64,000 nt of DNA, taken from Chitinophagaceae bacterium (lineage in GTDB: Bacteria > Bacteroidota > Bacteroidia > Chitinophagales > Chitinophagaceae). Positions 1 through 64,000 of the stretch are shown here, one piece after another. Both the position numbers and the translations under genes were made by a program. Position 1 is the stretch's first letter, and every line of letters begins with the position of its first letter. Under the pieces are notes generated by a model. It was not told the origin of the DNA. It did not search any database and was given only the letters and a program-made list of their open reading frames with translations. Location of the stretch: positions 1 through 64,000 of the forward strand of contig JAIEMK010000053.1 of the NCBI GenBank assembly GCA_019752295.1, written 5' to 3'.

Positions 1-3000
1 CTAACCAGAACAAATGCTTTCTGCTTATTGATAATAATGGGTTTTATTTTGCGTACCTGCCCTTTTATTGCCAAGCCATTAATTGTTTCAGCTTGCAATA
101 CTCCCTTCCCTTTATTGATCAATACTGTTCCATAATCTGCATCGTATCTTCCCATCTGAATATTATTATCGTAATAATTTCCAAGCAGTAAAATATCGGG
201 AAGGTTATCGTGATTTGCATCGATCACAACGGCATCTTTCATAGAACTTAATTGTGCTTCGTATGGTAAAGCCTGAATACTGAAATCGAGTTTACCATTG
301 TTGATGAGCAAAGCACTTGAAAAATAATTTGCTGAATATGTTGTGGCATTATTCAGCTTCTCCGAAGAAAAAATATCGCTCAGGCTTGCTTTGGCAAAAT
401 CGGCTGCATATAGATATTTTTTTTTAAGAGCAGGCATCTGTTTTTCCAGTTCTGCTTTATTTGCAAAAGGCAATTCTTTATCACCTAAGAAATAAGTGAG
501 CACTTGTTCCTTCTTTCCATTATCATCAAAATCCTGATAATACATCTGAACGGGTTTTGAATCTGAAGCTTTTAAACGGCTATTTAAACCAAGATTCCCG
601 GCGATCAGATCAATATCTCCGTCGTTATCAATATCAACAGGCAAAATAAAATTCCACCATCCTTTTTTATCGGTTAATTGTTTTCGAACAAAATTTCCTT
701 TTGTATTAATAAATGCATCAATCCCACCCCATTCCGAACAAACCAAAAGATCTTTGTCGCCATCTTTATCAATATCATACCAAATTGCCTGAGTTACCAT
801 TCCTACCTGAGCAAGCTCTTTTGCATACTGGTTTGTAACATCTTTAAAATGACCTTTCCCATCGTTCTGTAACAGATAAGAATTTGGAATTTGCCCGTAA
901 GCAAAAGGAACAGAGCGGCCTCCAATAAAAAGATCTACATATCCATCACCATTAAAATCGTAAGGGATAATTGTTGACTGTGTTACAAAAATATGATCGA
1001 TTGCATGAGGTAGCCGGGTGAAGTTGGCTTTGCCATCGTTCAAATAAACACGCGGTAATAAATTCTCGTCTTGCCCATAAAATTCGTTACCTCCGCTTGC
1101 TACCACCAGATCAATAAAACCATCATTATTTACATCCACCCAACTAGCATCCACATCTTCGTATACACTGTCTTTATCGAATCCCGGTTGAGCCGACTTT
1201 ATAAACTTCCCTGAGGATTGCTGTAAATACAATGAAGGTTTATAGCCTTTGGATGCTCCAAAATAAATATCATCGAGGCCATCATTATTTACATCTCCTA
1301 CTGCAAGTGCAGGGCCTTCTGTCGACAGCATATGGGGCAGTAATGGTTCGCGATTAAATTCGTTAAATAAATTTTCATCATGCTTATACTGAATGCCGGT
1401 TGATGCAGTTATATCTGTCATTGGCCTGCCTGCTAAAGCTTTGAAGCCAATGACCGATTGATAGTTGAACAGAGGCAGGCCTTTCTTATAAGTGTATTGG
1501 TATTGCGACTGATTTGGTTTGAACCCAATTGATTGATAGGTATTATCCGGCCAAATTAAAAATGCTGAATCAATCTTTGTTTGATCAAGGCCAATATGAA
1601 TTGGGATTTCCATACTGGATTGAAAACCTCTCACGGGATATTTCTCATACGTTCGAATCTCTCCATTTGCAAATAGCATAATCTTTGATCCCAATGCGTT
1701 AATGTTCTTCTCCGAGCCCCTTAATTTGACCGAAGCAAATGCTTTTGTTTTTGTATCATTTGATTTATTAGCGTATAATAATACAGGAGCATCAATATTA
1801 TTGACAATAATATCTAAATCACCATCATTATCAAGATCGGCATAAATAGAACCATTTGAATAAGTTGGCTGATCTCCTTTTATATGATCTTGCAGATCGT
1901 CAAAAACCAAACCTCCTTTATTTTTATAAAATTTATTAGGAATCTTAATCTGTGGAAACTTATCGATCAGTGCCATATCCGCATCTTCCAGATTATTCGC
2001 TTTGATCTTGTTCTGTATTTGATCGTTCGAAACATAGTTGATATAATCTATATCGTTCATTCGCTTGGGAATTCCATTTGAAATAAACAAGTCTTTTTTA
2101 CCATCATTGTCAAAATCCATCCACAAAGGCGCCCAACTCCAGTCGGTAGCAGCTACACCCGAAAATAAACCTACTTCACTAAAATGCCCATTGCGTCTAT
2201 TCAACTGAAGGTTGTTTCTAGTGTATTGATAGTTGTAACCGTAGCCAATTTTTAAATTAAAAATATCGTAAGTATCCTCTCCTTCAGATCGCTTTAAAAT
2301 ATATGGGTCTGAAGGAAGCATATCCATTGAAATTAGATCGGGAAATCCATCGTTGTTGATGTCTGCTGCATCCACACCCATTGAAAACTGACTGGTATGC
2401 ATTATTTGATTTGACAGATCTTCTTTAAATGTTCCGTTTTTTTGATTGATATACAAGTAGTCGTTCTCGTGAAAGTCGTTGCCAATATACAGATCAGGAT
2501 ATCCATCTAAATTAATATCAGCCACTACCACACCCAAACCATAACTAATTGCTGAGCTATTAATTCCAGATGCTTTTGTAACATCGGTAAACTTATTCCC
2601 ATCATTACGATACATTCTGTCGCCCGACAATTCATTATAAGTTCCCAGAAAAGAAGCACGTGGTGCAAATGTTCCGTTTTGGTGTACCGAATGGTTTAGC
2701 AGAAACATATCCAGATCTCCATCATTATCGTAATCAAAGAATACTGCTTGTGTACTGAAGCCCGAAAAGTCTAATCCATATTCTTTCGATTTTTCTGCAT
2801 AATGCGGAATGCCTTTCTTATCTATACCAGTGCATATTAGTAACAAATTATGGCCCTTTAGTGTTTCGTACTTGCCAACACGGCAGATATATAAATCTAA
2901 TAGTCCATCGTTATTTATATCAACAACAGAAACACCAGTTGACCAAGAGCCGTCCTGAGGTATATTGGCTTCTTTAGTAATATCCAAAAATTGCAAGTTC

Positions 3001-3329
3001 CCTTTATTCAAAAACAGTTTGCTTTCGCCCTGATTCGAACTAAAGAATACATCAACCAAACCATCGTTATTAAAATCACCCGCACCCACTCCGGCACCAT
3101 TATAGAAATACATGTATTTAAACATGTTGAATGCCGCAGTAGGTTTCAGTTGATTGGTGAAGTCAAGCCCTGTCTTCGCCTTTTCCATTACTTCAAAAGC
3201 AATTGGGTCTTTCGATTCTCGGGAACAAGAAACAAAGCCAATGGAAATGGCCAATAACAAAACCGTTATCAGATCACTCGATTTATTTAACAGGTTCCTG
3301 GAAATATTTTTATCAATTATAAGAGGCAT
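1..3329 (-). CDS. FG-GAP/VCBS repeat lipoprotein with ASPIC/UnbV domain (CRTAC1-like), C-terminus cut by window edge
   Basis: The reading frame is open from an ATG at 3329 down to position 1, about 1109 codons, so only a short C-terminal tail is probably missing. The N-terminus has a hydrophobic stretch ending in a lipobox-like ISIGFVSC, suggesting an exported lipoprotein. Many D-x-N-x-D-G-x-x-D calcium-binding FG-GAP repeats follow, for example GDFNNDGLVDVFFSSNQGES. An ASPIC/UnbV-like segment lies mid-protein, with a second set of FG-GAP blades after it. This is the architecture of the large CRTAC1-like proteins that follow SusC/SusD pairs in Bacteroidota; their biochemical role is not established. 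The start lies 1 nt after the stop of the upstream paralogue, so the two are almost certainly co-transcribed and translationally coupled. Confidence 0.88.
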   Translation of the reverse strand, partial: MPLIIDKNISRNLLNKSSDLITVLLLAISIGFVSCSRESKDPIAFEVMEKAKTGLDFTNQLKPTAAFNMFKYMYFYNGAGVGAGDFNNDGLVDVFFSSNQGESKLFLNKGNLQFLDITKEANIPQDGSWSTGVSVVDINNDGLLDLYICRVGKYETLKGHNLLLICTGIDKKGIPHYAEKSKEYGLDFSGFSTQAVFFDYDNDGDLDMFLLNHSVHQNGTFAPRASFLGTYNELSGDRMYRNDGNKFTDVTKASGINSSAISYGLGVVVADINLDGYPDLYIGNDFHENDYLYINQKNGTFKEDLSNQIMHTSQFSMGVDAADINNDGFPDLISMDMLPSDPYILKRSEGEDTYDIFNLKIGYGYNYQYTRNNLQLNRRNGHFSEVGLFSGVAATDWSWAPLWMDFDNDGKKDLFISNGIPKRMNDIDYINYVSNDQIQNKIKANNLEDADMALIDKFPQIKIPNKFYKNKGGLVFDDLQDHIKGDQPTYSNGSIYADLDNDGDLDIIVNNIDAPVLLYANKSNDTKTKAFASVKLRGSEKNINALGSKIMLFANGEIRTYEKYPVRGFQSSMEIPIHIGLDQTKIDSAFLIWPDNTYQSIGFKPNQSQYQYTYKKGLPLFNYQSVIGFKALAGRPMTDITASTGIQYKHDENLFNEFNREPLLPHMLSTEGPALAVGDVNNDGLDDIYFGASKGYKPSLYLQQSSGKFIKSAQPGFDKDSVYEDVDASWVDVNNDGFIDLVVASGGNEFYGQDENLLPRVYLNDGKANFTRLPHAIDHIFVTQSTIIPYDFNGDGYVDLFIGGRSVPFAYGQIPNSYLLQNDGKGHFKDVTNQYAKELAQVGMVTQAIWYDIDKDGDKDLLVCSEWGGIDAFINTKGNFVRKQLTDKKGWWNFILPVDIDNDGDIDLIAGNLGLNSRLKASDSKPVQMYYQDFDDNGKKEQVLTYFLGDKELPFANKAELEKQMPALKKKYLYAADFAKASLSDIFSSEKLNNATTYSANYFSSALLINNGKLDFSIQALPYEAQLSSMKDAVVIDANHDNLPDILLLGNYYDNNIQMGRYDADYGTVLINKGKGVLQAETINGLAIKGQVRKIKPIIINKQKAFVLV

Positions 3330-3330
3330 T

Positions 3331-6300
3331 TTATTTTTTCTTTGTACCTTTTTTGATGCTATATAATACTGGAATGGCATCGTTCTGGAGCATCAGTAAA
3401 TAATCTTTTCCTGTGGATTTTATTTCTTGAATATCTCTTATTTCACCGCGCAATTCAAGCCCCGTTACAGAAGCGTCCTGAGCAGTAAACTTACCCTTAC
3501 CATCATTTAAGAGTACATTACCAAAACTGGCATCCAGTCTTCCCATCATCGGTGGAAATCCGAAATTATTTCCCCCAACTACCAAGTCTTTGATCCCATC
3601 TCCATTTACATCAACACATTTAATTGCGTTGATGCATGAAAGCTGTAGGTATGGCGATAATTTTTGTACATCAAACTGTCCATTCCCTTTATTAAAAGCA
3701 ATACAGGAGCTTGTGTAGTTGAAAAGATGCACAATTGTTTTGTCGATAATCTCGGATGAAAATAATTCCTGTACAGATTTTTTTGCAAAAACCTCGTGGC
3801 GCAAGTTTTGTTTTTTTAGTACGGGCAACTGTTCTTCCAGATCTCGTTTTAGAAATACGGGTACGTCCTTACCGTCGATGGTTCTGGTAAGAATTTTATC
3901 AACGATCCCGTTATGATCAAAATCAGTGATCCAAATCTTAACCGGATTTTCTTTATCAGGATGTAGGTAAAAATTTTCGCCGATATTACCCAATATCAAA
4001 TCTTCTTTTCCATCAGCATTCAAGTCAGCCGCAGCTACAGACTGCCACCAACCCTGCATATCTCCCATGTTCGTTTTTATCTCATCAAAATGATCTTTAT
4101 TGAACGAAAATATTTTAGGGTTCATCCACTCACCCACTACTACTAATTCTTTTGCAGCATCACCCGTTACATCCGCCCAAACTGCACCAGTTACCATTCC
4201 AATATTGGATATATCGGGGTTCTTGCTTTTTGCCATGTCGGTGAAATGTCCTTTTCCATCGTTCACATACAGATAACTAGTGGGAGTGATTCCGTAATTT
4301 CCCGGATAACTTCTTGCACCAACAAACAGATCTAGGTCTCCATCGTGATCGAAATCGTAAGCCGCTGCCACCGCAATATTCATTTCATTATTTCCAAATG
4401 CGGCAACGTCGATAGTAAAATTTCCTTTGCCGTCGTTCTTGTATAGTCTATGCTGAAATACTCTGTTTCCCAACTGGGTATTATTGCCTCCAGCGCCAAC
4501 AAACAGATCAAGGTCTCCATCTCCATCGCAATCGAAAAATAGAACTGCCACATCTTCAAAATCGCTGAATTGTTCAAACGCGGGGTTAGGTTTTTTATCG
4601 AACCCGCCGTTTCTGTTTTGTAAGTATAACTGCCCTGCATGCTTAGGTGTTCCTGCGATGTACACATCTTCCAAGCCATCCCCATTTACGTCTCCTACTG
4701 CAGCTTTGGGACCTTCTTTTGAAAGAATCCTTGGTATATTTCGCTCAGTATAAAAATCAATCAGATCATCTTCTGTGTGCTTCTCAAAACTAGATTTTGT
4801 AGCAGTTAATAAAGTGTTTACAGCCTGCTCTTTTTTATCACGAATAATAGGCGCTTTTTCGGGCTCATTAATTTGATGCACCAGATTAATCGCAGGACTT
4901 TTTTCCATACTGTAAGTCCTGTCGGGCCATATAATCTGAAAGCTATCAACTTTGGCCTGTTTCCCCAACCCTATCAATACTTTATAATCTACTGATGATT
5001 GAAACCCACGCGTAGGTTGAACTTCACGGCTTAGTATCTGATCACCTATAAATACTTTAATCTCGCTGCCGATGGCAAAAGTGTTTTTACCCTTGCCCTT
5101 TAAGTTAAATCCGATGTAATTATTTTTATTCAACTCGCGACTATTGTTTTTATAAACAAATGCCGGTGAATTTTCGTTGTTGATAACCATGTCGAGATCT
5201 CCGTCATTATCGAGGTCACCATAAGCGGCACCATTCGAAAAAGAAGGTTGTGTAAAGCCCCATGCTTTACCATGGTCTGAGAATTTTAAATTCCCCTCAT
5301 TTTTAAATGCTTTATTTAATAAAGCTTGTCTAGGCATTTTGCTGATTATTGCATTCACTTCATCTTTCTTACCCGTCATCACCATTTTCTGTACAATATC
5401 ATTCGCAAAAAAATCAATAAAGTCCTGATTGGTTAGATCTTTGTTGATGCCGTTACAAATATATAAATCAGTAAGTCCGTCATTGTCTGCATCAAACAAT
5501 AATCCTCCCCAGCTCCAATCCGATGCTGCAACGCCGCTATAATAGCAGGCATCTAAAAATTTACCATTTTTATTGTTGACCTGTAAAGTATTTTGTTGAA
5601 ACTGATGATAGAACCCTGATTTTTCTTTCAGGCGATATACATCAATATTGTCGAATGAGGATGTTGTCTTTAAGCGGTAATCATTGTCAGCTAGCATATC
5701 AGTTGTAAAAATATCAGGGTAGCCATCGTTATTGATATCGCCCATATCGGCCCCCATCGATGCAAGACTGGTATGCTGCATCCAGTTTTCCAATTCATCT
5801 TTGAATGTACCGTCTTTTTGATTGATGTATAAATAGTCTCTTTCAAAAAAATCGTTCGATACATAGATATCGGGATAATGGTCTCCGTTTACATCACCAA
5901 TTGTAACGCCTAACCCAAAACTAATGAGGCTTCCATGAATACCTGTTGAATGCGTAACGTCTACAAATTTTCCATTATCGTTACGCAGTAAATGATCGCC
6001 ACCTCCTTTTAAAAAATCTTTAATGGGCCAGTTTTCTGCAGGCAGATCGCGTTTATTAGCATAGTTCAAAGTGTTTACAGGAATCGGGCTATTGTTTACA
6101 ATAAAGCAATCCAGATCGCCGTCCATATCGTAATCGAAGAAAGCTACCTGCGTAGTATAGCCATTATCTGCCAGGCCATACGCTTTAGCAGACTCGGTAA
6201 AAGTAAGATCGTGATTATTTATGAAGAGTTGGTTTTCTCTACTAACCCCATCATTGATATGGCCCGAATTAGAAATAAAAATGTCGAGCCAACCATCGTT

Positions 6301-6678
6301 ATTAATATCCACCATCACTACACCAGTACTCCACTGGTCTTTATTTTTAAAACCGGCCTTTTCAGAAATGTCTTCAAATTTAAAATCGCCTTTGTTGAGG
6401 TACAATTTATTGCTCCCCATATTGGCAGTAAAAAAAACGTCTGCCAGGCCATCATTATTGATGTCGCCAATGGCAACGCCTCCGCCATTATAAAAATTTC
6501 GGAAAGTGAAGATGTTGAAATCTTTTGTATCGGTTACATTATTGGCAAAATTAATTCCTGTGTTTTCCATCAACTGAAAAATAGGTGTCTCTTCCTTTTC
6601 TTTTTTACTATTGCAAGAAAGGAATGGAGCAGAACAAATAAAAATCAGGAATATAGTATTGAGTATTCGGGCTTTCAT
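3331..6678 (-). CDS. FG-GAP/VCBS repeat lipoprotein with ASPIC/UnbV domain (CRTAC1-like)
   Basis: The protein has 1115 residues. A hydrophobic leader ends in SAPFLSCN, a lipobox with Cys about residue 22. Repeated calcium-loop motifs such as GDINNDGLADVFF and VDINNDGWLDIFI mark beta-propeller blades in the first ~430 residues. An ASPIC/UnbV-like region with the sequence REVQPTRGFQSS is near residue 560, and a second blade set runs to the C-terminus. It is a tandem paralogue of the next gene downstream, 1 nt away. It lies after susCD, separated from susD by a strong hairpin, so it may be expressed at a lower level from the same promoter. The inferred role is surface binding or a scaffold for the glycan locus; no catalytic motif is visible. 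Confidence 0.9.
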   Translation of the reverse strand: MKARILNTIFLIFICSAPFLSCNSKKEKEETPIFQLMENTGINFANNVTDTKDFNIFTFRNFYNGGGVAIGDINNDGLADVFFTANMGSNKLYLNKGDFKFEDISEKAGFKNKDQWSTGVVMVDINNDGWLDIFISNSGHINDGVSRENQLFINNHDLTFTESAKAYGLADNGYTTQVAFFDYDMDGDLDCFIVNNSPIPVNTLNYANKRDLPAENWPIKDFLKGGGDHLLRNDNGKFVDVTHSTGIHGSLISFGLGVTIGDVNGDHYPDIYVSNDFFERDYLYINQKDGTFKDELENWMQHTSLASMGADMGDINNDGYPDIFTTDMLADNDYRLKTTSSFDNIDVYRLKEKSGFYHQFQQNTLQVNNKNGKFLDACYYSGVAASDWSWGGLLFDADNDGLTDLYICNGINKDLTNQDFIDFFANDIVQKMVMTGKKDEVNAIISKMPRQALLNKAFKNEGNLKFSDHGKAWGFTQPSFSNGAAYGDLDNDGDLDMVINNENSPAFVYKNNSRELNKNNYIGFNLKGKGKNTFAIGSEIKVFIGDQILSREVQPTRGFQSSVDYKVLIGLGKQAKVDSFQIIWPDRTYSMEKSPAINLVHQINEPEKAPIIRDKKEQAVNTLLTATKSSFEKHTEDDLIDFYTERNIPRILSKEGPKAAVGDVNGDGLEDVYIAGTPKHAGQLYLQNRNGGFDKKPNPAFEQFSDFEDVAVLFFDCDGDGDLDLFVGAGGNNTQLGNRVFQHRLYKNDGKGNFTIDVAAFGNNEMNIAVAAAYDFDHDGDLDLFVGARSYPGNYGITPTSYLYVNDGKGHFTDMAKSKNPDISNIGMVTGAVWADVTGDAAKELVVVGEWMNPKIFSFNKDHFDEIKTNMGDMQGWWQSVAAADLNADGKEDLILGNIGENFYLHPDKENPVKIWITDFDHNGIVDKILTRTIDGKDVPVFLKRDLEEQLPVLKKQNLRHEVFAKKSVQELFSSEIIDKTIVHLFNYTSSCIAFNKGNGQFDVQKLSPYLQLSCINAIKCVDVNGDGIKDLVVGGNNFGFPPMMGRLDASFGNVLLNDGKGKFTAQDASVTGLELRGEIRDIQEIKSTGKDYLLMLQNDAIPVLYSIKKGTKKK

Positions 6679-6689
6679 AGATAAATAAC

Positions 6690-6719
6690 AAAAAGGTCAT
6701 TAAAATTAATGACCTTTTT
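6690..6719. terminator. Bidirectional hairpin between susD and FG-GAP gene
   Basis: A perfect 14-bp stem AAAAAGGTCATTAA pairs with its complement around a 2-nt centre and leaves T-runs on both strands. It sits 24 nt past the susD stop and 11 nt before the next start. That fits an intrinsic terminator or an attenuating hairpin giving differential expression within the operon. Confidence 0.8.
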
Positions 6720-6743
6720 GCCGTTCTTGTTTATTAATTAGAA

Positions 6744-8342
6744 TTAATAGCCAGGATTTTGTTTCAGATTCGGGTTAACAGCGAGAGCTGTGTTTGGAAT
6801 CGGGAACAATAAATATTTAGCATCTGTAACAGGTTTCAGAGCGTTGGCAGATAAGAAAGTTCCGAAACGGATCTGATCTTGTCTTCTCCAGCCATCCCAA
6901 TGAAATTCTCTCTGTCTTTCGTTCAGCAAACTAATAACACCACCTGCATCAGGAGCATTAGGGTCAGCATTTTTCAGAACAACTGAAGTAGCAACAGAAG
7001 CGCCACGTTTTGCACGTAACTGATTAACCAGGGTTAAAGCAGTGGTCGCATCAGAAGTTCTTAAAGCAGCTTCAGCTTTCATCAGAACTACGTCTGCGAA
7101 ACGGAAGAATACATAATCATTATCCGGTTGACCATCGTTACCATCTTTGGTATCAACAACGTATCTCCAATAACGAATACCAGTAACCTCAAGATTAGTA
7201 CCACTTTCTTGTAGAGCTACTGCTCTTGTGAAAGATAAAGGAGCACCTTTTCTATCCTGTAAAGCAGCACCAGAAACCAGGTCGTACTGTTGACCAACCA
7301 TGAAACCTGTTGTGTTAACAGCTTTAGGATTAGGCCACTTACCGGCAGGATCAGGATATGCAACACCTAAACGAGTATCGGTTGATTCAAATTTATCATA
7401 CACAGCAGCAAGAGTAGTAAAACCATTCCATCCACTTTTGTTCATATTGTAGTGGTTGGTTTTATACCAAGCAGCTCTTAGGTTACCACCTTTAGATCCA
7501 CCAATATTCTGATTTGTAAAGATGTTTTCTTTTCCTATTACATCATTGCTTGGAGCATAGTTGTCCCAAACATTATCAGACAAAGAATATTTAGCGATCA
7601 AACCATCGGCAAGTGTTTTTACCTGTGCCATATCAGCAGCATCAAATGTTGGTGCTGCACGATTCAGGTAAGCACCTTTGTTCAGATACATCTTCATCAA
7701 TAAGAAATCTGCTGCGTCTTTGTTTGCTTTGTAAGCAGGACCACCGGCAGAAGGACCATTTGGTAAAGCGCCTTTCACAGCATTCAATTCAGAGATAATG
7801 AAACTTGCAGCATCAGCACCTGATAATACTTTAGGTGCATTCAGCAGGTTTTCACCAGCTTCTCTGAAAGGAACCTGACCATATAAATCCAATACTGTGT
7901 ACATTGCAAACGCACGCAGAAATCTGGCTTCGGCAGCTTGAGATGCATTAGGATTAAAACTCAATATGTTGGTGGTATTGAATTCCAGACCCAATAAACT
8001 ATTAAACACGTTATTAACCTGAGAATGGTCTGCATTCCATGTATGTGCGTGGATTACTCTCCAAACACCGTTATCATCCCAGTCACCACCTCTGGTTGGA
8101 ACCAAAGATTCATCAGAGCTGTTTTCTTCCAAAGAAGTTGCAACGTCTTGTGATTGGAATCCCTGCAAACCATCGTAGGCGGCTTGTAATAGCACGGATA
8201 CATCCGTACTCTTTAAGAGGATCGCTTGCGCTTGATCAGCAGTGAGCGATGAGTTTAATTTTTCGTCGAGTTTTGTACAAGACATAAAACCAACACCCAC
8301 AGTCAGCACCAGAGCAATCGCAGACTTTTTTATATGTTTCAT
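6744..8342 (-). CDS. SusD/RagB family outer-membrane glycan-binding lipoprotein
   Basis: SusD-type lipoproteins sit over the TonB-dependent SusC barrel and capture oligosaccharides at the cell surface. The start is taken as the ATG at 8342 (MKHIKKSAIALVL) rather than an ATG three codons upstream, because it gives a standard signal peptide with lipobox GFMSC at about residue 22. The product is about 532 residues, typical for the family. The RagB/SusD C-terminal signature is present: LLNERQREFHWDGWRRQDQIRFG, quoted here in part as NERQREFHWDGWRR, and the ending PNPNLKQNPGY-like NPNLKQNPGY. It lies just downstream of the susC gene, as the family usually does. Confidence 0.95.
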   Translation of the reverse strand: MKHIKKSAIALVLTVGVGFMSCTKLDEKLNSSLTADQAQAILLKSTDVSVLLQAAYDGLQGFQSQDVATSLEENSSDESLVPTRGGDWDDNGVWRVIHAHTWNADHSQVNNVFNSLLGLEFNTTNILSFNPNASQAAEARFLRAFAMYTVLDLYGQVPFREAGENLLNAPKVLSGADAASFIISELNAVKGALPNGPSAGGPAYKANKDAADFLLMKMYLNKGAYLNRAAPTFDAADMAQVKTLADGLIAKYSLSDNVWDNYAPSNDVIGKENIFTNQNIGGSKGGNLRAAWYKTNHYNMNKSGWNGFTTLAAVYDKFESTDTRLGVAYPDPAGKWPNPKAVNTTGFMVGQQYDLVSGAALQDRKGAPLSFTRAVALQESGTNLEVTGIRYWRYVVDTKDGNDGQPDNDYVFFRFADVVLMKAEAALRTSDATTALTLVNQLRAKRGASVATSVVLKNADPNAPDAGGVISLLNERQREFHWDGWRRQDQIRFGTFLSANALKPVTDAKYLLFPIPNTALAVNPNLKQNPGY

Positions 8343-8399
8343 AAATATCATTTTTATAATTTACTCTAAACGTTTATTTCTAATAATTGGTTGTCTTCT

Positions 8400-11360
8400 T
8401 TATAAACTAAAGTTAAGTCCAAAATTGAAGCTCTTAGCAGAAGGATAAGGGGTGTATTCGATACCTAAAGAAGGTACGCCACCGATATTTTTATCTGTAT
8501 TAACTTCAGGATCGAAACCACTATACTTTGTAATGATGAACAGGTTAGAAGCTGTTAAGAATAAACGAAGATTCTTGATTACACCTACATTACCCACATT
8601 GTAAGATGCAGATAGGTTAGCCAATTTCAAATAATCGCCTTTCTCTAAATAACGGCTAGAAGTAGTGATTGGATTCGCTAAACTTTCTTTAACCGCACCT
8701 CCTATTAATGAAGAAGCGATATTTCTAGAACCTAAGTTACCAATTGGAATTAACGCATTGAGTGTGTTATTGTAGATGGTATGTCCGGCAGCACCATTCA
8801 GGTTAGCAACGAATGACCATTTTTTGTAAGTAACATCTGTGCTCAAACCATACAGCTTTCTTGGGTTAGGATCTCCGATATAGTAAAGTGTATTACCATT
8901 ATCAGTGAAAGTAGAGTTACCAGTTTGATCAAGACCATTGAACTGTTTCAAATAGAATGCATTCAAAGGATGACCGCTAGCTAAACGCTCTACTGAAGCT
9001 CCAGAAAGACCCTGACCACTGATTGCACCAGTTAATACAGAAGGTCCGTTGTAGTTTTCAAGAACGTTTTTCAGGAATGCAACGTTGAAAGTTAAATTCC
9101 ACTGAAGATCTTTCTTTTTCGCCAATACTGCTCCTAATGAAACTTCCACACCATTGTTCTTTACATTACCAGGCAGGTTAACCCAGTATTTAGTAGCAGG
9201 TGCTGGTTGAATCGCATCAAAATTGAAAAGAATATCTGTGGTATTTCTGTTGAAGTAATCTACGTTACCATAAACTCTTCCACCAGCAAATTCAAAATCC
9301 AAACCTAAGTCTAACTGCTTGGTAGTTTCCCATTTCAAATCTGGGTTAGCAACGTTTGCCAGAGCAATTGATTGCTGGCCAAAAGTGTACTGAGCCTGTG
9401 CAGATCCTGCAGGGAATGAAGAGTTACCGGTTAAACCATAAGACGCTCTAAATTTCAGGTTGCTGAAAACATGGCTATTCTGCATGAATTTCTCATTGTG
9501 AATATTCCAAGCGAATGCGCCTGAAGGGAAGTAACCGTACTTATTGTTAGCACCGAATTTACTAGAACCATCCGCTCTAAAAGTACCGGTAAATAAGTAT
9601 TTGTCTTGGTAGTTTAAAACCAAACGACCAAAGTAAGATTGTAATTCAGAGCTAGGATCATTCCAAGAATAAATAGAACGACTAGCAGCGCTAGAGTTCT
9701 GCAGAATGCTTGTGTATGATACATCATTTTGAACAGTGAAATCCTGAGCAGATATACCAGCACCTCTGTAAGAGAATTTCTGATACTCATAACCTAACAA
9801 TGCAGAAAGGTTAAGACTGTTAGAGATTTTTTTATTGTAATTCAAAGTGTGTTGTAACACTTCAGAAGTTAATTCTGAGTTTGCGTAGAAGCCATAACCG
9901 CGTCCTTCAACACCCGGAATAGTGATAAATGGAGCTTCGGTTGCTCTTCTAACACCAGTTTGGTTATTCAAACTAATATTGAATTTATAATCCAAATTAT
10001 CTGTTAATTTATAACCCACACCAACTGTTGCAAATAAATTAGTGATATCAGCCTGATCGTTAAACCCATCCGACATTGCTAGTGGATTTACTACGCTCTC
10101 ACCTGGAGTGATATTGATAGCACCGCTAGATTTATATAAAGCTTTGGTAGGATTCCACTGTAATGCCATACCTATCAAGTTTCCCTGAAAGCCTGCATCG
10201 TTGGTGATTGGTGTACCGATATCGGTATTATGTGCAGCCAAAACATTGAAGTCCAAAGAAAGTCTTTTGCTTTCCAAGAATTTGTATTGACCGTTCAAGC
10301 CGATATTATATTTTTTCAGATTAGATTTCAGAATGATACCATCTTGGTTTGAGTAGCCCAAAGAGAAACGGTATTTACCATTTTCTGAACCCCCGCTAAC
10401 ACCTAAATTGTAATTCTGACTCCAGGCTTTGCGGAACACAGCATCTTGTGCATCTACGTTAGCACCCAGATCACCTGAAGTTAAACCATAAGATGAAAGA
10501 GCAGCTTTGTAACCAGCCGCATTCAATACATCGTATTTCTTACGAATAGAGCTTTGTCCTACTGAAGTTGAGAAATCAATCTTAGGCGCACCAGCCTGTC
10601 CTTTTTTGGTGGTAATCATAATAACACCATTAGCACCTCTGGAACCATAGATAGCAGTTGCTGATGCATCTTTCAATACATCCATTGATGCGATATCAGC
10701 AGGGTTGTAGAAATACAATGGGTTTGCATCAGGACTTTGACCGATACCTGAAGCACTCAAACCCGGACGAGCATTTCTGCCATCCAAAGGAATTCCGTCA
10801 ATAACAAATAATGGTGAGTTACCAGATCTTACAGAGCTATTACCGCGAATACGGATTGTGGTAGCTCCACCTGGTTGACCACTATTGTTAATCACTTGTA
10901 AACCGGCAACCTTACCCTGAATCAATTGATCCGGAGTAGTGATAGGTCCCTGGTTAAAATCTTTTGCCTTAACTGAAGTAACAGCACCAGTAAGGTCTTT
11001 TTTTCTGGAAGTACCATATCCAATTACAACTACTTCTCCGATGTTATCGCTGATAGCAGTCAGAGCAACATCAATTGAAGTTTTGTTTTGGATATCAATA
11101 CTCTGTGTTGCGTATCCTACAGAACTTACTACAACAGTACTAGTAGCAGTAGGTACGCTTAATCTGAAAGTTCCATCTGCACCTGTCTGGGCGCCAGCTT
11201 TAGAACCTTTTACAACTACTGAGGCACCGGCTAATGCAGATCCATCTTTGGCATCTGTAACCTTACCTGAAATAGTTTTGTTTTGAGCCTGCGAAAATAG
11301 CGATAGTACGCAGGCAAATAGACCCACGAGCGTGAGTCTGGCAAGCATCTTTACATTCAT
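8400..11360 (-). CDS. SusC/RagA family TonB-linked outer-membrane transporter
   Basis: This TonB-dependent barrel imports oligosaccharides with its SusD partner. The start is the ATG at 11360 (MNVKMLARLTLVG), giving a clean signal peptide ending near FSQAQ; a longer in-frame start at 11384 would add eight residues. A carboxypeptidase-regulatory-like domain occupies about residues 25-105. The plug follows, with the SusC signature VVVIGYGTSRKKDLTGAV and IRGNSSVRSGNSPLFVIDG. The rest is the beta barrel, ending in NFGLNFSL with a terminal Leu. Length is about 986 residues, normal for SusC. It is the first gene of the minus-strand unit, divergent from the LacI-type regulator; the intergenic palindrome may control both. 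Confidence 0.96.
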   Translation of the reverse strand: MNVKMLARLTLVGLFACVLSLFSQAQNKTISGKVTDAKDGSALAGASVVVKGSKAGAQTGADGTFRLSVPTATSTVVVSSVGYATQSIDIQNKTSIDVALTAISDNIGEVVVIGYGTSRKKDLTGAVTSVKAKDFNQGPITTPDQLIQGKVAGLQVINNSGQPGGATTIRIRGNSSVRSGNSPLFVIDGIPLDGRNARPGLSASGIGQSPDANPLYFYNPADIASMDVLKDASATAIYGSRGANGVIMITTKKGQAGAPKIDFSTSVGQSSIRKKYDVLNAAGYKAALSSYGLTSGDLGANVDAQDAVFRKAWSQNYNLGVSGGSENGKYRFSLGYSNQDGIILKSNLKKYNIGLNGQYKFLESKRLSLDFNVLAAHNTDIGTPITNDAGFQGNLIGMALQWNPTKALYKSSGAINITPGESVVNPLAMSDGFNDQADITNLFATVGVGYKLTDNLDYKFNISLNNQTGVRRATEAPFITIPGVEGRGYGFYANSELTSEVLQHTLNYNKKISNSLNLSALLGYEYQKFSYRGAGISAQDFTVQNDVSYTSILQNSSAASRSIYSWNDPSSELQSYFGRLVLNYQDKYLFTGTFRADGSSKFGANNKYGYFPSGAFAWNIHNEKFMQNSHVFSNLKFRASYGLTGNSSFPAGSAQAQYTFGQQSIALANVANPDLKWETTKQLDLGLDFEFAGGRVYGNVDYFNRNTTDILFNFDAIQPAPATKYWVNLPGNVKNNGVEVSLGAVLAKKKDLQWNLTFNVAFLKNVLENYNGPSVLTGAISGQGLSGASVERLASGHPLNAFYLKQFNGLDQTGNSTFTDNGNTLYYIGDPNPRKLYGLSTDVTYKKWSFVANLNGAAGHTIYNNTLNALIPIGNLGSRNIASSLIGGAVKESLANPITTSSRYLEKGDYLKLANLSASYNVGNVGVIKNLRLFLTASNLFIITKYSGFDPEVNTDKNIGGVPSLGIEYTPYPSAKSFNFGLNFSL

Positions 11361-11600
11361 AAATAGCAGTTTAATAATTAACAAGCGTGTACAAAATACA
11401 CATTTTTACAAGAAAAAAAATAATTTGCTAATTTTTATTACCAAGTGGAGCAACGGGGGAGTTTTAAGTTCGATGGTCAAATTCGAACCCTATACACAAA
11501 TCAACTATGGCAACAATCGTTAACAAACAATCCTTAATCAGGACATGAAAATAGAGCTCGCGCTGCAACTAATCGGCTTAAAAAAAGATTAAGATAATTT

Positions 11601-11612
11601 GCAAACGTTTGC
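11601..11612. promoter_or_regulatory. LacI-family operator-like palindrome
   Basis: The sequence GCAAACGTTTGC is a perfect 12-bp palindrome with a central CG step, the usual form of LacI/GalR operators. It lies in the divergent region, 240 bp from the susC start and 150 bp before the regulator start. It is probably the binding site of the adjacent LacI-type protein, which would make the regulator autoregulated. Confidence 0.6.
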
Positions 11613-11761
11613 GAGATGCTTTGCTGTTGAAATATTTTATGGTTAAATCTTCTGAATTTCAACACCCCCAAAAATCTTTCAATTCTAGTACCCATAAGGG
11701 TTATAATTCATTTGTACTTCCTTATTTTTTAAGTAATTTGTACCAACGATTCTCCAAAAAC

Positions 11762-12754
11762 ATGACCAACACCACCCTAAAAAAAATTTCTGAAGTCCTC
11801 GGCTTTAGCATTTCTACGATCTCAAGAGCACTCAAAAACCATCCCGACATCTCTATTAAAACAAAGCAAAAGGTAATTGAACTGGCGCTGGCGCTTGACT
11901 ATGAACCCAATGCAAGTGCTGTACAACTCCGAACCCGACATAGTAAAATATTCGGAGTAATGGTTCCAACGATCTCTAATTTTTTTTATGACAGCTTCAT
12001 TGCATCGGTTGAGGAAGAAAGTAGGAAGCAGGGTTTTTCGCTAATCATACTTCAATCTGGCGACAATATAGAAACCGAAAATGAGAATCTAAAACTATGT
12101 CGACAAAACAGGGTTAGCGGACTATTTGCATGCCTTGGCTCGAACACAAAAGATATTAGCGGCTTTTTAAAAATGAAAGAGCAGGATATTAAAACCATTT
12201 TTTTTGATAAGGTTCCTGAAATAGACGGCCTGAATAAAGTATGTATGGCCGATACTAGGGCAGGTGAAATTGCAGCCGAAACTATTCTTCGAGCCAAAAA
12301 GAAAACGGTACTGGCTATTTTCGGAAATACAAATCTCTCTATTACCAAAAAAAGAGAAACGGCTTTTTGCGCAACATTTAAATCAAAAAATTCTAAAACA
12401 AAACTACTGGTTGAACACGCTTCAAATTCGGAGAGTGCCCGAAAAATAGTGAGCAGTTGGCTCAACAAAAAAATATTGATAGATACCATTTTCTGCATGA
12501 GTGATGAAATTTTAATTGGTGCGCTGAAGGCCATACAGGAAAAGGGATTTAGCATACCCGCTGATATTTCCATCATCGCCATCAGCAATGGTTTTATTCC
12601 CGGTTTATACCATCCGTCGATCACTTATGTAGAAACAAGCGGTTATCAACTTGGCAAGCTCGCATTTACACAAATGATGGCTTGCTTAGCAGGAAGTGAT
12701 ACAATCCCTGAACAGATGGTTGAAGCAAAACTGGTAAACGGTGGATCGATCTAA
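11762..12754 (+). CDS. LacI/GalR-family transcriptional regulator
   Basis: The product has 330 residues with an N-terminal LacI helix-turn-helix (TLKKISEVLGFSISTISRAL, residues about 4-24) and hinge-like ALDYEPNASAVQLRT, followed by a periplasmic-binding-protein fold that starts at KIFGVMVPTISNFFY. The start is set at the ATG 11762, because the HTH begins immediately after it; an in-frame ATG at 11609 would add 51 residues of non-family sequence. It is divergent from susCD and 123 bp upstream of the GH144-like gene. It most likely senses a sugar released from the locus substrate and acts on the palindrome at 11601. Confidence 0.93.
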   Translation: MTNTTLKKISEVLGFSISTISRALKNHPDISIKTKQKVIELALALDYEPNASAVQLRTRHSKIFGVMVPTISNFFYDSFIASVEEESRKQGFSLIILQSGDNIETENENLKLCRQNRVSGLFACLGSNTKDISGFLKMKEQDIKTIFFDKVPEIDGLNKVCMADTRAGEIAAETILRAKKKTVLAIFGNTNLSITKKRETAFCATFKSKNSKTKLLVEHASNSESARKIVSSWLNKKILIDTIFCMSDEILIGALKAIQEKGFSIPADISIIAISNGFIPGLYHPSITYVETSGYQLGKLAFTQMMACLAGSDTIPEQMVEAKLVNGGSI

Positions 12755-12877
12755 AATACTTCATTAGTAATGTACTCAAAAATGAATCATAATTTGTAGG
12801 CTCCTCCAAAGAACTTATACATTATTGCCAAAATCTGTTTAATATAGTGCTCGTTTTTACACAGAATTTTTTACAAA

Positions 12878-14215
12878 ATGAATCCAATTTTTAGAAGCTG
12901 CTTGTTATTTGTTTCATTCCTCCTCTCAGGAATATTTCCAGTTAATGCACAACAACCAAAAGAAAAAATCAGTGGGTACTCAGCTCAATCTATATCAGAC
13001 ACTGCATTACTTACTCTGGTTCAAAAACAAAGCTTTCGTTATTTCTGGGAATTTGCCCACCCCATCAGTGGCATGGCCAGAGAAAGATCCAACATCGCAT
13101 TTGATTATGGAAATGAAGTGATAACAACAGGCGGCACCGGCTTTGGCGTAATGAGCATTATTGTGGCAGCAGATAGGGGTTGGATTAGCCGCGACACTGC
13201 TGCAAAACATTTATTAAAGATGATAAAGTTTCTAGCGAAAGCGGATGCTTATCATGGTGTATTTCCACACTGGCTAAATGGAGCAACAGGAAAAACAATT
13301 CCTTTTGGCAGAAAAGATGATGGGGCCGATTTGGTAGAAACTTCTTACCTGTTTCAAGGCCTATTATGCGCCCGTCAGTACTTTACAAAAAACACAGCAA
13401 CTGAAACAGAGTTGAGAAATCGTATTGGCTGGCTATGGGATGAAATTGAATGGAATTGGTTTACAAAAGGTGGAGAAGAAGTGCTCTACTGGCATTGGAG
13501 CCCAAACAACGGATGGGCAATGAACTTTCCGGTAAGGGGTTTTAACGAATGCCTGATTATGTATGTATTGGCCGCATCTGCCAACCGTTATCCCGTGAGT
13601 GCAAATGTGTACCACCGCGGCTGGGTTCAAAGTAGTTTTTTTACCAACGGAAAAACTTTTTACGGATATAAATTACCACTCGGATTTGATTATGGTGGTC
13701 CTTTATTTTTTTCGCAGTATTCGTTTTTAGGATTAGATCCGCGACACCTTAAAGATAATTATGCCGACTATTGGGAGCAAAATAAAAACCATACACTAAT
13801 TAATCATGCTTACTGCCTCGACAATCCAAAAAAGTTTAAGGGATATGGCGAAGACAGTTGGGGATTAACTGCAAGCGATACTTATACAGGATATGATGCA
13901 CACTCTCCTACAAACGATCATGGCACAATTTCGCCAACAGCCGCCATCAGTGCATTTCCCTATACGCCTGAGTATTCTATGAAAGCGCTAAAACATTTTT
14001 ATTTTGATCTGGGCAATAAAGTTTGGGGCGAATACGGCTTTAAAGATGCTTTTAATGAAACGCAAAATTGGTGGGCCGATTCTTATCTGGCTATCGATCA
14101 GGGTCCGCAAATAGTGATGATCGAAAATTACCGTTCAGGACTCATCTGGAAATTATTTATGAGCTGTCCCGAAGTGCAGAGTGGCCTCACAAAGCTGGGA
14201 TTTAGTTACAAATAA
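12878..14215 (+). CDS. Secreted glucoamylase-domain enzyme, GH144-like (probable endo-beta-1,2-glucanase)
   Basis: The product has 445 residues with a signal peptide ending near PVNAQQ. The body resembles the 'glycoamylase' (PF10091) fold: QSFRYFWEFAHPISGMARER, EVITTGGTGFGVMSI, ADLVETSYLFQGLLCAR and YWHWSPNNGW. Characterised members from Chitinophaga belong to CAZy GH144 and hydrolyse beta-1,2-glucan; that assignment is from memory of the family, and the substrate here is inferred. The (alpha/alpha)6 barrel expected for the family fits the length. It is downstream of the LacI-type regulator on the same strand and opposite the susCD unit, so it is likely the main hydrolase of this locus. Confidence 0.82.
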   Translation: MNPIFRSCLLFVSFLLSGIFPVNAQQPKEKISGYSAQSISDTALLTLVQKQSFRYFWEFAHPISGMARERSNIAFDYGNEVITTGGTGFGVMSIIVAADRGWISRDTAAKHLLKMIKFLAKADAYHGVFPHWLNGATGKTIPFGRKDDGADLVETSYLFQGLLCARQYFTKNTATETELRNRIGWLWDEIEWNWFTKGGEEVLYWHWSPNNGWAMNFPVRGFNECLIMYVLAASANRYPVSANVYHRGWVQSSFFTNGKTFYGYKLPLGFDYGGPLFFSQYSFLGLDPRHLKDNYADYWEQNKNHTLINHAYCLDNPKKFKGYGEDSWGLTASDTYTGYDAHSPTNDHGTISPTAAISAFPYTPEYSMKALKHFYFDLGNKVWGEYGFKDAFNETQNWWADSYLAIDQGPQIVMIENYRSGLIWKLFMSCPEVQSGLTKLGFSYK

Positions 14216-14221
14216 TAGTGT

Positions 14222-15655
14222 TTAGTCTAACAAGTCCTTCATGGGAAAAGTAACAATAATTTCAGAGCCGGCACCGGGGCTGGCATTAATTTCCATTACG
14301 CCATTAAACAGTGAGGCGCGCGTTTGTATATTAATTAGTCCCACCCCATGCTTTGTAGTTTTTGGATTAAAGCCCACTCCATCGTCCTTGACCCTTAAAA
14401 TTAGTTGGTCATTTTCCTGATAGAGTTTGATCTCAATATTTTTTGCTCTGGCGTGTTTAAAAATATTATTAAACTGCTCCTGAATAATCCGATACAAAGT
14501 CAATTTTAGTTTATCGGAGATGGAAGATTCATTAAAATCATAAAAATCTTTTTTGATATCAAATACACCGGTTTTTTTTGCAATGGTGATGATATGATCT
14601 ATCGCTTCTCCCAATTCCAGATCCTTCAGAGAAGGTGGTATCAGGTTATGCGACAATTTTCGTACTTCCTGAATTGCTCCGGTAATTAGTTTTTCAATAT
14701 CTCTAAATAGTTCCGAGTCTGTTTTGAGTTCTTTCTTTAGCAGTCCGAGGTACATCATTGAGCCAGCAAGGATTTGGTTAATATTATCGTGTAACTCCAA
14801 ACCAATTTCCTGTCGCTCTTTTTCTTGGGCTGTTATTACAGCTTCCGCAATTTCCAGACTTTTCCTAGTACGTTCTTCCTCTAGTTTTTTTTCGAGCTTC
14901 ACATTTTCACTAACATCAGTACCAATTGTTAATACTGCATTCTGATTGTTATAATTGATTTTATGCAAAGCAAGGTTGATAAAAAATATTTCTCCTGATG
15001 CGCTCCTGCATTGCATGACACGGCTCTGTATGCTCCTTGATTTCTCGATCAGTTTTTTTACGAGCAGTTGCATTTCATCAATATCCTGAGCAAGATAAAT
15101 ATCCCAGATTCGCATCTTTAAAAAATCGGCTTTCTTAAAGTCAAGAATCTGACTGGCTGTTTCATTTACGTCTAATATGGAAAAATCGTCTGGACTAAAA
15201 ATAAAAATCGAATCGGGGTTATTATCAAAAAGGTATCGATACTTTCCTTCTGAGATCTTCAGCGTTTTCTTGATATTATTTCTTTCGATGCTGTACGTAA
15301 TACTTTTCTGAAGCACCAGAGCATTCACATCATCTTTCAACAAGTAATCCTGTACCCCCAGCTTAAGGCTATCCATCGCAAACTGAAGGTTTCCAAAACC
15401 AGTTAATACAATTACGGGTATATCGTTTGCCAGTTCTAAAATATCACAAATGCTATCTTTACCATTACTATCGGGCAAAGAGAGGTCGAGCAGAATTACA
15501 TCGAAGGTAGATTCCTTTAAACTACTGATCGCATCTCTCAATAATTCATTGTGCCGAATCTTACTTCCGGGAAAGCAATCCTTTAAGTATTCATGCACCA
15601 GAAAATAATCACCTTCATTATCTTCCACAACCAATATTTCCAATGATTCATTCAT
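14222..15655 (-). CDS. REC-PAS-histidine kinase (HisKA_3/NarX-type)
   Basis: The product has 477 residues and no signal or membrane segment, so it is cytoplasmic. A receiver domain comes first (residues 5-120; acidic pair E11/D12, phosphoacceptor D57 in VILLDLSLPD, K107 region YLLKDD). A PAS domain follows (about 135-250), then a NarX/DegS-type dimerisation domain with phosphoacceptor His289 in GLELHDNINQ, then HATPase with DGVGFNPKTTKHGVGL. The order receiver-then-kinase means kinase output may be controlled by phosphorylation from another kinase. It lies 14 nt after its neighbour at 15670 and shares the first two domains with it, so both belong to one signalling unit. No DNA-binding partner adjoins it. 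Confidence 0.9.
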   Translation of the reverse strand: MNESLEILVVEDNEGDYFLVHEYLKDCFPGSKIRHNELLRDAISSLKESTFDVILLDLSLPDSNGKDSICDILELANDIPVIVLTGFGNLQFAMDSLKLGVQDYLLKDDVNALVLQKSITYSIERNNIKKTLKISEGKYRYLFDNNPDSIFIFSPDDFSILDVNETASQILDFKKADFLKMRIWDIYLAQDIDEMQLLVKKLIEKSRSIQSRVMQCRSASGEIFFINLALHKINYNNQNAVLTIGTDVSENVKLEKKLEEERTRKSLEIAEAVITAQEKERQEIGLELHDNINQILAGSMMYLGLLKKELKTDSELFRDIEKLITGAIQEVRKLSHNLIPPSLKDLELGEAIDHIITIAKKTGVFDIKKDFYDFNESSISDKLKLTLYRIIQEQFNNIFKHARAKNIEIKLYQENDQLILRVKDDGVGFNPKTTKHGVGLINIQTRASLFNGVMEINASPGAGSEIIVTFPMKDLLD

Positions 15656-15669
15656 TAATCAAAATAGTT

Positions 15670-17166
15670 TTAATAGTTATCCAATATCGAATCACTGTGT
15701 TTGAATGTAATCACAAACTTCGTTCCTTCATTCACTTTCGACTCAACCGAGATCTTGGCTCCCAGAGCTGTAACCTGTGTATGAACCAAGTATAAACCAA
15801 TTCCCTTACTATCAGAGCGATCATGAAAACGTTGATACAAGCCAAAAATGCGGTCTTTAACCCTGGCCATATCCATTCCGATTCCATTATCCGAAAATTC
15901 AAAAATCGTGTTTTCGTTTTCGTTCTTTGTAACAATATTTACTTCTAATGTTCTGTTAGCATCAGCAAATTTAATAGCGTTGCTGAGTAGATTTATTACG
16001 ATGTTTTCCAAATAGTTCTGATCGAATAAAACAGAAGGGGCTTCCGAAAAATCAGTATGGATCATAATATCGGCATGGGCAATCTGTGAGCTTAATTCCT
16101 GAATAGATTTATTAACCACGCTTTCAAAATCAACTTCCTTCAGTTCAATATTTTTATTTTGCCTGATGAACAGAATTTTCATTAGATCGGTCAATGTATC
16201 ATTCAGTTGAAAAGCAGAAAATTTAAAAGCATCGAATAACTCCTTTGTCTGCTGATCTGTTATCTTATCTAAATCAAGCAATTCTACTATCGACAACAAA
16301 TTGGTTACAGGAGCCCTTAGATTATGGGTGGTGATATAACTAAATTGTTTCAGGTCGGCATTCGATTGCAGCAATTCGTTAATCAAATTCTTCCGTTCTT
16401 CTTCCTCCAATTTTCGTGCAGTAATATCGCGATAGTTTAAAACAACCGCTTCAACTGATGGATCTTTTAGCAAGTTGTGCAGTGTAGATTCAATCCAACG
16501 ATATTCATCCTCCGAAGATTTGTATTTAAATTCCAATCTTTTCATGGCTCCCGGGTGCTCTAAAATTTCCAAAAAGCTTTGAACAACCATTTTGCGGTGC
16601 CGTGGATGCAATAATTCCGCCCTGAAAAGTACAGAATCATCTTTGGGATTAAAATCGATTACTGCTTTTCCATACGGACTTAAATCTCTTATTGACCCAT
16701 CGGGTCCGATCAATGCAAAACCATCTGTACTATTTTCAACAATTGAGCGAAAACGTTTCTCGTTTTTTAATACCTGTTGTTGTATATTATTTCTTTCGAT
16801 GCTATAGCTGATGCTCTTTAATAAAATGGTTGCATTCACTTCATCTTTTATAAGATAGTCCTGCACGCCTAAATGCATTGTTTCTATTGCAAAATTTTTA
16901 TCGGCATACCCGGTTAACACAATTACCGGAGCGCTTTTACTTTGCTCTACAATCTCTTGTACCGACAACTGCCCGTTGCTATCCGGCAATGTCAGGTCGA
17001 GTAAAACGATATCGTAAATTTTATTATTTAGATAGTTGATCGCTTCAGAAATGCGCCAGCAGTGATCTATTTCAAGCAACTCGTACACTTCCTTCAGGTA
17101 TTCCTCTACCAGCATAAAGTCGCCGACATTATCTTCTACAATCAGTATTTTAATCATATCACCCAT
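15670..17166 (-). CDS. REC-PAS-histidine kinase (HisKA type)
   Basis: The product has 498 residues. An N-terminal receiver (phosphoacceptor D57 in IVLLDLTLPDSNG) is followed by PAS (about 140-250), HisKA with His281 in ITTHNLRAPVTNL, and HATPase with FSDNGIGMD and GIGLYLV. It is soluble. The receiver is close to that of the gene at 14222, suggesting duplication with exchange of the kinase type. A second ATG three codons in (17157) is an equally good start. The gene begins 6 nt after the stop of the multi-PAS kinase upstream, so the three are probably one transcript. Confidence 0.9.
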   Translation of the reverse strand: MGDMIKILIVEDNVGDFMLVEEYLKEVYELLEIDHCWRISEAINYLNNKIYDIVLLDLTLPDSNGQLSVQEIVEQSKSAPVIVLTGYADKNFAIETMHLGVQDYLIKDEVNATILLKSISYSIERNNIQQQVLKNEKRFRSIVENSTDGFALIGPDGSIRDLSPYGKAVIDFNPKDDSVLFRAELLHPRHRKMVVQSFLEILEHPGAMKRLEFKYKSSEDEYRWIESTLHNLLKDPSVEAVVLNYRDITARKLEEEERKNLINELLQSNADLKQFSYITTHNLRAPVTNLLSIVELLDLDKITDQQTKELFDAFKFSAFQLNDTLTDLMKILFIRQNKNIELKEVDFESVVNKSIQELSSQIAHADIMIHTDFSEAPSVLFDQNYLENIVINLLSNAIKFADANRTLEVNIVTKNENENTIFEFSDNGIGMDMARVKDRIFGLYQRFHDRSDSKGIGLYLVHTQVTALGAKISVESKVNEGTKFVITFKHSDSILDNY

Positions 17167-17172
17167 TTTGAT

Positions 17173-20100
17173 CTATTTTGGGATACTGAAATAAAACGTA
17201 CTTCCTTTACCCGGTTTTGATGTTAACCATATTTTTCCATCAAAGCGCTCCACAATTTTTTTACAAATTGCCAACCCAATTCCGGTTCCGCTGTATTCAT
17301 CCTTATTGTGTAATCTTTGAAAGATTACAAATATTTTATCAAAGAATTTCGGGTCAATACCAATACCATTGTCTTCGAAACTAAATTTCCAGAACAACAA
17401 TTCTTCCTCACACTTAATCTTAATAACCGGAGGCATTTCACTACGATATTTCAAAGCGTTACCAATCAGGTTCTGCATCAATTGAGTAATCGGGGTTTTA
17501 TCGGCTTTTATTACAGGCAAATTACTCCATATAATATCACCTCCCGTTTGTTGCAATTTTATTTTAAACAACTCTTTCAATTCTGTTACAATTTCATTGG
17601 TATCAACCTGACTTAACACAATTGTTGAGCTGGAGACCCTTGAAAATTGAAGCAGGTCATTGATCAGGTTTTTCATTCTACTGGCCCCATCCACTGCCAG
17701 TTCAATATACTTATTGGCCGTTTCATCGAGCTGAGGTTCATATTTTTTTTGCAGCAATTGTAAAAAACTGGTTACCATTCTTAGAGGTTCCTGCAAGTCG
17801 TGCGATGCAACATACGCAAACCTTTCCAGTTCTATATTTGAGTCTGCTAATTCTTCCGCACGTTTTTTTAGTTTTTCGTTCAACTGTTTTAATACTATTT
17901 CCGTTTCTTTTTGTTTTGTGATATCGCGTGTAGCGCCAATCATTCTAACGGGTTCTTTCTTTTCGTTTCTTGTCAGGTATCCTTTTTCAAGAAAGTGCGC
18001 GTATGTGCCATCGTCCTTCAAAAACCGATAAGCAGAAGACCAATAGGTAGCACCGGGGTCTCCTAAGAATTGGCGCAATTTCTCTTTTAAGCTCGCCAAA
18101 TCTTCTGAATGTACTCGTGTTAACCAAACAACACTCTTTCTAAATTCCGGATTGGAGTCTAAATTTATGATCTCTTTCAATCCATCTCCCGTTCTAAAAA
18201 CATCATCGGTATTGATATTCCAGTCCCAGATAATATCGTTAGTAGCTTTTGTTACAAGGTCGTACCGTTCATTCATTTCCAAAATCTCTCTTTCGAAAAG
18301 CTTATTCTCAATAATCACTTTTAAGATATTGACTGCTCTAACAATCGTAATTTCTTCATCGAGTGTTGGCGACTTTTTCTCCTTGTAATACAAAGCGAAT
18401 GTTCCCAGCACTTTTCCACCCGAAATAATTGGATACGACCAGCAGGCTTTTAATCCAAATTGCAGTGCAATATCCTTGTAGTTTTTCCACCGAATATCGC
18501 TGCCAATATCTGATACTATAATTTTTTGTTTTAAATATGCGGCAGTGCCACAAGATCCCTGATTATCGCCTATTTCGCCACCCTCAATAAAATTGATGTA
18601 TTCGTTGGGCAGGCTTGGTGCAGCCCAGTTAAAGAGCCTACCATTTTCTAAACGAAGTACAGAGCCAATCATTCCAACATGTATTTTCTCAATCTCTGAG
18701 AGATAGTACTCAATGGTTTTGCTTAAATCGTTATCTGGATTTGCATTTCTTTCCAGCACTTCTTTTTCGAGCTGCTCAAGATTTATTAATTGTTTGGTTT
18801 TAGTAATGTCTTTAAAATAAATCGATAATCCGAGCTCCGAAGGATAAGCACTTACTTCGAATAATGCGTTCAGTGATTCAAAATAATTTTCAAAGTGAAC
18901 AGCTACATTATCTTGCAATGCGTGGGTGTATTGTGCAAAAGGCTCAGGCGCCAACACTTCTGGAAAAGTATCTCGAAGTGCTTTCCCAACAAAACCCTCT
19001 CTGGAAATTTTGAGCATTCGTTCCGCTTCCTTATTAATATAAGTTACCTTGAAAGATTTATCAATCGTTAAAAAGCCGTCGGTAATACTTTCTAGTATGG
19101 TATTTTTTTCTTCGTATGCAGCTTTGATCTCTGATTCGATTCTTTTACGGTTATTGATGGACCTGAAAAATACCGACATTCCTTCTTCAGTGGGGTAAAA
19201 ACTTTCCTCATACCAATCCATCGATCCCTCAAAATATATTTCAAAATGTACGGGCTTTTTATTTGAAACCACTTTTTCCAAATTTCTATAAAACAGTCCT
19301 TCACGGAGAACCGGATAGATATCAAACAAATTCTTTCCAATCAATTCATCAGAAGTTTTCTTTAGCAAGGCCTGTGCTGCCGCATTTACATAAGTAAAAT
19401 TGAAGGCCTTGTCGAGTGCATAAAAACAGTCTGAAATGCTATCCAGAATATTTTCCCTTTCGATCTCCAATTGTTTTTTATAGGTAATATCTTTTGCAAC
19501 TGCAAAAACCACTTCCTCTCCAATAATCGGAACAGCCGTCCAAGAAAGCCATTTAATTTCACCTGATTTTGTAAGGTATCTGTTTTCAAAGTTTACCACC
19601 CGGTCACCCCCGATCAGTTTTTTAAAGGTCTTGTTTCTTTTTTCCCTGTCCCCCGTATGAAGAAACGACACAGTAGGATTCGTTAGTAATTCAGCTTCGG
19701 TATAGCCCAGCAAACCAATTACAGCCTGATTTATTTTTTTGAAATACCCATCAAATCCAACAATACACAATAAGTCGGGAGATAAATTGAAAAACCTGTT
19801 TAGTTCGTCCTCTGTTCTGGATTTCTGAATATCCGATCCAATTTGTTTGCTTATTTTATTTAGTAAATCTGAGGATATCTGATTAAACGTAAATGGTTGA
19901 TCATTAAAAAATGTAAACACACCAATTACCCGATCGTTCAGTATTATTGGAACTGCCAGTACACTTGTTAGTTTTGTTTTTTCTGCACTTAATTTTGAAA
20001 CAGAATCCGATTCCTGAATATCATCGAAGTATAAAATCTTTTTCTCTTCCCATGCTTTTCCAATAACCCCTTGCCCCAGTTCAACATAGTCGATTGTTTT

Positions 20101-22227
20101 GTAGGTTCTAAACTTAGCTTTTACATCATCCTTAGCCCAATTAGCCCTAAACAACATGCGTATACCATCCACATTTATCAACCATGCTTCCGCATAAGAA
20201 TACTTAAAGTAATTGCAAATTTTTTCAATAAGGATGCTTAAAGACAATTCGAGTATCTCATTATTATTAATAGTCTGCAATAACTCATAAAAGAATTCTT
20301 TTTCTATTTCCTCGTTCTTCTTTTGTGTGATGTCTTTCTGAATAGATATCCAGTGTGTATTGATTCCTTTTTCGTTTATCAGAGGTACAACTGAAATGTT
20401 CGTCCAGAAGCTTTCTCCATTTTTTTTATAATTCACAAGCTCTATCTCACAGGGTTCTTTTTTGTTCAAGGCCAACTTCAAACGCTCCAGCTCAGTTCGC
20501 TCCGTTAAAGGTCCGTGTAGAATTCTTGGCGTTTTACCAATTATTTCTTCCATTGTATAGCCCGTCATTTTTGTGAAAGATTCATTCACATAAAGGATTC
20601 TTGGCCCGGGCATTTCAATAAATTCAGCTTCGGTAATTAAAACAGAATCAGTTGTATTGGTTATAACAGATTTAAATAGTTTTAACTGTTCTTCCTCTTT
20701 TTTAAATGCAGTAATGTCCTGCATGGCTCCGATCATACGAATGCCTCTACCCTTTGCATCACGAATTACAATCCCTTTATTTCGAACGAATGCCATTTCG
20801 CCATTTGCTTTCATAAACCGGTATTCTTCTACCCAGTTTCTTTCCTTTCCTTTAATCAAAGAATTAATGCTGTCTAATATTCTTTGTCGATCCTCCGAAT
20901 GAATATGTTCATACCAAACAACAATGTCCCCTTTATTGTCAACCGTTTCGTAACCGAATAAACTTCTAAAACCCTCACCCCAATAAAGCTCATCCGAGAT
21001 CAGGTTCAAATCCCAAATGGCATCAAAAGTTGCTTTGGTTACGTATTCATATCGCTCATTACTCAGTTTTGTGTTTCTTAGAGCCAGTTTGGTTTCTGTA
21101 ACTTCCTGTTCAACTGTCATGGCAGCAATCACTTCTCCACTAAAATCTCTGATCGGAATACCGGAGCATAAAATATATACATCTCCCCGCAACGGATTCT
21201 TCACAAGAAATTCCTGCCTGATTGTTTTTATTCCATCGAGTGCCTTTTGAATAGGAAGTTCGTTAGCAGGAATTAGTGCGTTTGTTTCAGGATCGTAGAA
21301 CTGACAGATCGATAACCAATCTGTTTTATTAATATCATTTGCTGAAATTCCCAATACATTATCGATGCCGGCATTGTAAATCAATAACTCTCCTCTTGTA
21401 TTTACCAAAGCTACTCCTTCATGCATTGATTGGATCATGGCATTTAGAAGTGCTTCTTTTTCTTTCACCTCTTTTTCAGCCAGTTTTCGATTCGTAATAT
21501 TTTTTGCAAAAACCGAGATGCCGATCTGGTGGCCATCGTCGTTTACGATGGGGTTCACCGAAACATCGAAATAGGTTTCTATGTGATTTTTGCTGATCTT
21601 ATCTTCGAACGAGAAGTGCGCTCCCTTTTGCGCCTTTGAGGTAAATTGCTTTAGTCGCGCTTTGTCGACTTTCGACATGATTATTACGGGGCTGTCGCCC
21701 AGCATAGGAGTATGCCCAAAATAATCAATGCTGATCTCATTAAATGCCTTGTTGAAATTGATGAGTTTCAGATCCATATCCAATGAATAAAAAATATCAG
21801 GCATGTTATTGATCAATGCCTTGAAATCTGCCCATTCATTTTCATTTTGATGTGTCTGAATTAATTCGAGCTGTTTCTTTTCTGTACATTCCTGAAAGCT
21901 GATATATAAACGGTCATTTGCATCTTCTGCTTTTACCCATTCCGAATTGACCCTAAGAAAAACTTCGGAATCATTATTTTTTTTGAAAGTAAACTCTATA
22001 TTATTTGTGTCGGCCTTTCTAAGTTTTTCGAACAGTGCCATCCAAGATTTTTTTTGCGAGGAGTTCGAAATCTCAAGGAAGGATTTTTGTATTAGCTGAG
22101 TCTTTTGTATGCCCAGCACCTCACAGAAATAATCATTCACCTCCAAACAAATCCCATCGGGATCTGTAATACAAAGTCCTATTGCATTTTTGGAGAATAA
22201 ATTTAAAGGCATTTCCATTGGGCGCAT
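17173..22227 (-). CDS. Giant soluble sensor histidine kinase with nine PAS and two GAF domains
   Basis: The product has about 1684 residues from the ATG at 22227; the frame also allows a TTG two codons upstream. Reading along the protein I count five PAS units (to about residue 650), a GAF domain (FFYELLQTINNNEILELSLS onward), three more PAS units, a second GAF (NQGSCGTAAYLKQKIIVSDI, typical of GAF-PAS kinases), a ninth PAS, then HisKA with H about 1476 in YVASHDLQEPLR and HATPase with FEDNGIGIDP and GTGIGLAICKK. There is no transmembrane segment, so it senses cytoplasmic ligands or redox/light-type cues; no heme- or flavin-binding residue could be assigned. It has no receiver of its own, and the receiver-bearing kinases downstream are its likely phosphotransfer partners. 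Confidence 0.9.
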   Translation of the reverse strand: MRPMEMPLNLFSKNAIGLCITDPDGICLEVNDYFCEVLGIQKTQLIQKSFLEISNSSQKKSWMALFEKLRKADTNNIEFTFKKNNDSEVFLRVNSEWVKAEDANDRLYISFQECTEKKQLELIQTHQNENEWADFKALINNMPDIFYSLDMDLKLINFNKAFNEISIDYFGHTPMLGDSPVIIMSKVDKARLKQFTSKAQKGAHFSFEDKISKNHIETYFDVSVNPIVNDDGHQIGISVFAKNITNRKLAEKEVKEKEALLNAMIQSMHEGVALVNTRGELLIYNAGIDNVLGISANDINKTDWLSICQFYDPETNALIPANELPIQKALDGIKTIRQEFLVKNPLRGDVYILCSGIPIRDFSGEVIAAMTVEQEVTETKLALRNTKLSNERYEYVTKATFDAIWDLNLISDELYWGEGFRSLFGYETVDNKGDIVVWYEHIHSEDRQRILDSINSLIKGKERNWVEEYRFMKANGEMAFVRNKGIVIRDAKGRGIRMIGAMQDITAFKKEEEQLKLFKSVITNTTDSVLITEAEFIEMPGPRILYVNESFTKMTGYTMEEIIGKTPRILHGPLTERTELERLKLALNKKEPCEIELVNYKKNGESFWTNISVVPLINEKGINTHWISIQKDITQKKNEEIEKEFFYELLQTINNNEILELSLSILIEKICNYFKYSYAEAWLINVDGIRMLFRANWAKDDVKAKFRTYKTIDYVELGQGVIGKAWEEKKILYFDDIQESDSVSKLSAEKTKLTSVLAVPIILNDRVIGVFTFFNDQPFTFNQISSDLLNKISKQIGSDIQKSRTEDELNRFFNLSPDLLCIVGFDGYFKKINQAVIGLLGYTEAELLTNPTVSFLHTGDREKRNKTFKKLIGGDRVVNFENRYLTKSGEIKWLSWTAVPIIGEEVVFAVAKDITYKKQLEIERENILDSISDCFYALDKAFNFTYVNAAAQALLKKTSDELIGKNLFDIYPVLREGLFYRNLEKVVSNKKPVHFEIYFEGSMDWYEESFYPTEEGMSVFFRSINNRKRIESEIKAAYEEKNTILESITDGFLTIDKSFKVTYINKEAERMLKISREGFVGKALRDTFPEVLAPEPFAQYTHALQDNVAVHFENYFESLNALFEVSAYPSELGLSIYFKDITKTKQLINLEQLEKEVLERNANPDNDLSKTIEYYLSEIEKIHVGMIGSVLRLENGRLFNWAAPSLPNEYINFIEGGEIGDNQGSCGTAAYLKQKIIVSDIGSDIRWKNYKDIALQFGLKACWSYPIISGGKVLGTFALYYKEKKSPTLDEEITIVRAVNILKVIIENKLFEREILEMNERYDLVTKATNDIIWDWNINTDDVFRTGDGLKEIINLDSNPEFRKSVVWLTRVHSEDLASLKEKLRQFLGDPGATYWSSAYRFLKDDGTYAHFLEKGYLTRNEKKEPVRMIGATRDITKQKETEIVLKQLNEKLKKRAEELADSNIELERFAYVASHDLQEPLRMVTSFLQLLQKKYEPQLDETANKYIELAVDGASRMKNLINDLLQFSRVSSSTIVLSQVDTNEIVTELKELFKIKLQQTGGDIIWSNLPVIKADKTPITQLMQNLIGNALKYRSEMPPVIKIKCEEELLFWKFSFEDNGIGIDPKFFDKIFVIFQRLHNKDEYSGTGIGLAICKKIVERFDGKIWLTSKPGKGSTFYFSIPK

Positions 22228-22365
22228 TTGCAACTTAATAGTTTTCTACACTATACACTCTGGCCTATGCAAAAGTATCAATCATAAATACTGTTTCATT
22301 TAAGGGCTATTAAATATACAAATAAGTTAAGATAAATAAGCTTTGCCAATGATAATATCGAAGTA

Positions 22366-24000
22366 TTATTTGCAGTTTTTGGCAAGTTGTTCCTTCGCTA
22401 ATGCCGATCCCAAATCCTTTGCCACTGCAAAGTCTGAGCAGGCGCCGGTTTTATCCTGTAAATTCATTTTTGCCAATCCCCTATAATAGAATGCGTCTGA
22501 TGATTTAGGATTCAGTTCGATTGCTGTTGTATAATCTTTGATAGCTCCTACAAACTCTTTGTTGTTTGCCTTAAGGTTCGCTCTACTGATCCATACAAAA
22601 TGATTCTTGGCATCCAGTTCGATCGACTTTGAATAATCCAGAATGGCTCCTACCGTGTCTTTTAGTGCAGCTTTAACAATTCCCCGGCTGAAATAGATTG
22701 ACGAATTTTTTGGGTTTAACTCAATAGCTTTATTAAAATCATTCAATGCTTCGTTGTTTAATTGAATTGCCTGTTTTGCAAAAGCCCGATTATAATAGAT
22801 ATCTGAATTGCTAGGATTTCGTTCAATCGCCAGATTAAAGTCTTTTATTGCGCCATTGGGATCGCTTAAACGAGCTTTAGCTATTCCCCTGTTAAAATAA
22901 ATATTAGTAGTAGATGCATCCAATTCAATTACCCGATTGTAATCTTTTAATGCAGCAGCATGGTCGCCCATTCCCGATTTTAAAATTCCTCTGTTAAAAT
23001 AAGCATTTACAATTTTAGGATTCAGTATGATTGCTTTATTATAATCTAACAAAGCACCCTGATCGTCTTTTAAATTTGATTTTACAATGGCCCTGTTAAA
23101 ATAAATATCGGCATTGTCCTGATCCTGTTCAATGGCTCTGTTGAAATCAACCAATGCACTTTTATAATCATTCAAACGACTTTTTTCGATCCCCCTGTTA
23201 AAAAAAACATGATCAGTACCGGGATTTATTTCTATTGCTTTTGTATAGTCCTTAATTGCAGCGGCGGATTCATTCATATAACCCCTAGTTACAGCACGCC
23301 CGAAATACAGATCCGCCCTATTTGGAGCCAGTTGTATGGCTTTCGAAAAATCGCGTATCGAAGCTGAAAAATTCTTCAGACTATTATAAGCAAATGCCCT
23401 GTTGGCATAGATATCAGCATTGGAGCTGTCGAGAGCAATCGCGGTATTATAATCTTGAATGGCCGCGCTATAATCCTGCAGATATCCTTTTTCGATCCCT
23501 CTGTTAAAATAAATATTAACGGTTGCCGGGTTGATAGAAATGGTTTTGTTGAAGTCTTGAATAGCGCCGAGGTGATCATTGATTGCACTCTTATCAATAC
23601 CCCTGCTAAAATAAATATCAGCATTATTCGGATCCTGTACTAACGCAAGGCTGTGATCTTGTATTGCTCCTTTATAATCTTTGATATGCTCTTTTGCAAT
23701 CGCCCTGTTATAGTAGGCATTGGGCATATCGGGATAAATGGCAATTGCTTTGGTATAATCCTGCACGGCACCTAGTTGATCATTAACCATACTTTTACAA
23801 TAAGCCCGATTAAAATAAACATCTGCATTATTAGGATCTGTGATCAATGCTTTTGTGTAATCTTTAATGGCGCCTCTAAAATCGCGCTGCTCGAGTTTTT
23901 CGTTGCCCAACGCAAATAATTCAGCAGGTGTTTGGGAGAAGCCAGAAACTGCATTTACGATAAGAGCCATTATGAATAAGGAGATGCACGCATTTTTCAT
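22366..24000 (-). CDS. Secreted protein made of 15 tetratricopeptide repeats
   Basis: The product has 544 residues. A signal peptide ends near VSGFSQ. The rest is 15 consecutive 34-residue TPR units with the recurring pattern Y-F-N-R-(G/A)-x-x-K ... G-A-(I/L)-x-D-(Y/F)-x-K-A-I-x-(L/I)-x-P, for example ADIYFNRAIVKSNLKDDQGA. A superhelix of this length usually serves as a protein-binding scaffold; the partner is unknown. The gene has a 102-bp nucleotide periodicity, so copy-number change by recombination is possible. Its ATG is directly abutted by one copy of the dispersed ~85-bp element. It lies between the kinases and a receiver gene. Confidence 0.9.
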   Translation of the reverse strand: MKNACISLFIMALIVNAVSGFSQTPAELFALGNEKLEQRDFRGAIKDYTKALITDPNNADVYFNRAYCKSMVNDQLGAVQDYTKAIAIYPDMPNAYYNRAIAKEHIKDYKGAIQDHSLALVQDPNNADIYFSRGIDKSAINDHLGAIQDFNKTISINPATVNIYFNRGIEKGYLQDYSAAIQDYNTAIALDSSNADIYANRAFAYNSLKNFSASIRDFSKAIQLAPNRADLYFGRAVTRGYMNESAAAIKDYTKAIEINPGTDHVFFNRGIEKSRLNDYKSALVDFNRAIEQDQDNADIYFNRAIVKSNLKDDQGALLDYNKAIILNPKIVNAYFNRGILKSGMGDHAAALKDYNRVIELDASTTNIYFNRGIAKARLSDPNGAIKDFNLAIERNPSNSDIYYNRAFAKQAIQLNNEALNDFNKAIELNPKNSSIYFSRGIVKAALKDTVGAILDYSKSIELDAKNHFVWISRANLKANNKEFVGAIKDYTTAIELNPKSSDAFYYRGLAKMNLQDKTGACSDFAVAKDLGSALAKEQLAKNCK

Positions 24001-24084
24001 GTGTTAATTTTTATTGATTTTGGCCACATGTAATTCGCTAATCAATATTTCGCTTGGTTACAAATTTTGTTATGCTCATTTCAC
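24001..24084 (-). repeat. Dispersed start-codon-abutting element, copy A
   Basis: Read on the minus strand this begins TGAAATGAGCATAAC, contains GAAATATTGATTAGCGAATT and ends CCAAAATCAATAAAAATTAACAC immediately before the ATG of the TPR gene (quoted here in part as CCAAAATCAATAAA). It matches the copies at 24681, 24764 and 32619 over nearly the whole length. The variable centre here is TACATGTGG. Confidence 0.8.
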
Positions 24085-24170
24085 GACTACAAATTTGGGT
24101 CAGCAATTGCTTGCACTAATTATTACAAAGATACAAATCCGCAGAAGATGATACAGGAGGAATTTAGCAA

Positions 24171-24563
24171 CTACAACAGAAACACTTTTGCTAGTATTTG
24201 CGGTGTTAGGGGCTTGCTAATATAGTCGGTTACTGATTTATATTTTTTGGCTTTATCAATATCTCTCGGGTCGATCGAAGATGTATGCATTATTATTTTA
24301 CACTGATCTCTAACAGTAGCGGGTAATTGTTCAAAGAGGTCTAAAAAGTCCCATCCGTCTAATACAGGCATATTGATATCTAGAAAAATAAACTTAGTGG
24401 AGTTTTCTGAAGCCGGGGTGTTTGCTAGTAGTCTGAAGTACTCAATAGCATCGATCACATTATCAAATGCGTTGACTATCTGCTGAGGGTAAGCCTCTTT
24501 AATTATTTCCTGGTTTAAAAAGTTTACGAGATGATCATCATCTATTAAAAAAATTTCATTCAT
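24171..24563 (-). CDS. Single-domain response regulator (CheY-like)
   Basis: The product has 130 residues and is a lone receiver domain: acidic residues in FLIDDDHLV, phosphoacceptor Asp62 in FIFLDINMPVLDGWDF, conserved Thr/Ser in IMHTSS and Lys in YISKPLT. No output domain is attached. Such proteins relay phosphate between kinases or act on protein targets. It is probably served by the PAS-rich kinases nearby. A close relative at 25093 faces the other way. Two tandem copies of the dispersed element lie about 115 bp upstream. Confidence 0.9.
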   Translation of the reverse strand: MNEIFLIDDDHLVNFLNQEIIKEAYPQQIVNAFDNVIDAIEYFRLLANTPASENSTKFIFLDINMPVLDGWDFLDLFEQLPATVRDQCKIIMHTSSIDPRDIDKAKKYKSVTDYISKPLTPQILAKVFLL

Positions 24564-24680
24564 TCTATCAGCTAATTAATATTCCTTTAAATCCTTGCTA
24601 AAACATAATTCCCAACAATCAATAAGTAGAATAAATATAATAAATGATTGAAGCAACACAAAATATAAGTTACAATTCAT

Positions 24681-24763
24681 GTGTTTTTTATTGATTTTAG
24701 CTACATGTAATTCGCTAACAAACATTTCAGTTGGTGTCAAATTTTTGTTATGCTCATTTCATG
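24681..24763 (-). repeat. Dispersed element, copy B (tandem with C)
   Basis: On the minus strand it reads GAAATGAGCATAACAAAAAT ... GAAATGTTTGTTAGCGAATT ... AAAATCAATAAAAAACACATG. Its centre contains the short palindrome TACATGTA. It is joined head to tail to copy C with an 82-bp period and lies upstream of the receiver gene starting at 24563. An ATG follows it, opening only a 34-codon frame of no recognisable type. Confidence 0.8.
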
Positions 24764-24851
24764 TGTTTTTTATTGATTTTGGTCCCGAGTACTCGGGATT
24801 CGCTAACAAACATTTCGGTTGGTGACAAATTTTTGTTATGCTCATTTCATG
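24764..24851 (-). repeat. Dispersed element, copy C
   Basis: This is the second tandem unit. The conserved flanks are the same as in copy B, but the variable centre is a 14-bp perfect palindrome, CCCGAGTACTCGGG, in place of TACATGTA. Same flanks with a different palindromic core is the defining feature of the family. Confidence 0.8.
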
Positions 24852-25092
24852 TCTCTAAAGTTCTTAAATCAAGGGATTGTTGTGTATTGGGGCTTAAGAT
24901 TCTGTGCCGAGATTAGACGATGGATAAACACTAATAAAATTATTCGGAATTTGTATAGCAATTTTATTTTTAGTTGGCCATTGATGTACCCGCAAATCCC
25001 GCAGATCCAACAGTTTTACCGAAAACAATTGAGTTGAATATTGAAATAGAAAAGACAGTACCTTCGCGGTAACTATTTAAGATAGAAGGCTT

Positions 25093-25515
25093 ATGATTCA
25101 ATTAGCGATGTGTATCGACGACGATCCGATAGTCTTGATGCTGAATGATCTGATACTAAAAGAGCAGGGTTTCTGTAAAAACCTGCTCAAATTCGACAGG
25201 GCCGAACAAGCCATTTCTTATTTTGAAGAAAGACAAAAAGAACCTAATTCAAATGAGGAATTACCTACACTCATCTTCCTCGATATTAATATGCCGGTGA
25301 TGGATGGATGGGAGTTTTTGGACATTTTTGCCGAAAAATTTTCTGCGTTTCATGATCAGGTACACGTAATTATCCTATCATCTAGCGTAAATCCTGCAGA
25401 CCTCGAAAAGGCCGAAACTCATCCATTGGTAATTGGGTTTATGCCCAAACCACTTGGCGAAAAAGAATTGGAAGGCCTCAAAAAACACGAGAAACTGGCA
25501 CGGTTCTTCTCATAA
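25093..25515 (+). CDS. Single-domain response regulator (CheY-like)
   Basis: The product has 140 residues and is a receiver only: acidic pocket in MCIDDDPIV, phosphoacceptor Asp64 in LIFLDINMPVMDGWEFLD, Ser in IILSSSVNP and Lys in GFMPKPLG. It resembles the receiver encoded at 24171 closely through the LDINMP(V)xDGW(D/E)FLD block, so the two are probably paralogues in a divergent arrangement. No DNA-binding domain is present, so output is by protein contact or phosphorelay. A weak Bacteroidota-type -7 box, TACCTTCG, lies at 25059. Confidence 0.9.
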   Translation: MIQLAMCIDDDPIVLMLNDLILKEQGFCKNLLKFDRAEQAISYFEERQKEPNSNEELPTLIFLDINMPVMDGWEFLDIFAEKFSAFHDQVHVIILSSSVNPADLEKAETHPLVIGFMPKPLGEKELEGLKKHEKLARFFS

Positions 25516-25565
25516 TTTAAAGACTTTCCTACAATCACTAATTGACTGTACATCTTATTCTGAGT

Positions 25566-27164
25566 TTATTTCAATTTCAAAGCTTGTGCAATTGCTTTCT
25601 CTGCCAAAGCTTCCATCACTTTATATCCTGCAAGATTCGGGTGTACGCCATCATAAGTAAGACTAGCTTGCAGGCCATTGCGTTCATCGGCCATTGAAGT
25701 AAAATAATCCAGATATACCACCCCGTTTTTCTCAGACCAGCTTTTAATAAATTGATTGATCGACACAATGGTTTCGGCAGGCTTCAATCCGGGTTTCCAT
25801 GGATAATCATAAACCGGTATAATCGAAGACATCACTACTTTAATACCATTTGCTTTTGCCAATTCTGCCATTGATATCAGGTGCTCCTGAATGATCTCGG
25901 GAGTAGTGGGGCCGGTATTTCCTGCAACATCATTGGTACCCGCTAAAATAACTACTACCGCAGGTTTCAGGTCAACAACATCCTGCTTAAAACGAACCAA
26001 CATTTGAGGAGTTGTTTGGCCACTAATTCCTCGATCGATATATGGCTTACCACGAAAGAAATCAGGATCCATATTAATCCATCCTTCGGTAATACTATTA
26101 CCCATAAAAACAACACGCTTCTCGTTTTTAAGGGGTGCAGATAATGCCTTATTTTCTGCAGCAAAACGTGCAAAATTTGCCCAATCAAGATGAATCTGAT
26201 TTTCCTGATTCTGCTTAATCTCTTCTAATTTTTCGGGAGTTAATTTAGCCGACCACTCATCTTCTTTAAGCGGTCTTAATAAACCACGTTGCCCCAGCCA
26301 CTCACCAAATCTTTCTATCCATTTATCAGAAGTAAGGTATTGCTTATGCATTCCAAAACCGTGTCCGCCTTTTTCATAAATATGCAATTCAGCAGGTTGT
26401 TTGGCTTCAAACCATTTTTGATAGATTGAAGTGCTATGACTTGTAAGCATTAACTGATCGTTACTTGCTGCCACAATAAAAGCCGGTGTTATTTGTGATG
26501 GTACTGATCCGGCAAGCACTTCGGGTGCAAATGCATAAATGGGTGCAATAAAATTGGGGCGACTATCTGCGTCGGCATGATATACAACCGACATAGTTAC
26601 TGTTCCGCCTGCAGAAAAACCCATGAATCCGATCTTATCTGGATTCAATCCGTATGTTGCTGCGTGTGAACGTACATATTTTACGGCCGTTAAACCATCA
26701 TTTGTAGCTAGTGGAATTACTGGAGCATTTTCAGCTTCGAATTTTTTAGGGTCGGCCATTTTGGCCATCAACTCCGTTGCAGGATCATCGGTATTGCTTT
26801 TTGCCAAACGATATTTCAATACAAAGCAGGTTACGCCTTTTCCATTCAACCATTTTGCAACATCAATACCTTCACTGTTAATTGAGAGAGTTTGAAAACC
26901 TCCTCCAGGTGCAATAATCACCGAAGTTCCTGTTGCAATATTTTTGGGTGCAGGATAAACCAATAAAGTTGGTTCCGTTACATTGTAAACGAGCTCTGTT
27001 TTAAAAACATTGCTATAGCCCGATTTTTCCTGCCAGTTCCAACTCTCGCTGCCGGGAGCTTTGGTAGGATATAATTTGATGGATTCCTGTGCAAAACAAA
27101 AGCTCGATATTGCGAGCATTACCACAGAAAGTACAAACGCTAATTTTGTATGGCGCAATTGCAT
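25566..27164 (-). CDS. Secreted bifunctional esterase: alpha/beta hydrolase fused to SGNH hydrolase
   Basis: The product has 532 residues with a signal peptide ending near SFCFAQ. The N-terminal half is an acetyl-xylan-esterase-like alpha/beta hydrolase with oxyanion motif APGGGF, nucleophile Ser184 in GFSAGG, Asp236 in AASNDQ and His268 in GGHGFGM. The C-terminal half is a GDSL/SGNH hydrolase with Ser357 in GNSITEG, Gly in GISGQTT, Asn411 in AGTNDV and Asp505/His508 in DGVHPN. Both triads appear complete, so two ester-cleaving sites are expected, probably removing acetyl groups from plant-type glycans; substrate is inferred. The GH5 gene upstream on the same strand, about 100 bp away, may be its partner. 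Confidence 0.9.
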   Translation of the reverse strand: MQLRHTKLAFVLSVVMLAISSFCFAQESIKLYPTKAPGSESWNWQEKSGYSNVFKTELVYNVTEPTLLVYPAPKNIATGTSVIIAPGGGFQTLSINSEGIDVAKWLNGKGVTCFVLKYRLAKSNTDDPATELMAKMADPKKFEAENAPVIPLATNDGLTAVKYVRSHAATYGLNPDKIGFMGFSAGGTVTMSVVYHADADSRPNFIAPIYAFAPEVLAGSVPSQITPAFIVAASNDQLMLTSHSTSIYQKWFEAKQPAELHIYEKGGHGFGMHKQYLTSDKWIERFGEWLGQRGLLRPLKEDEWSAKLTPEKLEEIKQNQENQIHLDWANFARFAAENKALSAPLKNEKRVVFMGNSITEGWINMDPDFFRGKPYIDRGISGQTTPQMLVRFKQDVVDLKPAVVVILAGTNDVAGNTGPTTPEIIQEHLISMAELAKANGIKVVMSSIIPVYDYPWKPGLKPAETIVSINQFIKSWSEKNGVVYLDYFTSMADERNGLQASLTYDGVHPNLAGYKVMEALAEKAIAQALKLK

Positions 27165-27263
27165 AATCGAATTTTTAAAAGTTTAAAGCTGCTTAAAGAT
27201 AATGATTCAATCGGATTATAAATGATAGAGAACACAACCTGTTGACTCAAGAGTTGATACAAA

Positions 27264-28307
27264 CTATTCGCCGATTGATTTATACTTTTCCAGTACCTGC
27301 ATTTGTGGTCGGTCTACGCCGTTACGCGGCTCAATCGATAATCGATAATTTCCCCACCATGGCCCTGCTGCCCAATAAGCGCCGTTCACACCATTGGCGC
27401 TGATATAACTCAAAAATTTATCAAGCACTTCAAGCCACCTTGGGTCATCATCAGGAATACCATATTCGCCGATATAACCTTTCTTATTATTTTTCTTTAG
27501 CCATTTAACAAAAGGCTTAATTACTTCAATTCCGGCATTGGTATTTAATACATTGTATTCGTATGCTTTATTGGTATTGCCGTTTGAATTCAGATATCTT
27601 CCTGTAAAGTCCCTATCGAAATAACAGTGTGCTTCAAATACAATATTATCACAACTATCTACAAGGGCTTTTAATTTGTCGTTATTTATTTTCCAGTCAA
27701 CCGAATTTGCATATTCCGAACCTGAAATAAAAACGGTGTGTATTTTATTTACAGAACGAATGGCGTTCAATGCATTCTGTGCGATACTCACCCAGGGCGT
27801 GTTCCACATATCATGCGGTTCGTTCATAATCTGGAATCCGTAAATATTATCGTTATTAATAAAAGCCAAAGCCAGTTTTTTCCAAACATCTTCCAGATAA
27901 GCAGAGGGCAATTCCTTCGAGCCCACAGTGTAAACTTTATTTTTATCGTGATACCTTCCGAAATTCTGTAAGGTTAATTTTACCTGCAATCCAATATGGC
28001 TTGACTGTGTCACAAAGTTTTGCATCCTTTGCATCTCAACACTATCTAGTCTACCCATTAGTTGGGGTTGAACCCTTTCCCACCTAAACGGGAGGTCTAC
28101 CATTCTGAAACCTTTGTTGTAGAAATATTGTAGTTCTAGTGAATCGGGATAAATATAATCCACTCCGTAAACCCCAGGAAATTTTGTATCGCCAAATTCA
28201 GGGCCGCATATTTTTACCCCAAAGGGTTTACTCAGAAGCTGGGCGTTACTGCTGTGGGTACTCAATAAAAGTTGTACCAAAAAAATCAGGGGTAGAAAAT
28301 GCTTCAT
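27264..28307 (-). CDS. Secreted glycoside hydrolase family 5 (cellulase-like)
   Basis: The product has 347 residues from the ATG at 28307; an in-frame TTG two codons upstream is less likely. A signal peptide ends near SSNAQ. The TIM-barrel enzyme shows the GH5 acid/base Glu163 in GFQIMNEPHDMW and nucleophile Glu281 in GYIGEYGIPDDDP, plus FRMVDLPFRWERVQP for the conserved Arg strand. This gives a retaining beta-glycosidase, acting on a beta-glucan or mannan; the subfamily cannot be set from sight. It neighbours the dual esterase gene on the same strand. Confidence 0.9.
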   Translation of the reverse strand: MKHFLPLIFLVQLLLSTHSSNAQLLSKPFGVKICGPEFGDTKFPGVYGVDYIYPDSLELQYFYNKGFRMVDLPFRWERVQPQLMGRLDSVEMQRMQNFVTQSSHIGLQVKLTLQNFGRYHDKNKVYTVGSKELPSAYLEDVWKKLALAFINNDNIYGFQIMNEPHDMWNTPWVSIAQNALNAIRSVNKIHTVFISGSEYANSVDWKINNDKLKALVDSCDNIVFEAHCYFDRDFTGRYLNSNGNTNKAYEYNVLNTNAGIEVIKPFVKWLKKNNKKGYIGEYGIPDDDPRWLEVLDKFLSYISANGVNGAYWAAGPWWGNYRLSIEPRNGVDRPQMQVLEKYKSIGE

Positions 28308-28403
28308 ATACAATTAACTATTAGGGGCCGGCCTTGGTCAAAAAAAGCCGGATAATTGTAGCATATAACGCAATTTACAACTCTTTATTTCATTAAACCA
28401 GCA

Positions 28404-28433
28404 ACAAAAAAGGTTGCCCTTCGCAGGCAACCT
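28404..28433 (-). terminator. Intrinsic terminator of the hybrid kinase gene
   Basis: The stem AGGTTGCC pairs with GGCAACCT across a 7-nt loop. On the minus strand the hairpin is followed by a run of T residues. It lies 46 nt past the stop of the gene ending at 28479. Confidence 0.88.
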
Positions 28434-28478
28434 CATCTATTTCAGAAATAGGTAAATATCGTCTCCGCCTGAAATGCG

Positions 28479-31079
28479 TTAACATGCCACAGCTAAGTCT
28501 GTTGAAATGTCTTTGATTTCTTTTTCCAGATGCAGAATCAGGTCGTTTGCAATTGTCTTCATTGTTTCTATATAATTCCTCACCAAGTTTTTATCTTGTT
28601 CCGGAACCGCTTCCATTTCTATTTTCTGAAGTGTTTTAAACAATTCGGTTGCTTTAATATAACCAACGCTGCTCTTTAGTTTATGTGCCACAGCAGAAGC
28701 TTTTTCCCATTGTTCGGATTTGCTATAGTTTTCGATTTCGTTTGAATCGTTTACCAAATTTTTATACAAGGGCTCGAGTAAAGCAATCAAATCTTTTTTC
28801 TTCATAATTTTTTCGAACATACTCAGGTCGTATGGTTTAACTGCCTGTAGCGTAACATCCATTTCAGGAACCGGTTGCAGGCTATTTTGTTCTTCGGCTT
28901 GCATGATTTTTTTATTTAAAACTTTACATAATTTCTTGTAGAGATCAATGAATTCAAATGGCTTTGACATATAATCCGTCATCCCTGCTTCGATACATTT
29001 TTCCAACTCCCCTTTCATTGCAGTGGCTGTCATTGCAACAATTGGTGTATTTATTTTAAGTGTATTTCTAATATAGGCGGTTGTTTTATAACCGTCCATG
29101 ATCGGCATTTGTAAGTCCATCAAAATCACATCAAACGCCCTTTCTTCTTTCAGTTTTGCGATGGCTTCTTTTCCATTGTTTACGATGATTGGTTTTATGC
29201 CCACACTTCCTAATACGTGCTCAATCAGAATTTGATTCACGTAATTATCTTCTGCAATCAGTACTCGCGATCCTGCAAGTATACCGGCAAAATCAACATC
29301 CTGTATTCTATGTAAACCAATCACATCGTTTGCGGATGCAAATTTAAAAGGCAGTTGGAAGATAAACTCAGAACCAAAACCCTCTGCACTTTTAACTGCT
29401 ATAGAGCCATGCTGCAGTTCTACCAGTTGCTTGCTGATTGTTAGCCCTAAACCAGTTCCTCCATATTTTCTTGCTACATCATTTCCTGCTTGTGAGAAAC
29501 TGTCAAAAACAGATTTCAATTTATCTTGCGGAATACCAATGCCGGTATCTTTTACCGTAAATTGAATGGTACCACTTCCTCCCTCCTGTTTAACCAAACT
29601 AATATTCAATGAAACCTTTCCCGCTTCAGTAAACTTGATTGCATTTCCAAGCAGGTTTACCAGTATTTGATTCAAGCGATAAGGATCTCCAATCAGATAG
29701 TTTGGAACAGATTCATCCACATTAACTTCCATTTCCAAATGTTTCTTTTGCAAGCGATGCGCAAACATGGGCTCAAAAGCATTTACCGCTTCCCTTAGAT
29801 TAAAACCAATTTCTTCGATGGTTAATTTCCCTGCCTGAATTTTTGAAAAATCAAGTATATCGTTGATGATCACCAAAAGGTTATTGACAGACCTCTTGAT
29901 GATGGTTGCATAATTTTTTTGTGTATCGTTAAGTGTTGTTTCGAGTAGCAAATTTGTCATACCCTGAATGCCATTCATTGGTGTCCGAATTTCGTGACTC
30001 ATATTGGCCAAAAACTGCTCCTGCAATAATTTTGCATTTTCTGCAGTTTGCTTAGCCACAATCAATTCGTTCTTAAACTGGGTTCTTTCAGTAATATCGG
30101 TTGCAATACCACTCACGCCAAACACATTATTGTTTTGATCAAAGAGGGGGAATTTTATTGATAAAAGATTAATCGGTCCTTCTGGCCCCTGAATAATCTG
30201 CTCCACTTCTACCGGCTTTCTTTCCCTGATTACCTGAGCATCCAGCTCTGCAAAATGATCTGCGTCTTCTTTAGACGAAAAATGATAGTCCGTAAATCCA
30301 ATGACATCTTTTTTAGTAACCTGCAAAATGTCCATAAACCTTTTGTTGGCAACGGTATATTTACCCTGAAGGTCTTTGATGTAAATTAATGAAGTGGTAT
30401 TATCCAATACTGCCTGTAACTGGTGTTGCTGATGCTTCAGGCTTTGTTCTGTTTCTTCTAATTCAACCTGAATTTGTTTTTTGTCTGAAATATCGCGCAC
30501 AACACAATGAAATCCGATCGCCCTATTATTTTCCATCATCAGTACAGCGCATTGTTCTACCCATTTACGATATCCATTTTTGCAAATGATTGGAAACTCA
30601 TAAATGGTTTCATTAACCATTTGCTCATACTGACTGAAATAATTTTTGGCTACTTTATCCACCCACATCGGATCGAGTATGGCGGTAAAATGCTCTCCCA
30701 CTAATTCTTCAGGTGCATATCCGGTTAATTCAAATCCACGCTTACTTACAAAATTGAATTTTCCGTCGAGGTTGATGCTGAAAACTACCGAAGCCACATT
30801 ATCGATGATGTTCCGATATTTTTCTTCGCTTTTTCCTACTTCCCGCTCTGCTTTGTTTAAGAGTTTCAGGCCCTTCCACAACTGGAACAGAATAAAGCTG
30901 ATGAATACAACAGAAAAAACGCCGGCCAGTAAAGCAATAATCAAATTTGCTTCAGAAGTATTTTTACGGTTATCGATGATCAACCAAATAAAAAAACAGT
31001 TAGCCAGAATGGCAAACAAGAGCAGGTAAGGTACCCGCTTCTGCTGTAGTAATTTTGGGTGATAAGTACTGTTTTGCAC
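28479..31079 (-). CDS. Membrane hybrid histidine kinase (PAS-PAS-HisKA-HATPase-REC-HPt)
   Basis: The product has 866 residues. Two transmembrane helices (about 18-35 and 45-68) with a very short loop anchor it, and PAS domains follow at about 85-205 and 220-335. HisKA has His362 in NMSHEIRTPMNG, HATPase has DTGIGIP and GTGLGLTISK, the receiver has Asp655 in VILMDLQMP, and the HPt domain has His799 in AVAHKLKSSVG. The short external loop argues for cytoplasmic or membrane sensing. All steps of a phosphorelay are in one chain except the final output regulator, which is not nearby. The start is a GTG at 31079; no in-frame ATG lies between it and the upstream stop. Confidence 0.92.
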   Translation of the reverse strand: MQNSTYHPKLLQQKRVPYLLLFAILANCFFIWLIIDNRKNTSEANLIIALLAGVFSVVFISFILFQLWKGLKLLNKAEREVGKSEEKYRNIIDNVASVVFSINLDGKFNFVSKRGFELTGYAPEELVGEHFTAILDPMWVDKVAKNYFSQYEQMVNETIYEFPIICKNGYRKWVEQCAVLMMENNRAIGFHCVVRDISDKKQIQVELEETEQSLKHQQHQLQAVLDNTTSLIYIKDLQGKYTVANKRFMDILQVTKKDVIGFTDYHFSSKEDADHFAELDAQVIRERKPVEVEQIIQGPEGPINLLSIKFPLFDQNNNVFGVSGIATDITERTQFKNELIVAKQTAENAKLLQEQFLANMSHEIRTPMNGIQGMTNLLLETTLNDTQKNYATIIKRSVNNLLVIINDILDFSKIQAGKLTIEEIGFNLREAVNAFEPMFAHRLQKKHLEMEVNVDESVPNYLIGDPYRLNQILVNLLGNAIKFTEAGKVSLNISLVKQEGGSGTIQFTVKDTGIGIPQDKLKSVFDSFSQAGNDVARKYGGTGLGLTISKQLVELQHGSIAVKSAEGFGSEFIFQLPFKFASANDVIGLHRIQDVDFAGILAGSRVLIAEDNYVNQILIEHVLGSVGIKPIIVNNGKEAIAKLKEERAFDVILMDLQMPIMDGYKTTAYIRNTLKINTPIVAMTATAMKGELEKCIEAGMTDYMSKPFEFIDLYKKLCKVLNKKIMQAEEQNSLQPVPEMDVTLQAVKPYDLSMFEKIMKKKDLIALLEPLYKNLVNDSNEIENYSKSEQWEKASAVAHKLKSSVGYIKATELFKTLQKIEMEAVPEQDKNLVRNYIETMKTIANDLILHLEKEIKDISTDLAVAC

Positions 31080-31226
31080 GTTTTTTGAATTAGGGGTGAG
31101 CGCTTTGGGTTATTGAAGAAGACCAGCTAAAGCCTTCCTGATACAATACAAAGGAATGCTTGTTCCCCCTCTATTGAAATAACTTAAACCACCTAATTCA
31201 TGTAGTATAATCACTACAAAATGCAA

Positions 31227-32402
31227 CTATTCTTCTGGCAAATTTCGTAGAAAGAAGTCCCGAATATTAGCCCCCATGATCTTTTCGATATCGGCCCTTG
31301 AAAACTTCTCTTTTTCGAGTGCGGCAACAATCAGGGGCAGGCCCGTAACATCGAAATGCGTTTTTATGGCTCCATCAAAATCAGATCCTAACGCCACTTT
31401 ATCTACCCCGATCTTGTCGGCAACGTACCTGATCGATTTTGCTGTGGCTGCAGCATCTGTACCACAAACTGCAGTTTCCCATAAACCGATTCCTATCAAT
31501 CCGTTTCTTTTTCCGATTTCAATCAGGTGTGCATCCGACAGGTTTCTTCGGTTTTCACAAATGCCCTTTACACCGGTATGTGATACCAGCAAGGGGGCCG
31601 TTGTGTTTGCCAGCACATCGTCGATTGTTTTTGGCGATGCGTGTGCCAGATCAATGGTAATATGCAATTTCTCCATTTCGTGTACCAATAATATTCCTTT
31701 TGCAGTTAGTCCGTCTTTCTTCATTCCGTGCGCAGAACCACCCCATTCGTTGTCAAAAAAATGTGTCAGGCCAATATACCTGACTCCTGCATTATAAAAG
31801 TCCTTGAGGTTTTCTACAGAATTTTCGAGGCAATGTGCGCCTTCTAAACCCAGCATCCCTGCAGTAAGATTTCGATTTTTCTTTCTGTCGATCAGGTATT
31901 GTTCCAAAGTTTTCCTGCTATTGATTACCCTGAATTTGCCCTCCGATTTATCAGCATAATGATACAATTGATTGCACTGCCATAAAGCCCTGCTCTTGAT
32001 GCTGAACCAGTTTCGCCAGGGTTGCATTTGCGCAAAACTCAGGATGGCTACATTATCGGTTTTATCGCTATTCTGTTCAATATTAATTCCTCTGGGTGTT
32101 TTACTTACAATTGTAAAAACCTGAAATGCCATATTCGCTTCCTGCATCCTTGGAATGTCTACATGCCCATAATTATGTTTTTTGGTCAGATCGCGGTTCC
32201 ATAATAAAGCATCACAATGTAAATCGGCAATAAAAGGAATCGAGTCGTACCAACTATTCTTTTTGATATCGGTCGTTTTCAGCGTAACCGTATTGGTCGA
32301 TTTTTCAAAAAAGGATGAGCCGTATGCAAAAAACAAAATCAGAAATAGTACTAGTAAAACTGCTATTAATTTTAAACCGTTCACCAGAATTTTAGTAATC
32401 AT
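31227..32402 (-). CDS. Membrane-anchored dipeptidase, peptidase family M19
   Basis: The product has 391 residues with one N-terminal transmembrane helix (about 10-30). Zinc-binding motifs of the renal-dipeptidase family are visible: HxD in IADLHCDALLW, bridging Glu in LGLEGAHCLEN, His in TIDLAHASPKT and LLVSHTGVKG, and SDFDGAI near the C-terminus. The family cleaves dipeptides, including those with a D-residue, so a role in peptide or peptidoglycan recycling at the cell envelope is likely. It is a lone minus-strand gene, divergent from the YceI gene. Confidence 0.92.
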   Translation of the reverse strand: MITKILVNGLKLIAVLLVLFLILFFAYGSSFFEKSTNTVTLKTTDIKKNSWYDSIPFIADLHCDALLWNRDLTKKHNYGHVDIPRMQEANMAFQVFTIVSKTPRGINIEQNSDKTDNVAILSFAQMQPWRNWFSIKSRALWQCNQLYHYADKSEGKFRVINSRKTLEQYLIDRKKNRNLTAGMLGLEGAHCLENSVENLKDFYNAGVRYIGLTHFFDNEWGGSAHGMKKDGLTAKGILLVHEMEKLHITIDLAHASPKTIDDVLANTTAPLLVSHTGVKGICENRRNLSDAHLIEIGKRNGLIGIGLWETAVCGTDAAATAKSIRYVADKIGVDKVALGSDFDGAIKTHFDVTGLPLIVAALEKEKFSRADIEKIMGANIRDFFLRNLPEE

Positions 32403-32618
32403 AATATCGCTGTTTTATAAAATCGGGATAAGAACAAATTGTTTTAAAATAAGTGATTCTTGTAAAAGCTATTTTAAATTTATTCTATTTTAAATTAACC
32501 GGCATATTTTTCTCGCTCTATAATACAGGTTTATAAAAACCTTTCAAATACCAAATTGATGTATTTGAACGTTTATTTGCAAGCACCCCGATGCCTCTAA
32601 ACGAATAATAAGTATAAA

Positions 32619-32708
32619 ATGAAATGAGCATAACAAAAATTTTACAGCAACCGAAATGTTTGTTAGCGAATCTCGAGCACTCGGAACCAAAATCAAATAA
32701 TTAAACAC
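32619..32708 (+). repeat. Dispersed start-codon-abutting element, copy D
   Basis: It reads ATGAAATGAGCATAAC ... CAACCGAAATGTTTGTTAGC ... CCAAAATCAAATAATTAAAC and ends exactly at the ATG of the YceI gene. The centre is CTCGAGCACTCGG, an imperfect palindrome that differs from the other copies. It is in the same orientation relative to its gene as copies A, B/C and F. Confidence 0.8.
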
Positions 32709-33251
32709 ATGAAACAACTATTGCTTTCTCTTGGTTTTTTGCTGCTTACCTGTTCTCTTTTCTCGCAGCACTTTGTACCCGTACCAAAAAGTTCAGCGGT
32801 AAATTTCCATATCAAAAACTTTGGATTAACTACCGATGGAAATTTCGGAGGCTTAAAAGGAGAAGTATATTTTAATCCAAAAGATCTTGAAAATGCCAGT
32901 ATTGAGATGAGTGTTGAAGCAAATACCGTATTTACAAAAAACAGGAAGAGGGATGAACATTTGATGGATGAAGAATTTTTCTATGCGGAAAAATATCCCA
33001 CCATTTATATCACTTCTAATTCAATCACTGCGCCAAAAGAAAATGGTCTTTATACTTTTGATGGCAGCATACTGATGCGTGGTATCACCAAAAAGATACA
33101 ATTTGAGTTTAGCGCAAAACCACAAACAATGGGCTACTTATTTGAGGGAAGTTTTAAAATTAACAGAAAGGATTTCGGTGTTGGCAGAAGCTATATCACT
33201 ATGTCGGAGGAAGTAAAGGTTGATTTTTCGATTAGTGTAACAAGAAATTAA
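32709..33251 (+). CDS. Secreted YceI-family lipid-binding protein
   Basis: The product has 180 residues with a signal peptide ending near CSLFSQ. The body is a lipocalin-like YceI barrel: SSAVNFHIKNFG, the block GGLKGEVYFNPKDLENASIE, KNRKRDEHLMDEEFF, YPTIYITSNS and the ending VKVDFSISVTRN. YceI proteins bind isoprenoid or other amphiphilic chains in the periplasm; the ligand is not known here. It stands alone, with a start directly abutted by a repeat element. Confidence 0.9.
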   Translation: MKQLLLSLGFLLLTCSLFSQHFVPVPKSSAVNFHIKNFGLTTDGNFGGLKGEVYFNPKDLENASIEMSVEANTVFTKNRKRDEHLMDEEFFYAEKYPTIYITSNSITAPKENGLYTFDGSILMRGITKKIQFEFSAKPQTMGYLFEGSFKINRKDFGVGRSYITMSEEVKVDFSISVTRN

Positions 33252-33259
33252 GTGTAACA

Positions 33260-33280
33260 ATTGTTAAGTTCTTTAACAAT
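33260..33280 (+). terminator. Weak hairpin after YceI gene
   Basis: ATTGTTAA and TTAACAAT pair around a 5-nt loop, 9 nt past the YceI stop. No long T-run follows, so it may be an mRNA 3'-end stabiliser rather than a full terminator. Confidence 0.4.
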
Positions 33281-33405
33281 CAGGAGTTAAAAAAAATACA
33301 TTGCCGATTTTTTTAAAGTGTTCGCCGAATTTCAAGTTAGCATCCCGATTTAAATTCCCAATTTAGGATTTGTAAATAAGTTCGTTCATCATTTGATCCA
33401 TATTT

Positions 33406-33504
33406 ATGAAGCACCTTATTTTATTACCATTTCTATTAATCAGCTTTATCCTTTTGATGCTTTATGCCTGGTGGCCTGGCGAGAGAGTACAATATTCAAA
33501 ATAG
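33406..33504 (+). CDS. Candidate 32-residue single-pass membrane peptide
   Basis: An ATG at 33406 opens 32 codons ending in TAG. The peptide starts MKHLILLPFLLISFILL, continues through a hydrophobic stretch into LYAWWPGE, and has a short polar tail ending YSK. That is one predicted transmembrane helix with a basic N-terminus, the usual form of small bacterial membrane proteins. I do not recognise a family. It lies between the YceI gene and the REP-like cluster. It could be chance, because short hydrophobic frames are common in AT-rich DNA. Confidence 0.4.
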   Translation: MKHLILLPFLLISFILLMLYAWWPGERVQYSK

Positions 33505-33632
33505 GCTTCTGACTAAATAGCAGCTCATAGCTTTTACAAAATTGTACCACTTAAAAAAAGAATCTGGCGATGCATCGTTTTAAGTGTAAAATGATTTTAT
33601 TAGTCATAATGAGATTCACGATGGAGTGGGGT

Positions 33633-33935
33633 GAGGGCTAAAGCCCAGTGTTGTAGGGGAGTTTCATAGTAACCCTAGCTTAAAAGCTAGGGTTAGTGTC
33701 TCTGAAATAAAATTCTTCTCTTGGATACATTAACCCCAGACTTCAGTCTGGGGATGACAGGCTCTGTCTGGATTTTGGGCTTTAGCCCATCACCCATCAG
33801 CTTAGATCATCTACATCAGAATCAAAAAAGCATGAGGGCTAAAGCCCTGTTTTTTCGCGGGTTTCGTAGAATCCCCAGCTTAAAAGCTGGGGTTAATGAC
33901 TCCATATGAAGTTCTACCTTTGAAAGCATTAACCA
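33633..33935. repeat. REP-like palindrome cluster, three modules (two direct, one inverted)
   Basis: Modules 33633-33736 and 33834-33935 share the order GGGCTAAAGCCC, spacer, long hairpin, AT-rich spacer, CATTAACC. A third module in inverted orientation spans about 33727-33795. The hairpins are 33635-33646, 33671-33694 (AACCCTAGCTT arm), 33734-33753 (CCCCAGAC arm), 33777-33788, 33836-33847 and 33873-33892 (CCCCAGCTT arm). Arms differ between copies by compensating changes, so structure rather than sequence is conserved. This resembles REP/REPIN arrays mobilised by RAYT transposases; no transposase is in the window. The rest of the 33.5-34.07 kb gap holds nothing else I can support. Confidence 0.85.
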
Positions 33936-34074
33936 TGCGCTTTATTTCTTATGCTTCCCTACATATCCTTACTGATCCATTAGTGTACAATACTACCCGT
34001 CTTGCTTCCTATATCTTTCCGCATCGCTGATATTTTCTCCTAAATTTCAAGATTTAAATTTTGTAACTTCCGGT

Positions 34075-35367
34075 ATGGTTAGAAAAATCATCCCACTAAT
34101 TACAATATTTATAAGTACCGGCAGTTTTGCCCAGTCAAAGACAGATAGTTTGATGCTGCACATTTTAGAGCAGGCTCAAAGTGCTGTTTCAAAACAGGTT
34201 TTACAAGATCCAAAAACATACAGGCTTCAAATTATTTACACACAGATAAACAGGAATCTGCAAAACAAACCAAGTTTTAAAAATTACTATTATCACTACA
34301 ATGTAAATGACTATTTCAATCCAGCTTCCATGGTAAAAATGCCTCTGGCTTTTTTATCGCTTGAAAAATTGAATCGTCTAAAAATTTCGGGGCTCAATAA
34401 GTTTAGCGCAATGGCTTTCGACAGCAGTTACCCCGGGCAAAAAGCAATGTTGAGAGACAGTGTTGCAGAAGATGGATTGCCCAGTATTGCAACTTTTATA
34501 AAAAGAGCTTTCCTAATTAGCGAGAATGATCCTTATAACAGAATGTATCAGTTTATAGGTCAGGAAGCAATCAACAAAACTTTAAAGGATAAGGGATATC
34601 AGCTTTTGAGAATAACCCGGCAATTTATGGGATTCAATGAAGAGCAAAACAGGCATACTAATCCCATTCGCTTTTTTGATAAGCAAGGCAAATTAATATA
34701 CGATCAACCCGCAGCCTATCATCAAAAGCCTTTTGATTTCAGCATGGAATTTAAAATTGGAAAGGGATACCTAAATAAAAAAGACAGTTTAATTAACGAA
34801 CCTTTTGATTTTACAAAGCATAATTATGTGCCTCTTGAATATTTTCAGCAACTGCTTCAATCGGTATTGTTTCCCTCCTCTGTTCCAATTAAACAAAGAT
34901 TCGATTTAGGAAAGAACGACAGGAACTTCTTATTGCAATACCTGTCGCAATACCCCTCCGAAACAAATTATCCCAAATACGATGATTCTCTTTTTTTTGA
35001 CAGTTATGTAAAATTCTTTTTTCAAGACAGTACACATCGTATGCCCGATCATATCAGAGTATTTAACAAGGTAGGTTGGGCATATGGTTTCTTAACAGAT
35101 GTATCTTATGTTTTAGATATTAAAAATAATATTGAGTACATGTTGTCGGCAACCCTCTATGCTAACAAAGACGGGATTCTCAATGATGATAAGTATGAGT
35201 ACGAAACCATTGGCCTGCCCTTTTTAAATGATATTGGTAGAACTTTTTATCGGTACGAGCTAAGTAGAAACAGAAAATATCGCCCCAAACTTTCCGGTTT
35301 TGGCCTCATTTACGAAACGCGAAACAAAAACGACAAAAGAATCGGCATCAAACAAGTTGATAATTAA
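34075..35367 (+). CDS. Secreted serine hydrolase of the class A beta-lactamase / PBP fold
   Basis: The product has 430 residues with a signal peptide ending near GSFAQS. The active-site triad motifs of the fold are visible: S-x-x-K at Ser85/Lys88 in PASMVKMPLAF, an SxN-like SEN at 149-151 in LISENDPYN, and a KTG-like KVG in FNKVGWAYGF. It is much longer than class A beta-lactamases (about 290), so resistance is not implied; peptidoglycan or other amide/ester hydrolysis is equally possible. It is monocistronic and followed by a degenerate copy of the dispersed repeat. Confidence 0.8.
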   Translation: MVRKIIPLITIFISTGSFAQSKTDSLMLHILEQAQSAVSKQVLQDPKTYRLQIIYTQINRNLQNKPSFKNYYYHYNVNDYFNPASMVKMPLAFLSLEKLNRLKISGLNKFSAMAFDSSYPGQKAMLRDSVAEDGLPSIATFIKRAFLISENDPYNRMYQFIGQEAINKTLKDKGYQLLRITRQFMGFNEEQNRHTNPIRFFDKQGKLIYDQPAAYHQKPFDFSMEFKIGKGYLNKKDSLINEPFDFTKHNYVPLEYFQQLLQSVLFPSSVPIKQRFDLGKNDRNFLLQYLSQYPSETNYPKYDDSLFFDSYVKFFFQDSTHRMPDHIRVFNKVGWAYGFLTDVSYVLDIKNNIEYMLSATLYANKDGILNDDKYEYETIGLPFLNDIGRTFYRYELSRNRKYRPKLSGFGLIYETRNKNDKRIGIKQVDN

Positions 35368-35400
35368 AAATGAATAACTAACTTCCTTTTTCATTCGATT

Positions 35401-35480
35401 ATTTCTATTGTTTTTAGTTGCCAAATGGAATTCGCCTTTAATCATTCCGGTTGGTATCAAAATTTTAAATGGCTCATTTC
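35401..35480 (+). repeat. Degenerate copy E of the dispersed element
   Basis: The stretch ATTCGCCTTTAATCATTCCG followed by GTTGGTATCAAA and GGCTCATTTCATG aligns with the plus-strand reading of copies A-C, with several substitutions. It is in the opposite orientation to its downstream gene compared with the other copies, and the gene start at 35469 lies within its end. Confidence 0.5.
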
Positions 35481-36071
35481 ATGTGGTACTATTTCTGTGT
35501 TTTTATTGCAGCATTTTTAGTTGATCTGCTTCCATTTTTCGGGCCACCGGCCTGGGTGGTCATGGTGTTTTTTCAAATGAAATTCGACCTGAATATCTGG
35601 ATGGTTTTAGTAACAGGTGTTTTAGGATCCACACTGGGCAGGTACACGCTTTTTTCGTATATTCCTTACCTCTCGAACCGTTATATCAAGGTTGAGAAGA
35701 ATGATGACCTGCATTTTATTGGAAATAAATTAGCCGAAAAAGGATTAAAGATCCAGTTTTTCATTTTGTTGTATACCCTGATGCCATTGCCAACTACAGC
35801 CCTTTTTACAGCAGCAGGTATCGCAAAAATCAAACCGATTTATTTTATTCCTACATTTTTGGTAGGCAAATTTACCAGCGATATGATTATGGTTTTTTCG
35901 GGCGATTATATTGCCAACAATACTGCCTCCCTTGCTACCGGAATGTTTACCTGGAAATCTGTTTCAGGAATTTTATTGGGACTATTTCTTCTTTGTATGT
36001 TGCTGTTTATCGACTGGCGTAAGCTTTTGATCGAAAAGAAATTTACCCTGAATTTTCATATACTGAAGTGA
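35469..36071 (+). CDS. Small integral membrane protein, DedA/VTT-like
   Basis: The product has 200 residues with about four to five hydrophobic segments. The N-terminal helix-turn VDLLPFFGPPAWVVMVFF and the later LLYTLMPLPTTALFTAAGIA recall the re-entrant loops and the proline/glycine motifs of SNARE-associated (VTT/DedA-like, YqaA-like) membrane proteins, which move lipids or maintain envelope potential. The match is by eye and moderate. Starts at 35469 or 35481 (MWYYFC) are both possible; the first lies inside the repeat element. Its stop codon directly abuts that of the convergent neighbour. Confidence 0.6.
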   Translation: MAHFMWYYFCVFIAAFLVDLLPFFGPPAWVVMVFFQMKFDLNIWMVLVTGVLGSTLGRYTLFSYIPYLSNRYIKVEKNDDLHFIGNKLAEKGLKIQFFILLYTLMPLPTTALFTAAGIAKIKPIYFIPTFLVGKFTSDMIMVFSGDYIANNTASLATGMFTWKSVSGILLGLFLLCMLLFIDWRKLLIEKKFTLNFHILK

Positions 36072-37175
36072 TCAGAGCTTGAAAAAGATTTCTTTTTGAT
36101 ACAAGAATCTGCAGATCCTCCATTCAATTACAAATACCATTAGCGCACTCAAAATTCCTGCTAATGCAAGCGGGAGATGAATCAACTGAAATAAGCCGTT
36201 CCCGATTGCATGGATGTATTCACTGAACCACCTGTCTCCCACTATTTCGATAAACAGATAAACGAAAATTGAATTCATACCCACTACCGTAAAAAAAATC
36301 AAATGTTTTTTATGCCCCTTCATATCGATCCACCAATAGCAGCAGGCCAGAAATAATAAACACCAGCCTCCTGATGCAAATACAAAAGAGCTTGTTGCAA
36401 TTCTTTTAATGATCGGAGTAATGGTAACATCCATTCCAAATCCAATTAGCAAACAACAGCAACCTGCTATCAGTAGCCATTTCATTTTTTCTTTTCCCTC
36501 AATTGAAGACATTAATAGTTTTCCGGCTAACACCCCCCAAATCGTATGCGCCGCAGTAGGAATGCAATTGATGGCTACCCATCCTCCTTTATTAATCTTA
36601 TTCATCAACAAAAGATCTGTATAGTTGCCGAAATTTTGTTGATCTGTGAAAGGATGATCAAATCCCGGCACGCCTGTATATCGATATAAAATTTCGGTAA
36701 GAACCAGCAACCCTATGCTAAATAATATCTGCCATTGAAACTTCCATCTGAAAATCAAAAAGGCTACCAGTGTAGTAAAAGATAATTGAGTAAGCACGTC
36801 CCAAAGTTCGAACGAAAGTCCTCCAGGTCGCACAGCATAATCTAATACACCCCAGAAAAATAGCCAACCTGAACGCTTCAAAACTTTTGCAAATGATTGC
36901 CTCCAACTCATCCCTGCAATTTGTTGACGGTGCAATGAATAGGCCATTGCAGTTCCAGCCATAAACATAAATCCGGGTTGTACCAAATCCCAAAATCTTA
37001 AACCGTTCCAAGGATGATGAAAGAATTGTTGTACCAGCGGCGCTAAAATGGTTCCCTCTGCTGAATTATATAGTTGTTGATATAGCCCTGCACTTTCCAG
37101 CATTAGAAATATCATGATCAAACCCCGCATGAAGTCGAGCGAAAGCAACCGTTGGCTATACTTAAGATTATTCAT
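36072..37175 (-). CDS. Membrane acyltransferase, HGSNAT/DUF5009-like
   Basis: The product has about 367 residues from the ATG at 37175; a TTG four codons upstream is possible. It is a polytopic membrane protein with roughly ten helices. The N-terminal signature RLLSLDFMRGLIMIFLMLE and FHHPWNGLRFWDLVQPGFMF belongs to the heparan-alpha-glucosaminide N-acetyltransferase / NagX-like group, which moves an acetyl group across the membrane onto amino sugars. The acceptor here is unknown. It lies 21 nt after the stop of the periplasmic oxidoreductase gene on the same strand, so the two are probably co-expressed. Confidence 0.85.
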   Translation of the reverse strand: MNNLKYSQRLLSLDFMRGLIMIFLMLESAGLYQQLYNSAEGTILAPLVQQFFHHPWNGLRFWDLVQPGFMFMAGTAMAYSLHRQQIAGMSWRQSFAKVLKRSGWLFFWGVLDYAVRPGGLSFELWDVLTQLSFTTLVAFLIFRWKFQWQILFSIGLLVLTEILYRYTGVPGFDHPFTDQQNFGNYTDLLLMNKINKGGWVAINCIPTAAHTIWGVLAGKLLMSSIEGKEKMKWLLIAGCCCLLIGFGMDVTITPIIKRIATSSFVFASGGWCLLFLACCYWWIDMKGHKKHLIFFTVVGMNSIFVYLFIEIVGDRWFSEYIHAIGNGLFQLIHLPLALAGILSALMVFVIEWRICRFLYQKEIFFKL

Positions 37176-37196
37176 ATGCAAGGGCAATTTGTTCCA

Positions 37197-38330
37197 TTAA
37201 TTTTTATAAAACTCATTCCACTTAATTGTCTTCCCAGTTTTCACTGACTGCTTTGACGCTTCTAAAATCTTCATCACTATTTCGTTATTCTTCTCAGAAG
37301 AAAGGTCGTAAGGCTCCATTTTAATTGTACCCCTTATCAAATTTGCAAAGTACATAAAGGGATCTTGCCTGCCTGCATCTAAAGGTTCAGCCTTAAAGTT
37401 TACTTTCTGTTTCTGATCCTTTTTCATCACAAGCATATTGTCTCTATCCAGACAAAATACATAACCATCCTGACCATATATTTCCATATCCTTTCTGCTG
37501 TATGGCCAGTTCCATGAAGCCTGAATAATCACTTGTGTTTTTGGATAGGTTAACACAATAGTGGCTTCATCTTCCACTTTTGGATATTCCTGAGGTTTAA
37601 AATGTTGCGCAATAGCAGTAACTGTTAATGGGTGCTCGCCCTTCAAATACCATGTTGCTAGGTTGGCTCCGTAACAACCAAAATCGGTTAAAGCACCACC
37701 ACCATTTAATACGGGGTCGGTAAGCCAAGCAAGAAATTCAGGATTACATCCAATTTCAATAGGGCCCTGATGTCCTGTATGAAATACAAATTTATTGATG
37801 GCCCCGATTTTAGCACTGTCGTTAATGATTTGCCAGGCTGCTTTATTAGAACCATACCAAGTAGTCTCATAGTTTGTGAGCAAATAAGTGTGGTATTTTT
37901 TTGAGAGCGACAGCATTTTCTCTGCAGCTTCGATATTTACAGCTAAAGGTTTTTCTACCATCACATGAATGCCTCTTGGCGCAAAGAACTCAACCGTTTT
38001 TAAATGATCGTAAATAGTATTGAATGCAAATACTGCTTCGGGTTTTGTTTTAGCCATCAATTCCTCCATGGTATTAAACACAATATCCATGCTATAACCA
38101 TGTTGTTTGGAATAAGCTTCAGCCAGTTTGCGATTAGGCTCAACAATACCAACAATTTCTATATCTCCTAACTTGTCTCTGCCCAGAATCCAGTGTACAT
38201 GCGTGTGCACCAATCCTATAATAGCAACTTTCAAAGGCTTTTGAGTTTCTGATTTTTGTTGTGCAATTCCTGAAAATGACATTTGCATCATGCCTGCAAA
38301 GAATAGAAGCTTAATAAGAATATTGTTCAT
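37197..38330 (-). CDS. Exported Gfo/Idh/MocA-family oxidoreductase
   Basis: The product has 377 residues. A signal peptide ends near SGIAQQ, so this is a periplasmic member. The Rossmann start LKVAIIGLVHTHVHWILG replaces the usual GxGxxG, and the family EKP motif is present in HVMVEKPLAVNIEAAEKML. The C-terminal domain has FCYGANL-like GGGALTDFGCYGANLATWY. These enzymes oxidise or reduce sugars with NAD(P), and exported forms carry tightly bound cofactor. The modified nucleotide loop deserves attention. It is between the acyltransferase and the GH13 gene, all on the minus strand. Confidence 0.88.
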   Translation of the reverse strand: MNNILIKLLFFAGMMQMSFSGIAQQKSETQKPLKVAIIGLVHTHVHWILGRDKLGDIEIVGIVEPNRKLAEAYSKQHGYSMDIVFNTMEELMAKTKPEAVFAFNTIYDHLKTVEFFAPRGIHVMVEKPLAVNIEAAEKMLSLSKKYHTYLLTNYETTWYGSNKAAWQIINDSAKIGAINKFVFHTGHQGPIEIGCNPEFLAWLTDPVLNGGGALTDFGCYGANLATWYLKGEHPLTVTAIAQHFKPQEYPKVEDEATIVLTYPKTQVIIQASWNWPYSRKDMEIYGQDGYVFCLDRDNMLVMKKDQKQKVNFKAEPLDAGRQDPFMYFANLIRGTIKMEPYDLSSEKNNEIVMKILEASKQSVKTGKTIKWNEFYKN

Positions 38331-38374
38331 GGCGTTAATTTATGAAAGTATTTTTATTTCCAGAACAACTCCTA

Positions 38375-40222
38375 TCATTTAATTCGTTTAAGTATTACTG
38401 CCGAAAGAGAAGGCAATAAAATATTGGTGCTCTGGATTGTTTTTCCTGTTAAGAGATCCAGATAATTGTAATGGTCGTTGATGATAAACTGACGGGTATC
38501 GGTCTCTAAATTAAAGATCACCTTAATTTCGTTTAATGCATCAAATCTCTTGTACACTAATTTTTTCCCATCGGTTATTTCGAAATGGATGTCGCCGTTT
38601 ACAAGAACAGGATTATCTTTTCTGATCTTGATAAGTTTCTTATACCACTCAAACTGCTCCTCATTAAAAGTAACGGTGTCGTACCATTTTTCGCCCGCTT
38701 GAAAAGGATTAGTTGTTTCCGGATCAAACTTCATACCCTTCCACATCATGGGCTTTCGGTTAAACGGATCATCGGCCCCCCACATACCCATCTCTTCGCC
38801 ATTATAAATTTGTGGCGCACCGACTGTGGTAAACAAATGAACCAGATATAATCTTACACGTTTATAAGTTTCCTGTCCAGGCCTGTCTGTGCGATAACCG
38901 ATATTCTCTTTGGGGTTTGCCTGAAATTTATATTTGTTTGGGTTATTAAAATCAGTAAGTAATCTGGGCGCATCATGCGATGAAGAAACATTCATCATTG
39001 CATATCGGTTTGCAGGCGGTACTCTATTCCACTGCAGCATCAAACTATCTTTAAATACCCTTGCATCTGTGCCATAATCGTTTTTAGCAAAAAAATATCT
39101 TGCCGGACGATAAGCCTGATAATACATTACCGCATCGAATATATCGCCTTGCGTATAGGGAGCAGGGTTCATCATCTTATCGGGCCATTGCTCCCACCAT
39201 ATCTCGCCAATCAGGTATGCATTTGGTTGCACAGATCGCACCTGCTTTCTAAAATCGCGCCAAAAGCCCATCCCTATTTGATCTGCCACATCAAGTCGAT
39301 ACCCATCAATGCCTTTTGTATTATCTCCATCAGGGGCTAACCATCTTTTTGTAACAGCAAATATGTGCGCTTTTGCAGCTTCATTGATATCGCCTTCATA
39401 AGGATGACCAACAACCCGATCTGTTGTAATATTTACTTTCTTCAATTCAGGGAGGCTCTTAATTCCCAGCCATCCTTTATAAGAAAATTCATTTTCTACT
39501 GTTGCAGTGTCATCGAAAGATTGAATATCGTACCAGTCTTTATAAAGCGATTTTTCTTGATTCTTTAAAATATCCTGCCAGGCCCAGAAGCTGGTACCCG
39601 TATGGTTCCAGGAATAATCAATAATAATTTTCATTCCTCTTTTGTGTACATCCTGAACCAACTTCAAAAATAATTTATCAGCCGCAGTCCATTTCCATGT
39701 TGCAGGATCAGTAGGATTTTCGCTTGCAATAATTTGTTTATCGCCCACTGGGTCCGGGCCAAAGTTTACGTCAATATGATGATAATTTCTTGCATCATAT
39801 TTATGCATCGAAGGAGCATCGTTAAGTGGATTGATAAATAATGCATTCACTCCTAGATCTTGTAAGTAGTCTAATTTATTGATCAGGCCCTGCAGGTCGC
39901 CACCATATTTTCTGGCTTGCAGATCGGCGTCAATCGAGAGACCCGCATTTTCGGCCCAAGCATCTTTTTTATACCAGTTCGAGGTCCATGTAGTAGTAGT
40001 CCAATCCTTTGGTACAAATTCTTTCAATGCAGGCACGTTCACATTCTCGGGTTTGGGATCATTGGAGGGATCTCCGTTACTAAAACGTTCTACAAAAACC
40101 TGATACCAGATGGCCGACTTTGACCAATCAGGAGGTTTATTAAATGCTGTTTTATTGGTCTGAGCATTTAACCCAAAAACAATCGATAACAAACAGGCAA
40201 GTAATTTTAGGAAGCGATTCAT
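38375..40222 (-). CDS. Secreted alpha-amylase family GH13 enzyme
   Basis: The product has 615 residues from the ATG at 40222, chosen because a signal peptide ending GLNAQ follows; the frame extends 40 codons further upstream. The GH13 barrel motifs are visible: region I IIDYSWNHTG, region II GIDGYRLDVAD with nucleophile Asp311, region III LIGEIWWEQW with acid/base Glu340, and region IV SSSHDAPR with His416/Asp417. The last form (HDAPR rather than NHD) and the IWWE motif recall neopullulanase/cyclomaltodextrinase-like subfamilies. It acts on alpha-glucans, probably in the periplasm. No SusCD pair is next to it. Confidence 0.92.
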   Translation of the reverse strand: MNRFLKLLACLLSIVFGLNAQTNKTAFNKPPDWSKSAIWYQVFVERFSNGDPSNDPKPENVNVPALKEFVPKDWTTTTWTSNWYKKDAWAENAGLSIDADLQARKYGGDLQGLINKLDYLQDLGVNALFINPLNDAPSMHKYDARNYHHIDVNFGPDPVGDKQIIASENPTDPATWKWTAADKLFLKLVQDVHKRGMKIIIDYSWNHTGTSFWAWQDILKNQEKSLYKDWYDIQSFDDTATVENEFSYKGWLGIKSLPELKKVNITTDRVVGHPYEGDINEAAKAHIFAVTKRWLAPDGDNTKGIDGYRLDVADQIGMGFWRDFRKQVRSVQPNAYLIGEIWWEQWPDKMMNPAPYTQGDIFDAVMYYQAYRPARYFFAKNDYGTDARVFKDSLMLQWNRVPPANRYAMMNVSSSHDAPRLLTDFNNPNKYKFQANPKENIGYRTDRPGQETYKRVRLYLVHLFTTVGAPQIYNGEEMGMWGADDPFNRKPMMWKGMKFDPETTNPFQAGEKWYDTVTFNEEQFEWYKKLIKIRKDNPVLVNGDIHFEITDGKKLVYKRFDALNEIKVIFNLETDTRQFIINDHYNYLDLLTGKTIQSTNILLPSLSAVILKRIK

Positions 40223-40401
40223 TGTGCAGTATCTAATGATATTAAAGAATAATCTTCTTAACAAAAGTAGGATATCTACACAGAATATGTTGCCCATAAC
40301 ATGGGTGAAAATTGCAGGTTTGTCATTTCCCTGCACTGACAATCAATTATTCGATCTACCGCTATTAACATAACTACTACACTTTCGTTTATTTTTTCTA
40401 T

Positions 40402-40409
40402 TAGTTTTG
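40402..40409 (+). promoter_or_regulatory. Candidate Bacteroidota -7 box (TAnnTTTG) for the M48 gene
   Basis: TAGTTTTG matches the TAnnTTTG consensus used by the primary sigma factor of Bacteroidota and lies 16 nt before the start codon. The matching -33 TTTG box is not clear, so confidence is low. Confidence 0.35.
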
Positions 40410-40425
40410 CACAAATACTTTATCT

Positions 40426-41238
40426 ATGTTGGCTAAGAAAATTTTAGGTGCATTTTTTTTATTGTTACTGTTTTCCTGTTATCGTAATACCATTACCGGC
40501 CGTAGCCAGTTAAGCCTTGTTCCCGAAAGCGAAGTGCAATCTTTAGCAGTAGGCCAATACAAAGAGTTTCTAAATAAAAACAAAGTCATTCCTGCAAATA
40601 CAAAAGATGCTGAAACCGTAAAACGGGTAGGCAACAGAATTGCTTTGGCAATAGCAAAATATTATAAAGACAATGGCATGCCAGATGCACTCAAGGGCTA
40701 TCAATGGGAATTTAATCTGGTAGAGAATAAAGAAATAAATGCATGGTGCATGCCGGGAGGAAAAGTAGTTTGTTATACCGGACTTTTACCTGTTACGATG
40801 AATGAAACAGCTCTGGCAGTAGTGCTAGGTCACGAAATTACGCATGCGGTAGCCGGACATGGACGCGAAAGAATGAGTGAGCAATTATTAGCACAGGGTA
40901 TTGGTATTGTTGGAGATATTGCACTGGGAAATAATCCGCAAACAGTTGCAGTATTTAATCAGGTGTATGCCCCGGGAGCCCAAATTGGCGTTTTACTACC
41001 CAACTCCAGAAAACAGGAATACGAAGCAGATCATTTTGGATTAATCTTTGCAGCAATGGCCGGATATAATCCACAGGAAGCCATTCCATTCTGGAAAAGA
41101 ATGGCCGCCATGGGAGGCGAAAAACCACCCATCTTTTTGAGCGATCACCCAGCAGATGAAGACAGAATACAAAAGCTCGAAACTTTAATGCCCGAAGCTT
41201 TAAAGTATTATAATTCATCCAAATCGGTTCGCAATTAG
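40426..41238 (+). CDS. M48-family metalloprotease lipoprotein (BepA/Oma1-like)
   Basis: The product has 270 residues. A hydrophobic leader ends in LLFSC, giving a lipoprotein Cys at about 18. The zinc motif HEITH is at 136-140 in VVLGHEITHAVAGHGRERM, and the third ligand Glu200 is in RKQEYEADHFGL. This is the BepA/LoiP/Oma1-like form of peptidase M48, which removes misfolded outer-membrane proteins. It is the only plus-strand gene between two minus-strand blocks. Confidence 0.93.
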   Translation: MLAKKILGAFFLLLLFSCYRNTITGRSQLSLVPESEVQSLAVGQYKEFLNKNKVIPANTKDAETVKRVGNRIALAIAKYYKDNGMPDALKGYQWEFNLVENKEINAWCMPGGKVVCYTGLLPVTMNETALAVVLGHEITHAVAGHGRERMSEQLLAQGIGIVGDIALGNNPQTVAVFNQVYAPGAQIGVLLPNSRKQEYEADHFGLIFAAMAGYNPQEAIPFWKRMAAMGGEKPPIFLSDHPADEDRIQKLETLMPEALKYYNSSKSVRN

Positions 41239-41271
41239 TAGTAACATCGAAGCATAAAACGCTGATTTGTT

Positions 41272-43674
41272 TTATGAACCACAACTTATACAACCGTCTT
41301 GCATGCTGCAACTCGGCCCATTAGCAGTTGTGGGTTCTATATCACTAAGATCGTTTGCATCCTGATTGCTGCCCGTTTCAGACCTTGGAATAATCGGTTC
41401 TACTTCGTTGCTTCCTTGCTTCTCCACAGTAAATTGAACGGCTTGTGTGGCGGCTTGCGTGCGCAAATAATACATTCCTGTTTTCAATCCCTTTTTCCAG
41501 GCATGAAAATGCATTGACGTAAGTTTTGATGCAGTGGGATTATCTACAAATAAATTCAGTGATTGAGACTGACAGATATATGCACCTCTGTCGGCAGACA
41601 TGTCAATAATATTTCGCTGCTTTATTTCCCAAACTGTTTTGTAGAGCTCTTTGATATTGGTCGGTATTTCATCGATGTTTTGGATTGAACCATTTGCTGC
41701 GATGATTTTATTCTTCATGGCATTATTCCATAAACCTAAATGTATCAGGTCTTTCAACAAATGTTTGTTTACAATAATGAATTCACCACTTAAAACCCTA
41801 CGTGTATAAATATTAGATGTATAGGGTTCAAAGCATTCATTGTTTCCGAAAATTTGTGAAGTAGATGCAGTGGGCATTGGTGCTACCAACAAAGAATTTC
41901 TAACGCCGTATTTTTTTACTTCCTCCTTTAATGCAGCCCAATTCCATCGATCGGTTGGAGTAACTCCCCACATATCAAATTGGAAAATGCCCTTCGACAC
42001 TGGCGATCCTTCGTAGGTTTGGTATGCGCCCTGTGTTTTTGCCAAATCCTTACTGGCCGTCATGGCGGCAAAGTAGATGGTTTCAAAAATATTTTTATTT
42101 AGGATCTTCGCTAAGTCGCTTTCGAATGGTAGCCTCAATAAAATAAACACATCAGCCAAGCCCTGTACACCAATTCCAATCGGGCGATGTTTCATGTTTG
42201 ACGTTCTCGCTTCCTCTACAGGATAAAAATTGTTGTCGATTATTTTATTCAGATTTTTTGCAACCTGATAAGTTACTTCGTATAATTTTTGCTGATCAAA
42301 TTTCCCATCTATCACAAAGCGTGGCAATGCTAACGATGCAAGGTTACAAACCGCAACTTCCTCAGGGCTTGTATATTCCATGATCTCGGTGCAAAGGTTA
42401 CTACTCTTGATGGTTCCTAAATTCTGATGATTCGTTTTTGCATTGGCCGCATCTTTATAAAGCATATAAGGTGTGCCCGTTTCAATTTGTGATTGCAGGA
42501 TTGCAAACCATAAATCCTGTGCCTTTACCGTTTTTCTTGCTTTGCCTTCGGTCTCATATTTTGTATAGAGGGTTTCGAATTCAGCGCCCCAACAATCGCT
42601 TAATCCCGGCGCTTCATTCGGACAGAATAAACTCCAATCTCCGTTTGCTTCAACTCTTTTCATAAATAAATCACAGATCCATAAAGCATAGAATAAATCC
42701 CTTGCCCTCATTTCCTCTTTTCCATGATTTTTTCGGAGATCTAAAAACTCAAAAATATCGGCATGCCATGGTTCTAAGTAAATAGCAAATGCACCTTTGC
42801 GTTTACCCCCACCTTGATCAACATATCTTGCAGTATCATTAAACACACGAAGCATTGGAATGATCCCATTGCTTGTTCCATTTGTTCCACCAATATAGCT
42901 TCCTGTAGCCCTGATATTATGCACCGCCAATCCAATACCACCTGCACTTTGAGAAATTTTAGCAGTTTGTTTAAGTGTATCATAAATGCCGTCAATACTA
43001 TCTTCTTTCATGGTCAACAGAAAGCAGGAGCTCATTTGTGGCTTGGGAGTACCGGCATTAAATAATGTTGGAGTTGCATGGGTCATCCATCTTTCACTCA
43101 TCAGATGATAGGTTGCAATAGCGCTTTCAATATCTTCTTTGTGTATTCCAATAGCCACCCTCATGTACATGTGTTGAGGGCGCTCCACAATTTTACCATC
43201 TACTTTTAAGAGGTAAGATTTTTCAAGCGTCTTAAATCCAAAATAGTCGAATCCAAAATCTCTGTCGTAAATAATGGTGCTGTCGAGCAGTTCTGCGTTT
43301 TCCTCAATAATCTGCATCACATCATTTGCAATAAGGGGTAAACGTTTTCCGGTAGGAGCATCAATATAATTATAAAGCTTTCGCATAGTTGCAGAAAAGC
43401 TTTTAACCGTATTCTTGTGCAGATTACTTACTGCAATTCTGGAAGCCAGAATGGCGTAGTCGGGATGCGTAATGGTAAGCGATGCTGCAGTTTCAGCAGC
43501 AAGGTTATCCAGCTCAGTTGTAGATACCCCTGTATAAATGCCTGCAATGGTTTTTTTTGCCACATCAATGATGTTCACCATCGGGCTTAAACTATAACTC
43601 AATTTTTCGATCCTTGCAGTTACTTTATCGAATTTTACAGACTCTTTATTGCCACTTCTTTTTATTACAAACAT
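41272..43674 (-). CDS. nrdA: Class Ia ribonucleoside-diphosphate reductase, alpha subunit
   Basis: The product has 800 residues and reduces ribonucleotides to deoxyribonucleotides. An N-terminal ATP-cone ([19 protein letters not shown]) gives dATP-type allosteric control. Active-site blocks include [41 protein letters not shown] (shortened here to [19 protein letters not shown]) and [19 protein letters not shown]. The C-terminal tail [12 protein letters not shown] carries the redox cysteines that thioredoxin or glutaredoxin reload. It lies 17 nt after the beta-subunit gene on the same strand, so the pair is one operon below a cobalamin riboswitch. Confidence 0.97.
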
Positions 43675-43691
43675 GCTACTATTTTAATGAT

Positions 43692-44666
43692 TTAAAAATC
43701 TTCTTCAGTCGAAAACACTTGTGATTCTTTATTGCCCATTACGCCTGCCTTTTGATAATCGCCCACACGTTTTTCAAAGAAATTTGTCTTACCCTGCAGC
43801 GAAATCATTTCCATAAAATCGAATGGATTAGCAACATGGTAAATTTTGGAGCAACCCAATTCATCTAACCAGCGATCTGCTACAAACTCAATATATTGTT
43901 GCATCATTCTAGCATTCATTCCTATCAGGTCAACAGGCAAAGCTTCAGTAATAAATTCTTTTTCAATTGTTACTGCGTCCTGAATAATATTCAATACTTC
44001 TTTTTCAGCTAATTTATTTTGCAACATGCTGTAAAGCAGACAGGCAAACTCGCAATGCAATCCTTCATCGCGACTAATTAGTTCATTGCTGAAAGTAAGT
44101 CCGGGCAATAGTCCCCTTTTCTTCATCCAGAAAATGGAGCAAAAGCTACCGCTGAAAAAAATCCCTTCCACTGCAGCAAAAGCAACAAGACGTTCTGCAA
44201 AGCTTCCATTCTGAATCCAACGCAAAGCCCATTCTGCTTTTTTCTTTACTGCCGGTACGGTGTCGATTGCATGAAAGAGTTTATGTTTTTCCTGTGGATT
44301 TCTGATATAAGTATCAATGAGTAAAGCATAGGTTTCGCTATGAATGTTTTCCATCATAATCTGAAATCCATAAAAACATCTTGCCTCGGGCAACTGCACT
44401 TCACTCATAAAGTTCACGGCAAGGTTTTCGTTTACAATACCATCACTGGCTGCGAAGAAAGCAAGTACATGAGAAATGAAATGGCGTTCGCCATTGTTTA
44501 AATTTTCCCAATCTTTCAGGTCACCGCTCAAATCTATTTCTTCGGCAGTCCAGAAGCTGGCTTCGTGGCGTTTATAATGTTCCCAGATAAGTGGGTAATT
44601 AATGGGCAGGATTACAAAGCGGTCTTTATTTTCCTTTAACAATATTTCATTCGAATGCTGCATCAT
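43692..44666 (-). CDS. nrdB: Class Ia ribonucleoside-diphosphate reductase, beta subunit
   Basis: The product has 324 residues from the ATG at 44666; a TTG just upstream and an ATG just downstream are also in frame. It holds the di-iron centre and tyrosyl radical. The motif [14 protein letters not shown] gives Glu, His and, four residues after the His, the Tyr expected to carry the radical. Further ligands appear in [14 protein letters not shown]. It is first in the operon, with the cobalamin riboswitch in its leader, which is expected to lower expression when B12 is available and a B12-dependent class II enzyme elsewhere could take over. Confidence 0.96.
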
Positions 44667-44754
44667 CAATGTTTTAATTTTATGCTTTAGGATGATGCGT
44701 ATAGTGCTGAAAGATTGAGTCGCGCGAGCAACAAACTATCAGTACCACGCCTTT

Positions 44755-44940
44755 CACCCGAAAGCCCTGTTACTAAGTATCAGATTCTGGCAGGTCTTCT
44801 GACTTACTCCATTTTGTTTAAAGCCTTCCCGTTCCAAGTTCTCGGAACAGTGGCTGAGGAAAAAACAAGTTTGCGGAGCTTACAGCTACGGGGATAGTTC
44901 CCGATTTAAACGGGATTCCCTTTTAATGCAATACCCAAGG
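44755..44940 (-). ncRNA. Cobalamin (AdoCbl) riboswitch in the nrdBA leader
   Basis: Read on the minus strand the leader contains, in order, a GGGAATCCCG/CGGGAACT paired region, GTAGCTGTAAGCTCC, the conserved GCCACTG (44848-44854), GGGAAGGC (44823-44830) and AAGTCAGAAGACCTGCC (44789-44805). These are the hallmark blocks of the cobalamin riboswitch, in the right order and spacing. About 90 nt separate it from the nrdB start; the expression platform is not clear by eye, but no T-run hairpin is visible, so control may be at translation. Confidence 0.93.
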
Positions 44941-45036
44941 TATTATCAACCAAAATCTGCTGTAAAATAAAAGGCTTAAATGAATATTGTGTTAAGTTCT
45001 TATACACGTAATGTTGAAAACAATTTACTCAGACAT

Positions 45037-45073
45037 AAAAAATGGGAAGCCTTTTGATGGCTCCCCATTTTTT
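45037..45073. terminator. Strong bidirectional terminator after the Oar-like TonB receptor gene
   Basis: AAAAAATGGGAAGCC pairs with GGCTCCCCATTTTTT (one mismatch) around a 7-nt loop, with T-runs on both strands. It lies 30 nt beyond the receptor stop and separates that gene from the riboswitch-controlled nrdBA operon. Confidence 0.9.
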
Positions 45074-45102
45074 ATTTACTATTATTATTTCTTACCTCAT
45101 TA

Positions 45103-48100
45103 TTAAAATGCGTATCGCACACCCAACTGAAACTGGTATGGATTACCCGATTGGGTAGCCAAACCAGAACTGTTAACACGATACACAAAACGCTGATTGG
45201 TTTTATCAAAACCGGCAACTGCAGGATTTGTGCCCGAGGCAGGTATTCCTAAAGCATATAAAGCCTGATTACCCAATGATTGATTTACACCCGATGTTTT
45301 TTTGAATAAATTCGAGAGGTTAAATACATCGGCAGAAAGTTCGAGGCTTTGTTTTTTATAAATTTTAAAACGCTTAGTTACCCTCAAATCGAATGTGCCA
45401 TAGAAGCCATTGACACCTGCATTTCTTTCCGCAATTTTACCGGAGTAATTGGTAATATAATCTTTAATACTCTGGCTTGCTGCAGGATTATCCAAAATAG
45501 TTTGTAACCCTGTTCTAACATTTTGTGGAACATTCGGATCATTTCTATCAAAAATAAAAGCAAGGTCGTTGGTTCCGGAAACAAAGTCAGCATTGGTATT
45601 TGCGCCAGATAATAAACTATAACGTGTACCAGACATACCCGAATAACGAACACCTACGCTAAAGCCATAAAAAGTTGGTAGTGTACCATAGAAAACTACT
45701 TTATGACGAAAATGATTATCTGAATAACTCATGGTACTAAGATCTCTCGGATCGTCTTTAACTGGCAAAGAAAGTGTAGCCGTATTAGCCACATTACCGT
45801 TGTAAGAAGTGTTGTCCTTTGTATCGTTCCAAGTATAGCTAAACGTAAACTCTCCATCTTTATAATATTGGTAAGTTGCATCAAATACCACTGCAAACTG
45901 ATTTACCTTGCCCTTGCTATTCAATTCCAATACGCGACCTAATTTTTGACTGATCCTTCCCTGTAACCAATCACCAGAACCGTTTGCAGGCATGGTACTG
46001 AGTGGCACATATACTCCGCGATTGGCTTCATTAGCCAAAGTAAAATATGGTTGCGCAACCATATTTCTATCTACATACATATAGTTATGTCTTCCCAGTG
46101 TAACAAATCCAGTAATACCCACTTTGAATTTCTCAGTGATATAATGCGTATAAGATAAGTTTGCTTTGTACAATACCGGCACTTGCGCATCTGTAGCATT
46201 GGTGTTAATAGTAGGTACCTGAAAAGCCGCTAAAGATGGTATGGTAGCTGCATTTGCACGATAAGATGCAAAATCAGGAACAGGAATATTCGGAGCACGA
46301 ACATCCACTGTAGCAAGGTGCTTACCATCAAAAGTAAGGTTATTAATAACCATATAATTATTGATGTCCGAACTAAAAATACCGGCACCCAAGCGCACAA
46401 AATCAGTATGCTTTTCATTTACATCCCAATTCAACTGCAAGCGTGGCTGAACGATAAACGATTTCAGTTTGCTATCAGTACGCAAACCTAATTCGTCGAA
46501 CACCAATTGATTAAATGGTGATGACGGATAATATGCATAATCCAAACGAACACCCCCTACAAAATTAAGCCCCTTGCCAAGATTTGTTTGCATCTGTCCA
46601 TAGATACCTGCATTCACCGTATTTCCTTTTACGGTTGGATCTGCAACCAAGGGTACTTCCCTATAATAACGATAGGGTTGCAGGTTCTCAAACTTATCAA
46701 GTGCAGTCATCCCTGCTGCAGCATCCACAGTGTAGTGAAATCGGCCATTCACTTCACTTCCATATTTAGAAATGGCATTGGTGTACATCAGATCTATTCC
46801 GAATGTGTATTTCACTTTATCGGTATTGTAATAAATATTATCAACCAACTGAATCACATTATTCGTAAAGTTTTCCTGCGCAAAACGATGCCCACCCATT
46901 TGTATATTGGTTGACTTGGTAACTCCTCCCACAATCGAAGTCACTCCTTCCACGATAGCCCTTGGAATATTTGCAGAAGGTAATTGATCGCCGGGGCTAC
47001 TATTTTGATAAGTATATAAATACTGCAGTTTAAATTCGTTCGTTAATTTTGAATTAACCGAAGTACGTAAAGATGCAAGTAAACTATTATCCACATTCAA
47101 ATCATTACCGTATGATTCATAAATATTGATAGCAGTATTATCCTGCAATCCCAATTTATTTACATCGCGTGTATAGTTGTTGCGCACAGATAAAAGGTTC
47201 TTACCATTGATTTGCCAATCGAAACGAGCAAAAGCAGCATCCGAAGATCTTGTTTTATCAAAAGCTCCATACTGATCGGCACTTGAAGTACCATACTTAC
47301 GACGCGCAATATCAACAAAACGATCCAGTGTTATTTTGGTTACGTTGAACTTGGCTTCATCAACGGGCGACTGCACATCAGCAATAATTAATGGGCGCGA
47401 ATCAATTTGATGATCCCATGCCAGGAAAAAATGCAATTTGTCTTTTAAGATTGGGCCACCAAGTGAAAATCCAAATTGACTGGTTGTAAATTTATCATCA
47501 CGACGGTTGCCGCGGATATCATAAGGACTAGACAACCAGTTATTACGAGTGTAGTTAAATATACTGCCGGTTAAATTGTTGGTTCCCGATTTTGTTACAG
47601 CGCTTACTGTTCCTCCACCACTGCGACCATAAGTAACATCGTACTGATTGGTAACTACTTTAAATTCTCTTACAGCTTCCATTGATATGGAATAAGGACC
47701 GCCGCTTCTACTGGTGGTAGAACCTGCAGATGTTGGATTTTTTGCGTTCATCCCATCGATGGTAAAATTAATAGACGAGCCCAACTGACCTGCAATACTG
47801 CCTCCTCTGCTTAGCGGTGAGAGATCGGTTAAAGTGGTAAAATTTCTTCCGTTAACCGGTAAGCGGGTAATAGCTTTAGCAGTAACGGCTGTTGCTGCTC
47901 CTAAATTCTCCACTTTATTTTTTAAGCCCGATGCAACTACCTGTACTACCTCCAGTGTTTGTACCGACTCTTGCATTGTCATATTTACGCGAAGCGCATC
48001 ACCCTGATTAAGGGCATACCCTGTTCTTTTCTGTTCACCAAAACCAACATAAGTAACAATGATGCTGTAAGGATTTCCCAATGGAAGTTCTTTAAATGTG

Positions 48101-48306
48101 TACTCTCCTTTTATATTGGTAGCAGTTTGAGTAGTAAATCCAGTAGACTCATTGCGAACTTTTACAGTTGCGCCATGAAGCAACTGATTATTAGAGTAAC
48201 TAATTACCCCAGAAATTGAAGCTTGTGTGGTTTGGGCTACAACTCGGCATGTGGAAACAAAGCAAAATAGTAACGCAAATGCTTTGATAAAAAATAATTT
48301 CTTCAT
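45103..48306 (-). CDS. TonB-dependent receptor with carboxypeptidase-like N-terminal domain (Oar-like)
   Basis: The product has 1067 residues. A signal peptide ends near CRVVAQ, and a carboxypeptidase-regulatory-like beta-sandwich (ASISGVISYSNNQLLHGATV) occupies about residues 27-115. The plug follows with VNGRNFTTLTDLSPLSRGGS and FTIDGMNAKNPTSAGST, then a long barrel ending QFQLGVRYAF with a terminal Phe, the standard outer-membrane insertion signal. There is no SusD partner. The plug and barrel style fits the Oar-like group, which is often linked to peptide or adhesive functions; the substrate is unknown. Confidence 0.92.
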   Translation of the reverse strand: MKKLFFIKAFALLFCFVSTCRVVAQTTQASISGVISYSNNQLLHGATVKVRNESTGFTTQTATNIKGEYTFKELPLGNPYSIIVTYVGFGEQKRTGYALNQGDALRVNMTMQESVQTLEVVQVVASGLKNKVENLGAATAVTAKAITRLPVNGRNFTTLTDLSPLSRGGSIAGQLGSSINFTIDGMNAKNPTSAGSTTSRSGGPYSISMEAVREFKVVTNQYDVTYGRSGGGTVSAVTKSGTNNLTGSIFNYTRNNWLSSPYDIRGNRRDDKFTTSQFGFSLGGPILKDKLHFFLAWDHQIDSRPLIIADVQSPVDEAKFNVTKITLDRFVDIARRKYGTSSADQYGAFDKTRSSDAAFARFDWQINGKNLLSVRNNYTRDVNKLGLQDNTAINIYESYGNDLNVDNSLLASLRTSVNSKLTNEFKLQYLYTYQNSSPGDQLPSANIPRAIVEGVTSIVGGVTKSTNIQMGGHRFAQENFTNNVIQLVDNIYYNTDKVKYTFGIDLMYTNAISKYGSEVNGRFHYTVDAAAGMTALDKFENLQPYRYYREVPLVADPTVKGNTVNAGIYGQMQTNLGKGLNFVGGVRLDYAYYPSSPFNQLVFDELGLRTDSKLKSFIVQPRLQLNWDVNEKHTDFVRLGAGIFSSDINNYMVINNLTFDGKHLATVDVRAPNIPVPDFASYRANAATIPSLAAFQVPTINTNATDAQVPVLYKANLSYTHYITEKFKVGITGFVTLGRHNYMYVDRNMVAQPYFTLANEANRGVYVPLSTMPANGSGDWLQGRISQKLGRVLELNSKGKVNQFAVVFDATYQYYKDGEFTFSYTWNDTKDNTSYNGNVANTATLSLPVKDDPRDLSTMSYSDNHFRHKVVFYGTLPTFYGFSVGVRYSGMSGTRYSLLSGANTNADFVSGTNDLAFIFDRNDPNVPQNVRTGLQTILDNPAASQSIKDYITNYSGKIAERNAGVNGFYGTFDLRVTKRFKIYKKQSLELSADVFNLSNLFKKTSGVNQSLGNQALYALGIPASGTNPAVAGFDKTNQRFVYRVNSSGLATQSGNPYQFQLGVRYAF

Positions 48307-48405
48307 AATGATTCCATTTGTTAGTGAGTTGCAAAGGAATATGGAAGCTGTTATTTTAATATGACCTAACTATTATCTATACATTAATTGAAGCGCCCTG
48401 TTCAG

Positions 48406-48438
48406 AAAAAAAGAATCCCTCAAAATGATGAGGGATTC
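48406..48438 (-). terminator. Intrinsic terminator of the DUF2231-like/rubrerythrin block
   Basis: GAATCCCTC pairs with GAGGGATTC around an 8-nt loop, and on the minus strand a run of T residues follows. It lies 38 nt past the stop at 48476. Confidence 0.88.
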
Positions 48439-48475
48439 AAATGCTGATACCAAGATATTCAATCAGGGTTTTATA

Positions 48476-48961
48476 CTAATCTTTATCTCCTTCTTCACCT
48501 CCGATGTTATTTTGTGGAGCCGTATTTGAAATTTCAGTGTGTCTTATCTGACCACCAAGCCAGCCTGTTCTGGCAACCAGCCCAAAACTGATGAGCGAAA
48601 GAACAAGTGTGAGTGTAGCGGTAAAACGCATCAACGAATTTTTAAACTTTGTTTCCGCCAAAGCAAATACCGATACCAATCCCAATATGATCAGACTTAT
48701 CAAAGCATACATCGCGGCGTTTTCATGGAGCTTAATGATACTCTCAGAAACACCCTGAATATTTTCGGTTGCTTCTTCTGCGGCTTCACCTGTTAAATAA
48801 GCAATGGCTGCACCGATTGCCGAAATAATAAACATTAAATAAGCCGCTTGTTTTGTTTGGGTACTTTTAGCCCAAAGCCCATAAACCAATACCAACGTTC
48901 CTAACAGAGACCCGAAAATCGGAAGGTGCGTGATTAATAAATGCAAATGTACCTGACTCAT
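48476..48961 (-). CDS. Four-helix membrane protein, DUF2231-like
   Basis: The product has 161 residues with four hydrophobic helices. Histidines cluster at the helix ends: HLHLLITHLPIFG at the N-terminus and KLHENAAM at the third helix. The C-terminal signature RTGWLGGQIRH is shared with the protein at 51974. Paired intramembrane histidines suggest b-type heme or a quinone site, but this is inference. It is the last gene of a minus-strand block behind the rubrerythrin lipoprotein, 11 nt away. Confidence 0.7.
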   Translation of the reverse strand: MSQVHLHLLITHLPIFGSLLGTLVLVYGLWAKSTQTKQAAYLMFIISAIGAAIAYLTGEAAEEATENIQGVSESIIKLHENAAMYALISLIILGLVSVFALAETKFKNSLMRFTATLTLVLSLISFGLVARTGWLGGQIRHTEISNTAPQNNIGGEEGDKD

Positions 48962-48972
48962 ATTTGTAATTT

Positions 48973-49758
48973 TTAAAGTGAAGTAATTTTAAGAAATTTT
49001 TCTCCGCCTGTCATTGAAATGCCACAACGTGCAGGGGCTTTTGTTTCATAGGTATTACCACAAGTAGGGCATACATAAAATACAGTAGGAAGTTTTTTTA
49101 CGGTATTGTTTTGTAAAGCGGCCAGTGCTGCCTCATAAAACAGCTTGTGTTTTTTTTCGGTTTTATAAGCATAGTTTAAACTAATCAGGGCTAACTGATT
49201 ACCTGCTTCATTTGCTACGGTTAAAAATCCGGGGTACATAGTTGTTACCTCATAAGTTTCCCCTGCAATGGCATCCTCCAGATTTTCTTTGGTTGTTTTA
49301 ACCGTAAATTCTGGTTTAATTGTAGGCACCACAATACCTGATTCCTGTAATACTGCCTTATGATTATTGGCATGAACATTTTCTGCAACGGAAGCTGCCT
49401 TAAAAAGTAAAGCAATTTCGTGCTGTCCTTCCTGTTCAGCCTTTTTTGAATAGGCTGCATATTTTGCACTGGCAGTTGTTTCGCCTTTAAAAGCTGCCTG
49501 CATATTCTCGGTTGTTTTTGAATTGGCATCTGTTCCGCTGGCTTTTCCGGCAGGCTTTACACTTGATTCCTTTTCTTCTTTCTCATTTTCTTTTGTTTCG
49601 TCCTCGCCGCTTTCTTTGATTGTTTTTTGTGTGGCAGAATCAGCATTGTTTTGCACGGGCGACTTCATCGCATTGTTGTTATTGGCATTACCGCAGGAAG
49701 TAAGAAATATACTGCCTGTTGTTAATAAAAGTGCCGGGATAATTAGTAATTTTTTCAT
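48973..49758 (-). CDS. Rubrerythrin-like lipoprotein with a low-complexity acidic linker
   Basis: The product has 261 residues from the ATG at 49758, which puts a lipobox (IFLTSC) at the expected distance; the frame extends 17 codons upstream. After the Cys comes a charged linker rich in E, K and S (about 30-80), then a rubrerythrin di-iron four-helix domain (KGETTASAKYAAYSKKAEQE, AENVHANNHKAVL). The C-terminus has a rubredoxin-like knuckle VCPTCGNTY followed by APARCGIS; the fourth Cys of the iron site is replaced by Ser. It should reduce peroxide at the envelope. It is sited between the DUF2231-like gene and a two-component system. Confidence 0.85.
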   Translation of the reverse strand: MKKLLIIPALLLTTGSIFLTSCGNANNNNAMKSPVQNNADSATQKTIKESGEDETKENEKEEKESSVKPAGKASGTDANSKTTENMQAAFKGETTASAKYAAYSKKAEQEGQHEIALLFKAASVAENVHANNHKAVLQESGIVVPTIKPEFTVKTTKENLEDAIAGETYEVTTMYPGFLTVANEAGNQLALISLNYAYKTEKKHKLFYEAALAALQNNTVKKLPTVFYVCPTCGNTYETKAPARCGISMTGGEKFLKITSL

Positions 49759-49853
49759 TTGATAATCTTTTATTGTTTTCGAAAATCGATAACACAAAAT
49801 TGCAAGCACGCGCCTTCAGTGTTGCTTTGTGAATCCTTAAGATTTGCTAAAGA

Positions 49854-51221
49854 TTAGGAAGGGAATTTTAAAGAAAACGTAGTGCTGTTATCGGCCCCTG
49901 TAACTGCAATATCAATATGCTGCAGGTCGGCTAATTTTTTTACAATGGCAAGCCCCAAACCAGTTCCGGGAACCAGCGAGCTTCTTGAATCATCCGTGCG
50001 ATAAAACCTGTTAAACAATAGCGGCATTTGCTCTTGCGAAATACCGGGGCCATCATTTGTTATAGTAAATATTTTAGAAGAATCATTCCAGCGGCAACTT
50101 ATATTTCCGTTTAACTCACCGTACTTAACTGCATTGCTGAAAAGATTATCAATAACTACAGATAAGTAAAAATAATCAGCATTTACGGTACTGGTTTCTG
50201 CAATATCGCATGCAACATGCATTGACTTTCCTGCAATTTGTTTTTTGAATTTGAGTTCCGATTCCAAAACTAATTTAATCAAATTAATTTTTTCTTGTTT
50301 TACTGTTCCCGATTCAAGGCGAGCAAGCTGCAACAGTTGTTCAAGTAATTGATTCAACCTGTCGGTTTGAAATACCACTTCTTTTATTTTCTCTTCATAC
50401 ACGTCTGGCTCTCTTTTTTTACGCAGTAAAATCTCGAGTGTACCCCTGATGGCAGCAAGTGGTGTTCTTATTTCATGTGAAGCATCGGCTGTAAATTGTT
50501 TTTGTTGTTGTATGCTGGTTTCAATTCTGGCTAGCAATTCATTGATTGTTTTAGCAAGTTGATACAACTCGTCTTCGTTTTCCGGCAGGGGCAGGCGTGT
50601 ATTGATATTAGAATCGTTAATGCCGGAAGCTGTTTTGATTAATTGCTGAACAGGCGCGATTGCTCTGGAAGCAGTCAGGTAAATAACAATATAGAGCACT
50701 AATAACAGTATCGGAAAAGAAATGCAAAGCGTAACAAGCAAATTATTCAACACATTGTGCGACTCCTGTTGAGAAATGCCCACCGTTAGTTGTCCGATAA
50801 TTTTACCCTGATCGTTTTTAATTGGAAACTGACCCAGTCGGAGTTGTTTTTTTTCCACCACTGCATTATAAAACTTCTCATACACAATTTGTGGATCAAA
50901 TAAAAAATGGTTGGACTGCAAGTTGGCAGATTTAAATACCATTCTATCCTTACTATTCACGATTTGTATAAATGTAGGATTTACTTCAACTTTCTTGTGT
51001 TCTGCTTCTTCCCATTCTGGCAGTTTATTAATGATGATGCTATCTTGTTTCCAATCGAGTGTGTTTAAAATTTCTTCTTTTTCCATCAAAATATCATTAT
51101 CGAGATGGCGAAACGAAGTATAATAAACAACGCCATATATTACTACAAATACGATCGCTGTAGTAATAGCAACAGCAATGGTATTAAATAGCGCAATGCG
51201 TTTTTTAAAACTCAGTTTCAT
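49854..51221 (-). CDS. Two-component sensor histidine kinase (CusS/BaeS-like)
   Basis: The product has 455 residues. Two transmembrane helices (about 11-34 and 160-183) bracket a periplasmic sensor of about 125 residues. HAMP follows (about 184-236), then HisKA with His249 in DASHEIRTPLAAIRG and HATPase with ITNDGPGIS and GTGLGLAIVKKL. The architecture matches kinases for metal or envelope stress. Its partner regulator starts upstream and its stop lies 43 nt before this start, so they are co-transcribed. A shortened copy of the dispersed element occupies the gap. Confidence 0.93.
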   Translation of the reverse strand: MKLSFKKRIALFNTIAVAITTAIVFVVIYGVVYYTSFRHLDNDILMEKEEILNTLDWKQDSIIINKLPEWEEAEHKKVEVNPTFIQIVNSKDRMVFKSANLQSNHFLFDPQIVYEKFYNAVVEKKQLRLGQFPIKNDQGKIIGQLTVGISQQESHNVLNNLLVTLCISFPILLLVLYIVIYLTASRAIAPVQQLIKTASGINDSNINTRLPLPENEDELYQLAKTINELLARIETSIQQQKQFTADASHEIRTPLAAIRGTLEILLRKKREPDVYEEKIKEVVFQTDRLNQLLEQLLQLARLESGTVKQEKINLIKLVLESELKFKKQIAGKSMHVACDIAETSTVNADYFYLSVVIDNLFSNAVKYGELNGNISCRWNDSSKIFTITNDGPGISQEQMPLLFNRFYRTDDSRSSLVPGTGLGLAIVKKLADLQHIDIAVTGADNSTTFSLKFPS

Positions 51222-51262
51222 CTATTTCTAATTGTTTTGGCCACACAACTCGCATATGCTCA
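51222..51262 (-). repeat. Shortened copy F of the dispersed element
   Basis: On the minus strand AAAATGAGCATA and GGCCAAAACAATTAGAAATA flank a short centre, and the element ends at the ATG of the sensor kinase. It matches both ends of copy A but lacks the middle. The alignment is short, so this is less certain than copies A-D. Confidence 0.45.
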
Positions 51263-51264
51263 TT

Positions 51265-51942
51265 TTATTCGTATTCATTTACCCGGTATCCAACACCTCT
51301 GATGGTTTGAATAAACGACGCTGCCCCCGGAGCATCTAATTTCTTACGGAGGGCATTAATGAATACGTCAATTACGGAAGTATCTTTTTCAAAATGAATG
51401 TCCCATATTTTTTCTATTATCCTTGATCTTCTGCATACTTTTCCTTTATTCCGAAGCAGGTATTCAAGCAGTGCAAATTCTTTTTGGGTTAGTTCTACTG
51501 TTATTCCATTTTTTGTTACCTGGTGTATTTCTGTATTCAGAATAATATCTCCGGCCACAAAAATATTTTGCTCTCCGTCTTTATTTCTCAGGAGTACTTT
51601 TATACGAGCAAGCAGTTCTTCAAATGCAAAGGGTTTTTTCAAGTAATCGTTTGCCCCCGCTTCCAGACCAAATACAGTGTCATCCACTGTGTCTTTTGCC
51701 GTTAGAAATATGATTGGGATACTTGTATTTTCTTTACGAATGAGTCTGCAAATTTCAATACCACTTACGCCGGGCATCATCCAGTCAAGTAGAATAATAT
51801 CATATTCGCCAAGATTATCGAGAGCCATTTTAAGTGCCTCTCTGCCATTGGTAGCAACGTCTACAGCAAAACCTTCCTCTTCCAGGCCTTCTTTTAAAAA
51901 GCCCGCAATCGCCGATTCGTCTTCCGCTAAAAAAACTCTCAT
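51265..51942 (-). CDS. OmpR/PhoB-family response regulator
   Basis: The product has 225 residues. A receiver domain (1-120; acidic E7/D8, phosphoacceptor Asp53 in IILLDWMMPG, Thr in IIFLTAKD, Lys in YLKKPF) is joined to a winged-helix DNA-binding domain (about 130-224; VELTQKEFALLEYLLRNKGK, SVIDVFINALRKKLD, IRGVGYRV). It is the cognate partner of the sensor at 49854 and probably controls the flanking rubrerythrin and DUF2231-like genes. Confidence 0.95.
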   Translation of the reverse strand: MRVFLAEDESAIAGFLKEGLEEEGFAVDVATNGREALKMALDNLGEYDIILLDWMMPGVSGIEICRLIRKENTSIPIIFLTAKDTVDDTVFGLEAGANDYLKKPFAFEELLARIKVLLRNKDGEQNIFVAGDIILNTEIHQVTKNGITVELTQKEFALLEYLLRNKGKVCRRSRIIEKIWDIHFEKDTSVIDVFINALRKKLDAPGAASFIQTIRGVGYRVNEYE

Positions 51943-51973
51943 GTTGTTAAGTTAAGAAATAAAGGCTTTGTAT

Positions 51974-52441
51974 TTACTTCCCATTGGGATTTGAGAAATC
52001 GGGCAATGCCAGTTCCACACCGGCACCATGTTTATAAACTAATTGCCCACCCAAATACCCGGTTCTCGCTATGCTGATAATTACAGTTGTAAAAAGCAGC
52101 AAACTGATCATTCTTAGCCAGCCCTTGTTAAATTTAAAATAGTAAGCAGCAGCGTATAGCAATGCAGTAAATATGGTTAACCATAACGAAATTGTAGCTG
52201 CCACTTCATGCAGTTCCATCGCTTTTTTCAATGCGCCTTCCTCCATTCCCGCTCCGGCGGCGTTGCCCGCAAAATAGGAAACTATGGTTCCGAGCGTTCC
52301 CAGCACCAGCAAGTATAAAGCGGATTGGCTAAGGAATGGTTTTTTATAAAAAAAACTAACAAGCTCAAACAAGAACCCAACCATTAATAAGGCTATCGGA
52401 AAGTGAACTAGCATTGCGTGCAGATGTGTGGCCGAGATCAT
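51974..52441 (-). CDS. Four-helix membrane protein, DUF2231-like (paralogue of 48476)
   Basis: The product has 155 residues with four hydrophobic helices. It repeats the pattern of the 48476 protein: HLHAMLVHFPIALLM, ELHEVAATISLW and ARTGYLGGQLVYKHG. The two paralogues bracket the rubrerythrin lipoprotein and the two-component pair, which points to a common redox function at the membrane. It is the first gene of this minus-strand block, 31 nt before the regulator gene. Confidence 0.7.
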   Translation of the reverse strand: MISATHLHAMLVHFPIALLMVGFLFELVSFFYKKPFLSQSALYLLVLGTLGTIVSYFAGNAAGAGMEEGALKKAMELHEVAATISLWLTIFTALLYAAAYYFKFNKGWLRMISLLLFTTVIISIARTGYLGGQLVYKHGAGVELALPDFSNPNGK

Positions 52442-52616
52442 GATTAAAATTTTTTCAAAGATGGCATCCCATGCATTAGCAAGGGTTTAGTGGATTCTTA
52501 AGATTGGCTTAAGAAATACCCAAATCAAAAATGATACAGTGTCAACCAGATATGGCAGATTCAATAAATATCTAACAGCTCACAAAAAAACAGTAATTTA
52601 GATACTACTTCTTACT

Positions 52617-53684
52617 ATGAATACTATCAAGTTTCCATTTTATTTTAAGCTTACAATTGTATTAATCTGCATTGTTTTTACTGTACTGATTTTGAGGGAA
52701 GGTTCCGCATTATTGATTCCACTTTTTGCAGGTCTTTTATTAGCGGTTCTTTTACTACCCATTGCTAAATTTTTGGAGCGGATGCATATCCCCCGAGTTG
52801 TCGCCACATTTCTCGCTTTGCTTTGCTTCCTCCTGCTACTTTTTTTGATCAACTATTTTTTAGTATCCGAAATTTCTGTCTTTTCAAAAGAGCTTCCAAG
52901 TATCAATACTAAAGTCCAAAACATATTTATCTCATTCCAACATTTACTTTCAGAAAAATTTAATATTGATCATGCGCAACAAAGCAATTATTTTAAAGGT
53001 TCCTTTAACGATGCAGTAAATGAGCTATCCGGATTTGTGAGTTCATTGGTTTTCTCTTTCGGAAATATCCTTATTTGGACGTTTTTTGTTTGCATTTATT
53101 CGTTTTGCATACTTTATTATCGGAAACTAATTGTGCGCTTTTTGGTAAAGTTGGTTGAGAATGATTACCCCAACGAAATGATTCAAATTATAGCTCAAAT
53201 AAAAAAAATAATCAGCAGCTACATCATGGGGCTATTAGTAGAGTTTTTAATGATGTTAACATTGAATAGCGCATTACTCTTTTTAGTTGGAATAAAATAT
53301 GCACTAATGCTGGCAATAATTGCTGCAATTTTAAACGTAATACCTTATATAGGAATCTATACAGCTACCGCACTTGCCATGATCATCACTTATGCCAATA
53401 GCAGTGGCGCGGATGCTATTAAAGTGGGTATCGTTTTAATTTTCATACACTTAATAGATGGCATTATCATTATCCCAAAAATTGTTGGTGCACGTGTAAA
53501 AATGAATCCCTTTATTACTATTATTGCCGTTATTGCGGGTGATATTGTATGGGGCATTCCGGGTATGTTTTTATTTATTCCCTTTGCTGCAATGCTCAAA
53601 ATAGTTTTTGAAAATATTCCTTCTCTACATGCTTGGGCTATTTTATTTGGCGAAGACGAAAAGTTAATTAAACTTAAAAAGTAA
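52617..53684 (+). CDS. AI-2E family (PerM/TqsA-like) transporter
   Basis: The product has 355 residues and about seven transmembrane helices. The family pattern is visible: LLIPLFAGLLLAVLLLPIA at the N-terminus, an extended loop of about 60 residues after the second helix pair, LIDGIIIIPKIVGARVKMNP and ILAVIAGDI-like IIAVIAGDIVWGIPGMFLFI in the C-terminal helices. Members export autoinducer-2 or act as sodium/proton antiporters; which applies here is not known. Orientation is plus, divergent from the DUF2231-like block. Confidence 0.9.
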   Translation: MNTIKFPFYFKLTIVLICIVFTVLILREGSALLIPLFAGLLLAVLLLPIAKFLERMHIPRVVATFLALLCFLLLLFLINYFLVSEISVFSKELPSINTKVQNIFISFQHLLSEKFNIDHAQQSNYFKGSFNDAVNELSGFVSSLVFSFGNILIWTFFVCIYSFCILYYRKLIVRFLVKLVENDYPNEMIQIIAQIKKIISSYIMGLLVEFLMMLTLNSALLFLVGIKYALMLAIIAAILNVIPYIGIYTATALAMIITYANSSGADAIKVGIVLIFIHLIDGIIIIPKIVGARVKMNPFITIIAVIAGDIVWGIPGMFLFIPFAAMLKIVFENIPSLHAWAILFGEDEKLIKLKK

Positions 53685-53748
53685 AGCTTTATATTGCGTT
53701 GAAATAAACTATTTGCAGAAAGTTCTACCCACCAAAAAACAAATCACA

Positions 53749-54741
53749 ATGAACTATCCATCATTGCTTTTAGTTGGGACTTTCTTATTTTTTTCTTGCA
53801 CTAAAAATGAAAGTGTAAATAGTGCGAACACAACTGATTATAGACAGAAAATGAGAGATTTTGTTATTGGAATCAGTAAATATTCAAAATCAATTAACCC
53901 TAGTTTTAATATCGTACCACAAAACGGGATTGAATTAGTTAGCAGCAATGGAGATTCAACAGGATTGCCCAATTCCGAATATCTGCATGCGATTGATGCC
54001 ACTGGGCAAGAAGATTTATTTTACGGGTATATTCAGGATGATCAGGCAACCACTACAGATATCAACAATACCATAAAAGCGTTTTTAAATATAGCTAAGA
54101 CTGCCGGAAAAAAAATACTGGTAACAGATTACTGCTCTACAAATTCAAACATGAGCAACTCTTATCTCGAAAATAATCATGCGGGTTTTGTTTCATTTGC
54201 AGCAAATAAGAGAGAGTTGACTAATATTCCGGACTTTCCACTACCCATTTATAGCGAAAACAATACTGTTGTGGGTTCTCTGACGCAGGTGAAGAATTTT
54301 TTGTACTTAATAAATCCATCGAGTTTTTCAAGCAAAGCCGATTTTATAAACGCAGTAACTGCAACTAACTATGATTTACTAATTACTGACTTGTTTTTTA
54401 ATGGTCAGGTAGAATTTACTGCAGCAGAAATAAATCAATTAAGAAACAAAGCTAATGGTGGAAAAAGGTTAGTGATTTCGTATATGTCGATCGGCGAGGC
54501 AGAAAACTATCGGTATTATTGGCAATCGGGCTGGGGTACCAATAATCCTGTGTGGTTAGACAAAGAAAATCCTGACTGGCCAGGAAACTTTAAAGTAAAA
54601 TATTGGTATCCTGAGTGGCAAAGCATCCTATATGGCAATGACAATTCGTATCTAAAAAAGATTCTAAACGCAGGGTTTGACGGCGTTTATTTAGATATTA
54701 TCGATGGCTTTAAATTTTATGAGCATGAAAACGGAGGTTAG
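53749..54741 (+). CDS. GH114/TM1410-like lipoprotein with circularly permuted barrel order
   Basis: The product has 330 residues from the ATG at 53749, giving a lipobox (LFFSC). The blocks of the MJ1477/TM1410 glycoside-hydrolase family are all present but reordered. Residues 30-165 hold what is normally the C-terminal half (SFNIVPQNGIEL, ATGQEDLFYGY, ILVTDYC), and residues 195-330 hold the normal N-terminal half (LLITDLFFNG, SYMSIGEAENYRYYW, DGVYLDIIDGFKF). The chain ends where the second half would normally begin. Family relatives include endo-alpha-1,4-polygalactosaminidases; the substrate here is unknown. Its stop overlaps the ModE-like gene by 17 nt, so they are translationally coupled. 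Confidence 0.8.
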   Translation: MNYPSLLLVGTFLFFSCTKNESVNSANTTDYRQKMRDFVIGISKYSKSINPSFNIVPQNGIELVSSNGDSTGLPNSEYLHAIDATGQEDLFYGYIQDDQATTTDINNTIKAFLNIAKTAGKKILVTDYCSTNSNMSNSYLENNHAGFVSFAANKRELTNIPDFPLPIYSENNTVVGSLTQVKNFLYLINPSSFSSKADFINAVTATNYDLLITDLFFNGQVEFTAAEINQLRNKANGGKRLVISYMSIGEAENYRYYWQSGWGTNNPVWLDKENPDWPGNFKVKYWYPEWQSILYGNDNSYLKKILNAGFDGVYLDIIDGFKFYEHENGG

Positions 54742-55078
54742 TAAAGTTTTACAAATCGTACAAGGTAGTATTTGGCTTGAAAAAAGTGGGGTTAAATATT
54801 TTGGACCTGGTCCATATGAATTATTAGAAAAAATTGAAGTTACAGGATCGATAAGTGAAGCTGCGAAACAAATGAAACTCTCTTATAAAAAAGCTTGGGT
54901 AATTATTAATCGATTAAATGAAGTAGAAGGAATTCCAATTGTAGCTACTCAAACAGGGGGGGCAAAAGGGGGGGGATCTTTTATAACCGATGAAGCTAAG
55001 CTCTTGATGAAAAAATACGCTTCAATTCGCGAAAAATTTAAAGAATTCCTTCAAAATCAAACAAATTTAATCAACTAA
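54725..55078 (+). CDS. Single-domain ModE-like molybdate-responsive regulator
   Basis: The product has 117 residues from the ATG at 54725. The ModE-type winged helix is clear: YELLEKIEVTGSISEAAKQM, LSYKKAWVIINRLNE and the glycine-rich wing QTGGAKGGGSFITDEAKLL. The molybdate-binding MOP domains of full-length ModE are absent, so oxyanion sensing must come from elsewhere or be direct in an unknown way. The Gly-rich wing is coded by runs of seven and eight G residues (54956-54962, 54968-54975). It lies 75 bp before a TonB receptor gene preceded by a ModE-type operator. The start of the longer frame at 54704 adds seven residues and is less likely. Confidence 0.87.
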   Translation: MKTEVSKVLQIVQGSIWLEKSGVKYFGPGPYELLEKIEVTGSISEAAKQMKLSYKKAWVIINRLNEVEGIPIVATQTGGAKGGGSFITDEAKLLMKKYASIREKFKEFLQNQTNLIN

Positions 55079-55111
55079 GGAATATTAGTTTTTAAGATCA
55101 ATGGCTTACAT

Positions 55112-55149
55112 TTACTTTCGTTATGTCTTTAAATACATAACGTAAGTAA
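55112..55149. promoter_or_regulatory. ModE-type operator in front of the TonB receptor
   Basis: The inverted repeat TTACTTTCGTTATGT and ACATAACGTAAGTAA (one mismatch) is separated by 8 nt and ends 4 nt before the ATG at 55154. Its core CGTTATGT-N8-ACATAACG has the arm sequence and spacing of the E. coli modA operator as I remember it. Placement over the start region fits repression by the ModE-like protein encoded just upstream. Confidence 0.75.
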
Positions 55150-55153
55150 TACA

Positions 55154-57721
55154 ATGAAAGCCTCCACTCTATTAATATTCTTTTGTTCCCTAATTGTTTC
55201 TACGATTGGTAGTACCCAGATTCCCTTCAGAAAAAATTCTGTAGATACAACTTTACCACAAATAAGAATACTAGATGAAGTAATTGTTACCGCATCCAAG
55301 ACAAAAGAGAAGTTATTGAAATCTCCTATTAGCATTCAGAAACTAGGAGACACTTATTTTAAAAGTAGTTCAGCACCAAGTTTTTTTGATGCATTAGAAA
55401 ATGTACAAGGTATTCAAATGATAACTCCAAGCCTCGGATTTAAAGTGATTAATGCAAGAGGATTCGCAAATACTACCAACGTACGTTTCTCGCAATTAGT
55501 AGATGGAATGGACGTGCAATCACCTCATATTGGGGGGCCAATTGGCAATTCTTTAGGACCCACTGATTTAGACATAAAAGATGTTGAGATAATACCAGGT
55601 GTAGCATCAGCATTGTATGGCATGAATACGATAAATGGATTAGCAAATTTTAAAACAAAAAATCCATTTGATTATGAAGGTTTGAGTTTAGCGCAAAAAA
55701 CTGGAATAACGCATATAGGAGATTCAAATTCAAGTGCTAGATTATTCACTGAAACCAGTCTTAGGTATGCCAAAAAAATGAGCTCAAGATTTGCATTTAA
55801 ATTGAATTTTAGTTTTAATAAAGGGTATGATTGGATTGCAGATAACAGAACAGAATTAAATCCAAATGCAAATTCCAGCACCAATCTATTCGGTTACAAT
55901 AACCCAGCACAGGATCCAGTAAATGTTTATGGAAATGAATCGTCTAATAGAAAAACAATAACCTTAATGGGTAAATCTTATGTTGTTGCAAGAACAGGTT
56001 ATGCAGAAAAAGATGTTACGAATTATAATTTACAAAATAGTAAGGGAGATATTGCACTTTATTATAAATTTAAGAATCAAAGCTCACTAACTTACACCTA
56101 TCATTTTGCATTACTGAATAGCGTTTATCAAAGATCAAATAGATTTAGTTTACAAAATTATTTGGTACAACAACATGGCCTTGAATTTCAATCTAATTGG
56201 ATTTCCTTTAAATTATATACCAATAGCGAAAATACTGGAAGCTCATACAATTTGAGATCAATGGCTGAAAATTTAGATCGAAGTTATAAATCAGATAACT
56301 CATGGTATAAAGATTATGGTAATGCTTTCAATGCCGCCATCGCAAATGGTTCTAATGTAGCATCATCACATCAACTTGCAAGAACCGCTGCTGATGCCGG
56401 TAGGTATTTACCTGATAACCCATCTTTTACAAGTGAATTAGAGAAATTACAGAATATTAATAATTGGGACTCAGGGGCTGCTTTAAGAGTAGTTGCAAGA
56501 TTTATTCATTCAGAAGCTCAATTTGATTTAGTCGAAAAATTATTTCATAGCCTTAAAGAAAAAGGAACGAATTTATATATTGGTCTTGATAGCAGAACTT
56601 ATATCATAAAACCCGATGGCAACTATTTTATTAATCCGATTGTTGGTAAAACAAATGAAAATATTTATTCCAGTAAAACTGGCGGATATATTTCTTATAA
56701 TCAATCTGTTTTATCTAACAAATTAAGAATTGGATCCACTTTAAGAATTGATAAAACTGATTATTTCGACGCAACTGTAAGTCCAAGAATTACTTTGGTC
56801 TATTCTACAAATCAAAATACAAGTTTTCGATTCGCATATCAAGAAGGATTTAGGTACCCTAGTATTTTTGAAGCCTATTCAAACATCAATAGTGGGGGTG
56901 TAAAAAGAGTTGGAGGATTACCTATAATGTCGAGCGGTGTTTTTGAGAATGCTTGGCTAGCAAATTCAATTAGCTCATTTCAATCGTCCGTTTTAAGCGA
57001 CATTAATAAAAATGGACTTTCAAAAAATGATGCCATACTTAAAGAAAAATATTTACTTCAGAAAAGTCCTTACACTTACATCAAACCAGAAAATATAAGA
57101 TCTCTCGAAACTGGGTTTAGAGGTTCCATTTTAAGAGATAAGCTTTATATTGATGCCGACTTTTATTATAATATTTATCACAATTTTATTGCTCAAACAA
57201 ATGAGAATGTTCCATTAACTGCTATAGCTGATTCTATCCCATTTGCTTTATACGACAAAACGCTTCAACGCCAGTACAGAGTATGGACCAACTCAAAATC
57301 AACAGTTTATAATTATGGCACCTCATTTGGTCTAACATACATTAGTGAAAATGGAATAAGAACCAATGCGAATACCACCTATTCAAAATTGCAGAAGTCG
57401 GTTAATGAAGATGGATTAGAAGATGGTTTTAACACTCCTTCATGGATGGTTAATTTAAGCTTTTCAAAACAACATATATATAAGACGCTTGGAGGTGGAA
57501 TTGGTTATAAATGGCAAAGTGCATACTACTTACAATCTTTTCTTGTAAATGGCAATGTACCTGCTTATGGAACAATTGATGGAAATCTGAATTATCAAAT
57601 ACCCAAAACAAAATGGTCTTTAAAGTTGAGTGCAACAAATCTTCTTAACAAATATTATTACTCATTTCTCGGAGGGCCAAGTATTGGAGGCATGTATTAT
57701 TTATCAATCTTGTACTTATAG
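55154..57721 (+). CDS. TonB-dependent receptor under a ModE-type operator
   Basis: The product has 855 residues. A signal peptide ends near STIGSTQ. A TonB-box-like segment (LDEVIVTASK) precedes the plug, which includes LENVQGIQMITPSLGFK, INARGFANTTNVRFSQLVDG and VEIIPGVASALYGMNTING. The barrel follows and ends GGMYYLSILYL. It has no carboxypeptidase-like domain and no SusD partner, so it resembles siderophore/cofactor-type receptors rather than SusC. The operator and adjacent ModE-like gene suggest uptake of molybdate, tungstate or a metallophore complex; this is inference. The gene is noticeably more AT-rich than the core genes. Confidence 0.88.
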   Translation: MKASTLLIFFCSLIVSTIGSTQIPFRKNSVDTTLPQIRILDEVIVTASKTKEKLLKSPISIQKLGDTYFKSSSAPSFFDALENVQGIQMITPSLGFKVINARGFANTTNVRFSQLVDGMDVQSPHIGGPIGNSLGPTDLDIKDVEIIPGVASALYGMNTINGLANFKTKNPFDYEGLSLAQKTGITHIGDSNSSARLFTETSLRYAKKMSSRFAFKLNFSFNKGYDWIADNRTELNPNANSSTNLFGYNNPAQDPVNVYGNESSNRKTITLMGKSYVVARTGYAEKDVTNYNLQNSKGDIALYYKFKNQSSLTYTYHFALLNSVYQRSNRFSLQNYLVQQHGLEFQSNWISFKLYTNSENTGSSYNLRSMAENLDRSYKSDNSWYKDYGNAFNAAIANGSNVASSHQLARTAADAGRYLPDNPSFTSELEKLQNINNWDSGAALRVVARFIHSEAQFDLVEKLFHSLKEKGTNLYIGLDSRTYIIKPDGNYFINPIVGKTNENIYSSKTGGYISYNQSVLSNKLRIGSTLRIDKTDYFDATVSPRITLVYSTNQNTSFRFAYQEGFRYPSIFEAYSNINSGGVKRVGGLPIMSSGVFENAWLANSISSFQSSVLSDINKNGLSKNDAILKEKYLLQKSPYTYIKPENIRSLETGFRGSILRDKLYIDADFYYNIYHNFIAQTNENVPLTAIADSIPFALYDKTLQRQYRVWTNSKSTVYNYGTSFGLTYISENGIRTNANTTYSKLQKSVNEDGLEDGFNTPSWMVNLSFSKQHIYKTLGGGIGYKWQSAYYLQSFLVNGNVPAYGTIDGNLNYQIPKTKWSLKLSATNLLNKYYYSFLGGPSIGGMYYLSILYL

Positions 57722-58017
57722 ATTTTTCACACATAACTACCGTTACGTTAAAAACTTGAATCTCCCTTTGTTGACTGAAGTTATTCTGTTATTGTTATCA
57801 CTTATTTATCAATTTCAAATAAACTGTACCTTTTTTCTCACCCGCTTTACTAATCATTTGTTGTTGAACTGTAGGCTCTTTATAAGAAGCATATTTATGC
57901 TCCAGTTTCTCTATCAATATTTCAAGACAGCTTAAAAAAAACAGCATCCACTCACAGATAATCTCTTTATCAGTCCCCCTGTTTAAGTTTTATCCCAGCA
58001 ATTTCACAACTTACAGT
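57722..58017. other. Intergenic region without a recognised gene
   Basis: This 296-bp AT-rich gap lies between two convergent genes. I see no hairpin with a T-run and no credible coding frame. Half-sites ACATAAC and CGTTAC occur near 57731-57746, but their order does not make a ModE-type operator. Confidence 0.5.
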
Positions 58018-60897
58018 TTAACGTATAATCGTTATACTCCCACTTTTGATACTTAGAGTAGAATCTGTTATTGCCTGTACTTTTAAAATATAATAATAAG
58101 TCCCAGTTGGCACTGATTTTCCGTTTCTGGTTCCATTCCATGGATCGCCCTGATTACCTGTTTGAAAAAGGGGCATCCCATAACGATCGAAAATGGTTAA
58201 ACTATAGTAAGAAGTTGTGCAAGAGTATTGCGGTTTAAATTCATCATTGATTCCATCACCATTTGGAGAAAAGGCATTGGGTATATTAAATTCGCAGGCG
58301 CAATTCTTATATTGTATTACTGTAGTATCAGAAGCCTGTCCACACAAATTTGTTGCAACTACATAGTATCGGCCAGCTTGTTTTACTGTAAATATGGGAA
58401 GTGTTGATCCATTCTGCCATAAATATTTTGTTTCTGGATTACCAGCGTATAGTACTAATTGATCGTTTACACAAAGAATTGTATCTGGCCCAAGATTAAT
58501 AATTGGTTTTGCCAAATAGTTTATAGAAATTTTAGCGGTAGTATCACAACCATTTTGAGTTACTGTTACCCAATATTTACCTGAATGATTAATACGATAT
58601 TGCGGATTTTTAGAGCCGTCCTGCCATACATAATTTGCCATCGGTTTTGTAATATCTAGTATTAGCGTACTATCTACACATAAGGTTGTATCGTTTCCCA
58701 ATGAAATACTTGGAATCGGATATCCAATAACTTGCAAGGTATCGATAGTGGTACAACCCAAAGCTTTCGCATTTAACCAATATTTACCGGGCTGAGTAAT
58801 TTTAATGGTCTGTGTTGTTTCATTTGTACTCCAAAGAAATGAGGTGGCTCTATTTCCCGGATCGAGCAATAATTTACTTCCAATACAAAAACTTGTGTCT
58901 TTGGGTAACACAAGAGTTGGGCCAGTTATAAAACGGCAATTGATAGTATCTGATTTGGCACATCCGTTTACTTTAACATTAACCCAATATTTACCGGGGT
59001 TTGAAACTATTTTTGTTTGAGTAGTACTATTATCATTCCACAAATAAGTTGCCCCAGTATAATTTGCATTTAATACAATTGAACTATCTACGCAGATAAC
59101 TGTGTCTTTACTGGGAAAAACAGGGTTGTTAAACAATAAGTAACTAACGTTGATAGTATCACTTATCTGACAACTACTCAATTTTGCTGTTACCCAATAT
59201 TTCCCCGCTTTTGTAACCAGATAGGAATTGTTTTTTGAATTATCCTGCCATGTTAAACTAGCACCCAATAAATTAGCGACTAATTCAATTGCAGTGCCAT
59301 CACACAAAGTAGTATCATTACCCAGATTAATAGTGGGTATAGTATTTAATATTTCAATACTATCATAAATAGTAATTCCGTTCATATCAATCACTCGTAT
59401 GTTATATTTCCCTGCAGTCAGAGAGTATATTGTTACAGTAGAGTCATAGGATTTGATTTTTGCAATTCCCGAAGTATTAATAACCTGAACAAAATAAGGC
59501 TTAGTTCCGCCAGTAGTATTAAATGAGACTGCAGCGTTTTGATTATTACATAATTCGTTGGTTACTGTTTTTGCGTTCACAATACAAGTTGGAATGATTT
59601 TTATTTTTGCGGAGCTATCTTTAAAATTATTAGCATCTCTAACATAAACTTTATAAAAGCCTGATAACAGATTTTTGAAAGTATTATCAAATTGGTAGTT
59701 AACATTATCAACCGAATACATGTACGGTGTGACTCCTTTAATGGCGGATGCAATAATCCCCCCCCCGTTGGCACCACAGGTATCGTTGTATTTAGTAAAA
59801 GAAATAACCGGGCATTTATTATACACAGATGCAATTGCTGAACTCAATGCCCCGCTGGCGTCTTTAACTGTTACTGTATAAGTACCAGACTTCAATCCTG
59901 TTATACTATTATTTGTTTGATAGTTTATTCCATCAATAGTATAGGTATAAGGTGCTATTCCCCCAGATGCATTGATGGTAAGTCCTCCATCACCGCCTCC
60001 ACAAGAGGCATCAATACTTAGAAATTGTATATACAGTTCACAAGATTTAGCAATATTTATTATTGAAGTATTTCGAATATTATGGACAGTATCTTTTAAA
60101 TATAAATTGTGTATTCCCGGACTCAAATTGATAAAACTATCTACCCGATTATATCCAGAAGAAGAAAAGAGATATTTATCTTTTAAAGTCGTAAAATGTA
60201 TACTATCAAAAGAATATGCAATAATCGAATCAAATTTATTATGAAATCGAACACGCATTGCTTCAGCATCATTTCCGCATGCTGTTTTTACAGCAAGTTG
60301 ATTTGCAGAAATGGCACATGGCATAGTATCATACAAACTAATAGGCCAATAAAAAGACATGCAGCCATTTCCATCTAATACCTTGCACATATAAAACCCT
60401 TCTCGTAAATTGGTAAATATGCTATCTGGATTAAAAGATGCGCCACCATCAATACTATATAGAAAAGGTGACTTACCGGAGGTGGGGGTTGGAAAAACTA
60501 TTTTCCCATTAGTACTCTCGCAAGTTGATGGATTTAAAAGTACCGGTTTCGCAAATACTGGAATAGGGAAATCAGAACTAATACTAATTAAAGTGTCTTT
60601 TCTAAGCCCAACTGAATCTATTACAGTTAAAGTATAATTTCCTAAATAGAGTTGAGGGAAATATCCATTATTCTGAGTTCTTGTATAGGTATGGTTTCCA
60701 GATATTCCATATGTATAGGGTTGGATTCCTCCTGTAGCCGTTATATTAATTCTTCCAGTACCAATATTGTTACCATCCAGATTATGCCCGCCTTTAGACT
60801 GACAGGTAGTATTGGTTACACTTACATTTAATACTAATTGACAGAATAATTGATTGCTGAAAAGCACCGAAAAGAAAACTACAATAAACTTTTGCAT
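58018..60897 (-). CDS. Secreted surface protein with SprB-like repeats and a T9SS type B sorting domain
   Basis: The product has about 959 residues from the ATG at 60897 (MQKFIVVFFSVLF), with a signal peptide ending near QLFCQ; an ATG at 60912 adds five residues. The N-terminal half holds several SprB-type repeats with the pattern GG-x-x-PYxY-x-(I/V)-(D/S)-x-x-x-Y. The middle has repeated modules with KYWV(T/N)(A/V)K and D-T-x-x-C-V. The C-terminus is the gliding-motility-associated domain: FNIPNAFSPNGDGINDEF and the final NGKSVPTGTYYYILK. Export by the type IX system to the cell surface is expected; the role may be adhesion. It is monocistronic and AT-rich. Confidence 0.92.
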   Translation of the reverse strand: MQKFIVVFFSVLFSNQLFCQLVLNVSVTNTTCQSKGGHNLDGNNIGTGRINITATGGIQPYTYGISGNHTYTRTQNNGYFPQLYLGNYTLTVIDSVGLRKDTLISISSDFPIPVFAKPVLLNPSTCESTNGKIVFPTPTSGKSPFLYSIDGGASFNPDSIFTNLREGFYMCKVLDGNGCMSFYWPISLYDTMPCAISANQLAVKTACGNDAEAMRVRFHNKFDSIIAYSFDSIHFTTLKDKYLFSSSGYNRVDSFINLSPGIHNLYLKDTVHNIRNTSIINIAKSCELYIQFLSIDASCGGGDGGLTINASGGIAPYTYTIDGINYQTNNSITGLKSGTYTVTVKDASGALSSAIASVYNKCPVISFTKYNDTCGANGGGIIASAIKGVTPYMYSVDNVNYQFDNTFKNLLSGFYKVYVRDANNFKDSSAKIKIIPTCIVNAKTVTNELCNNQNAAVSFNTTGGTKPYFVQVINTSGIAKIKSYDSTVTIYSLTAGKYNIRVIDMNGITIYDSIEILNTIPTINLGNDTTLCDGTAIELVANLLGASLTWQDNSKNNSYLVTKAGKYWVTAKLSSCQISDTINVSYLLFNNPVFPSKDTVICVDSSIVLNANYTGATYLWNDNSTTQTKIVSNPGKYWVNVKVNGCAKSDTINCRFITGPTLVLPKDTSFCIGSKLLLDPGNRATSFLWSTNETTQTIKITQPGKYWLNAKALGCTTIDTLQVIGYPIPSISLGNDTTLCVDSTLILDITKPMANYVWQDGSKNPQYRINHSGKYWVTVTQNGCDTTAKISINYLAKPIINLGPDTILCVNDQLVLYAGNPETKYLWQNGSTLPIFTVKQAGRYYVVATNLCGQASDTTVIQYKNCACEFNIPNAFSPNGDGINDEFKPQYSCTTSYYSLTIFDRYGMPLFQTGNQGDPWNGTRNGKSVPTGTYYYILKVQAITDSTLSIKSGSITIIR

Positions 60898-61307
60898 TTT
60901 AATTTTCACCATAAATAGTTTCCGTCTTTAATGATTTAAAATACTGATTTTAAATCATATAGCATCAATAACCTCTTTTTGTCTGCTTTTTAATGGTCCA
61001 CAAAATGAGCTTCTTTAATTTGAATGGCGGCAGAGTACCTAGTTATTAAATATCCTATCTTTTACTTGCCCTTCTGGCGTTCTCATTAATACGATAACTA
61101 TTTTTATTGCAGTTATTTTTTGAATAATATTTCAATTTGTTGTGTAGACGGGAATACGGTGAACTATGATCTTGAAAAATGTAACAGTGGTTGTAGTGAT
61201 TTTTTGCCCATAAAGTAAAGCTATTACTTGACAAAAGCAAGGAATAGTAAAGTTATAACTTGACGAATATTGGTTGATATTTGGCTTAAGGGGATATTTA
61301 TTTGCTA
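60898..61307. other. Intergenic region with a pair of 19-bp direct repeats
   Basis: The 410-bp gap between the surface protein and the PIN toxin holds no credible gene. Near-identical direct repeats AGTAAAGCTATTACTTGAC (61214-61232) and AGTAAAGTTATAACTTGAC (61246-61264) are spaced 32 bp apart start to start. Each has an internal AAGTAA/TTACTT dyad. They may be binding sites; otherwise I see nothing. Confidence 0.5.
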
Positions 61308-61730
61308 TCATTCAGAGATCTCCATTAAAAATTCTCTAGGCGTATAAACAGGTAATAAAGGAATACATTGTTTTTGCAATTGTTTGTCACGCGATATGAA
61401 GTAATCTAGTTTATGATGCACAGCAGTATAGTATTGCAGCGCATCTTCAATATCATTTATTTTTGAATGAAGGGCATTCAACACAATTTCATGAGGTAGA
61501 TCAATTACGGTTACATCTGCCATTAGGGTTAACAACAACTCTTTTGCTTTTGCATTACCATATGCCTTTGTTAACCAGTAGCCAACAATATGTACAATGG
61601 AAGCTGTGATAAAAGCCTGAATAGTTCCGTTTACGGCCAATGCAATAATTTGTTTCGACTGCTCATACTCCTCGCACTTTAAAGTGAAGTCGAGCAATAT
61701 ATTGGCATCTAGAAATACTTTAGAAGCCAT
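61308..61730 (-). CDS. PIN-domain ribonuclease toxin (VapC-like)
   Basis: The product has 140 residues from the ATG at 61730. PIN acidic residues are visible: Asp8 in MASKVFLDANILLDF, Glu95/Asp96 in NDIEDALQYY and Asp115 in YFISRDKQLQ. This is the PIN_3 type common in Bacteroidota, expected to cut RNA. A longer start at 61742 is possible, but 61730 overlaps the short upstream frame by 11 nt (ATATGGCTTCTAA), the usual coupling in toxin-antitoxin pairs. Confidence 0.88.
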   Translation of the reverse strand: MASKVFLDANILLDFTLKCEEYEQSKQIIALAVNGTIQAFITASIVHIVGYWLTKAYGNAKAKELLLTLMADVTVIDLPHEIVLNALHSKINDIEDALQYYTAVHHKLDYFISRDKQLQKQCIPLLPVYTPREFLMEISE

Positions 61731-61824
61731 ATTTTTTTGCATTTTCTTGATAGTACAAATCTTTTAAATCGTCGCCCTTACCGATAACAGGTTTTTTCAA
61801 TTTCTCTGATTCAAGTATACGCAT
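61720..61824 (-). CDS. Tiny partner of the PIN toxin (candidate antitoxin)
   Basis: An ATG at 61824 opens a 34-codon frame MRILESEKLKKPVIGKGDDL continuing to YYQENAKKYGF and a TAA that overlaps the PIN start by 11 nt. The C-terminal Lys/Tyr-rich tail and the coupled overlap fit an antitoxin, but it lacks a DNA-binding domain and is shorter than known VapB/PIN_3 partners. An in-frame stop lies four codons upstream, so it is not a longer gene. It may be a remnant. Confidence 0.5.
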   Translation of the reverse strand: MRILESEKLKKPVIGKGDDLKDLYYQENAKKYGF

Positions 61825-61970
61825 GTTTTTAAATTATGCGTATTAATATTTGGAGCGATACAGAAAATGACTTGGGATGATTCTGGTGGGTTTCAGAGAA
61901 ATTAGTGACGGAATAGTAACAGTTTTCGTTCTGGAAATATAAGGTTAATGGATGTCAATATTCTCTTAGC

Positions 61971-62162
61971 CTATTTTAAACGCTTCAAGAAATTCCCTTT
62001 CTCGGTTTTGGTGAGCAATGCAGTTTTTCTTCCTTTTTGCATCGCATTCACTAGTGCAGCATCCTCTTCGGCTTCCGAATGAAACCCGATATTAAGGCTG
62101 CTCAAAAATGCCCTTACTATTTTTTCTTGTTGTTTATTCCGGGGATTAATTATAAGTGCCAT
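61971..62162 (-). CDS. Small antitoxin-like protein without an adjacent toxin
   Basis: The product has 63 residues: an N-terminal MALIINPRNKQQEKIVRAFL, an acidic middle (SEAEEDAALVNAMQKG) and a basic C-terminus (KTEKGNFLKRLK). Proteins of this form in Bacteroidota usually precede a RelE-like toxin, which would be downstream on the minus strand; here the next frame downstream (61824) is the PIN pair instead, so the toxin appears to be lost. The family is recalled by pattern and not firm. Confidence 0.6.
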   Translation of the reverse strand: MALIINPRNKQQEKIVRAFLSSLNIGFHSEAEEDAALVNAMQKGRKTALLTKTEKGNFLKRLK

Positions 62163-62307
62163 AGAACGAATTTAAGATATTTCGTCGCCTTGTTTAAGCA
62201 CCTTAAAGTTTATTCAATAATCGTGTTGGTTTCGTAAATGTCCACCAACCTAAAGCAAATGCTTTGTTGTATTCAATTTATCTAAAATATTAATTCCTCT
62301 GCACAAA

Positions 62308-62622
62308 TCATTTAAGAATTCCTATAAATTGCCATTCTAACCCAAGTTCTTTAGCAGCACCCTGTTCAGTAAAGGCATAGGGTGTAACGCTTGTATTTCG
62401 TTTGCTTTGGGATGCGGTAACAGATTGTGACCGGATAGTCTGCCATTCAGCAAGGGTAAGCCGAAACATAAAATCGAACGGGAACCGGTTACTATTTCGT
62501 TTTACGGCTTGGTTTAAAGCCTTTGTTTCAACTTCATAAAGCTGGGCAAGGTCAAAATCCAGCATTACCCTTTCGTCCCGTAATTCGCAAATTCTATTTT
62601 GGATGCTTTGTATTATTTGCAT
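62308..62622 (-). pseudogene. ORF6N-domain protein, truncated
   Basis: The frame has 104 codons. The first ~90 match an ORF6N domain: IQNRICELRDERVMLDFDLA, LYEVETKALNQAVKRN and FPFDFMFRLTLAEW, leading to TPYAFTEQG. Full-length members continue past TEQG with a conserved helix and C-terminal domain, but here the chain switches to AAKELGLEWQFIGILK and stops. That suggests deletion or recombination. ORF6N proteins come from phages and are common in integrated accessory DNA. Confidence 0.75.
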
Positions 62623-63099
62623 ACTGATTTTATTAAAAGTCTAATTGTATTTTGTATGCTACATTTCTTTACGTTTGGTCTATCATCTTTGCATAAACCT
62701 GTGTTGTTTTTAGTTCCCTGCGTCCCGGTATCTTAGAAACGGTGTAAATGCCTGTTCCTTTACTATATCAATGCGAAGTTATAAATCTTACAGAAAAAAA
62801 CTTTAGAATGAAGCCTCGTAAAAAAATTTGATGCAGATAAACACTAATTTGCTTTTATCTCCGGTTGTGGATACAAACAACAATGATTTGTATGCTGAAA
62901 CGAATGAGAGGGATGCTGTTATTTGTTTTTGAGAGCGGATAGAGAAGTTGGTGGAGGCTGCTTGTGAAATGAGGAAGAAATAACTTCGCCATTTCATGTT
63001 TAATTATTTCTGTGCATGAAAATTGCTGGCTTAAAAAAATAAGAAGATATTCATCAGCATCTACTCTTACTTTGAGCAACATCTTGTTGTCACGCAACT
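62623..63099. other. Region with no supported gene
   Basis: This 477-bp stretch has two short overlapping minus-strand frames (62803-62997 and 62855-63082) of low-complexity, Ser/Leu-rich composition. Neither has a recognisable motif, and they read the same DNA in different frames. It may be degraded coding sequence. Confidence 0.5.
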
Positions 63100-63309
63100 T
63101 TATTTGCCAACTTGATGTCTATTTAACGACGTATAATATCCTTTCCCAATTGTATCTGCAAGAGGCAGTGTGTAGTCTGGTCTTTTGTCTAACCCAACAT
63201 TTTTCATTGCATCAATAATTTGCTGGAGTTCTTTGAAGTTAGTGTCTTTAGAGCATTTTTGCTCTTCGGCTTTCACTATTTCTTGAATTTTTTCAGTAAT
63301 TGAGTTCAT
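63100..63309 (-). CDS. Small hypothetical protein next to the ClpP-class protease
   Basis: The product has 69 residues with an N-terminal charged helix (MNSITEKIQEIVKAEEQK) followed by TNFKELQQIIDAMKNVGLDK and PDYTLPLADTIGK. I do not recognise it. It starts 10 nt after the stop of the protease gene on the same strand, so the two are co-expressed; it could be a regulator or partner of that protease. Confidence 0.6.
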   Translation of the reverse strand: MNSITEKIQEIVKAEEQKCSKDTNFKELQQIIDAMKNVGLDKRPDYTLPLADTIGKGYYTSLNRHQVGK

Positions 63310-63318
63310 GGTGCAAAT

Positions 63319-64000
63319 TTAGATGAATTTTCTTGAATGGAGAAACGCTTCAGACCCATTTCTTAGTATATATTGGCAAATCAAATCATTATATTCCCTT
63401 ACAAGAGGCTTTAACACAGTATCATTAGAATAATCTTCAATTTTAAGTTTTAAAATATGTGTCAAAGCGGCAACTCCTATTGAACGTCCATGTGAATGCC
63501 AAAGTTTATTGTCGCCGAGGTCTTTTGCTATTTCTTTAGCTCTGTCTTCTTTTTCTACAGGTGTTACAGGTAATCCAGCTTTGTGGTAATTCCAATTCTT
63601 GAATTTATATTTAACCAACCATTCTTTTAAAAGGGCAACAGTTAAATCTCTTGCTTGTTCATGCCTTCTAAGCATTGCGAGGTCTTGTTCTCTTAACATT
63701 ATTAATTCGGCTTGTGTTAGTTGTCCAGCGGCTGATTTATTTATCATTTCTTCAACTTTATCAAGATACCCTAATGCGGGGACCCAATTTTTCCCGTTGA
63801 ATACCTGCGGGTCAATTGGACCAAGTGAAGAAGAGTAATCCATGTAGATTTTATCGCCAGACATGCAGAAAATTGTTCCAGCAGAATACGCTGAATCTGG
63901 AACTATAAAGCAAACTTCCTGATAATGATGCCTAGTTATTTTAACAAGCTTTTCTACTGTCTCTGCACTTCCTCCTGGAGTATTAAGTATAATACAAAGA
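63319..64000 (-). CDS. ClpP/SppA-class serine protease (serine dehydrogenase proteinase family), N-terminus beyond window
   Basis: The frame stays open to the right edge and shows 227 C-terminal codons. The visible start IILNTPGGSAETVEKLV contains the oxyanion-hole motif TPGGSAET, and VPDSAYSAGTIFCMSGD contains the nucleophile Ser in the A-Y-S-A-G motif; then SSSLGPIDPQV. These are features of the SDH_sah/ClpP-like proteases. The C-terminal ~120 residues are helical (LTQAELIMLREQDLAMLRRH). The family includes soluble and membrane-bound forms; the N-terminus needed to decide is missing. Its small partner is downstream. Confidence 0.85.
   Translation of the reverse strand, partial: LCIILNTPGGSAETVEKLVKITRHHYQEVCFIVPDSAYSAGTIFCMSGDKIYMDYSSSLGPIDPQVFNGKNWVPALGYLDKVEEMINKSAAGQLTQAELIMLREQDLAMLRRHEQARDLTVALLKEWLVKYKFKNWNYHKAGLPVTPVEKEDRAKEIAKDLGDNKLWHSHGRSIGVAALTHILKLKIEDYSNDTVLKPLVREYNDLICQYILRNGSEAFLHSRKFI

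Follow-up and report, generated by a model that had tools for sequence, protein, structure and literature searches.

The locus described here raises the question of what a TonB-dependent receptor (TBDR) brings into the cell when its gene stands behind a ModE-like regulator gene and an inverted repeat of the ModE operator type. The window, by which we mean the whole stretch of DNA analysed (64,000 nucleotides of a Chitinophagaceae genome), holds the features listed below. Their arrangement is the one given by the sequence-only reading: the repeat sits between the single-domain ModE-like gene and the receptor gene and ends 4 nt before the ATG at 55154.

54719 to 55078, plus strand: single-domain ModE-like regulator, winged helix-turn-helix, no MOP/TOBE (TIGR00637, E 8e-22)
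55107 to 55114, plus strand: candidate -7 element TACATTTA, read from the sequence, overlapping the 5' edge of the repeat; a weak inference
55112 to 55149, no strand: proposed operator, an inverted repeat of 38 nt that matches at 17 of 19 base pairs and is kept at orthologous loci
55119 to 55142, no strand: core box CGTTATGTCTTTAAATACATAACG (CGTTAT-N12-ATAACG), with the geometry of the E. coli modA operator; found exactly once in the genome
55154 to 57721, plus strand: TonB-dependent receptor, 855 aa, proposed importer of a Mo (or W) species (Plug, E 2e-11; TonB_dep_Rec, E 2e-19)

The best reading, for which there is no experiment, is that TonB-dependent uptake of molybdenum (or tungsten) in some form is under the control of a ModE-type regulator that probably acts as a repressor. 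The regulator (119 aa, with a second in-frame ATG at 54725) scores 77 bits against the ModE_repress model TIGR00637, under the curated cut-off of 98.5, and meets the ModE family criterion of an N-terminal winged helix-turn-helix though it lies below that cut-off. BLASTP gives 35% identity to E. coli ModE over 94 residues (E 1e-10), and the profile matches include 2ijl (E 9e-26) and 1b9m (E 1e-17). The C-terminal tandem MOP domains that define a full-length ModE had been thought to be missing, and indeed the protein has no TOBE/MOP match. A profile search of the host genome, positive in 12 of 14 control genomes, found no such match anywhere else, and so no separate TOBE/MOP sensor. Because neither protein nor genome has a TOBE/MOP match, we call the regulator ModE-like and not a full-length ModE. 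The MOP-less form is not peculiar to the window, since 23 genomes of the same class within our phylum sample, the host included, have a match, with hits in frames of about 113 to 150 aa.

How the oxyanion is sensed stays open, given a host genome without a TOBE/MOP match, and this same absence allows that the palindrome is a ModE-like site while the signal read by the MOP-less branch is not molybdate but, for example, the redox state, tungstate alone, free cofactor or an intermediate. A single-domain ModE whose sensing is unknown has been described elsewhere, according to the accessible part of that report (PMC545781). Against non-molybdate sensing, the targets set out below resemble those of the classical ModE regulon, being uptake-like genes and genes for Mo-enzymes. 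We regard such sensing as possible but unlikely, and it can be reconciled with the receptor account preferred here.

Within the window, no stretch other than 55112 to 55149 pairs at 16 or more of 19 positions, and none of 60 Markov-simulated windows yielded a 17-pair repeat. The core of the repeat is CGTTATGT-N8-ACATAACG, and the E. coli K-12 modA operator, whose sequence we retrieved, is CGTTATATTGTCGCCTACATAACG. The two had been said to share arms and spacing; the spacing is equal and the right arm identical, but the left arm differs at one of eight positions (1 of 16 arm bases). The criterion for a ModE operator, CGTTAT-N12-ATAACG as at E. coli modA, is met. The exact motif occurs once in the 3.70-Mb host genome, at this box, where about 0.4 copies are expected from base composition, and the eight one-mismatch sites lie below the roughly 14 predicted by composition. 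When spacings of 8 to 16 were allowed, the reversed control outnumbered the pattern in nearly all of 47 genomes, and regulator-free genomes had the pattern too; a motif match by itself is therefore weak evidence. As far as sequence can tell, the case for an operator is carried by position, symmetry and conservation, not by motif matches alone. The candidate -7 element can be set beside the Bacteroidota consensus TAnnTTTG, as given in the accessible part of PMC9723704.

By comparing relatives, we found that the box recurs at one spacing. Among 79 of 81 modE loci (two were dropped because the sequence after the stop is shorter than 300 nt), the exact box with 12-nt spacing lies between -30 and +300 of the modE stop in 29, while each of twelve other spacings (6 to 11 and 13 to 18) gives 0 of 79. 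With up to one mismatch, the box is found at spacing 12 in 39 of the 79 loci and at the other spacings in a single locus, with spacing 18; two mismatches raise the count to 44 of 79 at spacing 12, but also to 10 of 79 at spacing 18. The remaining 40 loci have no box with up to one mismatch behind modE; 7 of these have one elsewhere within 3 kb and 33, several Larkinella and Spirosoma among them, have none. Another family of the class also preserves the pairing of regulator and TBDR, there with the palindrome in a variant form, TCAGTAT-N12-ATACTGA, whose place and spacing are unchanged. A Chitinophaga isolate and Emticicia aquatica are further examples of bacteria with the pair.

The receptor genes were compared in the best 26 of 205 matching genomes, all above 1200 bits; the set ends there because the next-best matches, from 1108 bits down, are to longer proteins. 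Of the 14 genomes that have the regulator, 12 carry the box before the TBDR orthologue, exact in 9 and with one mismatch in 3 (the exceptions are G162 and G286); of the 12 that lack the regulator, none does (Fisher 9.5e-6). Seven of these 14 genomes were seeds, picked for a TBDR near the regulator, and with the seeds excluded the counts are 5 of 7 versus 0 of 12 (Fisher 0.002). In six genomes the TBDR lies apart from the regulator, and the box is still kept in four of them (G071, G077, G150 and G288). The label demands at least four gains or losses on the tree, so it does not mark a single clade. The compared sequences do share kinship, and the Fisher values are guides only; moreover, some contigs occur both among the 80 named loci and among the family genomes, so neither set is independent of the other.

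Hairpins can form from long inverted repeats close to a start codon, and the repeat might be a terminator, an mRNA hairpin or a product of chance, unconnected to the regulator. However, no terminator-like site was found at the repeat, one spacing recurs at orthologous loci whose flanks vary, the exact box is never found at the other spacings tested, and the box also occurs away from modE, before TBDR and Mo-enzyme genes. On spacing specificity, orthologue conservation, the lack of a terminator and the simulations, we rejected these explanations, to which we give hardly any credence. Absence of the box from orthologous loci had been named beforehand as a refutation, and its presence at 29 of 79 loci and in 12 of 14 TBDR genomes answers that point. 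In the absence of binding data, it is the comparative evidence that makes the repeat an operator.

The genes behind the box point to molybdenum. At the 39 box-bearing loci, the next gene encodes a TBDR in 15, a small outer-membrane barrel in 12, a second TBDR family (T2) in 4, a TauE/SafE (TSUP) permease in 3, a CCP or Oxidored_molyb protein in 4, and none of these in 1. Two loci labelled T2 (L169 and L193) were counted as TBDR after whole-gene comparison, and the barrel and T2 families were first spotted in the same loci in which they were later counted. The box also stands upstream of CoxS/CoxL molybdoenzyme operons at two loci (L086 and L087), where the gene on its other side is divergent. 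The receptor had been taken for the apparent sole target; this stands for exact sites in the host genome, but it fails in relatives, where molybdoenzyme operons, the TauE/SafE permease, T2 and the small barrel are added. The ModE regulon criterion, an operator before Mo-uptake or Mo-enzyme genes, is thus met in relatives, while the exact box of the host lies only at the TBDR gene.

The moaA gene exceeds the cut-off in 26 of 27 regulator genomes versus 108 of 267 without the regulator (Fisher 5e-9; presence per genome was tallied by hand from the search listing). One genome, G199, has regulator, box and TBDR, yet no moaA over cut-off. In 7 of 12 regulator-free genomes, moaA lies immediately upstream of the TBDR gene on the same strand, and five loci (L211, L212, L214, L216 and L217) carry moaA-TBDR-moeA-TSUP-moeB-moaE-moaC operons. 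The molybdenum link of box and receptor, earlier only inferred, has thereby gained support from moaA co-occurrence and operon context, and we consider it well supported by this genomic evidence. Sequence evidence establishes that the box exists, that it is conserved and that it goes with regulator, receptor and molybdenum genes.

The receptor satisfies the TBDR criterion, with plug (PF07715) and barrel (PF00593) both over cut-off. The nearest solved structures to its predicted barrel are Cir, FepA/PfeA and BtuB, and the families that it matches below threshold are haem receptors. Since the model is moderate (pLDDT 69, with a poor plug) and the nearest folds are siderophore and B12 receptors, we infer no cargo from structure, and the cargo is not readable from the sequence. 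These same likenesses would fit a receptor that belongs to the ModE regulon and carries something else, namely haem or a ferric siderophore to supply Fe-S and haem subunits, or an organic compound on which the CoxL-type hydroxylases act; MoaA and the hydroxylases contain Fe-S clusters, and the operons in which T2 lies also encode a di-haem peroxidase and an Oxidored_molyb protein. On the other hand, the window-type TBDR accompanies general cofactor-synthesis operons (moaA, moeA, moeB, moaE, moaC) in several genomes, and its place beside moaA persists in the 7 regulator-free genomes above. ModE-type regulators respond to molybdate or tungstate, a response that is established for E. coli ModE. 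Another cargo seems to us distinctly improbable.

Judged from its genes, the host uses molybdenum: it has a Moco operon with a TSUP permease and CoxL-like and NasC-like molybdoenzymes. The permease matches PF01925 at E 2e-34, and in relatives TSUP stands directly behind the box at the 3 loci mentioned. ModA was rejected for the host genome (G000; 98.5% complete, 91 contigs), in which neither TIGR01256 nor SBP_bac_11 (PF13531) was found; ModABC was judged on ModA, and models for ModB, ModC and WtpABC/TupABC were not used separately. A single PBP_like_2 (PF12849) protein exceeds the cut-off, flanked by hisS-like and TPR-like ORFs (read by eye), and no permease ORF of at least 150 aa lies beside it in the 3.7 kb seen. 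Across the regulator genomes, 21 of 27 lack ModA over cut-off, two of them with a weak match. A second host box before the Moco operon or the nitrate-reductase cluster was also rejected, as none appeared in the stretches fetched even at two mismatches.

According to the above-described analysis, we propose that the MOP-less ModE-like regulator binds the palindrome and keeps the receptor gene off while molybdenum is sufficient. Under molybdenum shortage the TBDR would be made and would carry a Mo species across the outer membrane, be it molybdate, tungstate or a chelate of either, and the inner-membrane step in this ModA-less host would most likely be taken by the TauE/SafE permease of the Moco operon. 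Regulator binding, the direction of repression, molybdenum as cargo, its transport and the TSUP step are all inferred, with no binding, expression or transport data. We give the whole account, from ModE-like control of the receptor through TBDR uptake to the TSUP step, a probability of roughly 0.7. Molybdate usually passes outer membranes through porins, so active import there needs a reason. That many Bacteroidota have a two-membrane molybdenum route without ModABC, consisting of a TBDR (in some lineages the small outer-membrane barrel) and a TauE/SafE permease under a MOP-less ModE-like regulator on an ancestral operator, is a wider claim on which we see even odds. On this model, TSUP and ModABC would be expected to stand in for one another in Moco operons.

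A molybdenum-type switch before a receptor, seen in the host and in many related bacteria, together with related receptors among cofactor genes, suggests an unrecognised entry route for molybdenum. In its accessible part, Peng et al. 2018 (PMC6147048) finds no known Mo transporter in 278 of 3683 Mo-using bacteria and suggests that there may be further uptake systems; a TBDR and TSUP route, if true, would account for some of them. A molybdenum-linked TonB receptor, if true, would be a new cargo class for the TBDR family and would explain ModE-type operators before outer-membrane genes in the phylum. Candidates for both membranes are now named and testable, and the MOP-less regulator poses a clean metal-sensing question. 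In the open-access literature, outside which most subscription papers lie, we came across neither a TonB receptor under ModE control nor a TSUP linked to Mo.

Among known systems, the Moco-operon permease falls in the TauE/SafE family (PF01925), whose name comes from sulfite export, and its molybdenum role is inferred from position only. The receptor shares its fold with OprC (copper), ZnuD (zinc) and BtuB (cobalamin), all among the 50 nearest solved structures listed, but its identity across those 50 is just 9 to 14%; to our knowledge, none of the three carries molybdenum or answers to ModE. For the regulator family, the closest solved sequence is PDB 2ijl, a "molybdenum-binding transcriptional repressor" that is also short (135 aa). 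The single-domain ModE of Desulfovibrio, as far as the accessible part of PMC545781 goes, likewise consists of the DNA-binding domain alone, with unknown sensing and Mo-gene targets; its box is CGGTCACG-N14-CGTGACCG, before molybdate transport genes, whereas the E. coli-type box is kept here, before TBDRs. The E. coli ModE-modABC system has a homologous DNA-binding domain, shares the CGTTAT-N12-ATAACG geometry and also governs Mo uptake and Mo-enzyme genes. It differs in that the regulator here is without MOP domains, the host is without ModA, and the commonest targets are outer-membrane receptors and barrels.

The arrangement described by the sequence-only reading, in which an inverted repeat separates a ModE-like regulator from a TonB-dependent receptor (TBDR), is present in the window:

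54719-55078, ModE-like regulator, 119 aa
55112-55149, inverted repeat, 38 nt
55154-57721, TonB-dependent receptor, 855 aa

The inverted repeat is the sole one in the window with 16 or more pairs matched out of 19, and no 17-pair repeat arose in 60 simulated windows. The core, CGTTAT-N12-ATAACG (the box), has its frame in common with the Escherichia coli modA operator fetched from MG1655; the right arms are identical, while the left arms, CGTTATGT in the window and CGTTATAT in E. coli, are one base apart, so the claim of identical arms and spacing stands for the spacing and the right arm only. The regulator shares 35% identity with E. coli ModE over 94 residues, and no match to the molybdate-binding MOP/TOBE domains was found in the protein, bearing out their reported absence. 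Across the phylum sample, ModE matches from the class of the window occupy frames of roughly 113 to 150 aa, whereas most of those from family f18 occupy open frames of roughly 270 to 350 aa, as in full-length ModE.

Of 294 genomes sampled from the family, 27 have the regulator. Because the window TBDR clusters with two Cytophagales sequences on the TBDR tree and all four further genomes of the genus lack the regulator, horizontal acquisition of the regulator-receptor pair is suggested. A GH114-like ORF (53713-54741), which matches only profile positions 17 to 120 of 231, overlaps the regulator gene start and may have been cut off at the insertion point of the pair. Elsewhere, 48476-52441 encodes a rubrerythrin-domain protein flanked by two DUF2231 membrane proteins, with two ORFs resembling, by eye, a two-component system; 61308-61742 encodes a PIN-domain protein (PIN_3, E 9e-15), possibly part of a toxin-antitoxin system.

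A scan of named genomes for the regulator gave 574 loci, of which the best 80 were kept, mainly from Chitinophagaceae and Cytophagales relatives but also from Mucilaginibacter and Leeuwenhoekiella, with non-Bacteroidota MAG labels on four records. Together with the window these made 81 loci, and 79 extended far enough for the box to be sought from -30 to +300 of the regulator stop codon at spacings 6 to 18. The exact box was found in 29/79 loci, always at spacing 12. When one mismatch was tolerated, spacing 12 gave 39/79 loci versus one locus at spacing 18; when two were, it gave 44/79, spacing 18 gave 10, and the eleven others 0 to 2 each. Control stretches (-800 to -360 and +1000 to +1330 from the stop) contained no box with at most one mismatch at spacings 10 to 14. 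Among the 40 loci without a box behind the regulator, a box lay at another place within 3 kb in seven, and in the remaining 33 there was none.

Absence of the box from orthologous loci had been named as a refuting result. The box was sought up to 500 nt upstream of the TBDR, with at most one mismatch, in the 26 genomes whose TBDR orthologues scored best; it is present in 12 of 14 genomes with the regulator versus 0 of 12 without (Fisher 9.5e-6). Seven of the 14 supplied the seeds of the orthologue search, selected for nearness to the regulator; with these removed, the counts were 5/7 versus 0/12 (Fisher 0.002). The bias from seed choice is offset by receptors lying apart from the regulator in six genomes, since four (G071, G077, G150, G288) keep the box and only G162 and G286 lack it. 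Additionally, the TBDR tree requires a minimum of four changes of the label, so the association does not reflect one inheritance event, although the sequences are still related.

A variant site was found among 15 short-form loci of f5, a family of the window's class that is probably, by inference, Flavobacteriaceae. Four (L239, L240, L251, L256) have the order leuS, regulator, TBDR, with leuS of L239 confirmed by Pfam. Their regulator-TBDR gap lacks the CGTTAT box but contains a TCAGTAT-N12-ATACTGA palindrome, which is exact in three of these loci and altered once in the other. Among the other 11, the TBDR is next in four (L234-L237), each preceded by a CGTTAT-type box that has no more than one mismatch; no such box was seen in L230, L232, L233 and L242. 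Such co-variation of regulator and site, with the geometry unchanged, would be expected of an operator, albeit without a spacing control for the variant.

The box also fronts other outer-membrane genes. In 12 of the 39 box-bearing loci (best 80 of 574 plus the window), the gene that follows codes for a small protein without a Pfam match in the two members examined; it is predicted to be a beta-barrel (pLDDT 78) that matches OmpX/NspA/OmpA structures at modest scores:

L136:10419-11018 plus 11 other named loci, conserved small outer-membrane barrel (about 200 aa, predicted) following a ModE box

Overall, after correction of two rows, an outer-membrane protein from one of three families comes next after 31 of these 39 boxes.

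The box centre is asymmetric and, in many relatives, reads TAnnTTT toward the downstream gene (23 of 43 aligned boxes) and TAnnTTTG in 10; the key-position G occurs in 13/43 versus 0/43 for the mirror image. E. coli ModE represses at sufficient molybdenum, and repression under the same condition would be expected here by analogy. TAnnTTTG is on record as the sigma-A -7 element of Flavobacterium psychrophilum (PMC9723704). A protein bound at the box would block RNA polymerase at such an element, which makes repression the likely direction of control; in the window, whose -7-like match (55107-55114) is weaker than in relatives, this remains an inference without binding data.

The molybdenum link, only inferred by the sequence-only reading, gains support from moaA co-occurrence and from molybdenum cofactor (Moco) operon and molybdoenzyme context. 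Above its curated cut-off, moaA occurs in 26/27 genomes with the regulator versus 108/267 without, and in 25/26 with the TBDR. By coordinates, the TBDR directly follows moaA on the same strand in 7 of the 12 regulator-free genomes; L211, L212, L214, L216 and L217 read moaA-TBDR-moeA-TSUP-moeB-moaE-moaC (TSUP, TauE/SafE-family permease). Regulator and box, in this order, lie between moaA and TBDR in L028 and in L031, L032 and L033, and several named Chitinophaga loci read CoxS-CoxL-XdhC-MocA-MoaA-modE-TBDR with the box behind modE. Molybdoenzyme genes also follow the box, namely molybdenum hydroxylase operons in L086 and L087, with a divergent gene on its other side, and an operon of a second TBDR family (T2):

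L085:3440-7125 and relatives, T2, MauG-type peroxidase and small Oxidored_molyb protein, ModE box in front

Representatives of MoaA, MoaC, MoeA, MoaE, MoeB (ThiF family), MocA (MobA-like transferase), CoxS, CoxL, XdhC, NasC, TSUP, CCP, Oxidored_molyb, T2 and the L044 ABC genes were confirmed by Pfam; MoaD and MobA were identified by eye, and other loci were labelled by BLAST to the confirmed seeds.

In the host genome, a CoxL-type hydroxylase (PF20256) is encoded within a Moco operon, and a NasC-like molybdopterin enzyme (PF00384, E 3e-65) within a cluster resembling those for nitrate assimilation. Co-occurrence with modABC, as judged by ModA, was only partial: ModA exceeds the cut-off in just 6 of 27 regulator genomes, with two more weak matches, and neither ModA nor SBP_bac_11 was found in the host. 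Inside the host Moco operon lies a TSUP permease (PF01925, E 2e-34; L209:7926-8708, contig C3). In relatives, members of this permease family come immediately after the box (L199, L201), next to regulator and TBDR (L193, L186, L190), after the regulator (L093), or after a barrel that follows a box with one mismatch (L092). The regulator of L092 was located as L023. L044 has ModABC within its Moco operon, in a stretch where no TSUP was found. From these few examples, it looks as if one inner-membrane pump replaces the other. We put the chance that TBDR and TSUP form a new molybdenum transport route at about even.

Judged by sequence, the regulator is a single-domain ModE relative with a putative operator of the ModE type, through which it probably acts at the TBDR, although cargo and sensing are not shown. 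A ModE-controlled TonB receptor was not met in the literature searched, whose coverage was incomplete. Single-domain ModE proteins with unresolved sensing are on record in Desulfovibrio; they differ from the present system in having another box and molybdate transport genes as targets (PMC545781).
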